Shown here one piece after another: positions 1 to 64,000 of a stretch of DNA of 64,000 nt; position 1 is the first letter of the stretch, and the number at the start of each line of letters is the position of its first letter. The notes beneath the pieces are model-generated. The model saw only the letters and a program-made list of their open reading frames with translations, did not search any database and was not told the DNA's origin. Where the stretch lies: the NCBI RefSeq assembly GCF_020515625.1, contig NZ_JAIWPJ010000001.1:1922001-1986000 (forward strand). The letters are read 5' to 3'. The stretch comes from Natrinema amylolyticum (GTDB lineage: Archaea > Halobacteriota > Halobacteria > Halobacteriales > Natrialbaceae). The translations under genes were made by a program, and so were the position numbers.

Positions 1-280
1 GCACGATGTACTGGTTGTCGGTTCCCGTTCCGCCGACTTGTCGCACGGTTTCCGGTTCCGCGTCGAACGCCGCCCCGATATCGTCCTGGGGCGTCGACGT
101 CTGCACCGTCAGTTCCGTCCCACCGGCGAAGTCCATTCCCATCGGGACCGGCGAGCCCAAGACGAGAAACGAACCGACGAGGACGAGCAGTGCCACTGCG
201 AGGACCGCGAGCGGGACCGCCGCGAGCTGGCGGTTACTGTACCGGGTGTATTCGATCTCCGGTACGTCGAAATACGCCAT
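1..280 (-). CDS. secF: Protein-export membrane protein SecF, 5' part only
   Basis: The gene runs off the left edge, so only about the first 93 codons are visible. SecF works with SecD beside the SecYE translocon to complete protein export. The visible N-terminus (MAYFDVPEIEYTRYSNRQLA) is followed by one membrane segment at about residues 20-42 and then by GMDFAGGTEL at about residues 48-57, the G-x-D-F-x-G-G signature of the first extracytoplasmic domain of SecD/SecF. The short N-terminal part before TM1 fits SecF rather than SecD. In haloarchaea secD normally follows secF, so it is probably just outside the window. The family call is strong; the rest of the gene cannot be assessed. Confidence 0.88.
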   Translation of the reverse strand, partial: MAYFDVPEIEYTRYSNRQLAAVPLAVLAVALLVLVGSFLVLGSPVPMGMDFAGGTELTVQTSTPQDDIGAAFDAEPETVRQVGGTGTDNQYIV

Positions 281-445
281 ATAACCGACCACTGGTATCC
301 CCCCGAAGTAAGCCTTCTCAATTCCGACAGTCTGACCCCCACATTACGTGAGTGAGTCTCTGACGGTGAGGTCCCGGTGACCGCGCCGGCATTCAGTTCC
401 GCAGACGGCACCGACGGGTCCGGCCGGTACGACTCGTGACCCGGG

Positions 446-919
446 TTAGTCGGGGAGGTATCGCACGCTCAGTACGCCGTCGTCGGCCGACCGCCGCACT
501 TCTACGCGGACCGCCTCGAGCCGGGCCGCTCGCGAGATCGTCTCCTCGTCCGCGAGCACGTCCTGCGCTGCGGGCTCGACCTCGCCCTCGGGCACGCTGA
601 AAACGTGTATCTCGCCTGTCCCGGCCCGTTCTTCCTGTACCAAGTCGCCGAGGTCGGCCTCGGCCGCCAGTTCCTTCTCGTGCGTGGTCGGCTCGAGGTC
701 GCTGTCGACCAGCTCGATCGTGCGCCTGTCCGCGACATCGATCACCTCCCAGGTGACCTCCATCGGTGGCTCGGGCGCGACGGTCGCCTCGAGGACGTCG
801 TGGACCTCGAGGCCGGGGTTCGATCCGAGGGTGTGGACCTGTGCAGTCTCGACGTCGCGAACGACCGCTGATTCCGCTTCGGCGTGCGTGACGACGAACG
901 TGCTCGTCTTCTCGGTCAT
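446..919 (-). CDS. Haloarchaeal protein of unknown function (DUF5812-like)
   Basis: A 157-residue acidic protein starting MTEKTSTFVVTHAEAESAVV. It has no membrane segment, signal peptide or cysteine pair. The pattern of alternating short strands (THAEAESAVVRDVETAQVHTL, then PPMEVTWEVIDV) and an acidic helical C-terminal half resembles the haloarchaeal DUF5812 family as I remember it. The function is unknown. It lies upstream of secF on the same strand with about 165 nt between them, so the two may or may not be co-transcribed. The ATG at 919 is used because no better upstream start is visible and the N-terminus looks complete. The family name is from memory, not from a search. Confidence 0.75.
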   Translation of the reverse strand: MTEKTSTFVVTHAEAESAVVRDVETAQVHTLGSNPGLEVHDVLEATVAPEPPMEVTWEVIDVADRRTIELVDSDLEPTTHEKELAAEADLGDLVQEERAGTGEIHVFSVPEGEVEPAAQDVLADEETISRAARLEAVRVEVRRSADDGVLSVRYLPD

Positions 920-1102
920 GGGCGGTCGTAGGCGGAGGATCGGTTTCCGGATTTCGGCTTTCGATCACCGGTGGGACTCGAGGTTCGATGCGAGTCGCCG
1001 CTCAGTAGGCGTACGAATAGAACGATCGGATTTCGGGGAGAGAGGTCCCACATCGATACCCTGCCCCCGAACACTACCGGTGATGACACGCGTCCTGCTA
1101 TC

Positions 1103-1253
1103 GTGGCGGCAGGGAATCGCCACGCCCTCCCCAGCCGATTTCTGCTCACGGGCGCGCAGCGCCCTCTGCTCACGGGCCGACGGCCCGTTCGCACGGTATG
1201 CGGGACCGCCGGTCCCGCACTATTCGTATGGTTCGCGGAACCTTCGGTTCCGC
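1103..1253. repeat. Run of five short GC-rich hairpins in the gap before pgi
   Basis: The gap 920-1473 (554 nt) holds no convincing gene. Within it are five consecutive perfect inverted repeats: GTGGCG/CGCCAC (1103-1124), GGGCGC-GCA-GCGCCC (1150-1164), ACGGGCC-GAC-GGCCCGT (1172-1188), a 19-mer with arms GCGGGACC/GGTCCCGC (1200-1218) and a 19-mer with arms GCGGAACC/GGTTCCGC (1235-1253). Stems are 6-8 bp with short loops, and all five differ in sequence. They could act as transcription terminators between the convergent ends or as a processed RNA, but no function is shown. Reading frames through the region lack haloarchaeal coding bias. Confidence 0.6.
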
Positions 1254-1473
1254 GCTAACGCTCGTTTCACTCGCTCATCCCTCGCGCAATATTGGCGGCC
1301 CCCCTCACTGTCGTTCGGTCGGCTGACAGCGCGCGCCACCGCATGTCGTCGACGAGTCCGAAGTGAGACGTGCTGTACAGGGTCGAGCGACATTCGAGTG
1401 CCGTCCCGCAGAACGCCTTCCGTCGCGACCCCGTCACGGAACGCCTTTATCGCAGGCGGTTGCGCCCTTGCGT

Positions 1474-2769
1474 ATGAACGTCGATATCGGTAACGCGCTC
1501 GCGTCCGTCGCGTCGCCGGGCGTCTCGAGGGAGTCCCTCGAGCGCTTGGACGAGCAGGTGGCGGCCGCCCACGAGCGCATCGAGGCGGGAATGGCGAACG
1601 GAGAGCACGGCTACGAGGCGCTGAATCTGCCGGAACGGACTGATCCCGACGAAATTCGGGAAGCTGTCGAGCCGGTCACCGACGCCGAGGCGCTGATCAC
1701 CGTCGGCATCGGCGGCAGTTCGCTGGGAGCGGCGACGATCGTCGACGCTCTGGAGTCGGACACCGAGACCGTCTTCCTCGACAACGTCGATCCCGAGTGG
1801 GTCTCGAGCGAACTCGAGCGACTGCCGCTCGAGAGCGCGGCGATCAACGTGGTCTCGCGGTCGGGGACGACGGCGGAGACGCTGGCGAACTTCCTCGTCG
1901 TTCGCGAGGCTTTCGAGGACGCCGACGTCGACTGGACCGAGAGGACCATCGTCACGACCGGCGAGTCCGGCCCTCTCCGCGACCTCGCGGACCGCCATGA
2001 GCTGCCGTCCCTGAAAGTCCCGAACGGCGTCCCCGGCCGCTTCTCCGCGCTGTCGGCCGTCGGCATGGTCGCGGCCGCAGTCTGTGGCCACGACCTCGAG
2101 GCGCTGCTCGCCGGCGCGGCCGCCGAGCGCGAGACGCTGTCGGGCTCGCTGTTCGACTGTCCCGCGTACGCCTATGGCGCGACGACGTACGCGCTGGATC
2201 AGCGGGGTGCCGGCATCAATGCGATGATGCCCTACGCGGAGTCCCTCGAGACGTCCGCGGAGTGGTTCGCCCAGCTGTGGGCCGAAAGCCTCGGAAAGGA
2301 CGACCTCGGCCAGACGCCGGTACGGGCGCTCGGCGTCACCGATCAGCACTCGCAACTGCAGCTCTACCGCGCGGGCCCGCGGGACAAGCTCGTCACCTTC
2401 GTCACGACCGAAGAGAGCGCGGACCGACCGATTCCCGCCACCGACGTCGAGGACCTGGCGTACCTCGGCGACGCGACGCTGGGCGAACTGCTCGAGGCGG
2501 AGTTCGAGGCCACAGAGGCCAGCCTCGCGGCCGCCGGCCGGCCGAACGTCCGCGTCGAACTCGAGCGCGTCGACGAGTACGAACTCGGCGGGCTGCTGTA
2601 CGCGATGGAAGCCGCCTGCGTGCTCGCGGGGGAACTCTACGGCGTGAACACGTTCGAGCAGCCGGCCGTCGAGTGGGCGAAGAAGGCGACCCGCGGGTTG
2701 CTCGGCGGCGGCGACTTCGAGGAGGCCGAGGCGGTCGCCGAGAAGACCGAGCTCCGGGTCGAGCGGTAG
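1474..2769 (+). CDS. pgi: Glucose-6-phosphate isomerase
   Basis: A 431-residue phosphoglucose isomerase of the sugar-isomerase (SIS) type, interconverting glucose-6-phosphate and fructose-6-phosphate in the cytoplasm. Visible motifs are GIGGSSLG (about 78-85) and SRSGTTAET (about 128-136), the phosphate-binding loops of PGI, and a C-terminal helix pair ending TFEQPAVEWAKKATRGLLGG that matches the family's C-terminal signature. The frame is open further upstream (to 1363), but the start at 1474 is preferred: a TATA-like CTTTAT at 1444-1449 sits about 27 nt before it, the spacing of a leaderless haloarchaeal transcript, and the upstream extension is Arg-rich and not halophilic in composition. 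It is monocistronic. Confidence 0.95.
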   Translation: MNVDIGNALASVASPGVSRESLERLDEQVAAAHERIEAGMANGEHGYEALNLPERTDPDEIREAVEPVTDAEALITVGIGGSSLGAATIVDALESDTETVFLDNVDPEWVSSELERLPLESAAINVVSRSGTTAETLANFLVVREAFEDADVDWTERTIVTTGESGPLRDLADRHELPSLKVPNGVPGRFSALSAVGMVAAAVCGHDLEALLAGAAAERETLSGSLFDCPAYAYGATTYALDQRGAGINAMMPYAESLETSAEWFAQLWAESLGKDDLGQTPVRALGVTDQHSQLQLYRAGPRDKLVTFVTTEESADRPIPATDVEDLAYLGDATLGELLEAEFEATEASLAAAGRPNVRVELERVDEYELGGLLYAMEAACVLAGELYGVNTFEQPAVEWAKKATRGLLGGGDFEEAEAVAEKTELRVER

Positions 2770-2871
2770 TCGACGACTGAGTGCCGAGTTACCCGACCCG
2801 AATCGGCGGTCGGAACGGGCCCCCTCGTCCGGTTGCGGTGTGCCTATGAGTCCGCGCACGAATAGTGAAAT

Positions 2872-3993
2872 ATGAGCGAGACTACACGGGCCGACGACGC
2901 TGGTCCGGTCGCGTCCGACGTGGTTCCCGGCATCGGAACCGTTCTCTCGGCGGTCACGATGGCCGCCATGCTCGCCCCCGTTCGCAGCGGCGTCGACGCT
3001 CCGGTCGTCCTGGCCGGGGCCGGGTTCGCCCTCGCCGCCGTCCTCGCGTTTCTGGCCCAGCGCCACGGCGGTCTCGAGGGGCGAATCGCCGGCCTGATCG
3101 CCGCCGGCTCGAGCGTCGCCGTCGTCCTGCTCGCCGGCTACGCGTTGAATCAGGGGGTCACGGCAGCGGCCACGCTGCCGACGGGGTCAGTGTCGATACC
3201 GATCGTTTTCGTCGCGTTCGTCACCGGTGGGCTCACCGCCGCCGCCGGAGTCGCCGACTACTACGGGATCAGTAGTGCGGGTCTCAAGCGGCGGAGTCTC
3301 CAGGTGATTATGCTATCGGGCGTCGGCGTCGCCGGACTCCTCGTCACGCCCTTCGTCGTCGCCATCCTCGCGATTCCGGTCCGCCCGCTGCTCGAGCCGG
3401 TCTCGCAGATCGAGAACACCGTTTTCACCCAGGTCTGCATGGCCATCGGCACGATGCTCGTCGCGGGGGGGTATCTCGCGATGACCGACCGCGACCTGTC
3501 CTTTATCGATCTCCGACGGCCGACGCTGCGGGACGTCGGCTGGACCCTCGGGGGACTGCTCGTCCTCTTCGGGGCGCTCTTCGTGATCTCCGCGCTCATG
3601 CAGTCGACAGGCGTCGAGAGCGCCGAGCACTCGACGACCCAGCGGGCCCAGGAGAGTCCGCAACTCATGCTCGTCCTAGTGCCGCTGGCCGTCCTGATCA
3701 TCGGCCCGTTCGAGGAACTGCTCTACCGGAACGTGATCCAGAAGTCGCTGTACGACACGTTCTCGCGGTTCGGTGCCGTCGCCGTGGCCAGCGTCATCTT
3801 CGCCCTGGTACATGCACTCGCGTACGCGACCGCGGGACTGGGCGAAGTGATCGCCAGTCTCGGGACCATCTTCGGACTCGCACTCGTCCTCGGGACGATC
3901 TACGAGCGGACCGACAACCTCCTCGTGCCGGCGCTGATCCACGGGCTGTACAACGCGCTCCTCTTCGCGAATCTCTATTTCACCTACGGCTGA
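2872..3993 (+). CDS. CPBP-family intramembrane glutamic endopeptidase (Abi/CAAX-protease type)
   Basis: A 373-residue protein with about eight hydrophobic segments. The C-terminal third carries the full CPBP (PF02517) motif set: EELLYR with the paired glutamates at about 281-282, FALVH with His at about 314, and HGLYN with His at about 357 and Asn at about 361. These residues form the active site of Rce1-type membrane proteases. Family members process prenylated or other membrane proteins, or serve as immunity proteins for bacteriocins; the substrate here is unknown. No bacteriocin-like gene is adjacent. The N-terminal 200 residues are a separate halophile-type membrane region. The ATG at 2872 gives a normal soluble N-terminal tail of about 20 residues. 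Confidence 0.88.
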   Translation: MSETTRADDAGPVASDVVPGIGTVLSAVTMAAMLAPVRSGVDAPVVLAGAGFALAAVLAFLAQRHGGLEGRIAGLIAAGSSVAVVLLAGYALNQGVTAAATLPTGSVSIPIVFVAFVTGGLTAAAGVADYYGISSAGLKRRSLQVIMLSGVGVAGLLVTPFVVAILAIPVRPLLEPVSQIENTVFTQVCMAIGTMLVAGGYLAMTDRDLSFIDLRRPTLRDVGWTLGGLLVLFGALFVISALMQSTGVESAEHSTTQRAQESPQLMLVLVPLAVLIIGPFEELLYRNVIQKSLYDTFSRFGAVAVASVIFALVHALAYATAGLGEVIASLGTIFGLALVLGTIYERTDNLLVPALIHGLYNALLFANLYFTYG

Positions 3994-4055
3994 TCGAGCG
4001 ATCGACCTCGCCGGCGGCTACCGAATCGAACGATCAGATAAAACGTGACCGCGGA

Positions 4056-4514
4056 CTACGACGGGTTCTTCCGAGCCAGCTCCGATCCGCAGATCGGACA
4101 CCGGTCTTTCTCCTCGTCGAACTCGCGGCCACAGCCCTGACACTGATACTTCCAGTGGCGCTGTTCGTCGATTCCCTCCCGAGCGATCACCTCGACCGCG
4201 ACGTTGAGCTTCTCAGCGACGTTTTGCATCGCGTAGTCGTCGGTCACCAGGGTGGCGTCGAGTTCGAAACTCGCCGCGACCAGCCGAACGTCAGTGTCCG
4301 AGAGGACCTCGAGGTCACCGGATTCGCGCGCCGCGCGCTCGACCTTCTCGGTGGTATCGCCGTTGGGAATGTGAATGTGCATCCCGGAGCCTTCCATCGC
4401 ATCGTAGCGATAGGCGCTCTCGTCCTCGAGTTCTTCGCGGACGAGGGGAATAGTCGCAGTCTGTTCTGTCGTGTGGAAGTCGTGGATAAACGCCGAGGAG
4501 TCGAGAACGTACAT
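4056..4514 (-). CDS. nob1: Nob1-type endoribonuclease, PIN domain plus zinc ribbon
   Basis: A 152-residue protein with an N-terminal PIN domain (MYVLDSSAFI, catalytic Asp5; further acidic residues in SDTDVRL at about 72-78 and TDDYA at about 91-95) and a C-terminal zinc ribbon with CxxC pairs at C125/C128 and C139/C142. This is the archaeal Nob1 arrangement; Nob1 makes the final 3' cut of 16S rRNA during small-subunit maturation. It lies 4 nt downstream of the PRC-barrel gene on the same strand, divergent from infB. The linkage of nob1, a PRC-barrel gene and aIF5B seen here places ribosome maturation beside initiation. Confidence 0.93.
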   Translation of the reverse strand: MYVLDSSAFIHDFHTTEQTATIPLVREELEDESAYRYDAMEGSGMHIHIPNGDTTEKVERAARESGDLEVLSDTDVRLVAASFELDATLVTDDYAMQNVAEKLNVAVEVIAREGIDEQRHWKYQCQGCGREFDEEKDRCPICGSELARKNPS

Positions 4515-4518
4515 ACCG

Positions 4519-4764
4519 TTAGCGCTGAACGACGATGTAGTCTTTCACCGCTTGAACGCGGTTAACGGGAACGAGAAAGTGACCGGCGTCGTCGAGTTCG
4601 AAGTCGACCGCCCGCCGCGACAGTTCCTCGTCGGGCTCGATAACGAGATCGTGGAGTTTGCCGGATTTCAGATCCATCGTGATGTTGTAGAGCAGTCCGA
4701 GCTCGGTGCCGTCGGACCCCATGACGGACTTCCCCGAGAGGTTTTCAGCGAGTATATCGCTCAT
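4519..4764 (-). CDS. PRC-barrel domain protein
   Basis: An 81-residue single PRC-barrel domain (about residues 5-78: LAENLSGKSVMGSDGTELG, then GKLHDLVIEPDE). Bacterial PRC barrels occur in RimM and photosynthetic reaction centre H subunits. The stand-alone archaeal forms are reported as small adaptor-like proteins linked to cell division or RNA metabolism, with no settled role. It is the first gene of a two-gene unit with nob1. A TATA-like CTTTAATACC (rc of 4787-4796) lies about 28 nt before the start, so the transcript is probably leaderless. Confidence 0.9.
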   Translation of the reverse strand: MSDILAENLSGKSVMGSDGTELGLLYNITMDLKSGKLHDLVIEPDEELSRRAVDFELDDAGHFLVPVNRVQAVKDYIVVQR

Positions 4765-4999
4765 GCATGCCTGTACTTACTAATCGGTATTAAAGACCAC
4801 GGGGTCTGTGCATACGGGCGTCAGACGTTGGCCGAGACGAGCGGGCATCGCTCTCGGCGACGCAGTGGGTCGTCGACCGAACCGCTGTCACTGCCAATTG
4901 TGCCCCGTCCGTTGGACCGGATCGACGGACCGACGATGACGATGGGTTTAACTACGGCGCTACGGAGGTTTTAGGTAAGACCTTCTCGGGTGGTTCATC

Positions 5000-6799
5000 A
5001 TGTCGGACACGGATACACGCGACCCCACATCTCTCAGAACGCCGATCGTCGCCGTCCTCGGACACGTCGATCACGGCAAGACAAGTCTCCTCGACAAGAT
5101 CCGCGGCTCCGCGGTCATCGAGGGCGAAGCAGGCGCGATCACCCAGCACATCGGCGCGACCGCCGTCCCGCTGGACATCATCTCTACGATCGCGGGCGAA
5201 CTCGTCGACCCGGACGACTTCGACCTCCCCGGCCTCCTCTTCATCGACACGCCGGGTCATCACTCCTTTACGACGCTGCGCTCCCGCGGGGGCGCGCTGG
5301 CCGACATCGCCATCCTCGTCGTCGACGTCAACGACGGCTTCCAGCCCCAGACGCTCGAGGCGCTTGACATCCTCCGGCGGTCGGAGACCCCGTTCATCGT
5401 CGCGGCGAACAAGATCGACACCGTTCCCGGCTGGAACCCCAACGAGGACTCGCCGATCAACGACACCTACGAGGCCCAGTCCGAACGCGTGCGCGAACGC
5501 CTCGACGAGAGCCTCTACGAGATCATCGGCAACCTCTCGGACGAGGGCTTCTCCGCCGACCTCTACTGGCGGGTCCAGAACTTCCAGCGCAACGTCGGCG
5601 TCGTTCCCGTGTCGGCGATGACCGGCGAGGGGGTCCCGGACCTCCTGACCGTCATGATGGGCCTCTCCCAGCGCTACATGAAAGAGGAGATGGAGATCGA
5701 CGTCGCCGGCCCCGGCGTCGGCACCGTCCTCGAGGTCAAAGAGGAGAAAGGGTTCGGGACGACGATCGACACAGTGCTGTACGACGGGACGATCCGGTCG
5801 GACGATCAGATCGTCGTCGGCGGGCAGAACGAACCGATCGTCACCGATGTGCGCGCGCTGCTCCAGCCGCGGCCGCTGGCCGAGATCCGGACCGAGAGCC
5901 GGTTCGAGAAAGTCGACGAGGTCTCGGCCGCGTCCGGGATCAAGGTCGCTGCACCCGAACTCGCGGACGCGATGGCCGGCGCGCCGGTCCGGGTCGTCCG
6001 CGACCGCGACGTCGACGAAGTCATCGAGGAAGTACAGGCCGAACTCGCGGACATCGCCGTCGACACCGCAGAGCAGGGCGTCGTCGTCAAGGCCGACACC
6101 CTCGGCAGTCTCGAGGCGATGGCTGACGCCTTAGACGAGGCGGAGGTGCCGATCGTCCGCGCGGAGGTCGGCGACGTCGCGCCGCGGGACGTCTCGGTGG
6201 CGTCGACGGCCGAGGACGGGAAACAGAAGGCCATCCTCGGATTCAACGTCGACACCCTCGACGACGCCGAGCAGCGCGCGGAGATCGAGGACGTGACGAT
6301 CTTCACCGACGAGGTTATCTACCAGTTGATCGAGGAGTACGAGGAGTACGTCGAAGGAATCGAGAAGGCCCAGCAGGACACCATCCTCGACAACATCACC
6401 CGGCCCGCTCGCTTCCGGATCCTGCCGGATCACACCTTCCGCCAGAACGATCCCGCGGTCGTCGGCGTCGAGGTGAACTCGGGGACGATCCAGAACAACG
6501 CGAACGTCGTCAAGTTCGAGGGCAACGAGCCGAACCGCGTCGGCCAGGTCAAGGGGATCCAAGAGCAGGGCGAGGACGTCGACGAGGCCCGCGCGGGCAA
6601 CCGCGTCTCGGTCGCCATCGACGGCCCGACCGTCGGCCGCCAGATCGAGGAGGACGACGAACTCTGGATCGAGATCCCCGAGAAACACGCGAAGATTCTC
6701 GAGCAGGAACTGGCCAGCGAGATCCCCGGCGACGAACTCGAGGCGCTGAACATGTACCTCGACAAGCAGCGCAGTCGGGACCCCTTCTGGGGCAAATAG
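5000..6799 (+). CDS. infB: Translation initiation factor IF-2/aIF5B
   Basis: A 599-residue GTPase of the archaeal aIF5B type, which promotes initiator-tRNA stabilisation and subunit joining. The G domain shows GHVDHGKT (21-28), DTPGH (83-87) and NKID (137-140). Domain II follows at about 235-350, the domain III and linker helix region at about 350-465, and the C-terminal barrel contains PARFRILPDHTFRQ and NRVGQVKGIQ. The length is normal for an archaeal protein without an intein. It is transcribed divergently from PRC/nob1; a TATA-like GGTTTTAGG ends about 25 nt before the ATG. It ends in ...SRDPFWGK, typical of the archaeal family. Confidence 0.97.
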   Translation: MSDTDTRDPTSLRTPIVAVLGHVDHGKTSLLDKIRGSAVIEGEAGAITQHIGATAVPLDIISTIAGELVDPDDFDLPGLLFIDTPGHHSFTTLRSRGGALADIAILVVDVNDGFQPQTLEALDILRRSETPFIVAANKIDTVPGWNPNEDSPINDTYEAQSERVRERLDESLYEIIGNLSDEGFSADLYWRVQNFQRNVGVVPVSAMTGEGVPDLLTVMMGLSQRYMKEEMEIDVAGPGVGTVLEVKEEKGFGTTIDTVLYDGTIRSDDQIVVGGQNEPIVTDVRALLQPRPLAEIRTESRFEKVDEVSAASGIKVAAPELADAMAGAPVRVVRDRDVDEVIEEVQAELADIAVDTAEQGVVVKADTLGSLEAMADALDEAEVPIVRAEVGDVAPRDVSVASTAEDGKQKAILGFNVDTLDDAEQRAEIEDVTIFTDEVIYQLIEEYEEYVEGIEKAQQDTILDNITRPARFRILPDHTFRQNDPAVVGVEVNSGTIQNNANVVKFEGNEPNRVGQVKGIQEQGEDVDEARAGNRVSVAIDGPTVGRQIEEDDELWIEIPEKHAKILEQELASEIPGDELEALNMYLDKQRSRDPFWGK

Positions 6800-6877
6800 C
6801 GCGCTCGTTTCTCTCGACACCGATTTCGGCCGGTATCCGACCGCAACGGTCGCTATCCTTATCCTATAGCCGTTCTT

Positions 6878-7099
6878 ATGTCTCTCGTGAACCGGATGGT
6901 CTGGATACTCGTCGCAACGTACGTCGCGCTCGGGACCGCGCTCTTTTACGGGCTCGCGGTCGAGTCGACGACGGTGTTTCTCACCGCCGCCGGACTGCTC
7001 GCGCTGCTGGCCGTCCCGCAGTGGTTGCTCCTCTCGGGGCGGAAGCGGCGACACGGCCGGTCTACGGATCCGGAGCGGCTCCCGCGCAATCAGAGCTGA
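6878..7099 (+). CDS. Small membrane protein, function unknown
   Basis: A 73-residue protein with two hydrophobic segments (about 8-28 and 34-54) and a basic, RKRRHGR-rich C-terminal tail predicted cytoplasmic by the positive-inside rule. No family is recognised. It sits after infB with about 80 nt between them; CCTTATCC about 20-25 nt before the ATG could be a TATA box. It is convergent with the next gene, 4 nt away, so that boundary is very tight. Confidence 0.65.
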   Translation: MSLVNRMVWILVATYVALGTALFYGLAVESTTVFLTAAGLLALLAVPQWLLLSGRKRRHGRSTDPERLPRNQS

Positions 7100-7103
7100 G
7101 CGG

Positions 7104-7478
7104 TCACTCCGCGCGCTCGAGGCGAACCCGCGCCCCGCCCTCGAGGTCCGCAAGCGGCTCCGTATCAGTAACCCGCGCGACGACGGTCACGGGCGCGGCG
7201 GCGCGGGGCTCACCGTCGTCGCTGGCCGGCGTCGGGCCCCAGAACAGACACAGCTTCCCGCCAGCCGGCCAGTAGGCGATCGAACCTTTGGGTACCGCTT
7301 CGCGGGCGTTTTCCGGCGGTACGTCCAGTGCCAGATCGAAATAGAGCTCGTCGCCCCAGCGGATCGCGTCGCCCGCCGCGGGCAGCGCCGCCTCGAGCGC
7401 GGCCCTCGTTTTCGGTGCGTCGTCGGTCCACGTCGCCGCGAGGTCGCGGTCGGCGACGGTGACTTGGAGGTCGCTCAT
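7104..7478 (-). CDS. Cyclophilin-like fold protein (DUF369/TM1367-like)
   Basis: A 124-residue all-beta protein. The order of motifs (IRWGDELYFDL at about 38-48, KGSIAYWPAGGKLCLFWGPTP at about 63-83, PVTVVARV at about 95-102) fits the small cyclophilin-like archaeal/bacterial family typified by TM1367. These share the cyclophilin barrel, but most lack the prolyl-isomerase active-site residues, and the molecular role is not established. There is no signal peptide, so it is cytoplasmic. It is transcribed in the same direction as the membrane protein gene upstream (stop at 7527, 48 nt away), and could share a message with it. Confidence 0.78.
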   Translation of the reverse strand: MSDLQVTVADRDLAATWTDDAPKTRAALEAALPAAGDAIRWGDELYFDLALDVPPENAREAVPKGSIAYWPAGGKLCLFWGPTPASDDGEPRAAAPVTVVARVTDTEPLADLEGGARVRLERAE

Positions 7479-7526
7479 GGGCGCGTCGACGGACCGGCGA
7501 CACTTCTCGGTGACGACCGCGGCCCG

Positions 7527-8447
7527 TCAGCCCGCGGTCTCGACGGCCCTCGGATCGCGGCGCTCGGCCCGTTCGCGGGCGCGCTCGAGCGCCTCGGAGA
7601 CCGCTTCGGCGTCCTCGATTGCCGAGCGGTCACAGCGGAGGTCGAAGAAACCGCTGTCGAACCCGAACCGCCGTCGTTCGACGACGAGTTCGTCGTCGGT
7701 CAGCCGGACGCCGTCGACCGTCTCCCAGGGGACGAACCCCTTCCAGAACGATCGGTCGACGACGAGACCGGCCTCGTGAGCGCGGATCTCCGGCGGGTTC
7801 CAGTGGTCGGTCTCGTCGAGGTCGTACCAGCCGTACCGCCGCGAGAGGATCATGACGGCACCGTAGAGGATCCAGAACGGACCGAGGACCCACTCCCCCT
7901 GCCAGACGCTGACGACGCCCGCGAGGATCATAAACGCCATAATTACGGTGTAGGCCGGCTCACCGGTCCAGCCCCCGCTTCGCTGCCACGGCCAGGTCGC
8001 GGCCGGCTCGTCGGCGGTGATCGCGTCGACGTACCGGTTCTTGGCCATCCGATCGAGGCCGAACCCCGAGACGGCGGCCAGTGCGGTCAGTACGACCGTG
8101 ACGATGACGAAGCGGCCGGTCGCGTCGACAGGTGCGAGCGCGGCGAGGGACAGCGCCGCCGCGAACGCCGCCGCCGGGACGTAACAGGCGAGGCGTCGCC
8201 ACCGGCTCCGGCCGATTCGCTCTGGGAGGCCACGCGCCCGCTTCGCGTAGATGTGGCCGACGATCGCGACGGCCGTCACCGTACTCGGGAGGACGCCGAG
8301 CAGCGTCGCGGTGGCCACGTCGCCGAGCAGCCCCGCGATCGCCATGATCCCGGTGACGACGATCCCGAGGTAGAACCCGAAGCCGGCCTGAAAGCCGATG
8401 TCGGGCTCGTTCACCGCAGGGGCCACCTGCCGTTCGTGAGATGTCAC
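7527..8447 (-). CDS. Multi-pass membrane protein with C-terminal PH-like domain
   Basis: About 306 residues from the GTG at 8447. Five or six hydrophobic segments occupy the first two thirds. The last about 90 residues (HEAGLVVDRSFWKGFVPWE, then DDELVVERRRFGFDSGFFDL) resemble the bacterial PH-like domains attached to membrane proteins, followed by a charged helix. No function is assigned. Start choice: TATA-like TATTTTAT (rc, about 8473-8480) lies about 30 nt before GTG 8447 and about 21 nt before GTG 8456, which is in frame. The first fits leaderless spacing better, and both give almost the same protein. The frame is also open upstream to 8558 but that part lies above the TATA box. Confidence 0.7.
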   Translation of the reverse strand: MTSHERQVAPAVNEPDIGFQAGFGFYLGIVVTGIMAIAGLLGDVATATLLGVLPSTVTAVAIVGHIYAKRARGLPERIGRSRWRRLACYVPAAAFAAALSLAALAPVDATGRFVIVTVVLTALAAVSGFGLDRMAKNRYVDAITADEPAATWPWQRSGGWTGEPAYTVIMAFMILAGVVSVWQGEWVLGPFWILYGAVMILSRRYGWYDLDETDHWNPPEIRAHEAGLVVDRSFWKGFVPWETVDGVRLTDDELVVERRRFGFDSGFFDLRCDRSAIEDAEAVSEALERARERAERRDPRAVETAG

Positions 8448-8572
8448 GCTGTTCACGTATTCGTCGTCGGAGCATAAAATAAACACGGTGTCCTCACTCT
8501 GCTGACACGCTCCGTCGGCTCCCCAGCGACCTCCGGTATGTGAGTTAACGTGCCGCACGTAGTACTGCCTGT

Positions 8573-8998
8573 ATGCTGGTACAGCTCCGCCAGTACAAAC
8601 ACGAGGAGGTACAGTTCGACGATAACAGGACGACCGGCGAGTCCCAGACCGAAGACACGGTCAATCCGGAGGCTGAAGACTACTTCGGCGAAGAGATGGA
8701 GGATCTCGACGTCGAGACGTGGGATACCGTCGAGCACGAGGGCGATCCGATCCAGCGGCGTTCGCTCTCGATCGACGGGGTCACCGCCGTCTCCGTCCCG
8801 AAGCAACCGACCAACGAGGACGATCCGGACCTCCCCGGGCAGACGATCCAGTTGCGGATGGGCGGCGGCATCGAGCACGTCCCGCAGGCCGAGATCGTCG
8901 AAGTGCAGGATCTGGCGGTCGAGGAAGAGGAAGCCGAGGGGAAGGCGTCCCAGGACGGCGAATCCTACGGCAAGGAATCGATGGACGAGGAACCCTGA
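8573..8998 (+). CDS. Haloarchaeal hypothetical acidic protein
   Basis: A 141-residue, very acidic protein (MLVQLRQYKHEEVQFDDNR). The central part SLSIDGVTAVSVPKQP...GQTIQLRMGGGIEHVPQAEIVEVQDL looks beta-rich and ends in a Glu/Lys-rich tail. No membrane segment, no signal and no cysteines. I do not recognise a characterised family. It lies between a divergent membrane gene and pyrG; a GTTAACG about 29 nt before the ATG is a weak TATA candidate. Confidence 0.72.
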   Translation: MLVQLRQYKHEEVQFDDNRTTGESQTEDTVNPEAEDYFGEEMEDLDVETWDTVEHEGDPIQRRSLSIDGVTAVSVPKQPTNEDDPDLPGQTIQLRMGGGIEHVPQAEIVEVQDLAVEEEEAEGKASQDGESYGKESMDEEP

Positions 8999-9153
8999 CC
9001 GGCGCAGTCTTCGGCGGACACCATCTTTTTTCGACGACTGTGGACCCGGCGGGCGAGCCACTGCGTGGCGACCACACCGACGAGGAATGATAACCTCTGT
9101 CGGAGGCACCGCAGTCCCGAAATCGTTTTCAAGCGGTCGCGCGCACACTCGGT

Positions 9154-10815
9154 ATGCCGACGGAATCGGACACTCATTATGACCCCTCGCTGGGGAACAA
9201 GTTCATCTTCGTCACCGGCGGCGTCATGTCGGGACTCGGCAAGGGGATCACGGCCGCGAGTACCGGCCGTCTCCTCAAAAACGCCGGGTTCGACGTCACC
9301 GCGGTGAAGATCGATCCGTATCTGAACGTCGACGCCGGGACGATGAACCCCTACCAGCACGGGGAAGTCTACGTCCTCGAGGACGGCGGCGAGGTCGACC
9401 TCGATCTCGGGAACTACGAACGGTTCCTCGACATCGACATGACCTCGGATCACAACATCACCACGGGGAAGACCTACCAGCACGTCATCGAGAAGGAGCG
9501 AGCGGGCGACTACCTGGGCAAGACGGTCCAGATCATCCCTCACATCACCGACGATATCAAGCGGCGCATTCGGGAGGCCGCCGAAGGCACCGACGTCTGT
9601 ATCATCGAAGTCGGCGGCACCGTCGGTGACATCGAGGGGATGCCCTACCTCGAGGCCCTGCGCCAGTTCGCCCACGAGGAACCGGAAGAGAACGTCCTCT
9701 TCACGCACGTCACCCTCGTTCCGTACTCGAAGAACGGCGAGCAGAAGACGAAGCCAACCCAGCACTCGGTCAAGGAGGTCCGTTCGATCGGCCTCCAGCC
9801 CGACGTGATCGTCGGCCGGTGTGAGGATCGTCTCGACCCCGAGACCAAGGAGAAGATCGCGCTGTTCTGTGATATTCCGACCGAGGCCGTGTTCTCGAAC
9901 CCGGACGTCGAGGACGTCTATCACGTCCCGCTGATGGTCGAAGACGAGGGACTCGACCAGTACGTCTTAGAGCACTTCGGACTGGCTGACGAGGCCCTGC
10001 CGGAGGGCGAGCGCGCGAACGACTGGCGCGAGATCGTCACCACAGAGAAAAACGGCGAGATCGACATCGCGCTGGTCGGGAAGTACGATCTCGAGGACGC
10101 GTACATGTCGATCCACGAGTCGCTGAAACACGCCGGCTTCGAGGTCGGCAGCGACGTGAACGTCCACTGGGTGGCCGCCGACGAACTGAGCGAGGGTCAC
10201 GACGGGCAACTCGCTGGAATGGACGGCGTCATCGTCCCCGGCGGCTTCGGGATGCGCGGCTCCGAGGGCAAGATCCGAGCCGTTCAGTACGCCCGCGAGA
10301 ACGGCGTCCCCTTCCTCGGGCTCTGTCTGGGCTTCCAGATGGCCGTCGTCGAGTACGCCCGGAACGTGCTGGGTCTCGAGGGCGCACACTCCGCGGAGAT
10401 GGAGGAAGACACGCCGCATCCGGTCATCGACATCCTGCCCGAACAGTACGAGGTCGAGGACATGGGCGGCACGATGCGACTCGGCGAGCACACGACCGTG
10501 ATCGAACCCGAGACGTTGGCCTACGAGCTCTACGGTGACACGTCCTGTTCCGAGCGCCACCGCCACCGCTACGAGGTCAACCCCGAGTACTTCGACCAGT
10601 TCGAGGACGAACCGCTCGTCTTCTCCGGCACCGCTGGCAACCGGATGGAGATCCTCGAACTCGAGGACCACCCGTTCTTCCTCGGGACGCAGTTCCACCC
10701 CGAGTACACGTCCCGACCCGGGCAGCCGAGTCCGCCCTTCCTCGGGCTGGTCGAGGCCGTCCTCGAACAGGCCGACGGCAGTGAGACCGCTGCTGAACCA
10801 GAGGCACAAACCTGA
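9154..10815 (+). CDS. pyrG: CTP synthase (glutamine hydrolysing)
   Basis: A 553-residue enzyme making CTP from UTP, ATP and glutamine. The N-terminal synthetase domain begins [20 protein letters not shown] (about 12-31), the CTPS P-loop, and includes [20 protein letters not shown]. The C-terminal class I glutamine amidotransferase domain has nucleophile Cys391 in GLCLGFQM and the His515/Glu517 pair in FHPEYTS. The length is normal. In many haloarchaea pyrG is followed directly by the GMP synthase ATPase gene; here a 2.6-kb low-GC island separates it from guaAb at 13457. Confidence 0.97.
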
Positions 10816-10819
10816 TAGA

Positions 10820-10903
10820 TATAGTAGCCACTGAATGTCAATTCACACCTAACTGCACGACGAGGTTGTGATTAGTGTGTAAATCGTTTCGGTGACTACT
10901 ATA
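10820..10903. repeat. 84-bp hairpin element, copy 1 (MITE-like)
   Basis: The element is bounded by 16-bp terminal inverted repeats: TATAGTAGCCACTGAA at 10820-10835 and, at 10888-10903, a sequence whose reverse complement is TATAGTAGTCACCGAA (14 of 16 match). Internally ATTCACAC and GTGTGTAAAT also face each other, so nearly the whole element can fold back on itself. It starts 5 nt after the pyrG stop codon. A second copy, about three quarters identical by eye, is at 53342-53424. No reading frame is inside. It may be a miniature inverted-repeat element or a conserved RNA or DNA hairpin; its position at the island's left edge suggests a link to the insertion. Confidence 0.7.
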
Positions 10904-11118
10904 GTTAACTCCAACTCGGTCATCGACGCGCGGACCGGCTATGGAAGAACGATCACGGCTTGCACGTTATTATCACTAGGAACTATTTTGTCTTACGTTC
11001 TATATTATATAGTTATATTTCAATATTCTGTTAGCTATTTTATTGTGATTGTCTTACACGATAGCGAAATAAAATAAACGATTTTGGTTATTACTACGGG
11101 GATGGATAATTCAGAGAA
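10904..11118. other. AT-rich intergenic stretch at the left of the island
   Basis: About 215 nt, markedly AT-rich from about 10965 to 11090, unlike the surrounding GC-rich chromosome. A 61-codon reading frame (10892-11077) crosses it, with a hydrophobic ILE/VAL/TYR-rich second half, but it starts inside the hairpin element, has no promoter spacing of its own and is not acidic. I see no supported gene here. Confidence 0.5.
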
Positions 11119-11760
11119 CTACACAGCGGGGTTTTCGATCTCAAAGTCCCACGACGCAGTCTCCCAGCCACTTCTCAGATCGTAATATTCAACAGAGAGT
11201 TCGATCCCCCAGGATTCGATAGGTCCAGTCAGAGAATCTTTTCCATAGGCTCGCACCGACGCCTCAATTTGGAGCGGTCGAACACCACCAGAGAGTGTCT
11301 CTTTGCCGTTGCATTCATCGTTCATTCCGGTAGAGTACGACTGTCCCAGCGCCTCAACTTGGAAATTCCAATTACACGTTCCGGCACAGTGATCCAAGTG
11401 CAACTTGAACTCGACCCCCCACTTCTCAACGGAACCACCCCAATCGAGTTGGTCCCCACTACAACTGAGGTGATCATAGAGGCCCACTTCATTATCCTGT
11501 TTCTTATTGAAGTCTCCGATGTTCCACTTAGCATCACCTGCTGACTTGAGCGTGAACCAGTCGGGCGTTTCCTCACCACTCGTTACGTAACCGGATGTTC
11601 CTTCGGCGAGCGTTAGTTCCTCGTCAGTCTGTTGGTTTCCAGTCTTGTCGGCTGCTGCAGTACCGCTAGCAACTCCTATTATCCCGAGTCCGCTGCCAGT
11701 AAGCAATCGAAGGGTGTTTCGCCTAGTCGGTTCGGAGGATTCACCATTGTTTTCTTTCAT
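11119..11760 (-). CDS. Tat-exported cysteine-containing protein with internal duplication, unknown function
   Basis: 213 residues. The N-terminus has a twin-arginine signal (TRRNTLRLLTGSG, Arg13-Arg14), a hydrophobic core and a likely cleavage after ATAAA near residue 37, so the mature protein of about 175 residues is secreted. It has four cysteines (100, 125, 129, 150) that could form two disulfides. Residues 109-139 and 179-210 are related: G-[SP]-[VI]-E-x-W-G-[VI]-E-[FL] followed later by W-[ND]-F-[QE]-[VI]-E. A TATA-like CTTTATTAAG (rc of 11785-11794) is about 30 nt upstream, with an inverted repeat ATTGG-N6-CCAAT (11765-11780) at the expected initiation site. It resembles no family I can name. 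A secreted toxin or halocin, an adhesin or an enzyme inhibitor are all possible. Confidence 0.72.
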   Translation of the reverse strand: MKENNGESSEPTRRNTLRLLTGSGLGIIGVASGTAAADKTGNQQTDEELTLAEGTSGYVTSGEETPDWFTLKSAGDAKWNIGDFNKKQDNEVGLYDHLSCSGDQLDWGGSVEKWGVEFKLHLDHCAGTCNWNFQVEALGQSYSTGMNDECNGKETLSGGVRPLQIEASVRAYGKDSLTGPIESWGIELSVEYYDLRSGWETASWDFEIENPAV

Positions 11761-12139
11761 CGCAATTGGTTATTTCCAATGGCACTTAATAAAGTTATTT
11801 ATATACAGAATTTATTATTTTCTAATATTTATTCCCCTCACTCATTTGGGGTAAGGGGATGTGTGCAGCTAGTAACTTGAGAAGAAATGACTACGCTGCA
11901 TGGTACTATCTAGTTGTTCGATCCATTTCCTGGCGCTTGTCCGACTGCTAACCTACGAGTTATGGAAAAATTCAATCCCCATTTTGGGAGGATGAGGACC
12001 ACTTTTCTATGTGATTTCAATCAACATAGTTGAGGTAGGTCATGTTTAGTTTGTAGCCTTCTGCCAGATGGCAACGGTTTGAAGACACGATTCTGCGGTT
12101 AATGGTTTAACGTAGCTAGACAGTTTGACGGTAGATTTT
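11761..12139. other. AT-rich gap with no recognised gene
   Basis: About 380 nt of low-GC sequence between the secreted-protein gene and the transposase remnant. It includes the promoter of the secreted-protein gene (about 11765-11795). The rest (11800-12139) has frequent stops in all frames; I see no gene, RNA structure or repeat I can support. Confidence 0.5.
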
Positions 12140-12610
12140 ATGAGAATTAACGTCTAGAATTATATATTTGATAGCATTCTGATTGCCTTGTTTCTAGTAT
12201 TGATATCGGAGTCTGTATCGACGGAGTGTTGTCTGGGGATGCTGTTCATCATTGACGAGAAACACAGCGTTTTCGACGTCATATTTCTCGATTGATTCTC
12301 GCAGAAAGCGTTCAGCCAATGTTGTCGTAGTCGTTGAAAATAACCGTATATGGAGATTTTGGTCGCTTCCGACTTCACTGCAGCGAACAGCCAATACTGG
12401 TGACTGTCAATGTGAATCACACTTTCGTTGAGCGCAACGTGACTCGGATTTCGAAAGCAATAGTTGGGCAAGATAAAGCCGAATATCAGGGCGACATCAG
12501 CTAACGCAGTCTCCGCTCTCGCCCCACCATACCCAACCCGATCCAGTCGCTACACCCATTGAGGTGGGCGATTTTTGGCATAGAGAGCCACAAAATCGTT
12601 CCCTTTCTTT
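12140..12610 (-). pseudogene. Decayed IS6-type (ISH) transposase
   Basis: The minus strand shows scattered pieces of a haloarchaeal IS6-family DDE transposase in several frames. In order: RPDIRLYLAQLLLSK (near 12485) resembling the family's KLGIQLHLAGLSLS; SHVALNESVIHIDSHQYWLFAAV (about 12365-12445), the first catalytic block but with Asn where the family has Asp (VDETxI); LHIRLFSTTTTTLAERFLRE; KYDVENAVFLVNDEQHPQTTLRRYRLRYQY (ending at 12194), then a stop followed in frame by KQGNQNAIKY, matching the family's RHGNRNAIERVF. At least one frameshift, an in-frame stop and an apparent deletion between the first two blocks show it is dead. No intact terminal repeats were found. Confidence 0.72.
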
Positions 12611-12677
12611 TCCGCTTAACTAAACACGGCTATTTGCAGTGCAAAAATATATAAGTCAAAAAACCAAATTCGAAAAT

Positions 12678-13121
12678 ATGATTGTGTCTATAAAAACCAA
12701 AATCATTCAGTGGCTGCTAGACGAAGATGTATCGGTTGCGACAGTGCTCGGGTTCCTCTCTATTCCTTTTACCCTGGCTGTCTCTCTAAGTACGGGTGCG
12801 TCCCACTATGATGCTGGCCCAGTAATGCTTGCTGGGTTCTTAGCGGGGCTATACTACAGCAATCAATCGACCGCTGTCGTGCGTGCTGGCCTGCGAACCG
12901 GCGTTATCGGAAGTCTCCCCGTGATTTGGGCCTCTACCAGTTTCATCGCATCTGGATGGGAAATATCGTTTAGCTACGCCGTTCTCGCGGTCGCGTTCGC
13001 GTTGCTTTGGCACCTTTTTGCCCTCGTGGCTTGTAGCTTCTTCGGTGTCGTCGGTGCGCTGGTCGGCAACATCGTCGGTCGTGTTCCTCCGTTTCGTCGC
13101 ATCGCACCGAAGACCGTCTGA
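12678..13121 (+). CDS. Small multi-pass membrane protein (DUF5518-like)
   Basis: About 147 residues from the ATG at 12678, with four hydrophobic segments: LGFLSIPFTLAVSLSTG, AGPVMLAGFLAGLYYS, a segment around VIGSLPVIWASTSFIAS, and a long C-terminal AVLAVAFALLWHLFALVACSFFGVVGALVGNIVG. The order and the glycine-rich last helix fit the haloarchaeal DUF5518 membrane family, whose role is unknown; the assignment is by eye. The frame extends upstream to 12639, but a strong TATA (ATATATAAG, 12648-12656) ends about 22 nt before 12678, giving a leaderless start there. GC content rises again from this gene onward, so it marks the right side of the island. Confidence 0.66.
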   Translation: MIVSIKTKIIQWLLDEDVSVATVLGFLSIPFTLAVSLSTGASHYDAGPVMLAGFLAGLYYSNQSTAVVRAGLRTGVIGSLPVIWASTSFIASGWEISFSYAVLAVAFALLWHLFALVACSFFGVVGALVGNIVGRVPPFRRIAPKTV

Positions 13122-13388
13122 CCTGACGGTTCAGAATATCGCCGGATTGTCCCTTCCCGTCTGCATCGCGGTTCTCGCCGGTTTCACTCTTTCACTCGCT
13201 TCGAACCGCGTTCTATCGGAACCGCACACTCCCCGCGCGATTGAGTGTGGTCTGATCTACAGTGACTCCTATGGGTTTGTTACGCTTCCACGTCGTTCGA
13301 ACACTCGAGCCGTCAGTTTGAAATATCCCTGAGAAGGGGTCGACTGATGATTCAAAATCGTTTTGTCTGTGCCGTCCCGAAACTTGCC
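13122..13388. other. Gap between the island and guaAb
   Basis: The sequence returns to typical GC content. Short frames continue (for example across 13140-13330) but lack acidic bias or a recognisable family. I see no supported gene. The right end contains a weak TATA-like GTTTTGTC near 13362, 27 nt before the candidate leader ORF at 13389. Confidence 0.5.
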
Positions 13389-13463
13389 ATGGCGATTACG
13401 TTCGATAAGGCTATTCTGTACGGAACTGCGGTCGGACGACAGGAGAGTGACCCCGAATGGTAG
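13389..13463 (+). CDS. Candidate 24-residue leader peptide overlapping the guaAb start
   Basis: A short frame, [20 protein letters not shown] followed by DPEW and a stop, begins 68 nt before guaAb and ends at 13463, so its last codons (GAA TGG TAG) contain the guaAb ATG at 13457. A TATA-like GTTTTGTC is about 27 nt before its ATG, consistent with a leaderless message starting on this codon. AGGAG at 13441-13445 inside it could serve as a Shine-Dalgarno for guaAb. That arrangement would couple guaAb translation to the leader. It might equally be chance; conservation is untested. Confidence 0.4.
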
Positions 13464-14374
13464 AGACAGACACGTTCGTCCCCGACGCAGTCGCAGAGAT
13501 CGACGAAGAAATCGGCGATGCGAACGCCGTCATCGCCCTCTCGGGCGGCGTCGACTCCTCGGTCGCCGCCGCCCTGGCCTACGAGGCCATCGGCGACCGA
13601 CTCACGCCGGTCTACGTCGACACCGGTCTGATGCGGAAAGGTGAGACCGAGCAGATCCGCGAGACCTTCGACTACATGGAGTCGCTGCGGATCGTCGACG
13701 CGAAGGACCGATTCCTCGAGGCGCTCGGGGGAACCACCGATCCCGAGGAGAAACGCGAGATCATCGGCGAGCAGTTCATCCGGGAGTTCGAGCGCGAAGC
13801 GAAAGACGCGGACGCGGACTTCCTCGTTCAGGGGACGATCTACCCCGACCGAATCGAGAGCGAGGGCGGGATCAAGTCCCACCACAACGTCGGCGGCCTC
13901 CCCGAGGTCGTCGACTTCGAGGGGATCGTCGAACCCGTCCGCGACCTCTACAAGGACGAGGTCCGTGAGGTCGCGCGCCACCTCGGCCTCGACGAGCTCG
14001 TCGCCGAGCGGATGCCGTTCCCCGGTCCCGGCCTCGCCGTGCGGATCATCGGCGAGATCACCGAGGAGAAACTCGAGGTGGCCCGCGAGGCCAACCACGT
14101 CGTCGAGGAAGAGCTCGAGGAGTATGAGCCCTGGCAAGCGCTCGCGGCCGTCATCGGCAAGGCGACCGGCGTCAAGGGCGACAACCGGGTCCACGGCTGG
14201 GTCGTCTCCGTCCGCTCGGTCGAGTCACGCGACGGGATGACCGCGCGCGCTCAGGAGATCGACTGGGAGACGCTCCAGCGCATTCAGTCCCGGATCACGG
14301 GTTCACACGAGAACGTCGCCCGCGTCGTCTACGACGTGACCCACAAACCGCCCGCGACCATCGAGTACGAATGA
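13457..14374 (+). CDS. guaAb: GMP synthase (glutamine-hydrolysing) subunit B, ATP-pyrophosphatase/dimerisation part
   Basis: A 305-residue subunit that adenylates XMP and transfers ammonia to give GMP. The PP-loop SGGVDSS is at 29-35; the C-terminal GMPS dimerisation domain includes [16 protein letters not shown] and ends [10 protein letters not shown]. It lacks a glutamine amidotransferase domain, as expected for archaea, where subunit A (guaAa) is a separate gene; guaAa is not in this window. The ATG at 13457 is preceded by AGGAG at 13441-13445. The last four bases overlap the start of the next gene (ATGA), so the two are translationally coupled. Confidence 0.96.
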
Positions 14375-14703
14375 GTTCCGGTACGACCGCCGTCGTCGCC
14401 GGTCTCGACGAGGACGGTATCGGTGCGGCACTCGAGAGTGAAGGCGTCGACGTGACTCGAATCGACGGCGTCATCTCCCGCCCGCAACTCGAGGAGGCGG
14501 GCGTCGTCACGGCCGACCTGTACGTCCTGACGGACGTCGGCCAGGCGACGACGATCCCGATCGTCTGCGATCTGAACGACGATGTCCGGACCGTCGTCTA
14601 CGCGCATCGGACCGTCCCCGAGTTCGTCAAGGGACAGCTCGATATCGCGATCGATCCGCAGTTGATGGACGCGAGCATCGTCGCCGACGAACTCGTCGAC
14701 TGA
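14371..14703 (+). CDS. Small conserved haloarchaeal protein downstream of guaAb (DUF7126-like)
   Basis: A 110-residue protein, [23 protein letters not shown], with an apparent alternating beta/alpha pattern ([19 protein letters not shown], then [21 protein letters not shown]) like a small Rossmann or TrkA-N/receiver-like half. It has no nucleotide-binding glycine motif that I can defend. It overlaps guaAb by 4 nt, so it is probably made together with GMP synthase; whether it acts in purine synthesis is inference from position only. The family label is from memory. Confidence 0.75.
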
Positions 14704-15201
14704 CGCCCGCGGGCCGCCGCCGGCCGTCGGCCGCTCCGACCCGGCGCTCGCGAAACCGATTCGGTCGCCGAAATCGTTTCTTTGTTCCGTACAGTCACTC
14801 GGACAGCTACGACTGCCGTATAAACTTTCTCGAGGGAGATTTCGGCCGAATAAACTCGAATTGAATTCGGTGGAATTCGGCGTAAGACTGGTATACCATC
14901 ACCCCCGTTCAAGTTGGATCGGCCGCTACATCTCGATGGAGGTCGACGGGCAGACCCCACCGATGGCACCCACCACCTGCTCCCGCGACTTCCAGCAACC
15001 CCACCACAGCACCCTTCCCCCACCACTGCCAACCGATTTCGCTGACGCGGGCCCACCCCACCGGCTCGCGTCGCACCCTGCGATTCTGGCATCGGAACGC
15101 GGCGTTTTCCGCCGCGTTCCGGGGATGGATCCCCCTTCTGTCGACGTCCATCTCCGAGAGATAGATCTCTAGCGATCTCCCCTCGAGTCACTCAGTCTGC
15201 G
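14704..15201. other. About 500-nt gap with a G-poor tract and an 11-bp hairpin
   Basis: No supported gene. From about 14953 to 15042 the + strand is strikingly C-rich and G-poor (runs such as CCCACCACC and CCTTCCCCCACCACTGCC). At 15094-15120 there is a perfect hairpin with arms GGAACGCGGCG and CGCCGCGTTCC... (11 bp, loop TTTTC). A minus-strand frame at 14909-15151 (80 codons, Gly/Trp-rich) crosses both but lacks acidic bias and a promoter, and is not called. The hairpin could be a bidirectional terminator between guaAb's partner and the convergent cyclo-ligase gene. Confidence 0.5.
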
Positions 15202-15957
15202 CTACGAGTTTCGAAGCCGTTCCAAGACCGGAATCTCCGCGAGTCGCTCGTCCGTGAGCAGGTCCCAGTCAATGCCGGTCGGCTGCGCGCTCCCCTCCGG
15301 GCGCATCACCCGCTCGGGCGTGACGACGAGATCCATTACGACGTCGTGCTCCTCGACGGCGACCGACTCCTCGATCAGCTGTCGCTCGTGGACCGTCGTC
15401 GCGACGGACGTCGCGTCGTCGACGAGGCCGAGTTCGCGGAGCACGGCGAACTCGAGGTCGCTGTAGCCCTCTCCCTTTCCGATTCGACCGCCGTCCGCGG
15501 TGACCGCGACGCTCCCGGAGACGATCAGGTCGACGCGGTCGACCGCCTCTGGCCCGACCTGTTCGCCGTGTTCCGACGAGCCCGAGACGGTGGTCGCCGC
15601 GTCGTAGTCCTCGAGTTCGTCCGGATCGAGTTTCAGGAAACACCGCTCGTCGGCGAGCCGCGGCACGGCCATGTAGACCGTCTTCCCCTCGCGTAACGCC
15701 CGCCGCCGGACTGGCAGTTGCGGCGCGTCGGGATTGGCCTTGATCGTCGTCGCCTCGGTCCACTCCGGTTGCTCGGCCAGTCGGTCGGCGGCCTCGCTCG
15801 CCCCGGCGAAGTTCGGAATTCGACCGTGGGGCGGGAACGGAAACCGGGCCTCGCCGCTCTCTTCTAAGTCGTCCCAGACGCGCTCGCGGACGGATTCCTT
15901 GTCGATACCGTCGGTATCGTCGCCGTCGTCACCGTCGGCAGAGCCCACGTCAGGCAC
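15202..15957 (-). CDS. 5-formyltetrahydrofolate cyclo-ligase family protein
   Basis: 251 residues from a GTG at 15957. Family members convert 5-formyl-THF to methenyl-THF with ATP. Visible features are the N-terminal KESVRERVWDDLEESG helix, TIKANPDAPQLPVRRRALREGKTVYMAVPRL (about 90-120), which fits the archaeal MTHFS-like branch, and GGRIGKGEGYSDLEFAVL (about 160-177), the glycine-rich signature. The archaeal branch is often annotated as cyclo-ligase without direct proof. The start overlaps the end of the moaB-like gene by 8 nt, so the two are co-transcribed and coupled. Confidence 0.87.
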   Translation of the reverse strand: MPDVGSADGDDGDDTDGIDKESVRERVWDDLEESGEARFPFPPHGRIPNFAGASEAADRLAEQPEWTEATTIKANPDAPQLPVRRRALREGKTVYMAVPRLADERCFLKLDPDELEDYDAATTVSGSSEHGEQVGPEAVDRVDLIVSGSVAVTADGGRIGKGEGYSDLEFAVLRELGLVDDATSVATTVHERQLIEESVAVEEHDVVMDLVVTPERVMRPEGSAQPTGIDWDLLTDERLAEIPVLERLRNS

Positions 15958-16516
15958 CTCCGTCGGCCACGTCGGCGTCGGTCGGTTCGCCGTCCTCGTC
16001 CGGCTCCTCCTCTCGTGCGAGTTCGACGAGCGCGGGCGCTTCCGACAGGACGATCTCCTCGAGCGCGAGGCGGACCGCGTCGGCGTGGCCGGGCAGACAG
16101 AAGATCGGCGTTCCGTCGGCGACGCCGGCGAGCGTTCGCGCGGCGACGGTCTTCGATCCGACCTGCTCGTACGCCAAGAGAGTGAATAGCTCGCTGAAAG
16201 CGGTCAGTTCCTTCTCGAGTAACGGCTCGACGGCGTCGATGGTGACGTCGGTCGGTTCGACGCTGGTCGCACCGGCGGTGATCACCGCGTCGACGTCGTC
16301 GCGGTCGATCAGTCGCGAGACGATCGACTGGACCTTGTCGTGGTCCGCGCCGACGTGTTCTCGCACCGTGATCTCGTTGCCGTCGCCCTCGAGCGCCGCG
16401 GTGACCGCCTCGCCGGCCTCGTCGGTATCGAGGCTCCGGCTCGAGGAGATCGTGACGACGCCGGTACAGAGCGTCCCGTCGCCGGATTCGGCGTCGCTGG
16501 CATTCGTCTCGTTCAT
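15950..16516 (-). CDS. Molybdenum cofactor biosynthesis protein MoaB/MogA family
   Basis: 188 residues of the molybdopterin-binding (MoCF) fold. Family proteins adenylate molybdopterin before metal insertion. The core motifs are GVVTISSSRSLDTDEAGEAV (about 19-38), DAVITAGATSVEPTDVTIDAVEPLLEKEL (about 79-107) and FCLPGHADAVRLALEEIVL (about 138-156). The usual TGGTG is here TAGAT. The C-terminal 25 residues are a very acidic tail. A TATA-like TTTTTAC (rc, about 16540-16547) lies about 27 nt upstream, so this gene has its own promoter although the winged-helix gene on the same strand ends only 43 nt before it. It overlaps the cyclo-ligase gene. Confidence 0.9.
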   Translation of the reverse strand: MNETNASDAESGDGTLCTGVVTISSSRSLDTDEAGEAVTAALEGDGNEITVREHVGADHDKVQSIVSRLIDRDDVDAVITAGATSVEPTDVTIDAVEPLLEKELTAFSELFTLLAYEQVGSKTVAARTLAGVADGTPIFCLPGHADAVRLALEEIVLSEAPALVELAREEEPDEDGEPTDADVADGGA

Positions 16517-16559
16517 ACGTCGTCTTCGAAAGCCGACCGGTAAAAACTACGCACACGCG

Positions 16560-16943
16560 CTATGCACTGGGGTCGAGACTCGGACCGAGATCGGAATCCG
16601 CGTCGCGATCCGCGCTGGATTCGGGGTCGTACGCCGGCTCCGACTCCGACGACGAGCCGGTATCGAGGTCGTCGATGAGCGACTCGAGCGTCTCGATGTG
16701 ATCTTCGAACAGTTCCTCGCCGTGCTCGGTGAGTCGGTACGTCGTCCGGGGCGTTCCGTCGACGAACGCCTTGTCGACGGCGACGCAGTCCGCCGCTTCC
16801 ATGCGATCGATGTGGCTGGCGAGGTTCCCCTCGGTGACCTCGAGCGTCGACGTGAGTTCGGTAAATCCGGTCGCGCCGTTGGCGTAGAGGTGCGCGAAGA
16901 TGCGAAGTCGCGTGGGCTGGTGAACGAGTTTGTCGAATTCCAT
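16560..16943 (-). CDS. Winged-helix transcriptional regulator, last gene of an ABC-2 operon
   Basis: 127 residues. The N-terminal about 85 residues form a winged helix-turn-helix (FDKLVHQPTRLRIFAHLYANG, then TELTSTLEVTEGNLASHIDRMEAADCVAVDKA, and the wing FVDGTPRTTYRLTEHG) of the HTH_34/ArsR-like single-domain type common next to efflux genes. The C-terminal 40 residues are an acidic, probably disordered tail. The ATG at 16943 begins 1 nt after the stop codon of the upstream membrane gene, so it is the fourth gene of a tightly packed operon with the ABC permease and ATPase. Its likely target is the operon's own promoter, where an inverted repeat is present. Confidence 0.85.
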   Translation of the reverse strand: MEFDKLVHQPTRLRIFAHLYANGATGFTELTSTLEVTEGNLASHIDRMEAADCVAVDKAFVDGTPRTTYRLTEHGEELFEDHIETLESLIDDLDTGSSSESEPAYDPESSADRDADSDLGPSLDPSA

Positions 16944-16944
16944 C

Positions 16945-17571
16945 TTAGTAGCGTGAGAGGACGGCGTAGGTTCCGACGTGGTGCAGTGCGATCCCGGCTC
17001 CAAGGGCGGCGTACTCCCAGCCTTCGAGGAGGGGGACGTACGGAATCGCCGCGGAGAGGGCCATGATCCACGCGCCGCCGCCGACGAACGCGTACCGATC
17101 GACGGCCCTGATGTCGTAGGCGGCGAGCAACTGACCCATGAGGACGTAGCCGACGCCGACGACGGCCCCCGCCGAGACGAGCGCGAGGCGGACCGAGTTC
17201 GTCGCGTCGAGCGCGTCGAATACCGGACGGAGTCCGACGATCAGGACGCCGAGCCCGGCCAGTACGGCGAGGAGCCAGCGCTGCTGGCTCGGCAGTCCCG
17301 TGGCCGGCGGCTCGTAGCTCGACTTGAAGCGTCGCTTCGCGAGTTCACAGCAGCCGATCACGCCGGCGAACGCGACGGCGATCCACGGCCGGAACCCCTC
17401 GCGGAGCCAGAACTGGACGACGGCGAAGAGGATCCCGGTACAGAGCCCCTCGACGATCCAGAACCGCCACCAGTAGGGATGCTCCGACGCGAGCCCCATC
17501 GCTCCCTTGATATCCGCGAGTTCGGTTTGAAGCACGTCCGCGTCGACGTCCTCGGATAGCTCTCGGCTCAT
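16945..17571 (-). CDS. Membrane protein of an ABC-2/regulator operon, unknown function
   Basis: 208 residues with about six hydrophobic segments after a soluble acidic N-terminus (MSRELSEDVDADVLQTELADIKGAMG). No ATP-binding or transporter motif. Similar multi-pass proteins commonly sit between an ABC-2 ATPase and a small winged-helix regulator in archaea, and may tether the regulator or form part of a sensing complex; that is inference. The ATG overlaps the ATPase stop by 4 nt (ATGA), and the regulator follows immediately. Confidence 0.75.
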   Translation of the reverse strand: MSRELSEDVDADVLQTELADIKGAMGLASEHPYWWRFWIVEGLCTGILFAVVQFWLREGFRPWIAVAFAGVIGCCELAKRRFKSSYEPPATGLPSQQRWLLAVLAGLGVLIVGLRPVFDALDATNSVRLALVSAGAVVGVGYVLMGQLLAAYDIRAVDRYAFVGGGAWIMALSAAIPYVPLLEGWEYAALGAGIALHHVGTYAVLSRY

Positions 17572-18560
17572 CGTGGATCGGCGGCGGTCGTCGTCGACGG
17601 GTCGTTCGTATAGTACGTAAAGAGGTCGGTATAGGTCGGCTCGACGATCGAGAGCGCCGCCCGATCGATCCCCGCAGCGTCCGCGAGCGCCTCGAGTGAC
17701 GGTTCCGGATCCGCGGCCGCCTCGAGCGAGGGGGGCGCGTCTGCGGGAGTCGCGACCGACGGTGCCGCGTCAGCGTCGTCTCCGGTCGCGTCCCCGTCTC
17801 GCAGCGGGACGAAGCCGCGGACGCTCCCGGCCACTGCGAACGGCTCCCCAGCGACGATATCGGCGAGCGCGCTCGCGTTCGATGCGCCCGTCTCGATGAC
17901 CGGCGGGACCGACGCGAGCAGTTCGTCCGGCGAGCCGGTCGCGACGATCCGACCGTCCGCGAGGAAGGCGATTCGATCCGCGATATCGGCGTTCATCGGC
18001 CGGTGGCTGGCGACGACGATCGTCTTCCCGTCCGCCCGTTTCTCCCGGAACAGGTCGTGGACCGTCGGGATCGTCCCGAGGTCCAGCGCCGCGGTCGGCT
18101 CGTCGAACAGGTACAGCGGGGCGTCGATGCTAGCGGCGATGGCGAGTTCGAGTTTCCGAACCATGCCGCCGGAGTAGTCGGCGACGGATTTCTCGAGGTC
18201 GTCAGTGATTCCGAGCCGCTCGACGTGTGCTCGCCAGTCGTCGGTAAACGCCGGATGGAGCCGGCGGTAGAAATCGACGTTCTCGCGGCCGGTGAGGGAC
18301 TCGAGTGCGAGGGCGTCCTGTAAGAGGAAACTCGTCGTGTCGGCGCGGGCCGTCGCCGGCTCGCCGAAGACGTCGACGCTGCCCGCGGAGGGACGCTCGC
18401 TGCCGGCGAGACAGGAGAGCAGGACCGACTTCCCGACTCCGTTCGGTCCCATGAGAACCAGCAGTTCACCCTCTTCGACCGTGAGGTCGACGCTCTCGAG
18501 GACGCCCTCCTCGCCGAAGGACTTGCGGACCCCATCGGCAATCGCGACCGGATCGCTCAC
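17568..18560 (-). CDS. ABC-2 type transporter ATP-binding protein
   Basis: 330 residues from GTG 18560. It shows Walker A GPNGVGKS (38-45), a Q-loop around FLLQDAL, the signature YSGGM (129-133), Walker B LYLFDEPTAALD (149-160) and an H-loop in VVASHRP. The last about 100 residues are an acidic, Ala/Pro-rich extension (DAAPSVATPADAPPSLEAA) ending in a short LSIVEPTYTDLFTYYTND segment. The final motif LSIVEPTYTDLFTYYT resembles the dimerising C-tail seen in drug/ion-type ABC-2 ATPases. The frame is open far upstream, but that part overlaps the permease gene. The substrate is unknown. Confidence 0.92.
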   Translation of the reverse strand: MSDPVAIADGVRKSFGEEGVLESVDLTVEEGELLVLMGPNGVGKSVLLSCLAGSERPSAGSVDVFGEPATARADTTSFLLQDALALESLTGRENVDFYRRLHPAFTDDWRAHVERLGITDDLEKSVADYSGGMVRKLELAIAASIDAPLYLFDEPTAALDLGTIPTVHDLFREKRADGKTIVVASHRPMNADIADRIAFLADGRIVATGSPDELLASVPPVIETGASNASALADIVAGEPFAVAGSVRGFVPLRDGDATGDDADAAPSVATPADAPPSLEAAADPEPSLEALADAAGIDRAALSIVEPTYTDLFTYYTNDPSTTTAADPR

Positions 18561-19414
18561 GGCGACCACCCCTGATCGTAGAGCGTCCGGTTTACGAGTA
18601 GCGTCCCCGCGAGGACCGCGAGAGCGGCGTAGCCGCCTAACAACGCGATGAACGTCGGGTCGGTCGGCATCGCGGGCGGTGCGACGCCGAGTTCGGTCCA
18701 GCTCTCGGCCGGAACGAGGTGCGACACGAGCAGCCGCGTCGGGAGCGTGTTCGGGAGGTAGTTCAGCACCGGCCCGTCGATCACCGACTGCGCCGGGACA
18801 GCCCCGTTGAGACCGGTGAGGACGAACGTCATGACGGCGACGAGCGTGGTCGCCATCGACGCGATCCGTTTGTTCCCCGCGACGACCACGAACGGGATCG
18901 CTGCGACCATCCAGAAGAGGCAGGTCAGCACGCCGGCGGCCAGAACGATCGGTACCGATTCGGGACCGCGGAGGCCGTAGGACGCGCCGGTAGCCAGGCC
19001 GGCGACGATCGTCGCGGCGAACGCGCCCGCCGCGAGGACGAACCCGGCGGCCATTCGACCGATCAGATCGGCCGACGACGAGATCGGCATCGAGCGATAG
19101 GCTTCGTAGCGTCTGTCCTCGAGATCGGTCGCGAGCTGATTCCCGAAGACGAAGAGACAGACGAACATCGATCCGAGGATCCCGATTCCGATGGAGACGG
19201 TCGCGTCGGACGCGGCCGACCCGCTCGTCCCCTGTATCGCCCGGAGCAGGTACATGATCGCGGGAAACGCGATCACCCACGCCAGCATGAGCCGACTGTT
19301 TCGAGCCTCCTGGAGACTCCGCCGCGTGAACGCACCGGCCTGCTCGAGCCAGACCCGCCGTCCCCCGCTCGACTGCCGTTCGGTCCCGTACCCCTCCTGT
19401 ATATCGGTTGACAT
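18557..19414 (-). CDS. ABC-2 type transporter permease
   Basis: 285 residues from ATG 19414, with six membrane segments. The first follows an Arg-rich coupling region (FTRRSLQEARNSRLMLAWVIAFPAIMYLLRA), as is usual for ABC-2 permeases. It contains LEDRRYEAYRSMPISS between TM2 and TM3, the loop often conserved in ABC-2 drug/lipid exporters. It is the first gene of the operon; a TATA-like CTCTTATCT (rc, about 19446-19454) lies about 35 nt before the start, and the inverted repeat at 19452-19486 abuts it. It overlaps the ATPase start by 4 nt. The substrate cannot be told from sequence. Confidence 0.88.
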   Translation of the reverse strand: MSTDIQEGYGTERQSSGGRRVWLEQAGAFTRRSLQEARNSRLMLAWVIAFPAIMYLLRAIQGTSGSAASDATVSIGIGILGSMFVCLFVFGNQLATDLEDRRYEAYRSMPISSSADLIGRMAAGFVLAAGAFAATIVAGLATGASYGLRGPESVPIVLAAGVLTCLFWMVAAIPFVVVAGNKRIASMATTLVAVMTFVLTGLNGAVPAQSVIDGPVLNYLPNTLPTRLLVSHLVPAESWTELGVAPPAMPTDPTFIALLGGYAALAVLAGTLLVNRTLYDQGWSP

Positions 19415-19451
19415 CGTTTCGCGTCGTCCCGACGAAGCGCTGACAGATAAG

Positions 19452-19486
19452 AGTTTGTGATACAAAGTCACTTTCCGTCACAAACT
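19452..19486. promoter_or_regulatory. Inverted repeat, candidate operator of the ABC-2 operon
   Basis: A perfect 9-bp inverted repeat, AGTTTGTGA (19452-19460) and TCACAAACT (19478-19486), separated by 17 nt. The proximal arm directly abuts the TATA box of the minus-strand ABC-2 operon, where it would cover the TFB-recognition element; the distal arm lies toward the divergent dehydrogenase gene. A nested GTGA...TCAC is also present. Binding by the operon's own winged-helix regulator is the simplest reading but is inference. Confidence 0.55.
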
Positions 19487-19555
19487 GATCGACACCCGAA
19501 CGTCGAATGCTGGTAGCCCAACTGTTATGGACGGCGTTTCCGTTGGCCTGCGTAT

Positions 19556-20581
19556 ATGCAGGCAGTCCAATTCGCGGACCACGGCGACACGGACGTCATC
19601 GAATACGGCGAGTACCCCGACCCCGAGATCGACCGGGACGAGGTCCTGGTCGATATCAAGGCGGCCGCGCTCAACCACCTGGACATCTGGACGCGGCGGG
19701 GAATGCCGGGGATCGACCTCGACATGCCACACATTCCGGGTAGCGACGGTGCCGGTGTCGTCGAAGAGGTCGGCGAGGACGTGACCCGCTTCGAGGAGGG
19801 CGACCACGTCGCGCTCTCGGCCGGCGTCGGCGATCTGCGGATGGACGATCCGACGCTCGACCCACACTTCCACATCATCGGCGAGCACGTCACGGGTGTC
19901 CACTCCGAGTACGCCGCGATCCCCGAGGACAACCTGATCCCCGTCCCCGAGCACGTCGACTGGGAGGTCGCCGGCTCGAGCTGTCTGGTCTTCCAGACCG
20001 CCTGGCGGATGCTCATCGAGCGCGCCGAACTCGAGGCCGGCGAGACGGTGCTCGTGCTCGGCGCGAGCGGCGGGGTCGGCCACGCCGCCCTTCAGATCGC
20101 CGACTACGCGGGCGCGGAGGTGTACGCCACCGGCAGCACCGAGGAGAAGCTCGACTACGCCGAGGAACACGGCGCGGACCACGTCTGTAACTACGAGGAG
20201 GAGGACTTCGCGGACTGGGTCCTCGAGGAGACCGGCGGCCGCGGCGTCGACGTCGTCGTCGAGCACGTCGGCGCGCCCACCTGGCAGAACTCCCTGAAGA
20301 GTCTGACCAAGGGCGGGCGGCTCGTCACCTGCGGCGGCACCGGCGGCGGCAACCCCGAGACGGACATTCCGCGCATCTTCTGGAACCAACTCGAGATCAT
20401 CGGGTCGACGATGGCGACGCCCGATCAGGTCGACGACGTGATGGAACTCGTCTGGGACGGTACGTTCCAGCCCGCGATCCGCGAGGAGCTGCCGATGAGC
20501 GAGACCGCGCGCGCTCACGAGATCATCCAGAACCGGGAAGGGTTCGGCAAGGTCGTCGTCCGGCCGGACAGCGAACTCTGA
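19556..20581 (+). CDS. Medium-chain NAD(P)H dehydrogenase, quinone-oxidoreductase/alcohol dehydrogenase-like
   Basis: 341 residues. The N-terminal GroES-like domain has AAALNHLDIWTRRG (about 40-53) and HIPGSDGAGVVEEVGEDV (about 61-78); the Rossmann domain has VLVLGASGGVGHAALQIADYAGAEVYATG (about 164-192). The catalytic-zinc Cys of classical alcohol dehydrogenases is replaced by Asn (ALNHLD), and the four-Cys structural zinc lobe is absent, so a zinc-free quinone-oxidoreductase-type enzyme is more likely than a zinc ADH. The substrate is unknown. It is divergent from the ABC-2 operon; a TATA-like GTTATGG is about 30 nt before the ATG. Confidence 0.88.
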   Translation: MQAVQFADHGDTDVIEYGEYPDPEIDRDEVLVDIKAAALNHLDIWTRRGMPGIDLDMPHIPGSDGAGVVEEVGEDVTRFEEGDHVALSAGVGDLRMDDPTLDPHFHIIGEHVTGVHSEYAAIPEDNLIPVPEHVDWEVAGSSCLVFQTAWRMLIERAELEAGETVLVLGASGGVGHAALQIADYAGAEVYATGSTEEKLDYAEEHGADHVCNYEEEDFADWVLEETGGRGVDVVVEHVGAPTWQNSLKSLTKGGRLVTCGGTGGGNPETDIPRIFWNQLEIIGSTMATPDQVDDVMELVWDGTFQPAIREELPMSETARAHEIIQNREGFGKVVVRPDSEL

Positions 20582-20696
20582 CCGGCGGCGAACGCTGCGC
20601 GGGCGCGACCGCTCCCGTTCGTCGACCCGATCACGACCGGACCTGTCAGGTCGGTCAACCGTGAGGGCTTTGTCGATGGGGTCGAAGGATTCGATA

Positions 20697-21008
20697 GTGA
20701 GCTCGAGCGACGACGGCGGCTACGTCCACGATCCAGCGGCGTTCGACGCCGACGCGGCCGACGAACAGGACGACGAGCCGGCCGATGAGAGGGACGAACC
20801 GCCACATCCCGCGACGGTCGATCGCGAGTTCGACTGGCGCGGCTGGATCCTCATCGGCGTCCTGTGCTTCGCGTTCCTCGTCGCTCCGACCGCGATCTAC
20901 CTCGTCCCGCCGGGTGCGGAGGGCTATCGCTTCGCGCTGTTGATTCTCCCGTTGGCTCCTGCACTCTTGCTCGCGATCACGGCCGTCTGGGCGACGACGC
21001 GGCCCTGA
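20697..21008 (+). CDS. Small haloarchaeal membrane protein
   Basis: 103 residues from GTG 20697 (SSSDDGGYVHDPAAFDADAA). The first 48 residues are acidic and soluble; two membrane segments follow (WRGWILIGVLCFAFLVAPTAIYLV and FALLILPLAPALLLAITAVWA). The short GYVHDPAAFD motif before a WRGW-initiated membrane hairpin recurs in haloarchaeal hypothetical proteins as I recall them, which is why the GTG is preferred over the upstream ATG at 20676 and GTG at 20661. The function is unknown. Confidence 0.72.
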   Translation: MSSSDDGGYVHDPAAFDADAADEQDDEPADERDEPPHPATVDREFDWRGWILIGVLCFAFLVAPTAIYLVPPGAEGYRFALLILPLAPALLLAITAVWATTRP

Positions 21009-21082
21009 ACGCGGCCGACGGCGAGCCGATCGACTGGTCAACGAGAAATCCGGCGAAAACGAAACGGCGAGCGATGCGTGAG

Positions 21083-21400
21083 CTACGCCTGCGCGTCTCG
21101 GACGTCCTCGAGCGACTCGAGGACGGCCGCGCCGTGGTCGATATCCCGGTCGGGCGTCTCCTCGTGGTCGACATACGCGGCGAGCGCGTCATAGATGTAG
21201 TCGGCCTGGGCGGCGGTGAGTCGGTCCGTGTCGCCGTCGGCCTCGAGTGTCTCGATCGCCTCGAGTACCCACTCGGCCGGCCGTTCGTCCGCGTCGAGTG
21301 CCTCGTCGAAGCGGTTCGCGAGGACGTGGTGGACGACCCATCGTTCGTCTCTGGAGAGCGTGACTTCGTACGTCTCGGTTTCCGGTGGTGAGGAGCTCAT
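21083..21400 (-). CDS. Small haloarchaeal acidic protein (DUF7853-like)
   Basis: 105 residues starting MSSSPPETETYEVTLSRDERWVVHHVLANR. It is mainly helical and acidic, without membrane segments or metal motifs. The ATG at 21400 is used rather than the open frame up to 21481, because the extension is basic and aromatic and the homologous N-terminus TYEVTLSRDE is near the start in proteins I recall. The family label is from memory, the function unknown. Confidence 0.72.
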   Translation of the reverse strand: MSSSPPETETYEVTLSRDERWVVHHVLANRFDEALDADERPAEWVLEAIETLEADGDTDRLTAAQADYIYDALAAYVDHEETPDRDIDHGAAVLESLEDVRDAQA

Positions 21401-21629
21401 TTCGTCAGACGGGACCGGGTTTGTCGGTCCTCGATCAACGCTACGAACACCTGCATAATAAGCCTTGTTACTAAATGGCATAGTTGCTGCCTTCGGTCGA
21501 TACGTACCGGGCGGTGGGAGAAGTCGAGCGCTCGACCCGTTCTCTCGTGTCGCGGGCGCTGACAGTCGGTTCGGCGATCAAAAGCTACTAACAGAATCGC
21601 GACCAGAGAACAGACAGGAGCCGACGCTG

Positions 21630-22712
21630 ATGGATATCGCGACGTTATCCGGGAAGATCGCGACCGGACGCATCGGACAGACGCTCTCGCGGCTCGTCCC
21701 CGCTACGCCGATCTGGGAGCGCGAGTGGGACGTCTGTTGCGTCCTCGACGGCTGCCGGCTCGATCTCATGCGCGAGGCGGCCGCGGCCGGCCACGAGACG
21801 CTTCCCGGCCCCGACTCGGTGGGCTCGCTGTGGTCGGTCGGGTCCCAGTCCGCCGAGTGGATGGACCGGACCTTCGCCCCCGAGCACCGCGAGGAGATGG
21901 CCCGCACCGCCTACGTGACCGGCAACCCCTTCTCGTCGCAGTCCTGCGAGCACATTCTCGTCACCTCCGACGACGTCCTCCCGCTCGAGCCCGACGATTT
22001 CGGCGTCTTCCACGAGGCCTGGCGGGACGACTGGGTCGACGACGACATCTCGACGATCCCGCCCGAGCCGCTGACCGACGCGGCGATCGCGATCTGGCGG
22101 AATCGCCATGAGTTGGGGATCGACCGCATCCTAATCCACTACATGCAACCCCACGCCCCGTTCCGGTCGCGGCCGGGCTGGTTCTTCGGCTCGGCCGATA
22201 TCGAACACTGGGGGCAGTTCACCGACGGGGAGGACGCCGACGACGACGTCGACCTCGAGGACCTCACTCCCGCGGAGCGCGAGGCGCTCGAGGCGTTGGC
22301 AGAGGCCGAGGCCGAGAGCGACGACGAGACGGACTCGATGAACGACCCCTGGCTGCGCCTGCGCGACGGCGACCTCTCCCGCGAGGCCGTCTGGGCAGCC
22401 TATCGGGACAACCTCGAGTGGGTCCTCGACGACGTCGCACGCCTGCTCGCGAACTGCGACGGGCGGGTCGCGATGACCAGCGACCACGGCAACGCGATCG
22501 GCGAGTTCGGCGTCTGGTCGCACCCGCCCGGCACGCCGGTGCCCGCGCTGCGGCGGGTCCCCTGGGCAGTCCGCGACGGACGGGATCGGGAGACCTGCGA
22601 TCCCGATCTCCCAGAGGGGATTCGCGAGCGCGACGCGGACGATGCGACCGGCGCAGACGGTGCGGACGGCGACGAGATCGAATCGCGCCTCGAGGCGCTG
22701 GGCTATCGATAA
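21630..22712 (+). CDS. Sulfatase/alkaline-phosphatase-fold hydrolase-like protein
   Basis: 360 residues from ATG 21630. The N-terminal WDVCCVLDGCRLDLMREAA (about 33-51) and the C-terminal TSDHGNAIGEFGVWSHPPGTPVPALRRVPW (about 289-318) match the metal-binding ends of sulfatase-like proteins in haloarchaea. The central HYMQPHAPFRSRPGWFF is the third conserved block. The usual Cys/Ser-x-Pro-x-Arg formylglycine motif is not seen; CVLDGCR occupies that region, so true sulfatase activity is uncertain and a phosphoglycan or phosphodiesterase role is possible. It overlaps the next gene by 1 nt (TAATG) and is probably part of a surface-glycan pair. Confidence 0.82.
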   Translation: MDIATLSGKIATGRIGQTLSRLVPATPIWEREWDVCCVLDGCRLDLMREAAAAGHETLPGPDSVGSLWSVGSQSAEWMDRTFAPEHREEMARTAYVTGNPFSSQSCEHILVTSDDVLPLEPDDFGVFHEAWRDDWVDDDISTIPPEPLTDAAIAIWRNRHELGIDRILIHYMQPHAPFRSRPGWFFGSADIEHWGQFTDGEDADDDVDLEDLTPAEREALEALAEAEAESDDETDSMNDPWLRLRDGDLSREAVWAAYRDNLEWVLDDVARLLANCDGRVAMTSDHGNAIGEFGVWSHPPGTPVPALRRVPWAVRDGRDRETCDPDLPEGIRERDADDATGADGADGDEIESRLEALGYR

Positions 22713-23446
22713 TGGAATCGAGCACGCTCCGAGACGCGATCTACGCCGTTCGGAAGGTCCGACTCGGGCTCGAGCGCCGCCGGCTCGACTACGGCGAGGA
22801 AACCCGCGAGCGAGCCGACCGACTGGCCGAAATTCTGTCGGCGTCCGTCGCCGAACTTCGGGAATACGAGCGCGAGTACGACGACCTCGAGTGGTTTCAC
22901 GAGAGCTACGCCGATCGCGTCGCCGAGATTCACGAGGCCGGCGTCGCCACCGACACTACCCACTGGCGCGACGGGGTGACGCTGTACGTCGTCTGTCGCG
23001 CGCTCGAGGTCGAAACCGCGGTCGAGACGGGCGTGTTGTTCGGTTCGTTCGACGCGCATATTCTGGCCGCGATGGAGGAGAACGGTGGCGGGGCGCTGCA
23101 CTCGGTCGACCTGCCGGGCGGACCGCCCGGTCCCTTCGAGTACGGCCACCTGATTCCGGATCGGTGTCGGGACCGCTGGCGGCTTCATCAGGGGGATGCG
23201 CGAGCGGTGCTTCCGGGACTGCTCGAGGATGTCGGCCCCGTCGACCTCTTCCTTCACGACTCGGACCACCGGCTGCCCCACATGCGATTCGAGTACGAGA
23301 CGGCGCTTCCGCGGATCGCGTCGGGCGGTGTTCTGGCGAGTCACGACGTGCGGCTCTCGAGGCTGTTCGATCGATTCACCGGGGAAAACGGGTTGCAGTC
23401 GTGCGTGGTCTGTGATACCGGGATCGCGCGGCGACCGCGACAATGA
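22712..23446 (+). CDS. Class I SAM-dependent methyltransferase (Methyltransf_24-like)
   Basis: 244 residues. The SAM-binding region AVETGVLFGSFDAHILAAMEENGGGALHSVDLPGGPPG (about 104-141) has the E-x-G loop and acidic residue of motif II, and GPVDLFLHDSDHRLPHMRFEYETALPRIASGGVLASHDV (about 175-213) is typical of Methyltransf_24 enzymes that act on sugars or glycolipids. The ATG shares its A with the TAA stop of the sulfatase-like gene (TAATG), which implies coupled translation. The substrate is unknown; the pair suggests modification of a cell-surface glycan. Confidence 0.87.
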   Translation: MESSTLRDAIYAVRKVRLGLERRRLDYGEETRERADRLAEILSASVAELREYEREYDDLEWFHESYADRVAEIHEAGVATDTTHWRDGVTLYVVCRALEVETAVETGVLFGSFDAHILAAMEENGGGALHSVDLPGGPPGPFEYGHLIPDRCRDRWRLHQGDARAVLPGLLEDVGPVDLFLHDSDHRLPHMRFEYETALPRIASGGVLASHDVRLSRLFDRFTGENGLQSCVVCDTGIARRPRQ

Positions 23447-23560
23447 CCGTCTCGAATCCCTCGAGGGCAGCGGAGAACCGATCGCGACGCTCGCGGCTGC
23501 CGGGGCGAACCTTGCGACTGGCTCCGCAAGCCGAACGTGAGTGCGTGAGGGTGGTGTCGG

Positions 23561-23830
23561 TCAGGAAGTGGTCGGAGTACCGTTCCAGCCGGGGTCGTGA
23601 CCGGTGCGGTCGATACGGTCGGACCGGCACGCTGGGCAGAAGTCAGGGGTGATCGATTCGCCGCGAGGGACGTACACCGCGCCGTCGCACTCCACGCACG
23701 CGTCCGCAACGACCGTTACGCAGTCCGCGCAGACGTTGAAGTCGTCAACCGTGAGGTCGCGCAGCGGTTCGAGTTGTTTGTCCAGTTCGTACTCGTCGAT
23801 GACCGACTGACAGCTGTGGCACGGTTTCAT
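23561..23830 (-). CDS. Small haloarchaeal zinc-ribbon protein with four CxxC motifs
   Basis: 89 residues, MKPCHSCQSVIDEYELDKQL. CxxC pairs are CHSC (4-7), CADC (about 34-37), CVEC (about 45-48) and CPAC (about 65-68), enough for two zinc sites. Such proteins are frequent in haloarchaea; I recall it as DUF7571-like. It may bind nucleic acid or protein; nothing in the neighbours shows which. It is divergent from cspA. Confidence 0.78.
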   Translation of the reverse strand: MKPCHSCQSVIDEYELDKQLEPLRDLTVDDFNVCADCVTVVADACVECDGAVYVPRGESITPDFCPACRSDRIDRTGHDPGWNGTPTTS

Positions 23831-24022
23831 GGCGATGCGTGTGTACCATGTGAACTCATCACTAAATATCTGTCTCCGATACCTGTCAGGCTATCGGTAA
23901 CTGGCGCTCGAGGCTCCGCCGTGAATCGGCCGCCCCACCTCGACGGCCCGCTTCCGGCAGGGAGTCGTGGTACCGCAACTCTCGGAATGGTTATTCGGGT
24001 CCGGCGACTCCGTTCGTCCGTA

Positions 24023-24229
24023 ATGGCAAACGGTACGGTTGACTTCTTCAACGACACGGGCGGCTACGGTTTCATTTCGACTGACGCGGACGAGGTAGAC
24101 GACGACGAGGACGTGTTCTTCCACATGGAAGACGTCGGCGGCCCCGACCTCGAGGAAGGGCAGGAAGTCGAGTTCGACATCGAATCATCCCCGAAGGGAC
24201 CCCGCGCGACGAACGTCGTTCGTCAGTAA
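24023..24229 (+). CDS. cspA: Cold-shock domain protein
   Basis: 68 residues forming one cold-shock domain: TVDFFNDTGGYGFIST (RNP1-like GYGFI at about 14-18) and DEDVFFHMEDV (RNP2-like VFFH at about 31-34), ending GPRATNVVRQ. It binds single-stranded RNA/DNA and acts as an RNA chaperone. The ATG at 24023 is the first Met before the domain; GTTATT near 23989 is a possible TATA box about 30 nt upstream, so the transcript is probably leaderless. The insertion of acidic DADEVDDDED between the two RNP motifs is typical of haloarchaeal versions. Confidence 0.95.
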   Translation: MANGTVDFFNDTGGYGFISTDADEVDDDEDVFFHMEDVGGPDLEEGQEVEFDIESSPKGPRATNVVRQ

Positions 24230-24366
24230 TCGCGTCTTCCGCCCGTCGTTCACAGCGATGGTCGACGATTCAGTTTTTTCGGAGTCACGCGCCGTAGCCG
24301 GGGCTCTCCGTCGGCCGAGACCGAGAGCGGTCGCTTCGAACCGATAGTCCCCGGATCGAGCATCCG

Positions 24367-24804
24367 TCAGCCGCTCCGGCGATCCTCTCGAGCGGCCGGC
24401 TCCGTTCCCTCATCGACCGCGCTGTCCCGCAGCTCACAGAGGGCCGCGAGGCGGTCGGCGCGCTGGACGAGCAGCGCGCGTCCGGCACCCGTGAGTCGGT
24501 AGGCCGTGGTTCGGCCGGGGCGTCCACCGCGCGTCGCGACGAGGTCACGGGCGACCAGCGCGCGCAGGGTCGGCTCGAGCCGGGCGCGGCTGACCGTCGG
24601 ATACCGACGCTCGAGCGTCGCGATGAGCCCCGCGGGAGACCGCGAGCGGTCGTCGCGCTCACAGCGGGCGATGGCTTCGAGACAGTCGCGTTGGAACCCG
24701 GTGAGGTCGACCCACGCGCGCCGGTCGTCCGTTATCGGGTCGTCTGAGGGCGATGCGTCTGCTCGAGCGGGAGGTTCAAGGTCCCGCGAATCGTCGTCGT
24801 GCAT
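24367..24804 (-). CDS. PadR-like winged-helix protein
   Basis: 145 residues. An acidic N-terminal tail is followed by a winged helix (LTGFQRDCLEAIARCE, then LIATLERRYPTVSRARLEPTLRALVARDLVATRGGRPGRTTAYRLTGAGRALL, about 33-115). The GRTTAYRLTGAG wing is typical of PadR/HTH_PadR-type regulators. It is more Arg-rich than its neighbours. The ATG at 24804 replaces a longer frame that would add an unlikely Cys/Phe-rich 60-residue extension. The target is unknown. Confidence 0.78.
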   Translation of the reverse strand: MHDDDSRDLEPPARADASPSDDPITDDRRAWVDLTGFQRDCLEAIARCERDDRSRSPAGLIATLERRYPTVSRARLEPTLRALVARDLVATRGGRPGRTTAYRLTGAGRALLVQRADRLAALCELRDSAVDEGTEPAAREDRRSG

Positions 24805-25039
24805 GGCTTCCGGTGGAGTACGGAAGCCACGCGGGCCAGTGGTAGTGACACCAGGTCCGCATTCTCTCTCGAGGACCAAATCGGGCAGTCGTGGGTCCAG
24901 TTGGCTTCCGTTGGTTCGATTAAAGAGGAGATAGCACTTAGAACTAGTGCATCGAATAAAGCACTGGAAGGAGCTAAACAGCACATAAACACTATCGAAT
25001 CGGGCGTTCTAACACGGTGTTTCGTGTGTTCACGGTCGA

Positions 25040-25315
25040 ATGCGACGGCCACGGGTGGACTGGATGACGAGAGCCGATGACGCGATCCTCGAGTTCCTTC
25101 TCAACGAGGGGAACCGACCCCTCGTTGCCAATCCGTCTACCGTCGAGGCCAACATCGATTACAAAATCTCGCACGTGCGGCGCAGACTGCGGGCACTGCA
25201 GGATGGTGGGCTCGTGGAATACTACGATGAGGATCGAGGTCTGTATCGGATCAGTGAGCGGGGTCGGGATTATCTCGAGGGGGAATTAGAGAAGGATGAC
25301 CTCGAATCATCATAA
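25040..25315 (+). CDS. PhiH1-repressor-like winged-helix protein
   Basis: 91 residues. MRRPRVDWMTRADDAILEFLLNEGNR...ISHVRRRLRALQDGGLVEYYDEDRGLYRISERGRDYLEGEL is the haloarchaeal family related to the repressor of virus phiH1. It is a stand-alone winged helix found in many copies per genome. WMTRADDAILEFL is the family's N-terminal signature; M9 (25064) is an alternative start. An imperfect inverted repeat, ACACG...CGTGT (about 25013-25028), lies just upstream and could be its operator. This may be a domesticated viral gene or an ordinary chromosomal regulator. Confidence 0.85.
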   Translation: MRRPRVDWMTRADDAILEFLLNEGNRPLVANPSTVEANIDYKISHVRRRLRALQDGGLVEYYDEDRGLYRISERGRDYLEGELEKDDLESS

Positions 25316-25661
25316 CGAACTCGTACACACGACTTCTGAAATCCTATTTTTTCGACTTCCTGAATAGGCTATTTCCGACCACAACTAGCGGACCGTGTTG
25401 ACCATCCCGGGCGGGGCGACTGCTCAATCAATGGATCAACTTGCGATATACACACGACGAATCTCGGCTCGTGTGCATATGCAGGAATCTGATTCTATCG
25501 ACACGCAACCTCAGGGGGTTGGATCGAAACAGTGATTCACCATCTTCTATTCACTCAGTGGTTGGCTGAACGCCTCGATAACTACGTGTGTGCACCGATT
25601 CACCCATCCCAACACACATTCACAGAGGATATATCCGTCTATATCTGCACAAATAGATGTC
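25316..25661. other. Gap before the HalOD1 gene, with one clear inverted repeat
   Basis: No gene seen in about 345 nt of relatively AT-rich sequence. At 25446-25480 arms ATATACACACGA and TCGTGTGCATAT face each other (11 of 12 bp, 11-nt loop). ACACACGAC also occurs at 25324, just after the phiH1-repressor-like gene, so the half-site is repeated. It may be an operator, or a hairpin in a message that continues into the HalOD1 gene. Confidence 0.45.
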
Positions 25662-25946
25662 ATGAGCGCGTCATCCGATGATAATATTGAAATCGAGTAT
25701 ACGGTTCAAGAGAACGAATCAATACCTATCGCGATAGCTCAAGCGGTCAGTTCGTTCCATCAATGCGATCCCCTCGATCTGCCCCCATTATATAACTCGA
25801 TCGAGGCAGACACGCTCGAGAAGTTGGCCAACCCCCCGGATGCCGCGAGCGGGTCGAAATCCAATATTCAAATCGAATTTGTCTTTGCCGAATGCCATAT
25901 TACCGTTGAGAATAACGATCGCATAGTTCTTCGTCCGACAGACTAA
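25662..25946 (+). CDS. HalOD1 domain protein
   Basis: 94 residues almost entirely one halobacterial output domain 1 (HalOD1): IEYTVQENESIPIAIAQAVSSFHQCDPLDLPPLYNSIEADTLEKLA...IQIEFVFAECHITVENNDRIVL. HalOD1 is found alone or at the end of haloarchaeal two-component proteins and is thought to act as an output or interaction module. The ATG at 25662 gives the usual short N-terminus. A second HalOD1 gene is at 41093. It is convergent with the DUF7344 gene, 17 nt away. Confidence 0.85.
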   Translation: MSASSDDNIEIEYTVQENESIPIAIAQAVSSFHQCDPLDLPPLYNSIEADTLEKLANPPDAASGSKSNIQIEFVFAECHITVENNDRIVLRPTD

Positions 25947-25963
25947 CTTCGGAGCGACCATGA

Positions 25964-26323
25964 TTATAGGTCTACAGGCGGTTCAAGATCAGGATCTGCT
26001 TTGATGATCGCCGAGAGCTGCGGCTGCACCTGCTCGAACTGCTCGGTCGGTTCCACAAGCCCTCGCTCCTGATCGTAGTCAACGAGTACAGACGCCTCCA
26101 TCTTCGGAAGGTGTACGTGGTGAAGCAAGAGTTGTATCTCCGATAGGTTCCCCTCAGACATCTCCGTCACAGGGACGTGATGGTTGTGTTTGACGATGGC
26201 CTTCGTAAGATCGTTCACCGTCAGGGAGCGCTGCTCGTTTGCGAGTGTTGCGAGAGCGATACGACGGTGTCGATCCGCACACAGGTCGAGTACCGTGTCG
26301 AATGTGACTGGCTCCTGATTCAT
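25964..26323 (-). CDS. DUF7344 winged-helix protein
   Basis: 119 residues: FDTVLDLCADRHRRIALATLANEQRSLTVNDLTKAIV...HHVHLPKMEASVLVDYDQERGLVEPTEQFEQV. This is the DUF7344 winged-helix domain, very common in haloarchaea beside HalOD1 and Bat-type proteins. In this family the recognition helix spans HHVHLPKM and DYDQERGLV the wing. It is likely a transcriptional regulator or partner of a sensor; the target is unknown. A paralogue is at 53580. Confidence 0.85.
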   Translation of the reverse strand: MNQEPVTFDTVLDLCADRHRRIALATLANEQRSLTVNDLTKAIVKHNHHVPVTEMSEGNLSEIQLLLHHVHLPKMEASVLVDYDQERGLVEPTEQFEQVQPQLSAIIKADPDLEPPVDL

Positions 26324-26390
26324 TACAAGGATTTAGTCGACCGCCACTCTTCGCGCTGGCTTTTGAGTACTCAATATGCTTTTAAGTGTC

Positions 26391-27053
26391 CTATCGAGAG
26401 GAAGCCGATATGTCGGATAGTGTCTCCCCCAGAATGTGCTTGATTCCACGCCGGAGTCTGGATGCGACGGCCTGGTGTGAGATGCCGAGTTCGTCGCCGA
26501 TTTCGTCCATCGTTGTCTCGCGCGGGGACTCGAAGTAGCCGCGCTCGTAGGCCAGTACCAGCGCCTCTTGCTGGGTGTCGGTCAGCGCTGCCTCGGTAGC
26601 CGTTTCCACTGGCGTGAGCGCGTGCAGTTCTGTGAGCGTGATCGGGATATTCAACTCCTGACAACGGGATTGGAAATCAGCAATATCGTTATGCGCGTTA
26701 CCACGAATATCGAACGTCCACTGTTTGTCCGTCCCGACAGCTGCGATGAGCGCGACCTGCGTCTCCGTCAGCGTGGTTAACACGTCGTCGTAATCCACCG
26801 CCCACTCGACGCGCAACAGATGCTCGTCTTCGACGGAGTCAACGAACTGGATTCCCTTCACGCCGGGATGCTCCGAGAACGCATCTTCGACATCGTCAAC
26901 TCTGGTTCCCCGAACCCAAAAGTAGGGAATCACCACGTCTTGGGCGGGGATGATCCGCTCCAGTTCGACCGACACATCTGGCAATTGTTCAAATACCGTT
27001 CCCAGTGGGAACTCGTCCGATGGAACCGTAAATGAAGCTTCCGTAGCCATCAT
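26391..27053 (-). CDS. Bat-type HTH_10 transcriptional regulator
   Basis: 220 residues. The N-terminal about 150 residues are a GAF-like/bacterio-opsin activator-type sensing domain (MATEASFTVPSDEFPLGTVFEQLPDVSVELERIIPA...DVEDAFSEHPGVKGIQFVDSVEDEHLLRVEW). The C-terminal LTDTQQEALVLAYERGYFESPRETTMDEIGDELGISHQAVASRLRRGIKHIL is the HTH_10 domain. This is the short, PAS-less form. TATA-like GTATTTAC (rc, about 27075-27082) lies 26 nt before ATG 27053, so the leaderless start is preferred; ATG 27050 is equally possible. Members include the regulator of bacteriorhodopsin; the target here is unknown. Confidence 0.88.
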   Translation of the reverse strand: MMATEASFTVPSDEFPLGTVFEQLPDVSVELERIIPAQDVVIPYFWVRGTRVDDVEDAFSEHPGVKGIQFVDSVEDEHLLRVEWAVDYDDVLTTLTETQVALIAAVGTDKQWTFDIRGNAHNDIADFQSRCQELNIPITLTELHALTPVETATEAALTDTQQEALVLAYERGYFESPRETTMDEIGDELGISHQAVASRLRRGIKHILGETLSDISASSR

Positions 27054-27452
27054 CCAATCCGTGGTTCCCTGATCGTAAATACCCTTTACGGGACTGTGCA
27101 ACTAAGTCACGAACAGATGTTGCGTTTCGTGTTCGGCACCGACTCGATATATCTTTACCCTGTACTTACCGCTCAGTCACAGTCTAATCTCTCCCCTCCT
27201 AAGCGGACTCGACAACGTTCGTTATCGAGATCCCATCTCTACCTAATGGTGGAATAGAACCGCTGAAGCGTCTGGTTCCGGACAGTTCGTCTTACCCTCA
27301 GCGCGGCGCGCGCTCTGCGCGCCGCGCAATTGCCCTGCCCCCTTAGGGGCACAAACGTGAGTCGGGCACGCAATCTGAGATGATTTCCTGATTCCCTGTC
27401 GTAGTCTCGTTCCCGAACTTTTCGGCGTATTTCGACGTTCGTTCGGATTAGT
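27054..27452. other. About 400-nt gap with a strong GC hairpin
   Basis: No supported gene. A perfect 11-bp hairpin, GCGCGGCGCGC (27301-27311), loop GCTCT, GCGCGCCGCGC (27317-27327), is followed at 27337-27350 by GCCCC-CTTA-GGGGC. It is 125 nt past the stop of the glycoside-hydrolase-like gene (27453) on the minus strand, hence a possible terminator, and part of the GC-rich hairpin class also seen at 1103-1253. Frames here lack acidic bias. Confidence 0.5.
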
Positions 27453-28508
27453 TCATTCGGATAGCGGATCAGTAAACAGATCCGCAGCCCCCGACAGCCC
27501 CGACAACGCATCGGCAGCGAGCACCGCAGCCCCGCCGGTCCACGTCGGCCGCTCGCCGGGCCAGAACGCCTCGTCCTCGAACTGGTAACCCGTCCAGAAG
27601 ACGCCCTCGTCGTCCGTCCACTGGAACAGCCACTCGTAGATCTCACGCGCACGCTCCACCCTCCCCACCGCGGCAAGTGAAACCACGAGTTCGCAGGACT
27701 CGGCGACGGTCACCCACGGCTCGTCCGCGACGCAGCGACAGCCGAGTTCTTCCTCGAGAAATCGATCCATACCGGCCTCGATCCGGTCCCGCGCCGAGTC
27801 GCCGGTCACCACGCCACAGAGGACGGGATAGAACCAGTCCATCGCGTACCGCGATTTGCTCTCCCAGGTGCGGTCGAATCGGTCAGGTCGCTCGCGGATT
27901 GCCACCCCGAGGTCGGCGCGGGCCTCGAGCCAGCGGTCGCGCGCGTCGGTGTGGCCGAGGACATCCGCGATCGCCGCGCCGCAGGCCAGGCTCTTGTAGA
28001 GCGAGGCACAGCCAGAGATCAGGGCGTCCTCGTAGACCTCGCCGTCCGCGCCGACGGTCCAGTAGATCTCGCCGGTCGGGGCCTGCTGGCGGCACGCGAA
28101 CGCGAGGGCGTCGCGGACGGTGGGCCACATGGTCTCGAGGAACTCCCGATCGCCGGTGCAGCGGTAGTGGTGCCGGACGCCGACAGCGACGTAGGCGCTG
28201 CGGTGGGTCTCCTTGCGCGGCTCGTCGCCGGCGTGGGCCCCGTCGTCCTCGTCGGCCTCGCCGTAGGTCGCCCACAGCGCCCCGTCGTCGTGCTGGGCGT
28301 CGGCCACCCAGCGGTACGCGCGACGGGCGGCGTCGTGACGGCCGGCGACCGACAGCCCCATCGCGCTCTCGACGTGGTCCCAGGGGTCGGCCGGCCCGTC
28401 GGGATACCACGGGACGAGCCCGTCCGAGCGCTGCACGCGCTCGATGTAGTCGACCGCGGGCTCGAGCCCCCAGTCGCCGAGCGAGTCCGCCGACGGACCG
28501 CTACTCAC
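27453..28508 (-). CDS. Alpha/alpha-hairpin-fold (GH15/prenyltransferase-like) protein
   Basis: 351 residues from GTG 28508. Repeated helical pairs with a Trp/Asp-rich pattern (GLVPWYPDGPADPWDHVESAMGLSVAG, AYRWVADAQHDDGALWATYGE, ETHRSAYVAVGVRHHYRCTGDREFLETMWPTVRDAL) are typical of the six-hairpin toroid shared by GH15 glucoamylase-like proteins and prenyltransferase repeats. No catalytic pair can be assigned with confidence. It is the last of three overlapping genes after a GT4 glycosyltransferase and a methyltransferase, which points to glycan processing. It overlaps the methyltransferase stop by 4 nt (GTGA). Confidence 0.8.
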   Translation of the reverse strand: MSSGPSADSLGDWGLEPAVDYIERVQRSDGLVPWYPDGPADPWDHVESAMGLSVAGRHDAARRAYRWVADAQHDDGALWATYGEADEDDGAHAGDEPRKETHRSAYVAVGVRHHYRCTGDREFLETMWPTVRDALAFACRQQAPTGEIYWTVGADGEVYEDALISGCASLYKSLACGAAIADVLGHTDARDRWLEARADLGVAIRERPDRFDRTWESKSRYAMDWFYPVLCGVVTGDSARDRIEAGMDRFLEEELGCRCVADEPWVTVAESCELVVSLAAVGRVERAREIYEWLFQWTDDEGVFWTGYQFEDEAFWPGERPTWTGGAAVLAADALSGLSGAADLFTDPLSE

Positions 28509-29227
28509 GCTCCCGCCTCCAGCTCGAAGTAGTAGACGACGCTCTTGCCGACGACGGGATCGAGCGCCCGCTCGAGCAGCCGCACGGGCCGGGGCGACTC
28601 GAGGACGTCCCACTCGAGGAAGCGGTCGTAGGCCCGCAGCGGCAGCGGCGGCTCGCCCCGTTCGTCACGGTCCCACCAGAGACACTTGAGCCACCAGTAG
28701 GGCGCGTGCAGGGCGTGAGCGAAGTGGCTATCGACCCGTTCGAATCCGCGGCGCTCGATGGCGGTCCGTAACTCCTCGCGGTCGAAGATGCGGACGTGTC
28801 CCCCCTCTACCTCGTGATACTCGTCGGACAGCGCCCAACAGACCCGTTCGGGCCCCGCCCTGGGAACGCTCACCGCGAGCGTGCCGCCGGGCGCACAGAC
28901 CCGTCGGAGCTCGTCGAGGGCCGACTCGTAGTCGGGCAGATGCTCCAGGACCTCGGTACAGCAGACGACGTCGAACGCGCCGTCCGCGAAGGGAAGCCTG
29001 AGCGCGTCCCCCGAGAGGAAAGAGACCGGCACGTCCGACTCCGGGGCGATGTACTCCTCGTAGTCCTCCCGGGCCGCGGTCAGGTTCGACCGCTCGAGGT
29101 CGAGACCGACGACCGCCGCGACGTTCTCGAGGGCGGCGGCGTGGACGTGCCGGCCCTCGCCGCAGCCGACGTCGAGAACGCGCATTCCGGGGGTCAGTGT
29201 CAGCCGGTCGAAATCGATCGTCTCCAC
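28505..29227 (-). CDS. Class I SAM-dependent methyltransferase (Methyltransf_11 type)
   Basis: 240 residues from GTG 29227. Motif I is VLDVGCGEGRHVHAAALE (about 17-34); motif II acidic residue in GLDLERSNL; FDVVCCTEVLEHLPDYESALDELRRVCAPGGTLAVSVPR (about 92-131) is the Methyltransf_11 post-I to motif III block. The C-terminal 100 residues are an Arg/Trp-rich cap that includes APYWWLKCLWWDRDERGEPPLPL. It is the middle gene of the trio with the GT4 enzyme and the hairpin-fold protein, so the likely substrate is a sugar or glycolipid. The start lies 2 nt before the GT4 stop region. Confidence 0.88.
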   Translation of the reverse strand: METIDFDRLTLTPGMRVLDVGCGEGRHVHAAALENVAAVVGLDLERSNLTAAREDYEEYIAPESDVPVSFLSGDALRLPFADGAFDVVCCTEVLEHLPDYESALDELRRVCAPGGTLAVSVPRAGPERVCWALSDEYHEVEGGHVRIFDREELRTAIERRGFERVDSHFAHALHAPYWWLKCLWWDRDERGEPPLPLRAYDRFLEWDVLESPRPVRLLERALDPVVGKSVVYYFELEAGA

Positions 29228-29228
29228 G

Positions 29229-30599
29229 TCAGGTCCCCCGTGACTGCGTTTCGATGGCGTCGCGATACGTATCCACCGTCTCGCGGGCGGCCCGCTCCCA
29301 GTCGAACTCCTCGACGATTCGGTCCCGTCCCCGCTCGCCGAGTCGGCGGCGGCGCTGGTCGTCCGCGAGCAGGTCGCGGACGGCCTCGGCCAGCGCGTCG
29401 GCGTCGCCCGGCTCGACGAGGACGCCGGCGTCGCCGACCACTTCGGGGAGCCCCCCGCCGGTGGTAGCGACGACCGGCACGCCACAGGCCAGCGCCTCGC
29501 CCGCCGGGAGCCCGAAGCCCTCGTAGATCGAGGGGACGACCGCGACGTCGGCGGTCCCGTAGAGTTCGACCATTCGCTCGTAACTGATCTCGCTGTGGGT
29601 CTCGATCGCGTCCTCGATTCCCAGTGTCGAGATCAGCCGGTCACAGTCGCCGCCCTCGTCGAACTCGCCGATGACGACGAGTTCGGCGTCGATCTCCTCG
29701 CGGACGGTCGCGAACGCCTCGAGCAAGTGCCGAGCCCCTTTCAGCGGAACGTCGGCGCTGACAGTCGTCATCACACGCGGACGATCGGCGCTCCGATCGA
29801 CGGGTTCGAACAGGTCTGTGTCGATGCCGTTGTGGACGACGCGGATCGACTCGGGATCGGCTCCGAAGTCGGTCACGGTGCGGTGTTTGGCCGACTCGGA
29901 GACGGTCAGCACGTGCGGCAGCTCCTGTACTACCTCACGTTGCATCCGGAGAAATCGGTACCACCGGCGGATCAGCAGCCGCTCTCCCCAGCCGTCGGCC
30001 GCGGCCAGCGCGGCGTCGCGGTCGACAGTGATCGGATGATGAACGGTCGCCACGACCGGGTGGCCCCGCTCGCGGAGGGCATGGAGTCCGTGACAGAGCG
30101 ACTGATTGTCGTGGACGACGTCGTATGCGGGCCGGTGCTCCTCGAAGTAGTCGACGACCTGCCGGCCGAAGACGTAGGGGTCCGGAAAGCCGCCGGTGAG
30201 CGCGCTCAGCCATTCGTACAGTGCGAGCGGATCGCGGAGATAGGACGGCTCGAACTGTCCCAGCCGGTCGAGTTCGTCGACGATATTCTCGCCGGGCAGT
30301 TTCACCAGCCCCACGTCGTCGTCGAGTTCGGGGTACGGTTTCCCCGAGATCACGTCGACGGAGTGGCCGAGATCGGTCAGCGCTCGGCTCAGATACTTGA
30401 CGTAGACGCCCTGTCCCCCCGAATACGGGTTCGATCGATAGCTCAATAGACAGATATCGAGCGGCTCGTCGGCGGGCCGCTCCACACCGGGCGACGGCTC
30501 CGACTCCGCCGTCGCTTCCGTGGCGGTCGACCCCCCTGCCGACGCGGACGACGTAATCATACTCCCCCGGAGAAGCCGTCTGAGCGTACCCATGACCAT
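29229..30599 (-). CDS. Glycosyltransferase family 4
   Basis: 456 residues. An acidic N-terminal extension of about 45 residues precedes the GT-B fold. The nucleotide-sugar/donor domain contains VPSIYEGFGLPAGEALACGVPVVATTGGGLPEVV (about 349-382), the E-x7-E motif (E in YEGF and in GEAL). The acceptor half contains SNPYSGGQGVYVKYLSRALTDLGHSVDVISG (about 55-85), the G-G-x-x-x-x glycine loop of retaining GT4 enzymes. TATA-like GTTTATGA (rc of 30631-30638) gives a short leader. First gene of a three-gene operon with a methyltransferase and a hairpin-fold protein; it probably builds a surface or secreted glycan. ATG 30593 is an alternative start. Confidence 0.92.
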   Translation of the reverse strand: MVMGTLRRLLRGSMITSSASAGGSTATEATAESEPSPGVERPADEPLDICLLSYRSNPYSGGQGVYVKYLSRALTDLGHSVDVISGKPYPELDDDVGLVKLPGENIVDELDRLGQFEPSYLRDPLALYEWLSALTGGFPDPYVFGRQVVDYFEEHRPAYDVVHDNQSLCHGLHALRERGHPVVATVHHPITVDRDAALAAADGWGERLLIRRWYRFLRMQREVVQELPHVLTVSESAKHRTVTDFGADPESIRVVHNGIDTDLFEPVDRSADRPRVMTTVSADVPLKGARHLLEAFATVREEIDAELVVIGEFDEGGDCDRLISTLGIEDAIETHSEISYERMVELYGTADVAVVPSIYEGFGLPAGEALACGVPVVATTGGGLPEVVGDAGVLVEPGDADALAEAVRDLLADDQRRRRLGERGRDRIVEEFDWERAARETVDTYRDAIETQSRGT

Positions 30600-30846
30600 C
30601 GCAGTCTATCCTGGATGTGTGGGCACTCCCTCATAAACCTCCCGCTCGTGTACTGTTTCCGGACAGTGTTCAGTCGCGAGAAGTGGCTCTGTTCAGCATC
30701 GTGTCCGGCCGAAGAACCACTGTCTACGCGCTCGAGCGGCCCGTTTCGGTCGGGCTCGTCTCTGACTGACGCCGTTCTCGCGCCGGGTAGTTCGACAGCG
30801 TGTCGAACGGATTACTGATTCGGTTCGAATCGATTCGCTCGCTGCT

Positions 30847-31407
30847 TTACCGGACGTCCCGGCGCATCGCGATCTCGAACCACGGGCAGAGTCGCAGCTG
30901 TCGGTACCACTCCGGGTTCGAGTGGAGCCGCTCGTAAGGGGCCCACATGAGGCCGGCGACCTCCTCCTCGTTGGGATCGAGACTGCGGTCGGACAGCGTC
31001 AGTTGCAAGACGGCACAGACCTCGTGCTCGACGCCCGCGTTCTCGAAGTAGCGCTTGTACTCGAAGCGGTCAGTCAGCTCCAGGTCGTCGTACTGATCGG
31101 GCGTGATCCCCAACTCCTCCTCGAGTCGCTGGCGGGTCGCCTCCTCCTGGCTCTGGCCCTCAACGGGGTGAGAGGCGACGGTGCCGTCCCAGTAAGTGCC
31201 CCAGAGGCGTTTGTCCGGCGCTCGCTGGGCGAGCAGGACGTTCCCCTCGCCGTCGAAGACGAGCGAGGTGAAGGCCCGGTGACGAATACCATCGCCCGTG
31301 TGGGCGTCGAGGCGGTTGACGAGCTCGAGTTCGTTGTCGTCGGCGTCGACGGCGATCACGTCTTGCCCTGCGTTCTCGTGTTGCAGGTCCTCCTCCGGCG
31401 TGCTCAT
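30847..31407 (-). CDS. idi: Isopentenyl-diphosphate delta-isomerase, type 1 (Nudix)
   Basis: 186 residues. The Nudix-type core shows GIRHRAFTSLVFDGEGNVLLAQRAPDKRLWGTYWDGTVASHPVEGQSQEEATRQRLEEELGI (about 39-100), with the TV.SHP catalytic cysteine position replaced by Ala-Ser (TVASHP, the usual is CCSHP/TCSHP), and YFENAGVEHEVCAVL with the second conserved region. Converts IPP and DMAPP, the entry to isoprenoid lipid synthesis. The lack of the usual first catalytic Cys is odd and worth checking; haloarchaea often keep both type 1 and type 2 enzymes. It has its own promoter region, downstream of the DGK-like gene. Confidence 0.85.
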   Translation of the reverse strand: MSTPEEDLQHENAGQDVIAVDADDNELELVNRLDAHTGDGIRHRAFTSLVFDGEGNVLLAQRAPDKRLWGTYWDGTVASHPVEGQSQEEATRQRLEEELGITPDQYDDLELTDRFEYKRYFENAGVEHEVCAVLQLTLSDRSLDPNEEEVAGLMWAPYERLHSNPEWYRQLRLCPWFEIAMRRDVR

Positions 31408-31482
31408 ACCCGCACAATTACGGTGACTCTTGAAACCAGTATCGTCTCGCCTCGGCTGTTTCGAATCGATACCGTCGGTGAG

Positions 31483-32442
31483 CTACTGATTCGCGGGCGT
31501 CTCGAGCGGCCACAGCTCCCCGTCGTCGGGTTCCGACTGATAGTCGTCACCGACGGGGAGCGTGAGCGCACCGGGATCCGTCTCGAGGTGAAGGTGTTCG
31601 GTCTCGAGCATCTCGCCGTCGAGGCTGTACTCGATCGAGCCCTCGCGGCTCTCGATCGTCAGCGACGGCGTTCGCCGGCGGACGATGCACGTGCTGTCCC
31701 CGCCGAACAGCCCCTCGAGGGCCGCGCCGCCGAGTAGGTCGGTCGCCGCGGCGTCCTCGACGATCGTGACCTCGAGCAGGCCGTCCTCGACGTCCGCCTG
31801 TGCCGTTCGCGCACCGGTGAATCGTCGGCAGTTCCCGATGAGGACGAACAGGGCTTCGCCCTCCCAGGCCCGCCCCCGCTCACCGCCCGGTGCCGGGGGT
31901 GCCTCCACCCGCAGCGGGAGCGATTCGAAATCGCCGACCGTCTCGATGGTGTTTTTGACGTACGCGAGCACGCCTAACTCCGCCTTGCTCTCGGGAGTCG
32001 TCTCGCTGCTCGCCTCGGCGGTGATCCCGCCGACACAGGAGTTGACGAAGAGCCGGTCGTTCGCCGTGCCGATATCGATCGACCGTCGCCGGCCGTCTTC
32101 GATGACAGTAAAGGCGTGCTCGAGTCCCTGCACGCCGATATTCGCCGCGAAATTGTTCCCCGTCCCCGCGGGGACGACCGCGACGGTCGTCGTCTCGAGG
32201 GCGTCCGCGGCGGCGACGCCGTTGACGACGGCGTTGAGCGTGCCGTCGCCGCCGGCCGCGGCGACGAGGTCGGCCCCAGACGCAGCGTCGCGGGCGAGCC
32301 GGTTCGCGTCGCCTGCTTCCTCGGTCTTTCGAATATCGAAACCGTGGTCGTCCGCGAGTTCGACGACGTCGTCGACGTGATCCCCGCTCCCGCTCACGGG
32401 ATTAAGAACGAGAACGCGCTCGCTCGCCTCCGCAGGTGTCAT
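31483..32442 (-). CDS. Diacylglycerol kinase/lipid kinase family protein
   Basis: 319 residues from ATG 32442 (in-frame ATG 32454 is an alternative). The lipid-kinase catalytic core is plain: VLVLNPVSGSGDHVDDV at the N-terminus, AAGGDGTLNAVVNGVA (about 60-75, the GGDGT nucleotide loop) and VAVVPAGTGNNFAANIG (about 88-104). The C-terminal half is the beta-sandwich of the DgkB/YegS family with LRVEAPPAPG, VLIGNCRRFTGARTAQADVEDGLLEVTIVED. The substrate is a lipid such as diacylglycerol or archaetidic precursors, not known here. It is divergent from the PHP gene with 54 nt between them. Confidence 0.9.
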   Translation of the reverse strand: MTPAEASERVLVLNPVSGSGDHVDDVVELADDHGFDIRKTEEAGDANRLARDAASGADLVAAAGGDGTLNAVVNGVAAADALETTTVAVVPAGTGNNFAANIGVQGLEHAFTVIEDGRRRSIDIGTANDRLFVNSCVGGITAEASSETTPESKAELGVLAYVKNTIETVGDFESLPLRVEAPPAPGGERGRAWEGEALFVLIGNCRRFTGARTAQADVEDGLLEVTIVEDAAATDLLGGAALEGLFGGDSTCIVRRRTPSLTIESREGSIEYSLDGEMLETEHLHLETDPGALTLPVGDDYQSEPDDGELWPLETPANQ

Positions 32443-32496
32443 ACTGCAGTGCATGCCGGCCGCACGCAAAAGGGTCTGCCCGGCGTTTGCTCTCCC

Positions 32497-33213
32497 ATGT
32501 TCGCGGTCGATCTCCACGCGCATACGCGGTTCTTTCACGGTCGGCGATCGCTCGGCGACCGATACGACCCGCTCGGCGTTCGACTGCTCACCGAGATGGC
32601 CGAGCGACGCGGTCTCGACGGCGTCGCGACGACCAACCACGATTACTACACGCCGTTCGATCCGTCTCCCGACGTCGAGACGCTGCCGGGGATCGAGATC
32701 ACGACCGACCGCGGCCACGTCCTCGTCATCGGCCCCGACCCGCCAGCGGCGACGAAACCCGGCGCGCTCTCCCCCGCCGAAGCCGTCGCGCTGGCACACG
32801 ACCGCGACTGCGCTGCGATCGTCGCTCATCCCTTCCGGAACAGTACGGTCCGCGAACTCGAGGACGTCCCCTTCGACGCGATCGAGGTCAACGGCAAACA
32901 CCCGCGCTCGCAGCCGCTCGTCGAGGAGTTAGCGGCCGGACGCGACCTCCCGCTGGTCGGCGGCAGCGACGCTCACTACCCCTTCGAGGTGGGGCGAGCG
33001 TACACGGTCGTCGAAGCCGACCGGCTCACGCCCGCGTCGATCGTCGACGCGATCCGCGACGGCGACGTCAGCGCGCGCGTCTCCCGCTCCGGGTTCGATC
33101 GCTTGCTTCGGCGCGGCTACCGGGCGATCCACGACCGGAAACAGGTGATCGACGCGATCGAACGGCCGACGCCCGGCGTGGGGACGCCCCCCGGCGAGGA
33201 GGAGTCCGACTGA
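32497..33213 (+). CDS. PHP-domain protein
   Basis: 238 residues. MFAVDLHAHTRFFHGRRSLG carries the metal-binding HAH motif; ATTNHDYYTP, IEITTDRGHVLVIG, CAAIVAHPFR and GGSDAHYPFEVGRAYTVVE provide further His/Asp ligands of a trinuclear PHP site. These metallo-hydrolases split phosphoesters; stand-alone archaeal examples are usually called PHP-associated or histidinol-phosphatase-like, and the substrate is not predictable. ATG 32497 places the HAHT motif 6 residues after the start, as usual. Confidence 0.9.
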   Translation: MFAVDLHAHTRFFHGRRSLGDRYDPLGVRLLTEMAERRGLDGVATTNHDYYTPFDPSPDVETLPGIEITTDRGHVLVIGPDPPAATKPGALSPAEAVALAHDRDCAAIVAHPFRNSTVRELEDVPFDAIEVNGKHPRSQPLVEELAAGRDLPLVGGSDAHYPFEVGRAYTVVEADRLTPASIVDAIRDGDVSARVSRSGFDRLLRRGYRAIHDRKQVIDAIERPTPGVGTPPGEEESD

Positions 33214-33295
33214 GAGATCGATCGCGGTACGGCCGCCTGACAAACCGTTCTGCGGTATCGAACGGCGGTACGCGGGGAGCGACGGGCCGGCACTG

Positions 33296-33574
33296 TCACC
33301 CGCCAGGTCGCCTGAACGTGTAGACCACGCCGTCGGCGTCGATCGTGACCGATCCCGCGTCGTGATCCACGATCAGGTCGACTTCTCCTCGCCGCTCGAA
33401 GTCGTGGAGCGGCATCCCCGCGCTGACGCGTCCGGTCCGCGAGACCTCGAGGTGGGCGGAGCCGAAGTCGATTCGAATCCGGTCGTCACCGGTAGTCACG
33501 TCTCCGGCCTCGCCGAACCGGCGCAGTTCGTCGGTCACTGCGTCCCAGTCGCTGAGCTGAATCCGGCTTGTCAT
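33296..33574 (-). CDS. Small haloarchaeal protein of unknown function
   Basis: 92 residues from ATG 33574 (MTSRIQLSDWDAVTDELRRFGEAGDV). The second half is a string of beta strands (RIRIDFGSAHLEVSRTGRVSAGMPLHDF, EVDLIVDHDAGSVTIDADGVVYTFRRP). No known domain, signal, membrane segment or metal motif. The in-frame GTG/ATG at 33595 would add MAVVYEP, but the shorter form begins on a coherent domain. It is convergent with the PHP gene. Confidence 0.7.
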   Translation of the reverse strand: MTSRIQLSDWDAVTDELRRFGEAGDVTTGDDRIRIDFGSAHLEVSRTGRVSAGMPLHDFERRGEVDLIVDHDAGSVTIDADGVVYTFRRPGG

Positions 33575-33675
33575 CGGTTCGTAGACGACGGCCACGAACT
33601 AATACCGCCGGGCGACAGATTCAGGTTCCCGGTTCGGGACTACCCCGCACGGATTCGTCCCATCTCAGGTCCATA

Positions 33676-33860
33676 CCGCCTACCGACCGTTCGATCTCCT
33701 CGAGGCGACCGTCGCCGACGCTCACGCGGCTATGTCGGACGAGCGCGTCAGCCGAAGCGCTCGTCGACCGCTATCCGGTGCGTATCGACGCCGACGACAG
33801 TCTCTCGGTCGGTATCGAACTGTTCGGCAGGGCGTTCGCCGAACCTCGCTCGTTCGAGCC
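33676..33860 (+). pseudogene. Frameshifted amidase-like N-terminal remnant
   Basis: Reading 33676-33750 gives VHTAYRPFDLLEATVADAHAAMSDERV; moving one frame over at about 33750 gives AEALVDRYPVRIDADDSLSVGIELFGRAFAEPRSF. Joined, these resemble the first about 60 residues of amidase-signature enzymes (FDxLEATVADVHAAxxxGxVTAEALVDRYLxRIDAYD), with one base lost or gained between them. Nothing after about 33860 resembles the amidase-signature Ser-rich core, so the gene is both frameshifted and truncated. The remnant is 84 nt upstream of the Lrp gene's end. The match is by eye; the joined fragment is short. Confidence 0.45.
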
Positions 33861-33944
33861 GGCGTACGCCTTCAGCGAGGGACCGACAACCGGCGGCTGC
33901 CGGATCGATTCGGGGAACTCGACTGACGCGTTCGACCGCTCGTC

Positions 33945-34358
33945 CTACCCGAGTTCTTCGTCCAGAATCAGCCGCGTCTTCGTGCTCATGACCTCCTCCT
34001 GATCGCGGGCCTTCGTGATGAGGTCGTTGACCCCGCGCGTGTCCGCGGCGTCGACCACGAGGACGACGTCCTGCTCGCCGGAGACCATCCAGACGAAGTC
34101 GACCTCGTCCCACTCGGCCATCCGCTCGGAGACGCCCTTGGTGTCGACGTCGACTGCGACGCTGATCTCGAGCATCGCCTGGACGTTCCCCGTCCGGGTC
34201 GAGATGGTAAAGCGTTCGATGACGTCGTCATCCATCATCCGCTCGACGCGGTTGCGGACGGTCCCCTCGCTCGTCCCGACCTCGTCGGCGATCTCGGTGT
34301 ACGGCGTTCGGCTGTCCCGCCGGAGGATATCGAGGATCTGTCGGTCCAAGTCGTCCAT
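33945..34358 (-). CDS. Lrp/AsnC family transcriptional regulator
   Basis: 137 residues: an AsnC-type HTH (MDDLDRQILDILRRDSRTPYTEIADEVGTSEGTVRNRVERMMDDDVIERFTIS, 1-53) and a RAM effector domain (ISVAVDVDTKGVSERMAEWDEVDFVWMVSGEQDVVLVVDAADTRGVNDLITKARD, about 65-120). It is divergent from carA over a 102-nt gap that holds the inverted repeat TTACGA-N3-TCGTAA (34395-34409). Amino-acid (or nucleotide) control of carA by this protein is likely; the signal molecule is not known from sequence. Confidence 0.92.
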   Translation of the reverse strand: MDDLDRQILDILRRDSRTPYTEIADEVGTSEGTVRNRVERMMDDDVIERFTISTRTGNVQAMLEISVAVDVDTKGVSERMAEWDEVDFVWMVSGEQDVVLVVDAADTRGVNDLITKARDQEEVMSTKTRLILDEELG

Positions 34359-34394
34359 TGAGATGCGTACCTACGCGTGACCCGCACTTACCGA

Positions 34395-34409
34395 TTACGA
34401 AAATCGTAA
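34395..34409. promoter_or_regulatory. Inverted repeat between the Lrp gene and carA, candidate Lrp site
   Basis: TTACGA (34395-34400) and TCGTAA (34404-34409) separated by 3 nt. It lies just upstream of a TATA-like GGTAAGTGC for the minus-strand Lrp gene and about 20 nt upstream of a TATA-like ACTTATGA (34427-34434) for carA, a position that could control both. A half site TTACGAATATTC also occurs between lrp and glnA (47240-47250). Confidence 0.5.
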
Positions 34410-34460
34410 CTGAGCTTCGAAGACAACACTTATGATGGTAGGTCCGATACGTAGATCGTA

Positions 34461-35540
34461 ATGACGGAAGCCTACGTCGCACTTGAAGGCGGCCACGTAC
34501 TCGAGGGACGTGGTCGCGCGTCAGGAACGGCCCGCGGTGAAATCGTATTCACAACAGCGTATACCGGCTACGAGGAAAGTCTGACCGACCCCTCCTACGA
34601 GGAGCAGATCCTCACGTTCTCGTATCCGCTGATCGGTAACTACGGCGTCCGCGAGGAGCGCTTCGAGGACGAGCGCGTCCACCCCCGTGGCGTCGTCGCG
34701 AAGGAACTCACCGAGGACGTCGTCGACTGGCTCGAGAGCGAGGGCGTCCCGGCGGTCGACCACCTCGACACCCGCGACGTCGTCACCGACATCCGCGATG
34801 GCGGTGCGATGAAGTGCGGAATCGCCGTCGGCGAGGACGTCACCGAGGAGGACGCCTTAGAGCAACTCGAGCAGTGCAAGGCCATGAGCGACCACACCGA
34901 CATCGGCGCGCAGGTCAGCGTCGACGAGCCGGTCGTCCACGGCGAAGACAACGACGGCGAGACCGTCGCCCTGATCGACTGCGGCGCGAAGGGCTCGATC
35001 ATCAGTTCGCTGCTCGAGCGCGACGCGACGGTTCACGTCCTGCCGTACGATGCGAGCGTCGCCGACGTCGAGGCCGTCGACCCCGATCTCCTGTTCATCT
35101 CGAACGGCCCCGGCGACCCGGTCAACTTCGAGCAGGCGATCACCCTCGTCGAGGAGTTCGTCGAGGACACGCCCGTCGCCGGCATCTGTCTCGGCCAGCA
35201 GATCGTCGCCGAAGCGCTCGGCGGCACCACCGAGAAGATGACCTTCGGTCACCGCGGCGTCAACCAGCCCGTCCTCGATCTCGAGTCCGGGCAGGTCGTC
35301 ATGACCACCCAGAATCACGGCTACACCGTCGCCGACCCCGGTGAACACCTCGAGATCACTCAGATCAACGTCAACGACGACACGCCGGAGGGGATCGACG
35401 GCATCGAGTACGACGTACTCACCCGTCAGTACCACCCTGAAGCAAACCCCGGTCCCGAAGACACCCTCGACTTCTTCGACGACGTGCTCGCCATGGCTTC
35501 CGGGCGAGCGGACTCGCGAGCGGTTCCGGCCGACGACTGA
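34461..35540 (+). CDS. carA: Carbamoyl-phosphate synthase small subunit
   Basis: A 359-residue glutaminase subunit that feeds ammonia to CarB for carbamoyl phosphate (pyrimidine and arginine synthesis). The N-terminal CPSase domain begins EAYVALEGGHVLEGRGRASG and contains TGYEESLTDPSYEEQILTFSYPLIGNYGV (about 34-62). The GATase domain has nucleophile Cys243 in GICLGQQ and His325/Glu327 in YHPEANP. TATA-like ACTTATGA is about 30 nt before the ATG. carB is not adjacent: the next gene downstream is on the opposite strand. The Lrp gene upstream is divergent. Confidence 0.96.
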   Translation: MTEAYVALEGGHVLEGRGRASGTARGEIVFTTAYTGYEESLTDPSYEEQILTFSYPLIGNYGVREERFEDERVHPRGVVAKELTEDVVDWLESEGVPAVDHLDTRDVVTDIRDGGAMKCGIAVGEDVTEEDALEQLEQCKAMSDHTDIGAQVSVDEPVVHGEDNDGETVALIDCGAKGSIISSLLERDATVHVLPYDASVADVEAVDPDLLFISNGPGDPVNFEQAITLVEEFVEDTPVAGICLGQQIVAEALGGTTEKMTFGHRGVNQPVLDLESGQVVMTTQNHGYTVADPGEHLEITQINVNDDTPEGIDGIEYDVLTRQYHPEANPGPEDTLDFFDDVLAMASGRADSRAVPADD

Positions 35541-35789
35541 TCGTCGGTCACTGACCGCTTTTACGGCTGTTTTCACCGTTTACTGGCAACCGACCGACGC
35601 CGATAGTGGTGTCTCTATTTCGATCTCGAAGCGAGACGCGATACCGGGCGCACTCGTTAGAACAGTGAACGGCCGTTGATGGCGACGGCGAACCGCCGTC
35701 CGCTCGAGTCGATCATCGATTCGATGGTATGGACGCCGCCCTCGAGGCGGTGTGCCCGTCCGTCGGGGTCGCGATCCGCAGTCTCGGCC

Positions 35790-36923
35790 TCAGAAGCCCC
35801 CGGTGACGATGTTCGCGACGCGCTCGCGATCGAACAGCGTTGCGTCCGCGAACGCGTCGGGGTAGATGTCCTTCGCGGCGAGTTCGGTCTGGTAGAAGTT
35901 GATGATCGGCCCCTGATCGAGGTAGCCGCCGTTGTAGACGGCCTCCTCCTGTATCGCGGTCACCTCGCTCGCGGCCGCATCGTCCTGCAGCGGTTCGATG
36001 ATCGATTCCCGGAACGCCGACTCGGAGACGCCTTCCTGCCCGCGAACCAGCAGCACGTCGGGATCGACCTCGAGGATCGTCTCGAGATCGACCGTCCCGC
36101 CGTCGCCCATGTAGTGCCCCACGTCGCTCGCCACGAGCGCGTCGGTCAGGCCGAGATCACGCCACTGCTTGGTGCTGACACCGCCGTCGTCGAACCGGTA
36201 GGGATAGAACTCCGTCGGCGGCTCGTCGGCCGGGTAGACGAGCATCGCGGCCGGTCGCGCCTCGGCCGGCGGGAGCCGCTCGTCGATCGTCGCGAGCATC
36301 TCGTCGTGGAGGTCGACGAACGCCTCGTAGCGCTCGCGTTCCCGGAAGACCTCGGCCAGCAGCTCGAAGGCCTCGTAGAGGTCGTAGTAACGGTAATCGT
36401 GCCAGTCGTCGCTGCGCCGGCGGATGAAGTTGCCGAGGAAGGGGCCGGTGGCCGATTCGATGTCCGCGACGTCCGCCTCGCTCCAGCCGTACCAGTTGAT
36501 CAACTGATTGGGCTCCATGAAGTGGATATCGGCCGCCATCTCGTAGAACACCTCCTTGTCCACGCCGTCGTCGTTCAGCTCTCGGATCCCGTCGACGTCG
36601 TACTCGACCCCCGGCAGCTCGTCGTAGGCCTCCGTCGCGTGACGGTCGTGGCCCTGAATTCCGAGCGTCTCGCCGCCGCCGAGTGCGAACCCCATGTCCG
36701 CGTAGCTCGGCAGTAACGCGGTCCACCGCTCGGGAGCCTCCTGGAATTCGACCTCCCCCATCGGCTCCATCGCGACTGTGTACGTGTCGCTGCCCGAGTC
36801 GCTAGTGCCATTGCCGCTCGAGTCGCTGGGTCCGTCGTCACTCACACACCCTGCCAGGAGCGCGCCGCCGATAGCGGCTCCCGTCCCCACGAATTGCCTC
36901 CGCGTCGTCTCGGTACGTCGCAT
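35790..36923 (-). CDS. Tat-lipoprotein ABC substrate-binding protein (FecB/TroA fold), iron-box regulated
   Basis: 377 residues from ATG 36923. The signal is a twin-arginine lipoprotein type: RRTETTRRQFVGTG, then GALLAGC with the lipobox Cys. After a Ser/Asp-rich linker the protein begins YTVAMEPMGEVEFQEAPERWTALLPSYADMGFALGGGET, typical of haloarchaeal class III periplasmic binding proteins, and ends FDRERVANIVTGGF. It has the helical-backbone FecB/TroA arrangement that binds ferric chelates, haem or cobalamin. An 18-bp palindrome TTTTAGGCTAGCCTAAAA (36934-36951) directly precedes the gene. A paralogue follows at 37143. No permease or ATPase gene is nearby. Confidence 0.9.
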   Translation of the reverse strand: MRRTETTRRQFVGTGAAIGGALLAGCVSDDGPSDSSGNGTSDSGSDTYTVAMEPMGEVEFQEAPERWTALLPSYADMGFALGGGETLGIQGHDRHATEAYDELPGVEYDVDGIRELNDDGVDKEVFYEMAADIHFMEPNQLINWYGWSEADVADIESATGPFLGNFIRRRSDDWHDYRYYDLYEAFELLAEVFRERERYEAFVDLHDEMLATIDERLPPAEARPAAMLVYPADEPPTEFYPYRFDDGGVSTKQWRDLGLTDALVASDVGHYMGDGGTVDLETILEVDPDVLLVRGQEGVSESAFRESIIEPLQDDAAASEVTAIQEEAVYNGGYLDQGPIINFYQTELAAKDIYPDAFADATLFDRERVANIVTGGF

Positions 36924-36933
36924 TGCCGCCACT

Positions 36934-36951
36934 TTTTAGGCTAGCCTAAAA
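36934..36951. promoter_or_regulatory. DtxR/SirR-type iron-box palindrome upstream of the substrate-binding gene
   Basis: A perfect 18-bp palindrome, TTTTAGGCTAGCCTAAAA. The core TTAGGCTAGCCTAA matches half sites of the IdeR/DtxR operator (TTAGG.TA.CCTAA). It ends 11 nt before the ATG (start 36923, minus strand), overlapping the expected promoter and start of transcription. A related site is at 38321-38334. Control by a haloarchaeal Idr/SirR-type iron regulator is inferred; no such regulator gene is in the window. Confidence 0.75.
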
Positions 36952-37021
36952 GTTGTGCCGGTTCGATCGCGAGTACTTCAGCGAGACTGACGAGAATAGG
37001 TGACGGATTCCGACGTCGGTC

Positions 37022-37079
37022 CGACCGCAACAGCGCACCGACCGCAACAGCGCACCAACCGCGACGGCGCACCGACCGC
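37022..37079. repeat. 17-bp tandem repeat, 3.4 copies
   Basis: Unit CGACCGCAACAGCGCAC occurs perfectly at 37022-37038 and 37039-37055, with a diverged third copy (CAACCGCGACGGCGCAC) at 37056-37072 and a partial fourth, CGACCGC, from 37073. It lies in the 220-nt gap between the two paralogous substrate-binding genes, upstream of the iron box of the first gene. No palindromic arms are present. It could be a slippage-prone spacer; a protein-binding role is not supported by anything else visible. Confidence 0.8.
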
Positions 37080-37142
37080 TCGACGACGGTGTCGAGTCAG
37101 CGATCAGCGCGGCCGGTCTCCCGGTCGCCGTCGGCACCCAGC

Positions 37143-38315
37143 CTACTGTCCGGTGACAATGTCGGCCACGCGCTGGCGGTCGAACAGCTGCTCGTCGGCC
37201 GGAATCTCCGGATACGGATCGCCCGACGAGTAGTCGGGCCACTCGCCGAACTGCTCGGGATAGAGCTGTTTGGCCGTCATCTCGAGTTGGAACAGGTTCA
37301 TGATCGGTCCCTGATACCGCATGCCGCTGGCGAGGACTCGGTCGTTCCGTACCGCGGTCAGTTCGCTGCCGGCTGCGTCGTTTTCCAGCCGCTCGCGGAC
37401 GTTCTCGACGGCGTACCGCGGCGTGATGCCCCAGAGGTGAAGGATGATGTCCGGGTCAGCCTCGAGCATCGTTTCGTAGTCGACCTCGCCCCAGTCACCC
37501 GACCACTCGACGTCGGCGAGCGCGTCGTGAGCGCCGAGCGGTCGCGTTTCGGCCTGCCAGAAGCCGGGCGTGTTGAGGTGATAGGCGTAGAACACGCCGT
37601 CTCCCAGCGTGACCCTGGCGACGGTCGGTCGCTCGCTCTCGGGCGGGAGGTTCGACTCGATGTGCGACCGCGTCTCCTCGTAGAGGGCGGCGAGCGCCTC
37701 GTAGCGTTCGCGTTCCCGAAAGACGGCTGCCACCTTCTCGAAGAGTTCCCAGAGGGTGTAGTACTCGTAGCTGTCGGCGTAGGCCGGTGCCGGGTCGCTG
37801 TGGACGCCGCTGTGAAAGTTCCCGAACCACGGGCCGATCGTCTCGGTAATTTCGTCGACGTCGGACGCGGTCCAATCGTCGTCGGTCTTTACCACGTACG
37901 ACGGATCGAGGAAGTGAACGTCGCTTTCGAGGGCGTACAGCTGCTCCTCGCTGAGCCCGTCTGTGAGGGGGTTCTGTAAGCCCTCCCACTCGAAAGAGAC
38001 ACCCTCGAGGCGCTCGTAGAACGCGTTCATCGTCGTCCCGGACATGTCGGGAGCGAAGAGCGTGTTCACCGCGTCACCGTGGCCGAGCGCGACTGCCATG
38101 TCCGCGTACTGGGGGAAGGCGACGAACGCCGTCTCGGGGACGCCGTCGAACTCGACCTCGCCCATCGGGGCCATCGAAACGGTGTACGAGTCGGTTTCGT
38201 TCTCCGAGTCATCGCCGCTCTCGCTGATACAGCCGGCGAGCGCCGCGCTCCCGGCCGCGATCCCCGTCGCGACGAACGATCGGCGACTTCGATCTGAGTG
38301 CCGTGTCGAGTCCAT
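37143..38315 (-). CDS. Second Tat-lipoprotein ABC substrate-binding protein, iron-box regulated
   Basis: 390 residues from ATG 38315. Twin-arginine lipoprotein signal RSRRSFVATG, then SAALAGC. The mature part (YTVSMAPMGEVEFDGVPETAFVAFPQYADMAVALGHGDAV) is clearly paralogous to the preceding protein (35790-36923); both end in RVA-[DN]-IVTG. The IR TTAGGCTCACCTAA (38321-38334) lies 5 nt before the start. The two genes are transcribed in the same direction, 220 nt apart, with separate iron boxes, so they are probably two binding proteins for different ferric chelates sharing a transporter encoded elsewhere. Confidence 0.9.
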   Translation of the reverse strand: MDSTRHSDRSRRSFVATGIAAGSAALAGCISESGDDSENETDSYTVSMAPMGEVEFDGVPETAFVAFPQYADMAVALGHGDAVNTLFAPDMSGTTMNAFYERLEGVSFEWEGLQNPLTDGLSEEQLYALESDVHFLDPSYVVKTDDDWTASDVDEITETIGPWFGNFHSGVHSDPAPAYADSYEYYTLWELFEKVAAVFRERERYEALAALYEETRSHIESNLPPESERPTVARVTLGDGVFYAYHLNTPGFWQAETRPLGAHDALADVEWSGDWGEVDYETMLEADPDIILHLWGITPRYAVENVRERLENDAAGSELTAVRNDRVLASGMRYQGPIMNLFQLEMTAKQLYPEQFGEWPDYSSGDPYPEIPADEQLFDRQRVADIVTGQ

Positions 38316-38320
38316 ACGGT

Positions 38321-38334
38321 TTAGGCTCACCTAA
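38321..38334. promoter_or_regulatory. Iron-box palindrome upstream of the second substrate-binding gene
   Basis: TTAGGCTCACCTAA, arms TTAGG and CCTAA with a 4-nt imperfect centre, 5 nt before the start at 38315 (minus strand). It has the same half sites as 36934-36951, but in the looser spacing of a DtxR-type site. Two genes of one family carrying two matching sites is the main support. Confidence 0.72.
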
Positions 38335-38448
38335 TAATTCAAAAGCCGTTCGGTTTACGGCCGGCTAACGTGTTCTAGCAGAGATACGATCGCCACCCCA
38401 GCACCGATCGAGACCGATGCGGTTCTCGGTGACGATCGTCCCGACGCG

Positions 38449-39210
38449 TTACTCGGGGAACGAGTACGTCACCGTCGCACTGGCGCTGACGGTGACGGGA
38501 TCCGCGTCGATCTCCGTCGGCGGCGCTGCGCCGCTCGCCCCGTCTTCGGCGGCCATGGTCTCGTGTCGAACCGAGTGCACCCGGACGTCACCGGTCGTGA
38601 CGGCCGTCGTCCCCGCGAGTTCGACCTCGCGGTTGTCGGCGATGTGACTCGCCTCCTCGTCGGCGTTCGCCAGCGCGGCGTCGATCGCGTCCTTTCGGAG
38701 TTCGGACTGGGTCTCCTCCTGAAGCGTGAAGTTCACCCGTCCGACGGTGTCGGCACCGGCGTCGACCGACGCGTCGATGACTTCACCGACGCGGCCGGTG
38801 TCGGTGAGCGTCACTTCGAACGAGTGATACCCCTCGAACCCGTCGGTTTCGCCGTCGCGTCCGCGTCTCGGATGGATCCGGTACCGTCCTTCTTCGACGT
38901 TCTCCTCGGGAATGCCGAGGTCGTCGAACGCAGTGCGAAGCCGCTCGGCACCGCTCGAGAGCGCGTCGGTCACCTCGGCGGCGGTCTCGCCGGACGCTTC
39001 GACGCCGACGTCGACGATCGCCTTGTCCGGGTCCGCTTCGACCTCGCCGCTGGCGCTGACCGTGATCTCGCCGTCGTCGCTGCTCCCGTCGGCCGCCGAT
39101 CCGGGGTCCGTCGAGTCGGTCTCGTCGCTACTGAGCGGGCTTCCCGCACAGCCTGCGACCGCCGCTGCGAGTCCGACGCTCGATGTCGCGAGGAACTGTC
39201 TTCGGTCCAT
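38449..39210 (-). CDS. Tat-lipoprotein with SIMPL (DUF541) domain
   Basis: 253 residues. The signal is MDRRQFLATSSVGLAAAVAGC, a twin-arginine lipoprotein motif. After a Ser/Asp-rich linker (about 22-46), the SIMPL domain (EITVSASGEVEADPDKAIVDVGVEASGETAAEVTDALSSGAERLRTAFDDLG, about 47-98, and IDAALANADEEASHIADNREVELAGTTAVTTGDVRVHS, later) covers the rest. SIMPL proteins are periplasmic or lipid-anchored and are reported in stress resistance; the exact activity is not known. It is convergent with nothing nearby and divergent from the cysK-like gene. Confidence 0.88.
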   Translation of the reverse strand: MDRRQFLATSSVGLAAAVAGCAGSPLSSDETDSTDPGSAADGSSDDGEITVSASGEVEADPDKAIVDVGVEASGETAAEVTDALSSGAERLRTAFDDLGIPEENVEEGRYRIHPRRGRDGETDGFEGYHSFEVTLTDTGRVGEVIDASVDAGADTVGRVNFTLQEETQSELRKDAIDAALANADEEASHIADNREVELAGTTAVTTGDVRVHSVRHETMAAEDGASGAAPPTEIDADPVTVSASATVTYSFPE

Positions 39211-39340
39211 AGGTGACCGATGGGAGGGTAGTGAAAAGAACCTACCCCAAGCTCAAACGGGTCTTTGAGTCTCGCGGACCACCGAGCACCGAAGACGTTC
39301 GGGGGAACTGGTAGTGCGGTCGTCGCCCACGGTCGACCTA

Positions 39341-40303
39341 ATGGACGGAACTGTCGACTCAGTGGCCGAGATCGATGCCGCCGACTCCGTCGACGAACTG
39401 ATCGGCGAGACGCCCCTGTTGCGACTGGACGCGTTCGCCGACAACTGCTATGGGAAGATCGAGTCGCACAACCCCTACTCGGTCAAAGACCGGATCGCGC
39501 GGGGGATTCTCGACGCCGCCGAGCGAGACGGCGCGCTCGAGCCCGGTGGCACAGTCGTCGAGTCGACCAGCGGCAACACGGGCATCGGACTGGCGGCCGT
39601 CGCCGCCGCGCGCGGGTACGACTGCGTGCTGACGATGCCGTCGTCGATGTCGACCGAGCGCCGGCAACTGCTCCGGGCGCTCGGGGCCGACCTGGAGCTC
39701 ACCCCCGCCGAGGACGGGATGGGCGGTGCCAACGACCGAGCCGAAGAGATCGTCGCGGACCACGAGGACGCGATTCTGGCCAGCCAATTCGAGAACGAGG
39801 CCAACCCCGCGGCCCACCGGGAGACGACGGGACCAGAGATCTGGAACGCCACCGACGGCGCGGTCGACGCGGTCGTCGCGGGCGTCGGCACCGGCGGGAC
39901 GATAACCGGGATCTCGGAGTACGTGAAGGGAGATCGGGGCGAGACCGAGTTCACGTCGGTCGCGGTCGAACCCGCCGAATCACCGACGCTCTCGGAACTC
40001 AGTGCCGACGGGCACGACATTCAGGGGATCGGCCCCGGCTTCGTCCCCGATATCCTCCGGACGGAACTCGTCGACGAGACCCGTGCCGTCGCGGCGGCCG
40101 ACGCCAAACGCGCCGCCCGGAAACTGGGCCGCAACGAGGGGCTGCTGGTCGGTATCTCCTCGGGCGCGGCACTGGCCGCCGCCGCCGACTACGCGACTGA
40201 ACATCCCGACGAACTGACCGTCGTCGTCCTCCCGGACACTGGCGAGCGCTACCTCTCGACCGATCTCTACGATCTCGAGGACCCCGACGATCCCTCGAGC
40301 TGA
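39341..40303 (+). CDS. cysK: PLP-dependent cysteine synthase-family enzyme
   Basis: 320 residues from ATG 39341. It shows IGETPLLRLDAFADNCYGKIESHNPYSVKDRIARG (about 22-56), with the PLP lysine in SVKDR, the phosphate loop ESTSGNTGIGLA (about 74-85), and VVAGVGTGGTITGISEYVK (about 187-205). O-acetylserine sulfhydrylase produces cysteine from O-acetylserine and sulfide; the archaeal enzymes may prefer O-phosphoserine, and the sequence does not decide. The gene is divergent from the SIMPL gene. A GTG further upstream (39314) is possible but gives a worse N-terminus. Confidence 0.9.
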   Translation: MDGTVDSVAEIDAADSVDELIGETPLLRLDAFADNCYGKIESHNPYSVKDRIARGILDAAERDGALEPGGTVVESTSGNTGIGLAAVAAARGYDCVLTMPSSMSTERRQLLRALGADLELTPAEDGMGGANDRAEEIVADHEDAILASQFENEANPAAHRETTGPEIWNATDGAVDAVVAGVGTGGTITGISEYVKGDRGETEFTSVAVEPAESPTLSELSADGHDIQGIGPGFVPDILRTELVDETRAVAAADAKRAARKLGRNEGLLVGISSGAALAAAADYATEHPDELTVVVLPDTGERYLSTDLYDLEDPDDPSS

Positions 40304-40537
40304 CCGGAGATCTCCGACGACCCCACAAACGCCGTACCACGCCGATCATGGTGACCGACGGCGCGCTCGCGTTCGCTGACCTACCCCTTCGAGACCGGAG
40401 CCGAGAACCGGAAGAAGCGAAGGAGTCGAGAGCCGAAAAAGCGGGAGCGACCCGCAGCGGCAGCGAACGGTCTCGTCATCCTGACTCTCTCCGTATCGGA
40501 ACTCGGGGAATATCCAAGTGCCTCGAGAACGTACCAC

Positions 40538-40873
40538 ATGGTGATGGAGCTCTGGGGCTGGCTCATCGGCTACGTCGTGTTGTTCGCCCTGTTACACCTA
40601 CTACTGTATTACCTATACGCCCGCCGTGACGACGGCGACGGCGAGCATGCACCGTCACTCGCCGATCCCAATCGTGCGAGCATGCGGTCCTCGCCCGGGC
40701 CGGACCGCTACCCCCGCGCCTCCGAGGACATCGGTGACGCCGACCGCATCGACGACGACCGCGAACCCGACTTCGACGGGGAGACGGTCCGGTGTCCGCA
40801 CTGCGGGGCGCGAAACGAGGCCGATCAGACGTTCACGTACTGCTGGAACTGTATTTCCGGATTGCGGCAGTGA
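40538..40873 (+). CDS. Membrane-anchored zinc-ribbon protein (DUF7577-like)
   Basis: 111 residues. One N-terminal membrane segment (MELWGWLIGYVVLFALLHLLLYYLY) is followed by an acidic, disordered linker (about 30-75) and a C-terminal zinc ribbon VRCPHCGARNEADQTFTYCWNCISGLRQ with two CxxC pairs. The zinc-ribbon motif CPHCGA...CWNC is typical of the haloarchaeal DUF7577 family as I recall it. ATG 40544 is an alternative start. The function is not known; such domains often bind RNA or proteins near the membrane. Confidence 0.8.
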   Translation: MVMELWGWLIGYVVLFALLHLLLYYLYARRDDGDGEHAPSLADPNRASMRSSPGPDRYPRASEDIGDADRIDDDREPDFDGETVRCPHCGARNEADQTFTYCWNCISGLRQ

Positions 40874-41092
40874 CGGGGGCTCGAGCGGGCCGTCAATCGA
40901 CGATGCGGCCGAGCCGCTGGTGCGTTTTCCGCGACGCGGCCGAACTGACCTGACCCCCGCCGATCCCACCTGTTATAATTCGAGAATTTCTTCAAAAGTT
41001 AGTATTATACCCGTTCGATCCGACGGGTTCGGCCAGTAATGAACGATTACGCTTTTAGTCTCGAAGCAGAGAGTGGGAAGCGACGAACAGTT

Positions 41093-41407
41093 ATGAACGG
41101 ATACGCTCCCCCCGCCTCGCAGTCCCGCTCTCCATCCCTGTATCGTGCCACGCACGACCCGAACGGGCCGGCGACGCTCAGTACCACCGTCGTCCACGCG
41201 CTGGCCGACTGCATGGGCGTCGACGTGACCGACAGCCGCCTCTCGCTGTACGATACCGTCGATCCGGACGCCTTGAACGAACTCTTCCGACCGCGCCACG
41301 ACGGCACGCCGCGAACCGGCGGGACGCTCGCCTTCGTCGTCGACGGTCACCACGTCACGGTCAGGGGCGACGGCGAAATCCTGATCGAACCGCCTGCACG
41401 GCGCTGA
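41093..41407 (+). CDS. HalOD1 domain protein
   Basis: 104 residues, of which about 85 form HalOD1: LYRATHDPNGPATLSTTVVHALADCMGVDVTDSRLSLYDTVDPDALNELFRPRHDGTPRTGGTLAFVVDGHHVTVRGDGEILI. The start is uncertain: in-frame ATGs at 41039 and 41093, with possible TATA elements (AGTATTATAC at about 41001-41010; CTTTTAGT at about 41052-41059). The shorter form fits the usual protein size. The role is presumed to be output of a signalling system; no kinase is adjacent. Confidence 0.8.
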   Translation: MNGYAPPASQSRSPSLYRATHDPNGPATLSTTVVHALADCMGVDVTDSRLSLYDTVDPDALNELFRPRHDGTPRTGGTLAFVVDGHHVTVRGDGEILIEPPARR

Positions 41408-41466
41408 CTATCGGTCCATTTCTGTCGCTGCGAGAAGGCATCGCTCTCTCCTGTGCCCGTCTCGGT

Positions 41467-42219
41467 CTACGCCGAGAGCGCCGTCGAGAGTCGCTCGAGG
41501 TGATCGACGCCGACCACGGCGACGACGTCGCCCGGCTCCGCTCGGATCTCCTCGAGGCGCTCGATCATGCAGTGTTCGCGCGTGTCGTCCCGGTAGGCCA
41601 ACGCGGAGCCGTCCGTCTCGACGCTGCCCAGCAGCGCCTGCACGCCCGCGACGTGGGAGCGCTCGTGAGCGGCCTGCCGGGCCGGTGGATCGTCGGGCTC
41701 ACAGTCGTACTCGACCCGATCGCCGGGGACGACGGTCATCGAGGTCGCGTGGGTCAGCGTCGCGGCGACCCGACAGGCCAGCGCCTCGCGGGTCGCGCCG
41801 CCGACGCTCGAGAGGACGCGCCGGGCCGTCCCGGGCGAGACGCGGTCGGCGACCAATCGCCGCACGAGCCGTCGCAGAAAGGAGACGTTCGGCGCGTCGA
41901 TGCCGACGGGATCGGCGTCGGGGACGGCGCGGATCGCGGCGCTCATTTCGCCGCCGAACCGCGGCGATACCGGCTCGTCCGCGTCGTTCTTGTGCGCGTA
42001 CACGCGATACAGCGGTAACGCGACGGGCGGAAGTTCGAGCGCAAGCGTCTCCGGTTCGACACGCTCGAGGACGCGTTCGACGCGCGCGATACTCGCGGGA
42101 TGGTCGTGGACGACGCCGAGGAGAACGAGGTCGCCGGCGGTGCCGGAGAGCCGGCGACAGAACTGGGAGGTAATTCGCGGGTCGTCGAACGATTCGGTGA
42201 AGGACGGGGAGTCGTCCAT
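41467..42219 (-). CDS. TraB-like protein
   Basis: 250 residues. Conserved pieces of the TraB/PrgY family are visible: GVVHDHPASIARVERVLERVEPETLALELPPVALP (about 35-69, the G-x-x-H-x-x-P block), PVGIDAPN (about 103-110), and REHCMIERLEEIRAEPGDVVAVVGVDHLERLSTAL (about 213-247), where the final VVGVDHLE is the C-terminal G-x-x-H signature. Bacterial TraB/PrgY inhibits a mating pheromone; the archaeal role is unknown and it may be a metal-dependent peptidase-like protein. No membrane segment was found. Confidence 0.75.
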   Translation of the reverse strand: MDDSPSFTESFDDPRITSQFCRRLSGTAGDLVLLGVVHDHPASIARVERVLERVEPETLALELPPVALPLYRVYAHKNDADEPVSPRFGGEMSAAIRAVPDADPVGIDAPNVSFLRRLVRRLVADRVSPGTARRVLSSVGGATREALACRVAATLTHATSMTVVPGDRVEYDCEPDDPPARQAAHERSHVAGVQALLGSVETDGSALAYRDDTREHCMIERLEEIRAEPGDVVAVVGVDHLERLSTALSA

Positions 42220-42421
42220 TGCTCGAGTGGTAATACGTGACTACCGGGATAACCCTTCTGTTGTGTTGACTCGGGTTCGAGTTCCGGCTCGGGCGGTCGA
42301 TCTATACGCGACTGGGAACTGTTTCGGCGGAACAAATCGCTCGTTGTCGGGTCGGCGAGGACGGTGCTTCCGCCGACGAGCGCGGCGATCGGGGACTGAC
42401 GGCCGCCGCCACATCGTCTTC

Positions 42422-42432
42422 ATATATAAAAG
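42422..42432 (+). promoter_or_regulatory. Strong TATA element in the gap before the thermosome gene
   Basis: ATATATAAAAG, one of the best TATA matches in the window, 30 nt before an ATG at 42457. That ATG starts a 41-codon frame, not the thermosome gene, which has its own TATA (CTTTATGT, 42573-42580) about 33 nt before 42609. So the site marks either a short protein gene or an upstream, longer thermosome message. Confidence 0.6.
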
Positions 42433-42456
42433 CACCGTGCCCCTGTTCGACTGAGA

Positions 42457-42582
42457 ATGTATGACGGACGAAATTTGGCGGCTGAATCCGAGGCGGTCGC
42501 CCCGCACTACGGCGTTTTTCGTCGCCAAACCGTGCCTCATACTGCCGGCGTCGTTCGACCAGATTCGGAAAACTTTATGTAG
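42457..42582 (+). CDS. Candidate 41-residue ORF upstream of the thermosome gene
   Basis: MYDGRNLAAESEAVAPHYGV, about 41 residues, starts 30 nt after a near-ideal TATA box and stops at 42582, immediately after the thermosome gene's own TATA (42573-42580) and 26 nt before its ATG. The peptide is not acidic in the usual haloarchaeal way and has no hydrophobic segment, so it may be a leader or chance frame. No Shine-Dalgarno precedes it, as expected of a leaderless start. Confidence 0.35.
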   Translation: MYDGRNLAAESEAVAPHYGVFRRQTVPHTAGVVRPDSENFM

Positions 42583-42608
42583 AATCACAATCAATCAACC
42601 ACTCGACT

Positions 42609-44279
42609 ATGAGTCAGCGAATGCAGCAGGGGCAGCCGATGATCGTAATGAGCGAGGACTCCCAGCGCGTCAAGGACAAGGACGCGCAGGATTACAACAT
42701 CAGCGCCGCCCGTGCGGTCGCTGAAGCCGTCCAGTCGACGCTCGGTCCGAAGGGCATGGACAAGATGCTCGTCGACTCCATGGGATCGGTGACGATCACC
42801 AACGACGGCGTCACCATCCTCAAGGAGATGGACATCGACAACCCGACGGCCGAGATGATCATCGAGGTCGCCGAGACCCAGGAAGACGAAGCTGGCGACG
42901 GCACCACGACGGCCGTCGCGATCGCGGGCGAACTCCTCAAGAACGCCGAGGACCTCCTCGAGCAGGACATCCACCCGACGGCGATTATCAAGGGCTTCCA
43001 CCTCGCGAGCGAGCAGGCCCGCGAGGAGATCGACGACATCGCGACCGATATCGACACGAGCGACGAGGATCTGCTCCGGAAGACCGCCGAGACTTCGATG
43101 ACCGGCAAGGGCACCGAGGTCAACAAGGAGCACCTCGCCCAGCTGATCGTCGAGGCCATCCGCCAGGTCACCGTCGAGGACGAGAACGGCGACAACGTCG
43201 TCGACCTCGAGTTCCTCAACATCGAGACCCAGACCGGCCGCAGCGCCGGCGAGTCCGACCTCCTCGAGGGCGGCATCATCGACAAGGACCCCGTCCACGA
43301 CAACATGCCCCGCTCGGCGGAAGACGCCGACATTCTGCTGCTGAACGAGGCCATCGAGGTCGAGGAGACCGACGTCGACACCGAAGTCTCCGTCACCGAC
43401 CCCGATCAGCTCCAGAAGTTCCTCGACCGCGAGGAGAAACAGCTCCGCGAGAAGGTCGACGCAATCGCCGACCTCGGTGCTGACGTCGTCTTCTGCCAGA
43501 AGGGCATCGACGACCTCGCCCAGCACTACCTCGCCAAAGAGGGCATCCTCGCCGTCCGCCGCGCCAAGAAGTCCGACCTCGAGTTCCTCCAAGAGGTCGT
43601 CGGCGCGTCGATCGTCTCTGACCTCGAGGGCGCGACCGCCGACGACCTCGGCTTCGGTGACGTCACCCGCGACGAGGAAGACGAGCTGTTCTACGTCGAG
43701 GGCGAGGACGCCCACGGCGTCACCCTCCTCCTTCGCGGTTCGACCGACCACGTCGTCGACGAACTCGAGCGCGGCGTCAACGACGCGCTCGACGTCGTCG
43801 CACAGACCGTCTCCGACGGCCGCGTCCTCGCGGGCGGCGGTGCGATCGAGGTCGAACTCGCATCCCGACTCCGCGACTTCGCCGACTCCGTCTCCGGCCG
43901 CGAGCAGCTGGCCGTCGAGGCGTTCGCCGACTCGCTCGAGCTCGTCCCGCGCGTCCTCGCTGGGAACGCGGGTCTCGACTCGATCGACACGCTGGTCGAC
44001 CTGCGTGCGGCCCACGACGACGGCCAGATCACGGCCGGTCTGAACGTCTTCTCGGGCGACGTCGAGGACACGTTCGAGGCCGGCGTCGTCGAACCGGCCC
44101 ACGCCAAGGAACAGGCCGTCACCTCCGCCGCCGAAGCGGCCAACCTCGTGCTCAAAATCGACGACATCATCTCCGCCGGCGATCTGTCGACCGACAAGGG
44201 CGACGACGAGGCCGGCGGTCCCGGCGGTGCGCCCGGCGGCATGGGCGGCATGGGCGGCGGCATGGGCGGCATGATGTGA
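42609..44279 (+). CDS. Thermosome subunit (group II chaperonin)
   Basis: 556 residues of the CCT/TRiC family, an ATP-driven chaperonin in the cytoplasm. Early motifs: [50 protein letters not shown] (about 26-76); ATP site [15 protein letters not shown] (about 98-112, catalytic Asp in GDGTT). The apical domain has the usual helical protrusion, and the C-terminus is [14 protein letters not shown], the chamber-facing tail. TATA CTTTATGT is about 33 nt upstream. The hairpin 44281-44331 begins directly after the stop. It is one of what are normally two or three thermosome genes in haloarchaea (alpha/beta/gamma cannot be told apart here). Confidence 0.97.
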
Positions 44280-44280
44280 G

Positions 44281-44331
44281 ACTAAATTTTGCTCTACGGG
44301 CCAGCGAAGCTGGCCCTCGGCAAAATTTAGT
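44281..44331. terminator. Long composite hairpin after the thermosome gene
   Basis: Starts 1 nt past the stop region: outer arms ACTAAATTTTGC (44281-44292) and GCAAAATTTAGT (44320-44331) are perfect 12-bp complements; inside, GGGCCAG-CGAAG-CTGGCCC (44298-44316) forms a second perfect 7-bp hairpin. The sequence right after it is TATAAAAGCAC, and the last arm is T/A-rich. It could be a bidirectional terminator or stabilise the 3' end of the abundant thermosome mRNA; it could also form a cruciform. Confidence 0.7.
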
Positions 44332-44735
44332 ATAAAAGCACTCCTCCCTCCGTTCCGACCCGCGTAGCGGGTCTCCACATCGGTCGTCGGCCCGAACGCA
44401 GCTTCGCCGCGCTCGGTGAACGGCGCCGCTCACGGGTCACTCCGTTCCCCGTTCGCATTCACGCGGTTCTCACTCGCTTCGCTCGTTCCGAACCGCGCCG
44501 TTCGGGTTCTCCGAACCGCTCACTCGCCGATGCCCGTCGGAGAGGGGTTCGAGTAGTAGCCCGCTCGCAGTGAGCGGACAAAGCAGTCGTCGGACGACTA
44601 CCCGCATTCTGATTCGAATAGCCGATCCGATCGCGATGTTTTGTGAGTTTGTGCTGGCTGGTTCCGTCACGAACGGCTGTTCTCGTCGCCCGAAACCGTG
44701 TTTGGTTTACGGATCGAAACGGTACCGGCTCGGCA
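44332..44735. other. Gap between thermosome and ABC exporter
   Basis: About 400 nt with no supported gene. It has further small hairpins such as ACCCGC-GTA-GCGGGT near 44357-44371 and repeated 'ACTCGCTTCGCTCGTT' motifs near 44470-44490. TTGGTTTAC near 44702-44710 is a TATA candidate for the exporter gene, 26-31 nt before its GTG. Frames through the region lack haloarchaeal bias. Confidence 0.5.
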
Positions 44736-46661
44736 GTGAGTTCTCACGAGGACGAGACGCCGTTCGACGCCTACCGGGAGGACGTCGATCGGCCGCTCTC
44801 GAGGCTGTTTCGCGAGTACGCGCCCGGTCGACTGGGCTGGTTTTCGGCGGGGATGGTCGCCAACTTCGTCGCGCGGATGGCGAGCCTCGTCCCGCCGCTG
44901 TTGCTCGGCGTCGCGATCGACGCGATCTTCGTCGGTGAGAGCGCGTTCGAACTGCCGATCGTGCCGAACGCGTGGCTGCCGACCGAGCAGCTGGCGCAGT
45001 TCCGATTTACGATCGTCACCATCGCCGCCTCGTTTCTCGTCGTCGCGCTCTTCACGTGGATCTACGGCGTCACCGCCAACCTGTTCGCCCACGGCGTGAT
45101 GCACGCCGTGCGCGTCGACTCCTTCGAGAAGATGCAGCGGCTGGACATGACCTTCTTCGACGACAAGGAGACCGGCGAGGTCATGGCCGTCCTCAACAAC
45201 GATACCCAGAACCTCGAGATGTTCCTCGACAACGCCCTGATGAACTCCGCGCGGCTGCTGGTGATGGTCGGCGGGATCGCCGGGGTGCTGTTCTACCTCA
45301 ACTGGCAGCTCGCGATCGTCACCCTCGTCGCGATCCCGGCGATGGTCGGCTTTACGATCTGGTTCATGCGCGTCGTCGAACCGCGGTACGTCCGCCAGCG
45401 CTCCGCCGTGGGCTGGCTCAATACCCGCCTCGAGAACAGCCTCTCCGGCGTCGCCCTGACGAAGACGACCAACAGCGAGGCGTACGAGATCGACCGCGTC
45501 CGTCAGGCCTCGCGCCGGCTCTACGAGGACACGATGGCCGTCCTTCGACTCTCCTACTTCTACCGGCCGGGAATGGAGTTGCTCGCCGGACTGGCCTTCG
45601 CGGGCACCTTCTTCGTCGGCGGCCTCTGGCTGACGACCGGCACTGCGCCCGGCCCGTTGACGGGCTCGCTCTCAGTCGGTGACTTCGTCGTCTTCCTCTT
45701 CATGACCCAGCGGATCGTCGCCCCGCTGGCCGAGGTCTCGAACATCGTCGACCAGTACGAGAACGCCAAGGCCTCGAGCGAGCGCGTGTTCGGACTGATG
45801 GACATTCCCGTCCACATTGCGGATGCGGACGCCCCCGCGGCCATCGATCCCGTCGAGGGACGGGTCGAGTACGAGGACGTCACGTTCAGCTACGACGATA
45901 GCGCGACGCGGAACGCGGACGCCGGCGAGACGGCGTTCGAGGAGCCGGTCCTCGAGGACGTCTCCTTCGAGGCCGCGCCGGGAGAGACGGTCGCCTTCGT
46001 CGGCCCGACGGGAGCCGGAAAGTCCACGCTGCTCAAACTCCTGCTTCGACTGTACGACGTCCGGGACGGATCGATCCGGATCGACGGTCACGACGTCCGC
46101 AACGTGGCGCTCGCAGATCTCCGGTCGGCGGTCGGCTACGTGAGTCAGGACACGTTCCTCTTCGACGGCACCATCACCGACAATATCCGGTACGGACACT
46201 TCGAGGCATCCGAGGAGGCGGTTCGGGAGGCCGCGACGGCGGCTCGAGCCCACGAGTTTATCGCGACGCTGCCGGACGGCTACGAGACCCGCGTCGGCGA
46301 AGAGGGGGTCAAGCTCTCGGGCGGCCAGCGCCAGCGGATCGCGCTCGCTCGAGCGGTCCTCACCGATCCCGCGGTGTTGATTCTCGACGAGGCGACCAGC
46401 GCCGTCGACACGAAGACCGAACTGCAGATCCAGCGCTCGATCGACCGGCTCACCGAGGACCGCACGACGCTCGTGATCGCACACCGCCTCTCGACGATTC
46501 GAGACGCAGACACCATCCTCGTCCTCGAAGACGGTCGGATAGTCGAGCGGGGAAGCCACGAGGAGTTGCTCGAGGCGAGCGGACAGTACGCGACGCTGTG
46601 GACCGCCCAGGCGGGCGACCGGGAGGCGGCAGCCGACGCGCTGGTGGACGGAACCGAGTGA
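44736..46661 (+). CDS. ABC exporter, fused permease and ATP-binding domains
   Basis: 641 residues from GTG 44736. Six membrane segments in the first about 320 residues form an ABC type 1 exporter domain, with the coupling element FFDDKETGEVMAVLNND. The ATPase domain has Walker A GPTGAGKST, Q-loop YVSQDTFLF, signature KLSGGQRQRIALARA, Walker B VLILDEATSAVD and IAHRLSTI. This is the MsbA/BmrA-like half transporter that works as a homodimer, exporting lipids or drugs. The GTG start follows a TATA-like TTGGTTTAC by 26-31 nt; an ATG at 44643 would add an implausible basic/Cys segment. The substrate is not predictable. Confidence 0.95.
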   Translation: MSSHEDETPFDAYREDVDRPLSRLFREYAPGRLGWFSAGMVANFVARMASLVPPLLLGVAIDAIFVGESAFELPIVPNAWLPTEQLAQFRFTIVTIAASFLVVALFTWIYGVTANLFAHGVMHAVRVDSFEKMQRLDMTFFDDKETGEVMAVLNNDTQNLEMFLDNALMNSARLLVMVGGIAGVLFYLNWQLAIVTLVAIPAMVGFTIWFMRVVEPRYVRQRSAVGWLNTRLENSLSGVALTKTTNSEAYEIDRVRQASRRLYEDTMAVLRLSYFYRPGMELLAGLAFAGTFFVGGLWLTTGTAPGPLTGSLSVGDFVVFLFMTQRIVAPLAEVSNIVDQYENAKASSERVFGLMDIPVHIADADAPAAIDPVEGRVEYEDVTFSYDDSATRNADAGETAFEEPVLEDVSFEAAPGETVAFVGPTGAGKSTLLKLLLRLYDVRDGSIRIDGHDVRNVALADLRSAVGYVSQDTFLFDGTITDNIRYGHFEASEEAVREAATAARAHEFIATLPDGYETRVGEEGVKLSGGQRQRIALARAVLTDPAVLILDEATSAVDTKTELQIQRSIDRLTEDRTTLVIAHRLSTIRDADTILVLEDGRIVERGSHEELLEASGQYATLWTAQAGDREAAADALVDGTE

Positions 46662-46743
46662 TTGAGTTGGGGCTCGTCAACGGCGCAAACTGACCGGGGT
46701 GCACGCTCCCGACGAACCAGCCGCTATCGAACGAACCGCAGTA

Positions 46744-47205
46744 TCAGTTATCGGTGACCTCGAGTTCGAACTGCTCGTTCTCGCTGACGGCGTTGAGAAC
46801 GACGCTGGTGTTCGAGGCCTTGATATCGGGGTCGGTCAGCAGCTGTTTGATCTGGTCGTTCATCCCGTCGGTGTCCTCGAACTTGCCGATGGCGATGACG
46901 TCGTAGTCGCCGGTAACCTCGTAGACGCTGGTCATCTGGCGGTGCTCGCGAAGCGTATCGGTGACGTCGGGCAGGGCGTTCCCCTCGACCTGTAGCTGGA
47001 TCACGGCGGTCACGTCGTAGCCGACCGCATCGTAATCGACCGTCGGCGTGTAGCCCTCGATCACGCCCTCGTCCTCGAGATTGGAGAGGTGGTTCGAGAC
47101 GGTCGTGACGGAGACGTCGAGGTCCTCGGCGAGGCTCCGCAGGCTCGCTCGGCCGTCGCCGAGAAGTGCATTCACTAGTTTTGCATCGAGATTTTCGTAC
47201 GTCAT
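46744..47205 (-). CDS. lrp: Lrp/AsnC family regulator, divergent from glnA
   Basis: 153 residues from ATG 47205. HTH ([60 protein letters not shown], 5-64) and RAM domain ([71 protein letters not shown]). In Halobacterium salinarum the Lrp gene next to glnA acts on glnA expression; this is the same arrangement. The gap to glnA has a TTACGAATATTC half-site (47240-47250) like that next to the carA Lrp gene. ATG 47205 is preferred to the GTG at 47208. Confidence 0.94.
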
Positions 47206-47331
47206 CACATCTATCCTCTCATTGAAGCCTTTAGAACTTTACGAATATTCAGTTTGGGGTGGGTGAGAGAAGATTTGCACGGAACAGTAGGGTTTTAATA
47301 GCAGAGTTACGAGGATAGCACGACGAGAAAA

Positions 47332-48687
47332 ATGACAAGCGGCAACCTTACTGACACCGAACAGGCGGTATTAGACGAGATCGAGGAGCAAGACGTCGAC
47401 TTCCTCCGACTGCAGTTTACCGACATTCTGGGAACAGTCAAGAACGTCTCCGTGCCGGCTCGACAGGCCGAAAAGGCATTTACTGAGGGCATCTACTTCG
47501 ACGGTTCTTCTATCGAAGGCTTCGTTCGCATTCAGGAATCGGACATGCGGCTCAAGCCCGATCCGGATACCTTCGCCATTCTCCCGTGGCGCCAGAAGGA
47601 GGAGAGCGTCTCCGCCCGCATGATCTGTGACGTCTACAATACCTCGACGGGCGAACCCTTCGAAGGCGATCCGCGCCGCGTTCTCAAGAACGCCCTCGAG
47701 CGCGCCAACGAGATGGGCTACACGGTCAACGCTGCACCCGAGCCGGAATTCTTCCTCTTCGAAGAGGACGAGGACGGCCGCGCGACGACCAAGACCAACG
47801 ACGCCGGCGGCTACTTCGACCTCGCGCCGAAAGACCTCGCGAGCGATGTCCGCCGCGACATCATCTACGGTCTCGAGAGCATGGGCTTCGAGGTCGAGGC
47901 CAGCCACCACGAGGTTGCCGAAGGGCAACACGAGATCAACTTCACCTACGACGACGCCCTGACGACGGCCGACAACGTCGGCACCTTCCGCACCGTCGTC
48001 CGCGCGATCGCCGCCGAACACGATTACCACGCGACGTTCATGCCCAAGCCGATCCCGCGCATCAACGGCTCGGGGATGCACACGCACCTCTCGCTGTTCA
48101 CCGAGGACGGCGAGAACGCCTTCCACGACGAGGACGACGAGTTCAACCTGAGCGACGAGGCCCACGCCTTTACGGCCGGGATCCTCGAGCACGCGCCGGC
48201 GATCACGGCGATCGCGAATCCGACAGTCAACAGCTACAAGCGCCTGGTGCCCGGCTACGAGGCACCGGTCTACGTCGCCTGGTCTGACCGCAACCGCTCG
48301 GCGCTGATCCGCAAGCCCGCGGCGCGAACGCCCGCGGCCTCGCGCGTCGAACTGCGCTCGCCGGACCCGTCCTGTAACCCCTACCTCGCGCTCGCCGTCA
48401 TGATCCACGCCGGTCTCGACGGCATCGAGCAGGACCTCGAGTGTCCGGACCCGGTTCGAGAGAACATCTACGACTTCGACGAGGACAAACGCGAGGAGTA
48501 CGGCATCGACACGCTGCCGACGAACCTCGGCGAAGCCGTCGACGCCCTCGAGGAAGACGAAGCGATCTTCAACGCGCTGGGCGACCACGTCGGGCCGAAG
48601 TTCGTCGAGGCCAAGCGCCAGGAGTTCGAGGACTACCTCGTCGACGTCTCCGACTGGGAACTCGACCGTTACCTCGAAACGTTCTGA
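47332..48687 (+). CDS. glnA: Glutamine synthetase, type I
   Basis: 451 residues. GS beta-grasp domain: [58 protein letters not shown] (about 23-80). Catalytic domain: [15 protein letters not shown] (about 136-150), [17 protein letters not shown] (about 192-208), [20 protein letters not shown] region replaced as [20 protein letters not shown]. Forms glutamine from glutamate and ammonia. TATA TTTAATA at 47294-47300 is about 35 nt upstream. It is divergent from lrp, 127 nt apart. Confidence 0.97.
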
Positions 48688-48732
48688 GACGGCAGCTGCC
48701 GTCGGCGACATTTCTTCTGTTCTCTCTCGTTT

Positions 48733-49377
48733 TCAGTCGTCTCCCGACAGGTCGTGCCCGTGACTCTCCAGTTCGAGTGTGTCCGGCTCGAGCGTGTAGT
48801 GTCGCTCCCACGCGGGGGCGAGACTGACGACGCGGGTACCAGCGATCTCGGCCTCGCGGTGACGATGATGGTGCCCGACCAGACAGAGGTCGGGCGAGAT
48901 CGCCTCGAGCAGGTCGTCGATATACTCGCAGCCGGGATCGTAGCCGTAGGACAGCAGGCCATTCGGCGCTTCGTGGGTGAGAAAGACGTCGACGTCCTCG
49001 AGTTCGGCGGCTCGGTCGATGTCCTCGTGAGTGAAGTGGCGTCGTCGGTCACCCGAAAGTTCGCCCCGAGACAGATCGTACTTCGTCGGAGCGAAGTTAC
49101 CAGAGAGACCGGCCACGCGGAGCCCATCGACCGTCGCCGCCGTGCTCGCGAGGAGATGGACGTTGTTCGTTTCTTCGGGATCGTCGCCCGCCCGCAGCGC
49201 CTCGATCACGTCGAAGTCCTCGTTGTTGCCCCCGATGAACCACGTCGGTACCGGCAGGTCGTACCGCTCGAGGTCGCCGAGCTGGAGCACCCGATCGGGC
49301 TGAAGGGTTCGATAGAGTTCGAGCAGGGTCGCACACCGGTCGGGGTCGGACGCGTGGGCGTCGCCGAGGACGAGCAT
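48733..49377 (-). CDS. Calcineurin-like metallophosphoesterase
   Basis: 214 residues with the metallophosphatase motifs: MLVLGDAHASD (GDxH, 5-8), QLGDLERYD (GD, about 32-35), GGNNED (GNHD-like, about 49-54, with the His replaced by Asn-Glu), FLTHEAPNG (about 132-140) and VGHHHRHREAEIAGTRVVSLAPAW (GHxH, about 167-172). All ligands but the GNH(D/E) His are obvious. These enzymes cleave phosphoesters or cyclic nucleotides, substrate not predictable; a DNA-repair type (Mre11) is unlikely at this size. It is convergent with glnA, 45 nt apart. Confidence 0.88.
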   Translation of the reverse strand: MLVLGDAHASDPDRCATLLELYRTLQPDRVLQLGDLERYDLPVPTWFIGGNNEDFDVIEALRAGDDPEETNNVHLLASTAATVDGLRVAGLSGNFAPTKYDLSRGELSGDRRRHFTHEDIDRAAELEDVDVFLTHEAPNGLLSYGYDPGCEYIDDLLEAISPDLCLVGHHHRHREAEIAGTRVVSLAPAWERHYTLEPDTLELESHGHDLSGDD

Positions 49378-49533
49378 GGTGTACGTAGGACCCCGATTCG
49401 GATAGTGTCAGCGCCGAATCCTGCCGGTTCGTTCGGTTTCGGTCGCGAGAGGAGGCACAACCGTGTCGACCAAACCGCGACCGAGGCACATTCAGGGTCG
49501 TGATTTAGAGGCGCTGCTGTCGGAGTCTCCGCT

Positions 49534-49803
49534 ATGGCCGACACGCCAGACATCAACAAAGTCGAAACGGAGGACGACTACACGCACGTTCGGTTCCGCG
49601 ATCCCGATCGGTACGACGAGATACGGACCCCGGATTGGGCGGAGCAGCCGGCGGAGTCGGTCTCCGACGGCAGCGAGGTCCGTACCGGCAAGGTCGACGG
49701 GGAGGACGACTGGGAGGTCACCAGCGTCCTGATCGAGAAGCACGTCGGCGAGGACAAAGCGAAAGAGCAGGCCCGCGAGATCGTCGACAAGATCGAGTCC
49801 TGA
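49534..49803 (+). CDS. Small conserved haloarchaeal protein
   Basis: 89 residues, MADTPDINKVETEDDYTHVRFRDPDRYDEIRTPDWAEQPAESVSDGS. It is beta-rich in the first half and helical and acidic in the second (EKHVGEDKAKEQAREIVDKIES). No family name or function is recognised. I consider it a real gene because of its acidic composition, a clean ATG and its isolation from other frames. It is convergent with the next gene. Confidence 0.7.
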   Translation: MADTPDINKVETEDDYTHVRFRDPDRYDEIRTPDWAEQPAESVSDGSEVRTGKVDGEDDWEVTSVLIEKHVGEDKAKEQAREIVDKIES

Positions 49804-49932
49804 TCGGCGTCCGATCGGCCTCCAATCATCTCGGCCCCTCGAACCGAACGGAGACGTTCGCGAGAAGCGTCGAATTCCGTGCTTTCGTTCCGTCGATACC
49901 GGGCGGACGGGGACGACGCGCTGCGATCCGAC

Positions 49933-50778
49933 TTAGGCTTCGGCCTGCTCGATCCAGTCCTCGGCCTGGTCCTCCGAGATATCGGCGGCCTCGGCGACGG
50001 CCTCGGGACCGGCGCGCGTGAGGTCGTCGATCGTCGCGATGCCGGCCTCCGAGAGCTGGTCGCGGGTGTCGGCGTCGATTCCCTCGACCGATTCGAGGGT
50101 GTGCTCCGGATCGGTTTCGATCTTCGTGTGCGGCTCGTCGGTTCCCTGTACCGGGATCTCCTGGGTGACCGCCTCGGCCTGCTCCTCGAGTTGCTGCTGG
50201 AACTGCTCGACCTGTTCGGCCTGCCGTTCGAGGAGTTCCTCGACGTCACCGGTCTGGCGCTCGAGCTGGTCCTCGAGCCGATCCTGCAGCTCCTGGGTCT
50301 GGTCGAGTTGCTCGCGGAGCTGCCCCGAGAGTTCGTCGACGTTCTCGATCGTCTGGTCCTCGATGGATTCCGTCATCTCGAGGAGCTGGTCGGTCTGCTC
50401 GTCGAGCGCGTCGACGAACTCTCCGGAGAGCTCGTTGGCGGAGTCGACACCGCGCTCGAGTTCGCGCTCGAGCGCCTCGTAAACCTCCGCGTGAGTCGTT
50501 TTCAGCTGCTCGAAGGTCTCGTCGATGGTCCGGTGGGCCTCGGGGTCGTCGTCGCTCGGGAGCATCGCCGCCGTCGCGCTGAGGTAGCCGTGCGTCGCCG
50601 CCTGCGCGAGCTCGAGTTGCTGGCGCTGGAGGGACTCCTGACCTTTGAGCCCGGTCAGGGCCATCGTGTCGACATTACGTTGGGTGGCCACTCCCTGCTT
50701 GAACAGCTGCTGGCTCTGTTTGACTGCGGTTCGCTGGACGTCGAACATCGCTCGAATGGGGGAGTCTGACTGGGTCAT
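49933..50778 (-). CDS. Coiled-coil protein with C-terminal helix-hairpin-helix domain
   Basis: 281 residues. The first about 75 (MFDVQRTAVKQSQQLFKQGVATQRNVDTMALTGLKGQESLQRQQLELAQAATHGYLSA) resemble phasin-like granule proteins. A long coiled coil (about 95-215, e.g. LRDQTQ, DQTIENVDELSGQLREQLDQTQELQDRLEDQLERQTGDVEEL) follows. The end, SVEGIDADTRDQLSEAGIATIDDLTRAGPEAVAEAADISEDQAEDWIEQAEA, is a clear helix-hairpin-helix pair of the HHH_5/Rad51-N type (binds DNA non-specifically). TATA CTTATCC (rc) is about 28 nt upstream. The combination suggests DNA or nucleoid association, or a granule protein; no partner gene is adjacent. Confidence 0.78.
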   Translation of the reverse strand: MTQSDSPIRAMFDVQRTAVKQSQQLFKQGVATQRNVDTMALTGLKGQESLQRQQLELAQAATHGYLSATAAMLPSDDDPEAHRTIDETFEQLKTTHAEVYEALERELERGVDSANELSGEFVDALDEQTDQLLEMTESIEDQTIENVDELSGQLREQLDQTQELQDRLEDQLERQTGDVEELLERQAEQVEQFQQQLEEQAEAVTQEIPVQGTDEPHTKIETDPEHTLESVEGIDADTRDQLSEAGIATIDDLTRAGPEAVAEAADISEDQAEDWIEQAEA

Positions 50779-50974
50779 GTGTTCGGCTAGTGGTCCGACT
50801 CGACACGGGATAAGTGATGGGCTTGCAAACCATTAGATGGTATCTGGTGGTCTCAATAGGTCCGATAATCTGAACGCTTCCCGCTCCGATTCGGGCCGGC
50901 CGATTGCCGCTCGAGAGAGACTGTCACGAGCATCGTGATCCGGTATTATGGACGCATTCGTCGTCCGTCAACAT

Positions 50975-51493
50975 ATGGACGACAGCAGACGCTACGAGTT
51001 CGAGGGGGATCGACCGACGATCGACGACGCGGCGCGGGTGAGCCGAGAGGCGACTCTCGTCGGCGACGTCGAGATCGGCGCTGACGCGAGCGTCTGGCCC
51101 GGCGTCGTCTGCCGCGGCGACATCGGTCCCGTCCGCATCGGTCGAGAGACGCACGTCGGGGACAACGCCACGATTCACGCGTCGCGACTCGCCGACGAAG
51201 TGATGGTCGGCCACGGGGCCGTCCTCAACGAGACGACCGTCGAGGAGCGGGCGCTGGTCGGATTCAACGCGACGATCAACACCGACGTGACGATCGGGAG
51301 CGGGAGCATCGTCGCCGCCGGGACCGTCGTCCCCGACGAGTACGCCATCCCGCCGGAGTCGTTCGTCCGCGGCGTTCCCGCCGAGATCACGCCCCTCGAG
51401 GAGACGGGGATCGACGCGGGGGAAATCCTCGACGAGTTCGCCGCGGGCGAGTACACGAACCTGGCACAGCGCCACGAGGAGTTGTTCGAGTGA
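50975..51493 (+). CDS. Gamma-carbonic-anhydrase-like left-handed beta-helix protein
   Basis: 172 residues. Hexapeptide repeats of the left-handed beta-helix fold are clear (GDVEIGADASVWPGVVCRGDIGPVRIGRETHVGDNATIHASRLADEVMVGHGAVLNETTVEERALVGFNATINTDVTIGSGSIVAAGTVV). The first two zinc His are present (TIHAS, VGHGAVL), but the third, in the usual GHxxxxH, is Asn (GHGAVLNET). So carbonic anhydrase activity is doubtful; it may be a relative of unknown activity, or a scaffold. TATA-like TATTA is about 29 nt before ATG 50975, which fits a leaderless start; an upstream in-frame ATG at 50948 is less likely. Confidence 0.82.
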   Translation: MDDSRRYEFEGDRPTIDDAARVSREATLVGDVEIGADASVWPGVVCRGDIGPVRIGRETHVGDNATIHASRLADEVMVGHGAVLNETTVEERALVGFNATINTDVTIGSGSIVAAGTVVPDEYAIPPESFVRGVPAEITPLEETGIDAGEILDEFAAGEYTNLAQRHEELFE

Positions 51494-51609
51494 CTATCGC
51501 GGGCAGTCGCGGGCGGCAGTGAGACCGGCGCGACGGTGGTCGAGAGCGGAGACGCTAGTCCGATTACGACCCTCCTGTGAGAATAACGGACCTTTCCGTG
51601 GACGGCGGC

Positions 51610-52140
51610 TTACCGATTCGAACCGAACTCGAAGATCTCGCGGTAGAGACTCTCGGCGACCCGGTCGATGTTCGCCGCCGCCTCGCTGGCGGCCATCGTG
51701 TCGCCGATCCCCCGCCACTCGACGGACAAGCGAGCGATCGGAACCAGTGCGATGCCGCCGATGACGATTTCGCCTTCGGGGGTGTGGACGCGCCACTCCG
51801 TCTGCATCCCGTTCGAGGATCGGGTGACGGCCTCGATCTCCCCGCCGGCCGCGCTCCACCGCTCGACGAGGTCGTCGGTGAGCCGCCGGAGCTTCCGTTC
51901 GCCGAGCAGATGGCAGGCGACGCCGCCGCCCGCCAGCAGCGCGAACGCGGCGGCCGCCATCGGCAGGCCGCCGTAGGGGACGTTTATCGACGCGGCGAGG
52001 CCGGCCGTCACGACGACCAGCCCGAGGACGCGCGCGTCGACTGCGTTCGGCACCGTGCCGTTCCAAGCCGTCGATGCGCTCTGGGACGGCTGCTCGAGTT
52101 GCATATCGACTACACGTCGCGGTGACGTCCGGGTAGCCAT
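51610..52140 (-). CDS. Haloarchaeal membrane protein of unknown function
   Basis: 176 residues with two membrane segments at about 36-54 and 58-78, preceded by a basic-to-acidic N-terminus and followed by a soluble, mixed-strand C-terminal domain (DLVERWSAAGGEIEAVTRSSNGMQTEWRVHTPEGEIVIGGIALVPIARLSVEWRGIG). ACATAAAG (rc, about 52161-52168) is a TATA box about 25 nt before the start 52140, fitting a leaderless message. ATG 52104 is in frame but lacks such a site. No family is recognised. Confidence 0.68.
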   Translation of the reverse strand: MATRTSPRRVVDMQLEQPSQSASTAWNGTVPNAVDARVLGLVVVTAGLAASINVPYGGLPMAAAAFALLAGGGVACHLLGERKLRRLTDDLVERWSAAGGEIEAVTRSSNGMQTEWRVHTPEGEIVIGGIALVPIARLSVEWRGIGDTMAASEAAANIDRVAESLYREIFEFGSNR

Positions 52141-52181
52141 TGGCCTGTCCCACTGCCGGCTTTATGTACTCGTTCCGGCGT

Positions 52182-53309
52182 TCACTCGTCCTCGAGTAAC
52201 GCGTCGTCGCCGTGGCGCTCCCGCAACTCGGCGAGGGACTCGCGCTGGTCCTCGAGTCGCGGGGTCGGCTCGGCGTACGTGTACTCGAACATCTCGCTGG
52301 GATCGCCTACGACGCCCTCGGCGCGGTCGACCAGCGTCTCGAGCGTGTCCTCGATCTCGGTCTCGATCGCCTCGATCCGGTCGTCGTCGAGGACGCCCTC
52401 GGTTCGCAGATAGGACTCGAAGCGGTCGATGGGGTCTCGCTCTCGCCACTGCTCGACCGCCTCGTCGTCCCGATAGACGCTGGGGTCGTCCGCCGTCGTG
52501 TGCGCACCGTAGCGGTACTGGACCGCCTCGATCAGCGTCGGCCGCAACCTGTCGCCGTCGGCATCGAGGGCCTTCTTTCGGGCCGCGTCCGTGACGACGT
52601 AGGTCGCGAGCGGGTCCATGCCGTCGACCTGGACGCCCTCGAAGCCGTAGGCGCTCGCCTTCTGTGCGATGGTCGCGCTCGCGGTCTGCCGTTCTCGCGG
52701 GATCGAGATGGCCCACTGATTGTTGTTACAGAAGAAAACGTTCGGCGTGTCGAAGACGCCCGCGAAGTTCAACGCCTCGTGGAAGTCCCCCTCGGAGGTC
52801 GAACCGTCGCCGAAGTGGACGACGCTCACGCGCTCGTCGCCGTTCAACTTCGCCGCCCACGCCCAGCCGACCGCGTGGGGGAGGTGGCTGGCGATCGAGA
52901 TGTTCAGCGGGAAGACGTCGATGTCGGCCAGCGCGGCGTTGCCATCCTCGTGGCCCATCCAGTAGAGCAGATACTCCCAGGGGAGTCCCCGCGCGACCAG
53001 CGCGCCGTGTTCCCGGTACTGAAAGGAGAGCACGTCGTCGTCGGCCAGCGCGTACGTCGACCCGATCTGGGACCCCTCCTGACCCGCCAGCGAGGAGTAC
53101 GTTCCGAGCCGGCCCTGCCGCTGGAGACTGATCATCCGCTCGTCGAATCGCCGCGAGAACCGCATGTCCCGGTACATCGACCGCAGCGTCTCCGCCTCGA
53201 GGGCCGGCTCCAGCTCGGGGGCGACGACGGTCCCGTCGGCGTCGAGGACCCGAATCCGATCGTCCGGCGCTCGATCGAACAGTTCGCGCTCGAGGACGTC
53301 TCCTGACAT
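52182..53309 (-). CDS. 2-oxoacid dehydrogenase E1 component, alpha subunit (pyruvate or branched-chain)
   Basis: 375 residues from ATG 53309. Thiamine-diphosphate site: GDGSTSEGDFHEALNFAGVFDTPNVFFCNNNQWAIS (about 165-200, the GDG..N motif). RYGAHTTADDPSVYRDDEAVEQWRERDPIDRF is a typical E1 alpha C-terminal block. Oxidative decarboxylation of pyruvate or a branched-chain 2-oxoacid. The E1 beta, E2 and E3 genes are not adjacent, so this is an isolated paralogue. TATA ATATAAC (rc context 53333-53340) is about 26 nt upstream, and hairpin element copy 2 abuts it upstream. Confidence 0.9.
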   Translation of the reverse strand: MSGDVLERELFDRAPDDRIRVLDADGTVVAPELEPALEAETLRSMYRDMRFSRRFDERMISLQRQGRLGTYSSLAGQEGSQIGSTYALADDDVLSFQYREHGALVARGLPWEYLLYWMGHEDGNAALADIDVFPLNISIASHLPHAVGWAWAAKLNGDERVSVVHFGDGSTSEGDFHEALNFAGVFDTPNVFFCNNNQWAISIPRERQTASATIAQKASAYGFEGVQVDGMDPLATYVVTDAARKKALDADGDRLRPTLIEAVQYRYGAHTTADDPSVYRDDEAVEQWRERDPIDRFESYLRTEGVLDDDRIEAIETEIEDTLETLVDRAEGVVGDPSEMFEYTYAEPTPRLEDQRESLAELRERHGDDALLEDE

Positions 53310-53341
53310 GGATTGATCCTCGGGGTCGGCGCATATAACGG

Positions 53342-53424
53342 TATAGGAGCCACTGAAGTCAATGAACACCCAATCGCGTGCCACCGTTGCGATCGGTGTG
53401 TGAATCGTTTCCGTGGCTGCTATC
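53342..53424. repeat. 84-bp hairpin element, copy 2 (MITE-like)
   Basis: Terminal inverted repeats: ATAGGAGCCACTGAA at 53343-53357 and its partner at 53409-53423, whose reverse complement is ATAGCAGCCACGGAA (13 of 15 match). GTCAATGAACACC and GGTGTGTGAATCG form the inner arms, as in copy 1 (10820-10903). The left end abuts the TATA region of the minus-strand E1 alpha gene, so it could also influence that promoter. About one quarter of positions differ from copy 1 but the arms remain complementary. Confidence 0.68.
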
Positions 53425-53579
53425 TCTCCGAACATCTGATTAGCGGGGCTCAGCGCCGACGGCGTATACTGCCGTCCGCCAGCGTCCTACCCTCCTCATT
53501 CACTCACTTAATCAAAAACTCATCTCAGCGTGAAGATCTCTCGACTTCAAGGAGGCTGCCGGCCGAGTATAGTGTGTAA

Positions 53580-53891
53580 ATGTCGGAAATGAATGGATTC
53601 TTATTCGAGGTGTTGGCGGCCGAACAACGGCGACGCATCCTGTTCGCGCTCGTCGATCACAGTTCAGACGACGAGTCGCCGGTCTCCGTCGATGAGCCGC
53701 CGGATGCGACCGGCGGTGATACTACGGCCCACATCAAACGGTACCACGTCCACCTCCCCAAACTAGACGACTACGGCTTTATCGAGTGGGATCGGCGCAC
53801 CAACACTGTGAGACCGGGGAACCGTTTCGCGGAAGTGAGACCGATTCTGGAACTGTGTCGCGAGCGAGAAGACGAGCTCTCGGTTACGTGA
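53580..53891 (+). CDS. DUF7344 winged-helix protein
   Basis: 103 residues: MNGFLFEVLAAEQRRRILFALVDHSSDDESPVSVDEPPDATGGDTTAHIKRYHVHLPKLDDYGFIEWDRRTNTVRPGNRFAEVRPILELCRERED. The FEVLAAEQRRRIL opening and YHVHLPKLDDYGFIEWDRRTNTV block are the DUF7344 helix-turn-helix and wing; a paralogue is at 25964. It is likely a DNA-binding regulator. A TATA-like element GTATAGTG lies only about 13 nt upstream, so the promoter is unclear. Confidence 0.85.
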   Translation: MSEMNGFLFEVLAAEQRRRILFALVDHSSDDESPVSVDEPPDATGGDTTAHIKRYHVHLPKLDDYGFIEWDRRTNTVRPGNRFAEVRPILELCREREDELSVT

Positions 53892-54138
53892 ATAGAAGCG
53901 ACGAAACCGGATCGATTGTCTCGAAAACAGCGAGCCCCGTCGTGGTTGGGCCAAACAGGGCTCGCCACTCACTCATACCGAACCGATACCCAAGTAGCTT
54001 GTGTGATAATCTGAGTGAAATCCTCTCAGACGGAGAGGGTCCCGAAATGCGACTCGTGACAGGGGACTAATACACGAATCCTTTTCCATCCACACGTCCT
54101 ATTTTGGGTGTTCGGACATCCGAATTCGTGGTTGGGCC

Positions 54139-54954
54139 ATGACAAAGGAAGACACTACCAGAGAGGCGATTAGCCTGTTGCAGGACCTCGGGCTACAGGA
54201 GTACGAAGCGCGCTGCTTTATGGCGCTGAACAAACTTCCCAGTGGAACGGCAAAGGAGATACACGAGATCTCCGACGTCCCGCGGACGAGAGTGTACGAC
54301 GCCATTCGCGTCCTCGAGTCCCAGGGACTGGTCGAAGTGCAGCACACGAGTCCGCAGGTGTACCGCGCCGTCGACATCGACGAGGCGACGCAGACCCTTC
54401 GACAGAAGTACGACAACCGGATCGAAACGCTCGAGACGCATCTCAAGAACACGGAGGTTCAGGACGTCGAGGAGAACGAACACGTCCAGGAGGTCTGGTC
54501 GCTCACCGGTCACGAAGCGATCGAGTCGCGAACGATCGAACTCATCGACGAGGCGGAGTCCGAGATCGCGTTCCTCGTCGTCGACGAGGACATTCTGTCC
54601 GAGACGCTGTTCGACGGCCTGCAGGAGGCGGTCGATCGAGAGCTCTCGATGATTCTGGGCGGGCAGACGGACGCGATCACGGCGGCGCTCGGGACGGAAC
54701 TGCCCAATACCCGCGTGTTCGAGACCGGTCTCGACTGGCTCACCGGAATCGAGAGCGACGACGAAGTCGCGATCAGTCGGATCCTGCTCGTCGACCGGGA
54801 GACGCTGCTGATCGGATCCTACTATCCGAACGCCGCCGGTGGGAACGCGAAAGAGCAAGCGATCTTCGCCCGCGGCCTCGAGAACGGGATCGTCGTGTTG
54901 CTCCGCCGATTAGTGACGGCGGGATTACCCGCGATAAAGGACCCCGGGAGCTGA
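54139..54954 (+). CDS. TrmB-family transcriptional regulator
   Basis: 271 residues. N-terminal winged helix (SLLQDLGLQEYEARCFMALNKLPSGTAKEIHEISDVPRTRVYDAIRVLESQGLVEVQHTSPQVYRAVDIDEA, about 12-83) in the TrmB form, with LGLQEYEAR being the family's first helix. A coiled linker and C-terminal ligand-binding domain (TIELIDEAESEIAFLVVDEDILSETLFDGLQEAVDRELSMILGG) follow. TrmB regulators respond to sugars in Thermococcales and to metabolism in haloarchaea; the closest role is not decidable here. It follows no partner gene. Confidence 0.9.
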   Translation: MTKEDTTREAISLLQDLGLQEYEARCFMALNKLPSGTAKEIHEISDVPRTRVYDAIRVLESQGLVEVQHTSPQVYRAVDIDEATQTLRQKYDNRIETLETHLKNTEVQDVEENEHVQEVWSLTGHEAIESRTIELIDEAESEIAFLVVDEDILSETLFDGLQEAVDRELSMILGGQTDAITAALGTELPNTRVFETGLDWLTGIESDDEVAISRILLVDRETLLIGSYYPNAAGGNAKEQAIFARGLENGIVVLLRRLVTAGLPAIKDPGS

Positions 54955-55008
54955 CGCCGATTTCTCGACGGTCACTCGACGGGAGCCACAGACCGACCGA
55001 TACGCACC

Positions 55009-56100
55009 CTACTGATAGTCTGGCAGCCGATCGGACCGGTCCGATCCGTCGACGAACGGCAGTTCGGTGCGAGTCGTAGCCACCTCTTCGCCGTCGACTC
55101 GAACCGTCAGCTCGTCGCTGTCGAGGTCGTAGTCGACGATCGCGAGCGCGATGACGTCCCCGAGCATCGGGCTCTGGCCGGCGCGGGTCACCTCGCCGAC
55201 CGACGCATCGCCGTCGAAGACGGCCGCGCCGGATTCGGGCACGGCCTCGCCCTCGAGGGTGAGTCCGACGAGTCGACGGCTCGGCTGGCCGCGGTTCTCG
55301 ACGCGGGAGACGACCTCCTGGCCGACGTAACAGCCCTTCTCGAAGTCCAGTGCGTTCCGTAGGCCGAGCACGTTCGGGAGCGTCCCCTCGAGTTCGGTGT
55401 GGAACAGCGGCGATCCGGCCTCGAGCGCGAGGCTCTCGACGGTCCGGTAGCCGAAGGGAGCGGCGTTCAGCCCCTGATTGAGTAGCGTATCGTGGACGGC
55501 AGCGGCGTCGTCGGCCGCACAGATCACTTCGTAGCTCTCCTCGCCGGTGAGCGCGTCGGTCCGGATGACGGAGACGCCCTCGTCGCCCATCGTCCCGCGG
55601 ACGAAGGAGTACCGCTCGTCGGGCGAGCCGGCACCGTTGAGAACGCTCGCGACCTTCTCGGTCGCCTGCGGGCCGTGAATGCCGAAGATCGCGTAGTCGT
55701 CGGTCGCGACGCGGATGTCGACGTCCTGAATGAACACCTTCTCGGCCCACTCCTCGGCGAGGGGCTCGGCGGTCTCGGGTTGAGTGAAGAGCAGGAGCCG
55801 CTCGCCCGCGTTATAGATGTAGAGTTCTACATCGATCCCGCCCTGGGGATCGAGCACGAGCGCGTAACACCCCTTCCCGTCCGCCGCTGGGACGCGGTTC
55901 GAGACGACGTTATCGACGTATTCGACGCGGTCGTCACCCTCCACGACGATCACGCCGTAGGCCTGCTCGAGCAGGCCGACGCCGTTGCGAACCGCTCGAT
56001 GGGTGCGCTCCGGCCGTCCGTAGTGTTCGACGATCCGTCGGTCAGCGCGCTCGCCGAACGTGGCACCGTGATCCTCGTGGATAGACTCGATGACGGTCAT
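55009..56100 (-). CDS. YgfZ/GcvT-type folate-binding protein
   Basis: 363 residues. It combines a GcvT-fold N-terminal part (HYGRPERTHRAVRNGVGLLEQAYGVIVVEGDDRVEYVDNVVSNRVPAADGKGCYALVLDPQGGIDVELYIYNAGERLLLF) with the YgfZ motif ALDFEKGCYVGQEVVSRVENRG (about 262-283, K-G-C-Y-x-G-Q-E). The second, KGCYVGQE, is the YgfZ (IBA57) signature, a tetrahydrofolate-binding protein that supports iron-sulfur enzyme maturation. It is often annotated as aminomethyltransferase, but the glycine-cleavage partners are absent here. Confidence 0.87.
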   Translation of the reverse strand: MTVIESIHEDHGATFGERADRRIVEHYGRPERTHRAVRNGVGLLEQAYGVIVVEGDDRVEYVDNVVSNRVPAADGKGCYALVLDPQGGIDVELYIYNAGERLLLFTQPETAEPLAEEWAEKVFIQDVDIRVATDDYAIFGIHGPQATEKVASVLNGAGSPDERYSFVRGTMGDEGVSVIRTDALTGEESYEVICAADDAAAVHDTLLNQGLNAAPFGYRTVESLALEAGSPLFHTELEGTLPNVLGLRNALDFEKGCYVGQEVVSRVENRGQPSRRLVGLTLEGEAVPESGAAVFDGDASVGEVTRAGQSPMLGDVIALAIVDYDLDSDELTVRVDGEEVATTRTELPFVDGSDRSDRLPDYQ

Positions 56101-56139
56101 GCGTATCCCCTGGGGCCTGAGCGTATCAGGCGTTTCGAT

Positions 56140-56436
56140 TCAAAAAGGCAGTCGCTCGCGGAGCCAGTCCCCGATCGATTGCTCCTCCTCACCCTCGGTC
56201 GGAGTATCGGGAACCACGCGCTCGGCGGGCTTGATCACCGTCTCCGAACCCGAGTCGACGACGATCAGGTCGTCTTCCTTCAGCGTCGAGAGGGCGTCCT
56301 CGAGTTCGTCGATGTCGACCTCGACGGCCGCGCGAAGCTCGAAGACGGTCATCCCGTCGTCGGCGCGGTCGACCAGCGCGTCGAGTACCGCCACCTCCGT
56401 CCCCTCACGGTTCCGGTACTCCCGCTTTGCTCTCAT
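56140..56436 (-). CDS. Small haloarchaeal winged-helix-like protein (DUF6432-like)
   Basis: 98 residues from ATG 56436. MRAKREYRNREGTEVAVLDALVDRADDGMTVFELRAAVEVDIDELEDALSTLKEDDLIVVDSGSETVIKPAERVVP reads as a compact winged helix, consistent with the haloarchaeal DUF6432 family (from memory). A four-codon longer start, ATG 56448, is also possible. It has its own short gap (39 nt) before the YgfZ-like gene and may share a transcript. A role in gene control is likely, not shown. Confidence 0.76.
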   Translation of the reverse strand: MRAKREYRNREGTEVAVLDALVDRADDGMTVFELRAAVEVDIDELEDALSTLKEDDLIVVDSGSETVIKPAERVVPDTPTEGEEEQSIGDWLRERLPF

Positions 56437-56643
56437 CTGTCTCTTCATTCGACCACCCGGGATTTGACGTTTGTCGTTCCATCCACGCTGTGCGATCCCT
56501 GTTTCCCCGCTCCCGATACCGACCGGACGGGCCGTCACCTGTATCCGTCGCGACGTCGCCGATCGGATCGCTCGCGTTACTGTCACAAATCCGTGACTAT
56601 CAGGCAGTACGTTTTTTGTGTGCTGGGTCGGTACGGTGGGACA

Positions 56644-57798
56644 ATGGCCCTGCGATGTTCGCTGCTCGGACACGACTTCGGTGAGTCCGAAGTCGAACGC
56701 GAGCGCGAAGAACGGGGGAGCGAAGTCGTCGTTACCGTCCAGGAGTACGAGGAGTGTCTCCGCTGTGGCGAGCGATCCGTCATCAGCGAGAACACCGAAG
56801 TGACCAGCCTCACCGCTGGGACGGCCGCCGACTCGTCCCCCGACGAGCCCGCTACCGAACCGCCCGAACCATCACTCGAGTCCGACGCCGCCGAGACGGC
56901 GCCCGCCTCGGATCCCGAATTCGTCGACACGGGCGATATCGCCGAGACGGCCGACGGCGACGACGCCGAACTCATCGACGCCGACGACGCCGAACTCATC
57001 GACGCCGACGACGCCGAACTCATCGACGCCGACGACGCCGAACTCATCGACGCCGACGACACCGCGTCGGACGCGCTCGAGACGGAGACGCCGGCGTCGG
57101 AGCCGTCCCCGAATCCGACGGCGAGCCCACCCGATTCGAACCCGGAGGCGGCGACCACTGGGACGCCGGCCGGTGTCGACGCCGACGGCGACGCGGACGA
57201 TATCGATCTCCCGACTGACGAAAACGGCGACCCCGTCACCGACGACGGCGAGATTCTCGAGGACGAGCCCTCGACCGACCGGGACCAGGACCGCGACCAC
57301 GGCGAGTGGCCCGACTCGGACGACGTCGGCCCGCCGGTCGACGAATCCGACCCGACCGACTGGCCGGACGAGCCGGCCGACGACGAGCTGGCGGCCGACA
57401 CTGACGGTCCCGATCCGAACGCGATCGACGATGACGCCGTCCTCCTCGAGAGCGACGGCTCCGAGGGAAGCGTCGAAACCGGTAACGACGGCAGTCTCGA
57501 CGGTGCGACTGCGGCCGCGACCGACGCTCGGTCGGTGACCGCCGATTCCCCGGCCGATGCCCGGAGCGATTCCGCGCCCACGACCGATTCCGACCCCGGT
57601 CCGGAGACCGGGATCGAGCGCGCTGCGGCCGCGCCGACGCCCGCCGAGAGCGGCGACGCGCCCGACGACGACGTCCCGACCGAGTTCCACTGTCCCCGGT
57701 GTGACTATGTCGCCGCCGGCGATCGCGGATCGCTTCGCAGCGGCGACATCTGTCCCGACTGCCGGAAGGGATACTTGAGCGAGCGCGAGCGACGGTAG
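56644..57798 (+). CDS. Asp-rich protein with N- and C-terminal zinc fingers and an octapeptide repeat
   Basis: 384 residues from ATG 56644. The N-terminus (MALRCSLLGHDFGESEVERE...ECLRCGERSVI) has a CxxC-type knuckle; the C-terminus (FHCPRCDYVAAGDRGSLRSGDICPDCRKGYL) is a zinc ribbon with two CxxC pairs. Between them lies about 300 residues of low-complexity Asp/Glu/Ala/Pro/Ser sequence, probably disordered. Residues 106-137 are four identical copies of DDAELIDA, encoded by four perfect 24-bp DNA units (56959-57054). No known enzyme domain. The perfect copies point to recent slippage. The N-terminal knuckle is shared with other haloarchaeal proteins I recall. Confidence 0.78.
   Translation: MALRCSLLGHDFGESEVEREREERGSEVVVTVQEYEECLRCGERSVISENTEVTSLTAGTAADSSPDEPATEPPEPSLESDAAETAPASDPEFVDTGDIAETADGDDAELIDADDAELIDADDAELIDADDAELIDADDTASDALETETPASEPSPNPTASPPDSNPEAATTGTPAGVDADGDADDIDLPTDENGDPVTDDGEILEDEPSTDRDQDRDHGEWPDSDDVGPPVDESDPTDWPDEPADDELAADTDGPDPNAIDDDAVLLESDGSEGSVETGNDGSLDGATAAATDARSVTADSPADARSDSAPTTDSDPGPETGIERAAAAPTPAESGDAPDDDVPTEFHCPRCDYVAAGDRGSLRSGDICPDCRKGYLSERERR
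56959..57054 (+). repeat. Perfect 24-bp tandem repeat, four copies, in frame
   Basis: Four identical 24-bp units at 56959-56982, 56983-57006, 57007-57030 and 57031-57054. Each encodes DDAELIDA and the unit length is a multiple of three, so gain or loss of units preserves the reading frame. Identity at third codon positions means recent duplication or gene conversion rather than selection for the peptide alone. Confidence 0.9.
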
Positions 57799-58019
57799 GA
57801 GCCGGTGGGGACGCGGTCGCCGGCCCCGCACGTTCTCTGTGCGATCTCCGCGCGTTCGACCGTTCTCCGGAGCCCCACTCTCCGAAACGCCCGCTCGCTG
57901 CCGATCCGACCCCCACCGCCAGCGGTCGGCATCGGCGGTCTCCGCGCTCGAGGACCCATCAGACACCCGAAACGTCGGCTATGAAAAGAGGTAAACACTC
58001 CGCCGTGTTTCTTCGAGCC

Positions 58020-58406
58020 ATGAAGGAGTACAAGATGCGTCGCGGCGAATATCTCGAGGAACGAATCCCAGACATGGAGGAGACGATCGAGGACTACTTC
58101 GGTCCCATCACCACCACACAGGAGTACAAAGGGAGCGACCTCTACGTCATCGGCGAGCCCGACAACCCCGTCTTCGAGAAAATCGTCGCTGGAACCGTCG
58201 AATACTCCGGCAAGAAGGACAAACTCGGCGTCGAGTTCCACGAGCGCGACCCCACCGAACTCGGTCCCGACGAACTCGAGGCCGCCGGCGAAGCCGTGGA
58301 CGCGAAAAACGACTTCCTGCTCGAGGCGACCGGCCGCGACGCCAAGTCCCGTCGCGAGTCGATGAAGCGCAAAGTCGAAGACGATCCGGATCACGATTTC
58401 GATTAA
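58020..58406 (+). CDS. DUF5611 family protein
   Basis: 128 residues from ATG 58020. MKEYKMRRGEYLEERIPDMEETIEDYFGPITTTQEYKGSDLYVIGEPDNPVFEKIVAGTVEYSGKKDKLGVEFHERDPTELGPDELEAAGEAVDAKNDFLLEATGRDAKSRRESMKRKVED matches the archaeal DUF5611 proteins in length and order of motifs; the function is unknown. GTAAACAC near 57990-57997 is about 27 nt upstream, fitting a leaderless start; an in-frame ATG at 57981 would lie upstream of it. The basic KSRRESMKRK near the C-terminus is unusual for its neighbours and could contact nucleic acid. Confidence 0.84.
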   Translation: MKEYKMRRGEYLEERIPDMEETIEDYFGPITTTQEYKGSDLYVIGEPDNPVFEKIVAGTVEYSGKKDKLGVEFHERDPTELGPDELEAAGEAVDAKNDFLLEATGRDAKSRRESMKRKVEDDPDHDFD

Positions 58407-58715
58407 CGACCTTCTGCGCCGCGTTCTTCGCGTGCCGGGAGCCAGTAGTGTTTTCGGTGGTTCGTCGCTCGCAAACGTCATCGAAACCCCTCCGCCGTTC
58501 TCTCACTCCCCTAGCCGCTCGTTCGATCAGTTATCGGCCCCCTCGATCGGACGGTCTAACGGCTACTTTCGGGCGAGCGCCTGCCCTTCCCCGAGTCGGG
58601 CGACTCACCGCGGTCGCGGTGAGCCGCCTTCCGGCCACCGCACTACTCGTCCGACCAGTCGTTCCGACGATCGCCTTCGTAACGGCTTTTGTCGGGGCGT
58701 CGCATCACTCGAGTA
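58407..58715. other. Gap of about 310 nt with one hairpin
   Basis: No supported gene. At 58604-58623 CTCACCGCG-GT-CGCGGTGAG forms a perfect 9-bp hairpin with a 2-nt loop, the tightest in the window. CTTTTG near 58686 gives a weak TATA about 28 nt before the next ATG (58716). The remaining frames are Arg/Ser-rich and non-acidic. Confidence 0.5.
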
Positions 58716-58889
58716 ATGGACGGACAGGCGTTTCTCGCCGCAACGCTCGTCGCTCACGCCGGCTTCGCGATCGTCGTGGCCATCCACGCGTTCGCGACGG
58801 ATCGTGACGCCGGCAGGTGGCCATTCGTGACGCTCGCGTTCGGGCTGGCCGGGATCGCTGCCTATTTCTTCTACGACGAATCGAGATAG
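58716..58889 (+). CDS. Small two-segment membrane protein
   Basis: 57 residues from ATG 58716. Two hydrophobic segments (FLAATLVAHAGFAIVVAIHAFA and PFVTLAFGLAGIAAYFFYD) with a short acidic-basic turn (TDRDAGRW). Small, but its frame is clean and a TATA-like CTTTTGTC is about 28 nt upstream. No family is recognised. It is convergent with the Cld-family gene. Confidence 0.6.
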   Translation: MDGQAFLAATLVAHAGFAIVVAIHAFATDRDAGRWPFVTLAFGLAGIAAYFFYDESR

Positions 58890-58965
58890 CGGTCTCTCGC
58901 AGTCGCCGAACGCGGACTCGTCTCGAAAACGGATGCGGAGAAAAGCGACGCGATGAATCGGACGA

Positions 58966-60555
58966 TCAGGCCAGGAAGACGTGTCGCGGTCGGTCCGCGA
59001 GGACGTCCCGACCGAACTCGACGGTCTCCGAGAAGGCGTCGCTGCGGAAGAACTGCATGGCGTCCTCGCGGGCGTCCCAGCGACTGGCGATGAACATGTC
59101 GTTCTCGTCCTCGCGGTTGACCAGCAGGTCGGTCTTGCGGTGACCGTCCATGTCGGCGAGTACCCCGCCGACGTCCTCGAAGGTCCCGACGAAGTCCCCG
59201 CGGCGGTCCGGCTTGACGGTGTAGAACATCCCCATCGTTCCCCAGGAGTCGCTATCGTCGTCGCCCGCCTGCCGAACGATTTCGGGGAGATCAGCGAGGA
59301 ACCCAGCCGCCGTGCTCGCGGCGCGTTCGGTGTCCCAGAGGCTGACGACCGCGGTCTCAGCACCGTCGCCGCCCTCGCCCTCACGGGTTCCCCGCTCGTC
59401 ATCCCGAGGCAGCTTCGCCGCCTCGCGCGGCTCGTAGACCGCCGTCTTCACGTGCGTATCGTAGTGATCGAAGTTCCCACGGAGGCCGTCGACCTCCTCG
59501 AACAGTTCGTCGGGATCGGCAGCGGAGTAGAGAACGACCGCGTGGACGTCCTCGCCGTGGGGCTGGCCCGCGTAGACGCCGATGTCCTCGAGTTCGCTGC
59601 GCAGGTCTTCGTCGTCATCGTCGTGCGGGCCATCGGAGCCGCCCTCGTCGCCGTGACTACCCGACTCCGCGTCGCTACCGTGGTGATGACCGTCGGAATC
59701 GCCGTGATGATGTCCCTCGGCGTCGCCACCCGCGTGGGCGTGGCCGTGACCGCCGTGTCCCTCGTCCTCCTGGGGAATCGTCTCGCCGGCGAGGAAGGCC
59801 CCGAGGTTTTCGGGCGGGAACCGGCGGCCGGAGAGGAACCGACCGAACTCGGCGAAGCGGGAGCTCGAGGGGTCGAAGCGCATCTCGTAGAGCAGTTCCT
59901 TCACGTCGGTGGGGTCGTCCCCGAACAGGGTCACGCCCCACTCGAAGTCGTCGAGGCCGATGCTGCCGGAGATGATCTGGGTGACGCGACCGGCGTAGTC
60001 TCGCCCGATGTCGCCGTGGGAGGAGAGGTGCTCCGCGCGCTCGTCGAAGGGCAGGTCGTACCAGTTGTCTTCCGGGCCGCGGCGCTTGTCCATCGGGTAG
60101 AACGTCACGAACTCGCTGTCCGGAATCTCGGGCTCAAGCCGGGACTCGATATAGCGCTCGAGACCGGTGTCCTCGACCTCGCTGTCCTCGTCGAAGTAGT
60201 CCTCGGACATGTAGCCAGAGACCTCCGTCACCGAGAGGTAGGAGTCGGCCCGCTCGGTGAACTCGGCGAGGGCGGTGTGTTCGAACCGCCGCTCGAGCGT
60301 GTCGATGTCGGAGAGCGTCGGCCGGAGATGGAGGACGAGCAGGTCGGCCTTGTGGCCCAGCACGGAGAACGTGGCCGATTCGCCTGCGTCGGCGTCGTCG
60401 ACAGCCTCGGCGGACGCGAGGTAGTCGATTCCCTCGTCGATCGCCTGCGAGCGCCGCCGTTCGGGAGCCGATCGCCAGGCGTCCCAGTCGATCGACCGGA
60501 AGTCGTGCAGGACGTACCAGCCCTCGTCGGTCTGTGGTGGTCGCCGTCGTTCCAT
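58966..60555 (-). CDS. PitA-type fusion: chlorite-dismutase/HemQ-like domain plus Abm-like domain
   Basis: 529 residues. The N-terminal domain (1-255) is of the Cld/HemQ family: TFYPMDKRRGPEDNWYDLPFDERAEHLSSHGDIGRDYAGRVTQIISGSIGLDDFEWGVTLFGDDPTDVKELLYEMRF (about 151-226) aligns with HemQ so that Tyr153 matches the catalytic Tyr and His180 the proximal haem ligand. A His-rich linker at about 267-311 carries 12 His (GHGGHGHAHAGG, GHHHGDSDGHHHG). The C-terminal part (about 320-529) is an Abm-like ferredoxin-fold domain. This is the haloarchaeal PitA arrangement known from Haloferax. It probably makes or handles haem; the His stretch may bind metal. Confidence 0.93.
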   Translation of the reverse strand: MERRRPPQTDEGWYVLHDFRSIDWDAWRSAPERRRSQAIDEGIDYLASAEAVDDADAGESATFSVLGHKADLLVLHLRPTLSDIDTLERRFEHTALAEFTERADSYLSVTEVSGYMSEDYFDEDSEVEDTGLERYIESRLEPEIPDSEFVTFYPMDKRRGPEDNWYDLPFDERAEHLSSHGDIGRDYAGRVTQIISGSIGLDDFEWGVTLFGDDPTDVKELLYEMRFDPSSSRFAEFGRFLSGRRFPPENLGAFLAGETIPQEDEGHGGHGHAHAGGDAEGHHHGDSDGHHHGSDAESGSHGDEGGSDGPHDDDDEDLRSELEDIGVYAGQPHGEDVHAVVLYSAADPDELFEEVDGLRGNFDHYDTHVKTAVYEPREAAKLPRDDERGTREGEGGDGAETAVVSLWDTERAASTAAGFLADLPEIVRQAGDDDSDSWGTMGMFYTVKPDRRGDFVGTFEDVGGVLADMDGHRKTDLLVNREDENDMFIASRWDAREDAMQFFRSDAFSETVEFGRDVLADRPRHVFLA

Positions 60556-60729
60556 ACTCGCGGGTTGGGACGGGACCGCTAAGAAGGACCGGGTTTCGCC
60601 CCGATCCGCTGGCGCTACCGGTGTCGGTCCGTCGTCCGGCGGATCGCCGAACTCGTCGCTGCTCGCCAGTTCGCCGTGTTCGGACGTGACCGAAACGCTT
60701 TACGTCTATCCGTTTAACGGACCAGCCGT

Positions 60730-61257
60730 ATGCGGAAAAGTGGGCCGCCGAAAGGACTCATCGCCTATCTCGTCCTCGAACTCCTCGAGGAGAAGCCCCG
60801 GTACGGCTACGAGATTCTCAAGGAGATCCGCGAGATCAGCGGCGGTCACTGGGAGCCGTCCTACGGGTCGGTCTATCCGATCCTCTACAAGTTCGAGGAG
60901 AAGGGCTGGGCCGAGCGCATCGAGCGCGAGGACGAACCCGACCGGAAGTACTTCGAGCTCACGGACGACGGGCGCGCGGAACTCGAGGAGCGCCGCGAGA
61001 GCGGCTCGGAGAAGGCCCGGGACTTCGCGGACGTCATCCTCGGCTTTTTTCACGTCTACGCGGCCTTCTCGACGGACGATCGGTTCGAAATCCCGGAGAT
61101 GGAGGGAGAGTGGTGTTTCGACGAGGAGTTCAGCCGATGGGTCGTCGAACAGGTCGTGCGCCACTACGAACACTACTTCGAGACCGAGTTCGAACGCATC
61201 GAGGAGACGCCCGAGGAATTTTACGACCGCCACGGGATCGATCCCGACGACTCGTAA
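60730..61257 (+). CDS. PadR family transcriptional regulator
   Basis: 175 residues. GPPKGLIAYLVLELLEEKPRYGYEILKEIREISGGHWEPSYGSVYPILYKFEEKGWAERIEREDEPDRKYFELTDDGRAELEERR (about 5-90) is a full PadR winged helix with the family's YGYEILK, GSVYPILYKFEEKGW and RKYFELTDDG motifs. The C-terminal 85 residues are a Vir_act_alpha_C-like helical domain. CTTTACGTC near 60697-60705 could be a TATA box about 28-30 nt upstream. The target is unknown; it is divergent from the PitA gene, which is one possible target. Confidence 0.93.
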   Translation: MRKSGPPKGLIAYLVLELLEEKPRYGYEILKEIREISGGHWEPSYGSVYPILYKFEEKGWAERIEREDEPDRKYFELTDDGRAELEERRESGSEKARDFADVILGFFHVYAAFSTDDRFEIPEMEGEWCFDEEFSRWVVEQVVRHYEHYFETEFERIEETPEEFYDRHGIDPDDS

Positions 61258-61277
61258 GCCGCCGCTGGAGCCGATTC

Positions 61278-63116
61278 TCAGCCCAGCAGTTGCGGGCCGA
61301 ACAGCAGGAGGACGAAGCTCACGAGCATCGTCACCCCGATCGCCGTCGTTACCATGCGGACCATTCCGCGGGTCGCGTCGACCGGTAGCCGAGAGACGAT
61401 CGCTTCGGTGCTCGTCCGGAGGATGTGGCCGCCGTCGAGCGGGAACGCCGGGATGCAGTTGAAAAAGCCCAGTTGGACGTTGATCCAGCCGGTCCAGAAC
61501 AGCAGGTTCGCGAGGAGGAAGACGGTCCCGTCTCCGAGTGCACCGAGCATCCCCTGGACTTCGTAGAAGTTCTGAATCCCGCCGGTGAAGCCGGCGAAAT
61601 TGAACGGCATCGCACCGCTGACGCCGATAACCGGCAACATGAGCGCGATTCCGATCTTCCCGAGGAAGCTCCCGGTGATCGGACCGAACCGCGTCTCGCC
61701 GTCGCCGCCGAGCAGTCCCAGATACTCGCTCGCGGGATAGAGCTGCACGCCGATATCGTTCACCGCGACGCCGGACATCCCCTGATGACCTTGAATCCCG
61801 AGGAACCCGCTATCGGATCGCGGATGCTCGTCGAGCGTGACTGTGTACGTCTCGCGTTCGTCGCCGACGTACCCCGCGACCTCGACCTGCTGGTCGGGCT
61901 CGCTGTCCTCGAGCAGGGCGGCGAGATCCTCGTAGTTCTGTACCCGTTCGCCGTCGAAGCGGGTAATGACGAAGGTCTCGTCGGTCGGGCCCGTCTCGCG
62001 CTCGAGGGGGCCGTCTGCGGCGACGGTCACCGCCGCGCCGACGGTCACCTCGCGCTCGATCCGATCGTCGCCGTCCGCGGGCTCGATCGTCAGCGTGACC
62101 CGCTCGCTGTCGCCGACGGCATCGTAGAAGCCGCGTTCGGTCGCGACGGTCCGGCCGTCGACCGCGCGGATCTTGTCACCGACGGCGAGCCCCGTCGGTC
62201 CGTTTTCCAGCGCCGTCGTCACGAGCAGCGACCGATCGACGGTCTCCGTGCGCTCGCCGTTGAGTTCGACGCTCACCTGCTCGCCGTCGACGGCCTCGAG
62301 CCGGTTCGCGAGGTCGTCGTTGCCCTCGACTGCAGTGCCGTTGATCGCCGTAATACGGTCGTTCGGCTCGATTCCGGCGTCGGCCGCGGGCGAGTCGGGA
62401 GCGACGCCGCCGACGGCGGCACCGGGCGCGACGCCGATCGCGCCGACGACCGGGCCGAACAGGAGGGCGAAGGCCAGCAGCGTGATCGCGAAGTTGTTCG
62501 TGACGCCGGCCGCGAACATCCGCGTCTGGCCGCCCCGCGAGGCCGACTTGCTGCTCTCCTGGTCCGGTTCGACGAACGCACCGATGGGGAGGAACGCGAG
62601 CATCGCGACCCCCATCGAGTCGATATCGATGTCCTCAACGCGACAGAGCAGTCCGTGGCCACCCTCGTGGACGACGAGTCCGACGAGCAGCCCGAAGACG
62701 ATACCGGGCGTCGCCGACAGCGGCAGAAAGTCGTTGACTCCGGGGATGACGAGAACGTTGTGGGGCTGTCTAGCGGGCGAACTCGCCGGCTGTGGCGAGG
62801 AGAGAGCGACCATCGCCACGCGAATCAGCACCGCGAACATGCTGATCATCACGACGATCGCGATGCCGACGCCGAAGTTCGACCACGCCCGCCAGAAGCG
62901 CTTCGGTCGCGCGAGCCGGTCGAGAAGCGCCCGGCCGCGTTTCGTGTGGAACGTGAGAATCGGCCCCTGGGTCCCGATATAGTCGGGGAGATACCCCCCG
63001 TTTCGGAGCCCGACGACCGCGAGCCAGTAGAGGAGAAGCCCGATCAGAACCCACGTGAGGAGTTCAGAGCCGTAGATTGCGGGCGGCGAGACGACAGCGA
63101 GAGAGCCGTGATCCAT
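61278..63116 (-). CDS. Site-2-protease-type membrane metalloprotease (M50) with PDZ domains
   Basis: 612 residues. The zinc site HEGGH at 150-154 lies in a membrane segment (LVVHEGGHGLLCR), and the third ligand motif N-x-x-P-x-x-x-x-D-G is in NCIPAFPLDGGHIL (about 560-573). Two or three PDZ-like regions lie between them (GGVAPDSPAADAGIEPNDRITAINGTAVEG and GLAVGDKIRAVDGRTVATERGFYDAVG). This is the S2P arrangement that cuts membrane-bound regulators inside the membrane. Long insertion with PDZ domains is typical of haloarchaeal members. The substrate is unknown. Confidence 0.95.
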   Translation of the reverse strand: MDHGSLAVVSPPAIYGSELLTWVLIGLLLYWLAVVGLRNGGYLPDYIGTQGPILTFHTKRGRALLDRLARPKRFWRAWSNFGVGIAIVVMISMFAVLIRVAMVALSSPQPASSPARQPHNVLVIPGVNDFLPLSATPGIVFGLLVGLVVHEGGHGLLCRVEDIDIDSMGVAMLAFLPIGAFVEPDQESSKSASRGGQTRMFAAGVTNNFAITLLAFALLFGPVVGAIGVAPGAAVGGVAPDSPAADAGIEPNDRITAINGTAVEGNDDLANRLEAVDGEQVSVELNGERTETVDRSLLVTTALENGPTGLAVGDKIRAVDGRTVATERGFYDAVGDSERVTLTIEPADGDDRIEREVTVGAAVTVAADGPLERETGPTDETFVITRFDGERVQNYEDLAALLEDSEPDQQVEVAGYVGDERETYTVTLDEHPRSDSGFLGIQGHQGMSGVAVNDIGVQLYPASEYLGLLGGDGETRFGPITGSFLGKIGIALMLPVIGVSGAMPFNFAGFTGGIQNFYEVQGMLGALGDGTVFLLANLLFWTGWINVQLGFFNCIPAFPLDGGHILRTSTEAIVSRLPVDATRGMVRMVTTAIGVTMLVSFVLLLFGPQLLG

Positions 63117-63181
63117 CGATACTATCTCCGGGCGGCGTTCTCAAATGACTTTTGTCTATTCGGCCGGCCGTTCGGTCCCGC

Positions 63182-64000
63182 TCAGCGCTCCCGGCGCAGT
63201 CGCCCGACGACGAACTCCCGGTCGACCTTCGCGAGGAACGGCCCGAGCTTCGGGCCCTGCTCCTCGTCGAAGAACAGCCGGTATCCGGCCCCGAAGAAGT
63301 CGCCGACGTCGACATTGTTGCGCTTTGCGGCCTCGTAGATCTCACCCTGAATGTCCTCGGGATCGTGGCCCTCCTCGATGAAATCGGCCAGTTCCGCGAG
63401 CGCGGCCTCGGTGTCGGCATCGAACTCGTGATCCGGAATCTCGGTTCGCTTGAGCTCGTAATCGAACTCGTTGCCCGTCCGGCGCGCCCAATTGCGGGCC
63501 TGTTCGACCCGCTCTAGGGCACCCTCGACGGCCCACTCCGGCGCGTCGTCGGGAATGTGTCCTTCACGGCGGGCGATCTCCTCGCGCAGGTCGGGGTCAT
63601 CGGTCATCCCGAGCACCGCGGCGAAGGTGTAGGGAAGCCGAATCCGCTCTTCGCGCGGCTCCTCGACCACGAACGGGTAGACGCGCTCGGCGAACGCCTG
63701 CTCGTCCTCGCTGGCATCGATCTCGCCGAAATAGGTCGCCTCGAGCCGGTCGAACTCATCGACCAGCTGGTCCAATCGCTCGATGCTGAAGTCCCGGGCC
63801 TTCGCGGGGTCCTTCGCGAAGAAGTAGCGCAGGACCTCCGGCTCGAGCAGTTCGAGGACGTCCGAGACCAGAATCACGTTCCCCTCGGAGGAGGAGAACG
63901 GCTCGCCCTCGAGCGTGAACCACTCGTAGACCATCGGGACCGGCGGCTCGATCTCGAGGACGGTGCGCGCGACGTCCTGTCCGCTGGGCCAGGAGCCCTC
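63182..64000 (-). CDS. lysS: Lysyl-tRNA synthetase, class I, 3' part only
   Basis: The gene continues beyond the right edge; about 272 codons are seen. The KMSKS-like loop is EGEPFSSSEGNVI (near 63900), preceded by PPVPMVYEWFTLEG, as in class I LysRS. The helical anticodon-binding domain follows (LELLEPEVLRYFFAKDPAKARDFSIERLDQLVDEFDRLEATYFG...). Class I LysRS is used in most Archaea. The C-terminus LAKVDREFVVGRLRRER is complete. The HIGH motif and catalytic part lie outside the window. Confidence 0.93.
   Translation of the reverse strand, partial: EGSWPSGQDVARTVLEIEPPVPMVYEWFTLEGEPFSSSEGNVILVSDVLELLEPEVLRYFFAKDPAKARDFSIERLDQLVDEFDRLEATYFGEIDASEDEQAFAERVYPFVVEEPREERIRLPYTFAAVLGMTDDPDLREEIARREGHIPDDAPEWAVEGALERVEQARNWARRTGNEFDYELKRTEIPDHEFDADTEAALAELADFIEEGHDPEDIQGEIYEAAKRNNVDVGDFFGAGYRLFFDEEQGPKLGPFLAKVDREFVVGRLRRER

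Follow-up and report, generated by a model that had tools for sequence, protein, structure and literature searches.

The repeat unit of pneumococcus (RUP), an element of 107 bp, has been proposed to be moved by IS630-Spn1, and ERIC (127 bp) and Correia elements (about 107 or 155 bp) are TA-flanked repeats with long stem-loops (PMC2229807). The transposase of ISY100, a member of the IS630/Tc1-mariner family, inserts almost exclusively at TA, which is duplicated (PMC2170065). According to the title of a study by Tenzen and Ohtsubo in the reference list of that paper, IS630 prefers the TA in CTAG. For Haloquadratum walsbyi, the main text of PMC3119063 describes three classes of transposase-free mobile repeats: MITEs, which have only a few terminal bases in common with their source transposon; SMRs, which have terminal inverted repeats but do not duplicate the target; and PATEs, which show neither feature. 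IS630 is not mentioned in that main text.

Here we analyse a window of 64,000 nucleotides, the whole stretch of DNA under study, from the genome of Natrinema amylolyticum, in which a first-pass annotation had noticed two similar hairpin elements at 10.8 and 53.3 kb. Each of them is likely a copy of a non-autonomous foldback MITE that inserts at TA, with a preference for CTAG, and is served in trans by an IS630/Tc1-mariner-type transposase. The copies in this genome would be old, immobile residents.

Two copies of the element in the window

A covariance model (R1) built from 22 copies of the same genome, these two included, recovers both elements at the places first noticed. Their parts are as follows.

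10820-10903, plus strand: copy 1 of the putative MITE, entire, its two flanking TA dinucleotides included; length 84 bp; 84.7 bits with model R1, E 1.9e-23
10820-10821, no strand: left TA of copy 1 (target-site duplication), in register with the resolved empty sites of other copies
10902-10903, no strand: right TA of copy 1 (target-site duplication), in register with the resolved empty sites of other copies
10822-10835, plus strand: left 14-bp terminal inverted repeat of copy 1, TAGTAGCCACTGAA
10888-10901, minus strand: right terminal inverted repeat of copy 1, reverse complement TAGTAGTCACCGAA, two mismatches to the left repeat
10845-10857, plus strand: 5' arm of the inner stem of copy 1 (alignment columns 26-38), covarying
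10867-10880, plus strand: 3' arm of the inner stem of copy 1 (alignment columns 48-61), covarying
53342-53424, plus strand: copy 2 of the putative MITE; model R1 79.5 bits, E 7.8e-22
53344-53357, plus strand: left terminal inverted repeat of copy 2, TAGGAGCCACTGAA
53409-53422, minus strand: right terminal inverted repeat of copy 2, reverse complement TAGCAGCCACGGAA

The two copies are homologous. They agree in 62 of 84 alignment columns (74%) with a single 1-base gap, which bears out the estimate by eye of about three quarters. Even without the gap, 50 of 84 positions are identical; the best of 40 simulated windows reaches 42. The terminal inverted repeats had been put at 14-16 bp; we find repeats of 14 bp, which are perfect in many other copies, and the outermost 15-16 bases of the two window copies are 87-88% complementary. 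Folded as single strands, the elements score 2-3 standard deviations better than shuffled sequences.

The length of 84 bp given at first includes the flanks. The mobile core is 80 bp long (TAGTAGCCACTGAA...TTCAGTGGCTACTA), and the outermost TATA is the TA target duplication followed by the element's own TA. At copy 2, the right flanking TA is lost, having decayed to TC.

No third copy is present in the window, where the next best place for the covariance model has an E of 0.46, at noise level. Neither the half match at 12706 nor the weak match at 13190 is a copy. The elements had also been described as containing no ORF. A minus-strand frame does stay open through the 53.3-kb copy; nothing suggests that it is a gene.

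Copy number and distribution

The two elements are not a pair, as had been assumed, but two of at least 23 copies in the genome (4.71 Mb, 11 contigs). BLAST yields 20 matches below E 1e-6, to which further searches add C1:842604, a diverged copy at C1:471157 and the 53.3-kb copy; the total rests on searches and is a lower bound. At least one of the sampled haloarchaeal genomes holds roughly 50 copies.

In the class Halobacteria, matches to the covariance model occur in 120 of 292 genomes, belonging to 33 of 77 genera, and none was found in the remaining 172 genomes. A search of the phylum is positive in 31 of 393 genomes, all within the same order, and no copy lies outside that order among the 393. 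Haloarchaeal plasmid records contain 95 places in 33 records, and with a single exception the best place in an annotated record has no annotated gene beneath it. In viral contigs the 16-bp end is matched exactly at five places, but these are not elements, and phage records give no match.

An unannotated mobile family is found in about 40% of the sampled haloarchaeal genomes. It accounts for many otherwise unexplained hairpins beside haloarchaeal genes, and its insertions can serve as markers for strain comparison.

Insertion sites and mobility

The element is exactly 84 bp long at 90 of 95 distinct insertion sites. It is preceded by C at 74 of the 95 and followed by G at 69, with both present at 53, so that CTAG is the preferred context. 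Empty sites read C-TA-G and occupied sites C-TA[80 bp]TA-G. As TA stands on both sides of occupied sites, the unit consists of 80 bp plus a duplicated TA, a structure that in sequence alone looks the same as an element carrying one extra TA.

These empty sites come from relatives, where the first-pass annotation had proposed to look for them. The copy L006 of N. amylolyticum has a clean empty counterpart in genome G301 (GTCGAC-TA-CTCCGC). For the 53.3-kb copy, the orthologous promoters of G302, G298 and G143 provide a supportive empty site, ACAG-TA-GCTCC (TATATAACAG-TA-GCTC; ATATAACAG-TA-GCTC). Two copies of genome G202 are also resolved: L100 is absent from G005, G299 and G143 (CCCTCG-TA-GGTCG), and L095 from G005 (CCAC-TA-GAG). 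A third empty site in the relatives of G202 reads GAGC-T(A/G)-G. No empty site was obtained for the 10.8-kb copy, because its downstream region is not syntenic in relatives.

Identical pairs make up 45 of 210 in G202, 15 of 21 in G059 and 24 of 45 in G107, and in these genomes and in G114 identical copies have unrelated flanks. The many identical copies point to recent spread in these relatives. The genome of N. amylolyticum has none among the 120 pairs formed by the 16 copies compared. The miniature inverted-repeat element that had been proposed as one of two readings is supported by the dispersal in many copies, by the identity of copies within some genomes, by the duplicated TA and by the empty sites of relatives. 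Two copies only, no flanking duplication and no covariation had been named as the outcomes that would speak against those readings, and none of them came about.

A small hairpin could also be a REP- or PATE-like element moved through single-stranded DNA by a Y1 (HUH, IS200/IS605-type) transposase. The size and the hairpin structure agree with this, and such PATEs are abundant in Haloquadratum according to the main text of PMC3119063. Set against them are symmetric terminal inverted repeats that reach the very ends and the TA duplication seen at empty sites; PATEs, as described there, have neither, which makes a Y1-moved hairpin highly improbable. These two features set the element apart from the IS200/IS605-derived PATE class of that description, and the TA duplication sets it apart from the SMR class.

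Copies can also lie next to one another. In Natrarchaeobius chitinivorans (L249, NZ_REGA01000003.1, 1808-3021), two MITEs, one of them with a long loop, stand head to tail with zero bases between their cores. Tandem head-to-tail pairs 1-2 bases apart are seen at L089 (G025:C5:50921-51090) and at G025:C48:137696-137864. Pairs of CTATAGTA ends that span 114 bp, and not about 86, occur at G202:C1:1625714-1625827 and G005:C1:1130277-1130390 and possibly represent a longer relative of the MITE.

Hairpin structure

The ends of the element enclose a second stem-loop. Among copies of the N. amylolyticum genome, 95.4% of the cells of this inner stem are paired, and 8 of 27 pairs have changed on both sides. 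An alignment of 31 copies from many genomes gives pairing in 99.0% of cells and double-sided changes in 9 of 30 pairs, compared with 3.0 in shuffles; related copies inflate such counts. None of 500 shuffles reaches the observed count in either set, and the signal collapses in slid controls. One pair of the 31-copy alignment is UA in 16 copies, CG in 14 and UG in one. The terminal repeats also change together between lineages (CCACTG, CAACTG, CCGCTG). Differences between the two window copies had been described as preserving or nearly preserving the pairing of the arms; across the family, the inner stem covaries.

This covariation of the whole hairpin exceeds what a plain IS-derived MITE needs. 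Since the arms of a DNA foldback can stay matched by correction and related copies inflate the counts, it is no proof of an RNA. Selection on the hairpin can produce it, and so can quasi-palindrome correction; a cellular function is not needed. In the mechanism that we favour, transposition itself, quasi-palindrome correction of one arm by the other, or both probably maintain the hairpin. A more specific version, in which the entire hairpin is a functional part and selection maintains the inner stem, is unlikely: either the folded form (cruciform or single-stranded) would be recognized in transposition, or transcribed copies would act as RNA hairpins, some of them kept, as at pyrG and E1 alpha. 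Recognition of a folded form, if true, would be out of the ordinary among DDE systems that duplicate TA. The covarying inner stem makes selection on foldback MITEs as structures directly testable.

Genomic surroundings

The positions of both copies relative to genes agree with the first description. Copy 1 starts 4 bp past the stop codon of pyrG (9154-10815; TIGR00337, 779.9 bits). On its 3' side lies an AT-rich stretch (10940-12720) that contains an ORF of 213 aa on the minus strand (11119-11760) without a match to Pfam or NCBIfam models. The region downstream of pyrG differs in relatives, so the AT-rich stretch looks like a strain-specific insertion.

Copy 2 is located directly upstream of the TATA box of a divergent, minus-strand gene for pyruvate dehydrogenase E1 alpha (TIGR03181, 425.9 bits), which it abuts. 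On the minus strand, at 53311-53435, the longest E1 alpha ORF starts just past the MITE and reads through it; L164 is similar. The true start of E1 alpha is probably near 53310. A small DUF7344 protein (PF24035) is encoded at 53580-53891, divergently from E1 alpha across copy 2. In G301, an independent longer-loop copy, L338 (G301:C3:2621200-2622600; CGGTTCGGAG...GAACCGCG), is inserted in the same E1 alpha promoter, a few bases from the place of copy 2, and a TATA-like stretch still stands beside E1 alpha in both genomes.

Such positions invite the other reading offered at first, a conserved structured element. It could act as a transcript-end RNA hairpin, as a terminator or, at promoters, as a binding site for a protein, with dispersal being secondary. 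The covarying arms fit, as do the places of the copies at the pyrG stop codon and the E1 alpha TATA box, the independent arrival of L338 at the same promoter in another genome, and the nearly exclusive intergenic position on annotated plasmids. However, orthologous sites are empty in close relatives, none was found in 172 of the 292 class genomes, and some genomes carry identical, recent copies. Purifying selection also predicts intergenic positions, and correction between arms can yield covariation. Furthermore, three copies with their flanks find no match in Rfam up to E 1. A mainly cellular role is therefore very unlikely, and of this reading the structure stands, while covariation does not require the function.

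A candidate mobilizer

In the favoured account, a non-autonomous MITE would move by cut and paste when an IS630/Tc1-mariner transposase acts in trans on its 14-bp repeats, inserting it into TA, preferentially in CTAG, with TA duplicated. TA duplication and a preference for CTAG are hallmarks of IS630, and we infer an IS630-type mobilizer from them. Movement by a haloarchaeal transposase, as suggested at first, is accordingly likely in kind, and the best candidate is an IS630 group with nearly identical tips.

A scan of genome contigs yielded 80 haloarchaeal IS630 loci; the analysis covered 80 of 306 relatives. Among these are 44 complete copies that carry TATAGTA at 88 of 88 ends, a tip that was required in picking the ends and that is also obtained from copy comparison without this requirement, and AGAA at positions 14-17. 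They are preceded by C in 36 cases and followed by G in 35, the same C...G context as the MITE. Their ends, TATAGTA-N-N-C-R-TTAGAA, are close to those of the MITE: TAGTAGCCACTGAA and the IS repeat TAGTA-N-N-C-R-TTAGAA differ by one indel (TGAA versus TTAGAA) and have the 7 tip bases and GAA in common. In N. chitinivorans (L249), an IS630 copy of this kind is nested within the long-loop MITE, inserted in CTAG; its proteins match PF13358 (DDE_3) and NF033545 (IS630). MITE and IS630 occur together in 53 genomes, a weak association (odds ratio 2.0, p 0.006, without correction for phylogeny).

Among the 80 of 306 relatives, no IS630 has the exact inverted repeat of the MITE, and a search of the N. 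amylolyticum genome finds no encoded IS630. The mobilizer is for these reasons a proposal, namely a member of the sampled IS630 group whose source has since been lost, or a close relative. With the transposase absent and the copies diverged, those of N. amylolyticum look like old, immobile residents that serve no necessary function. G202 and G005 have identical MITE copies, yet neither showed an intact member of the sampled IS630 group, a pair of CTATAGTA ends at IS-sized distance or an autonomous element with exact MITE ends. The piece of DDE_3 seen in G202 is fragmentary and has no recognizable ends.

The transposase might instead belong to a TA-inserting element outside the sampled group, from another IS630 subgroup or another family, that has no more than a few terminal bases in common with the MITE. 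This is what one could read from G202, G005, G192, G041 and G166, where identical or near-identical copies exist without an intact IS630 of that group, from the indel between the repeats, and from the existence of two other haloarchaeal IS630 subgroups with different ends. Yet MITEs often outlast the source of their transposase, the sampled group shares the TA duplication in CTAG, the TATAGTA tip and the terminal GAA, and no other TA-inserting element with MITE-like tips was found. We consider an outside mobilizer unlikely. The other two IS630 groups, with ends TAGTGATTCGGG (G091) and TGATACGGTCGTGC (G114), are not the source; several near-identical copies of the latter group are found in G114 (L161, L166, L169, L171). 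The family offers a natural archaeal test case for trans-mobilization by IS630/Tc1-mariner transposases.

Comparison with known systems

In the literature searched, the repeat sequence gave unrelated matches, haloarchaeal MITEs and IS630 led to the Haloquadratum study as the one relevant paper, and no description of this sequence was found. By the main-text description in PMC3119063, the family falls into the MITE category used for Haloquadratum.

The haloarchaeal IS630 element and the MITE share the TA duplication, the preference for CTAG, the TATAGTA tip and a repeat whose inner end reads GAA. Unlike the MITE, the IS is about 1,059 bp long with its flanking TA and has two overlapping ORFs as transposase genes, and the internal sequences of the two appear unrelated. 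In Natrinema mahii (L164, minus strand), ORF B of the IS630 lies at 1438-1929 and is overlapped by ORF A on its upstream side.

Correia/NEMIS and ERIC elements are, like the family described here, TA-flanked repeats with stem-loops, and Correia elements also come in a longer version with additional central sequence, as this family does at L249 and L338. Their hosts belong to another domain, and no relation in sequence is known.

RUP is similarly small, non-autonomous and intergenic, with TA termini and insertion at TA and ends that resemble an IS630-family element (PMC2229807). The present family differs from it in having a core of 80 bp, an archaeal host and a second covarying stem. No IS630 was found whose ends match exactly, and of the genomes of the same genus that carry the MITE, most lack the candidate source. 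We file the family as a MITE with a provisional source transposon, of a kind known from RUP, Correia and ERIC, which may prove identical to a Haloquadratum family.

Follow-up and report, generated by a model that had tools for sequence, protein, structure and literature searches.

Three accounts describe systems in which a small DNA-binding regulator is coupled to a membrane protein encoded beside it. In the HAAS-PadR systems, a standalone winged helix works with a neighbouring, often membrane, partner, and this arrangement has been proposed as an alternative to two-component systems; the neighbours and the membrane domains are varied (PMC11237479). In Bacillus subtilis, the small autorepressor SdpR is co-encoded with the polytopic membrane protein SdpI, which sequesters it (PMC1626106). 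The LytTR systems, such as HdrRM and BrsRM, combine a regulator and a membrane inhibitor with tandem promoter-proximal sites, have links to ABC transporters and are described for some archaea (PMC6193735).

The window analysed here, a stretch of 64,000 nucleotides from Natrinema amylolyticum, carries a four-gene operon that ends with a membrane protein gene (mem) and a regulator gene (Table 1). Mem and the regulator most likely form a circuit of the same sort as the three systems above, assembled from other protein families. As in the HAAS-PadR systems, the winged helix stands alone and is coupled to a neighbouring partner (41/43 haloarchaeal and 25/28 bacterial loci), but the regulator belongs to HTH_34, an operator is defined here and mem has no HAAS-type Pfam match. 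SdpR and SdpI differ in that they belong to other families, and the gene order here is membrane protein followed by regulator. The LytTR systems use a LytTR activator and direct repeats with the regulator gene first, whereas here we found HTH_34, inverted dyads and the membrane gene first. Because the protein families differ, the module was not placed in HAAS-PadR, SdpRI or LytTR. The best explanation, which we hold to be fairly probable, is that the operon is repressed by the regulator it encodes, and that the mem partner releases this regulator upon a membrane signal.

Table 1. Genes and putative regulatory elements of the operon and its surroundings, numbered within the window
Feature	Position	Strand	Remarks
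Alcohol dehydrogenase-like gene	19556..20581	+	divergent; start about 70 nt from the operator
Distal operator dyad AGTTTGTGACGGAAAGT	19470..19486	-	10/12 consensus positions
Proximal operator dyad ACTTTGTATCACAAACT	19452..19468	-	11/12 consensus positions; distal dyad 18 bp away
TATA-like box CTTATCT	19445..19451	-	abuts the proximal dyad; read from the sequence, promoter role inferred
Permease, ABC-2-like, 285 aa	18557..19414	-	identity mainly from context
ABC transporter ATPase, 330 aa, GTG start	17568..18560	-	PF00005, 6.5e-24
C-terminal extension of the ATPase	17568..17900	-	about 110 residues past the ABC domain
Membrane partner (mem), 208 aa	16945..17571	-	predicted N-terminal cytoplasmic helix and six TM helices
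Winged-helix regulator, HTH_34 (PF13601), 127 aa	16560..16943	-	Pfam 1.1e-20

The four genes had been read as one operon in the earlier note, with two overlaps of 4 nt followed by a gap of 1 nt, and the gene coordinates agree with this. The permease reached 14.1 bits against Pfam ABC2_membrane_5, which is below the cut-off of 25. Mem had been described as having no known motif, and this was borne out by a Pfam scan that gave no family. A reading of the region as a defence system was discarded; PADLOC returned generic ATPase matches and a weak Csa3 match and nothing else. An alcohol dehydrogenase-like gene is found near the operon in 8/43 loci, and in those loci the divergent gene may share the operator.

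The regulator scored 74 bits against HTH_34 (PF13601), above the curated cut-off of 27, compared to 23.9 bits against the PadR family (PF03551), below the curated cut-off of 27 for that family, and the Pfam scan gave no LytTR match in it. Its nearest solved structure is PH1061 of Pyrococcus horikoshii (PDB 1ub9, 1.5e-7). Apart from its winged helix (about 95 aa) the protein has little else, and a ligand domain is not obvious. At a threshold of E 1e-8, the regulator is present in 47 of the 292 genomes of the class. In the collection of papers searched, none contained PF13601 or HTH_34; relatives could stand under locus names.

Upstream of the operon, the perfect 9-bp inverted repeat AGTTTGTGA/TCACAAACT that had been noticed before was confirmed at 19452-19486. 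In shuffled windows such a pattern has an expectation of 0.00, and the 4.7-Mb genome contains it once. Comparison with relatives showed that the repeat forms merely the outermost parts of an array of two tandem 17-bp dyads, with the consensus ACTTTG-N5-CAAAGT per dyad; the repeat arms are therefore really 17 nt long and 82% complementary. The earlier note had staked its proposal on conservation of the repeat, and the operator was indeed kept in 42/42 haloarchaeal loci. Upstream of the first gene, at least 9/12 positions were found in all 42 of them and at least 10/12 in 39, while 119 permuted half-sites reached at most 3/42 loci. This set comprises 41 of the 43 loci with a mem match (L046 and L075 were left out) together with L091. 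The spacing of the second dyad is 18 bp in 21/42 loci and 17 bp in 8/42. These comparisons strongly support that the operator is conserved together with the regulator.

The positions of the sites were judged by the promoter rules of archaea and bacteria. When the 42 loci were aligned on the first dyad, the column profile showed a T-rich, TATA-like box at the constant offset +34 to +40, counted from where that dyad begins, and the proximal dyad would therefore occupy the expected BRE position. In the genome of N. amylolyticum, the operator is the sole site with at most one mismatch and the regulator is the sole HTH_34 protein over the cut-off, which suggests a dedicated local switch. A regulon beyond the operon was rejected: at two mismatches 19 places were found versus 51 for a backward control, and none of them, except the operator, went beyond chance.

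Mem was found in 40/292 genomes of the class with a patchy distribution, and in its own genus in 2 of the 16 listed genomes, its own included. Two named relatives of mem were found in the genome_contigs set, one at 78% identity in Natrinema thermotolerans and one at 44% in Halostagnicola sp. Among 43 loci, the regulator lies directly after mem in 41, with a gap of 0-13 nt. The claim that mem is always placed between ATPase and regulator was wrong; 34 of the 43 loci have the order permease-ATPase-mem-regulator. An ATPase-permease pair of another type lies ahead of mem and regulator in 4/43 loci (L056, L057, L064 and L065) and 3/43 loci have mem and regulator without a transporter (L039, L040 and L068); the operator was retained together with mem and regulator in all of these. 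In one locus (L046) mem is present without the regulator, and L075 is a spurious mem match without a mem gene that was counted as such among the 43. Three further loci, found through more distant copies of the regulator, contain permease, ATPase and regulator and no mem. At L091 (genome G079, 3613-3725), mem is internally deleted and a short open frame keeps its N- and C-terminal ends, whereas the operator, ATPase, permease and regulator were all kept despite this deletion. Together with the three loci that lack mem, this indicates that mem is not essential everywhere.

A second membrane-protein family (mem2) was found in six two-gene operons with distant copies of the regulator. It occurs in 6/292 genomes, and a CTTTG site is located 56-60 nt ahead of the start in its operons. 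Across the operator of L039 and of L040 lies a divergent gene whose sequence features are those of CPBP proteases; the L039 gene, which was encountered a second time as L132, carries the CPBP annotation and matches PF02517. A gene for a CPBP-type intramembrane protease is also divergent from the mem-regulator pair in Sphingomonas (L145).

The occurrence of loci without mem bears on a different explanation, in which the regulator is an ordinary one-component autorepressor that binds a ligand itself and mem is a controlled effector, acting in immunity or accessory transport. We consider this unlikely, even if it would account for the three loci without mem and the loss of mem at L091, where operators were kept. 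An immunity role for a membrane protein of this kind has a precedent in SdpI (PMC1626106). The distance matrices point in the same direction, with a partial r of 0.40 for permease and mem against 0.24 for mem and regulator. This correlation does not single out the mem-regulator pair and fits mem as a part of the transporter, but it is not decisive. On the other hand, mem was retained without any transporter at L039, L040 and L068, and in bacteria of several phyla the gene ahead of the regulator encodes a small membrane protein, while the other neighbours vary greatly. The regulator is also hardly more than its winged helix and shows no evident ligand domain.

AlphaFold2 modelling of mem (three sequences, mean pLDDT 71) gave one N-terminal helix and six TM helices. 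With the N-terminus inside, conservation was higher on the inner (cytoplasmic) side, with a permutation p of 0.0001 that ignores correlation between neighbours. Counts of K and R across 33 rows were 335 in the inner and 30 in the outer loops, which are of unequal length (62 versus 21 positions). Mem follows the regulator and not the transporter, and its conserved residues are predicted to be cytoplasmic; both observations lend indirect support to control of the regulator from the membrane. The membrane-tethered or ligand-gated auto-repression that the earlier note considered possible is supported in part. In Pfam, neither mem nor its 33 relatives matched the SdpI family or, at E values up to 1, the HAAS-type families DUF1700, DUF1129 and DUF1048; mem could still contain a diverged HAAS-like helix. 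Assignment of mem to a known fold was given up, with a best Foldseek match in the PDB at E 0.3 and a Z of at most 7.6 to unrelated helical proteins in VIA-align 2, a value that means little for helical bundles. A sequence search for solved relatives of mem gave three sodium/calcium exchanger sequences at E 0.34-0.94, which is not significant.

Relatives of the regulator were also found on bacterial plasmids, in Chloroflexota, Thermomicrobium, Bacteroidota, Actinomycetota and Alphaproteobacteria. From overlapping match lists (22, 43, 11 and 41 records, some of them archaeal), 28 bacterial loci were taken, roughly one per species. A gene lies immediately upstream of the regulator in 28/28 loci, and this gene has at least three hydrophobic segments in 25/28. 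The first 25 loci were used to compare 14 regulators with a GNL recognition motif, defined as [ST]xGN[LF], with 11 non-GNL regulators, whose motifs are mostly ALSK, and the last three loci were held out. The ACTTTG half-site had been fixed from the archaea before the bacterial test. Sites of this type were present in 10/14 GNL loci versus 0/11 non-GNL loci (Fisher p = 0.0005), and shuffled upstream regions of the GNL loci gave 1.1 such loci on average and at most 5/14. All 12 of the 12 operator positions were found, for example, in Thermomicrobium, Bacteroides, Persicobacter and Streptomyces coeruleorubidus. Dyads of the CTTTCC type, a half-site picked post hoc, reached at least 10/12 in 9/11 non-GNL versus 2/14 GNL loci; in the three held-out loci 10, 12 and 9 of the 12 positions fitted CTTTCC. 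Of all the findings, this covariation of helix and site speaks most strongly for a direct reading of the operator by the regulator.

In other archaea of the phylum, 25 of the loci L154-L182 were used (four haloarchaeal ones were left out) and 18 of the 25 were parsed. A membrane gene lies upstream in 13/14 GNL loci versus 0/4 GVL loci. An ACTTTG or ACTCTG site with at least 9/12 positions was found in only 9/14 GNL loci, ACTCTG being chosen post hoc, and this counts against the proposed circuit.

In profile comparisons, mem matched two groups of bacterial partners with E values of 5.8e-6 and 9.7e-6, and these two groups matched each other at 6.4e-5. The best of 60 shuffles reached 0.021-0.048 and reversed controls 0.006-0.64. 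The N-terminal helix lies inside every profile alignment between mem and bacterial partners. A third archaeal group matched at 6e-4 (shuffled best 0.0058), which is suggestive only, and no kinship of mem with mem2 or the partners of L154, L156, L157 and L158 was detectable by profile comparison. Seven bacterial partners scanned together had no Pfam family at E 0.01, 13 had no NCBIfam family match, and among another 11 the best match was that of one member to DUF4401 (2.5e-4). A short inner helix on variable membrane parts would fit a docking part combined with varied sensors. Next to the plasmid-borne pairs, we observed genes annotated as LxmA-leader RiPP precursors in Streptomyces (L139 and L153) and a gene annotated as SdpI family in Arthrobacter (L149), while in the Bacteroides plasmid record (L128) the pair is followed by creD.

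From these comparisons we infer binding, repression rather than activation, a contact between mem and regulator, and the signal itself. If the regulator represses its operon and is released by mem, the HTH_34 protein would bind both tandem dyads abutting the TATA-like box, probably as two dimers, and would keep expression of the operon low by blocking TBP/TFB. Mem would sense a membrane signal, for example a compound exported by the transporter or membrane damage, and would use its N-terminal helix on the cytoplasmic side, together with the 4-5 loop, to contact the regulator. It would then release or sequester the regulator, upon which transporter, mem and regulator would be made, and the transporter, where present, would remove the cause of the signal.

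Binding at 23-53 nt before a bacterial start codon would usually block expression. Several of the bacterial sites lie 23-53 nt ahead of the start codon, and repression is therefore favoured. Activator sites of the haloarchaeal GvpE adjoin TATA/BRE, and an operator beside TATA/BRE could equally serve an activator. A LytTR-like positive feedback, in which the regulator activates from sites immediately ahead of the core promoter and is kept inactive by mem, would suit tandem sites that stop right at the TATA-like box and resembles the LytTR systems, described as pairing regulator, membrane inhibitor, promoter-proximal repeats and sometimes ABC transporter genes (PMC6193735), but it is improbable given these bacterial sites and a proximal dyad that, judging from the column profile, covers the expected BRE position.

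The module of mem and regulator is apparently conserved, widespread and so far unnamed. More broadly, HTH_34 and a membrane partner absent from Pfam could constitute a pan-prokaryotic two-gene system for signalling from membrane to DNA, as an alternative to two-component systems. The operator CTTTG-N5-CAAAG would have persisted across Bacteroidota, Thermomicrobium, Streptomyces and haloarchaea, together with a readable recognition code in which GNL reads CTTTG and ALSK reads CTTTCC, and the shared short N-terminal helix of the partner would dock; we see the chances for and against this wider proposal as evenly balanced. An autoregulated ABC operon is ordinary, whereas the same layout of partner and operator in archaea and bacteria is unusual, and this breadth is invisible from the 64-kb window alone. 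Because the operator is a short, clearly delimited element, it should be possible to test directly whether the regulator binds it, in which direction the operon is controlled and what mem does. If true, the proposal would provide a function and a DNA target for the many archaeal and bacterial gene pairs annotated as 'transcriptional regulator' and 'hypothetical protein', and a membrane signal would be read in a simple way, with no histidine kinase.
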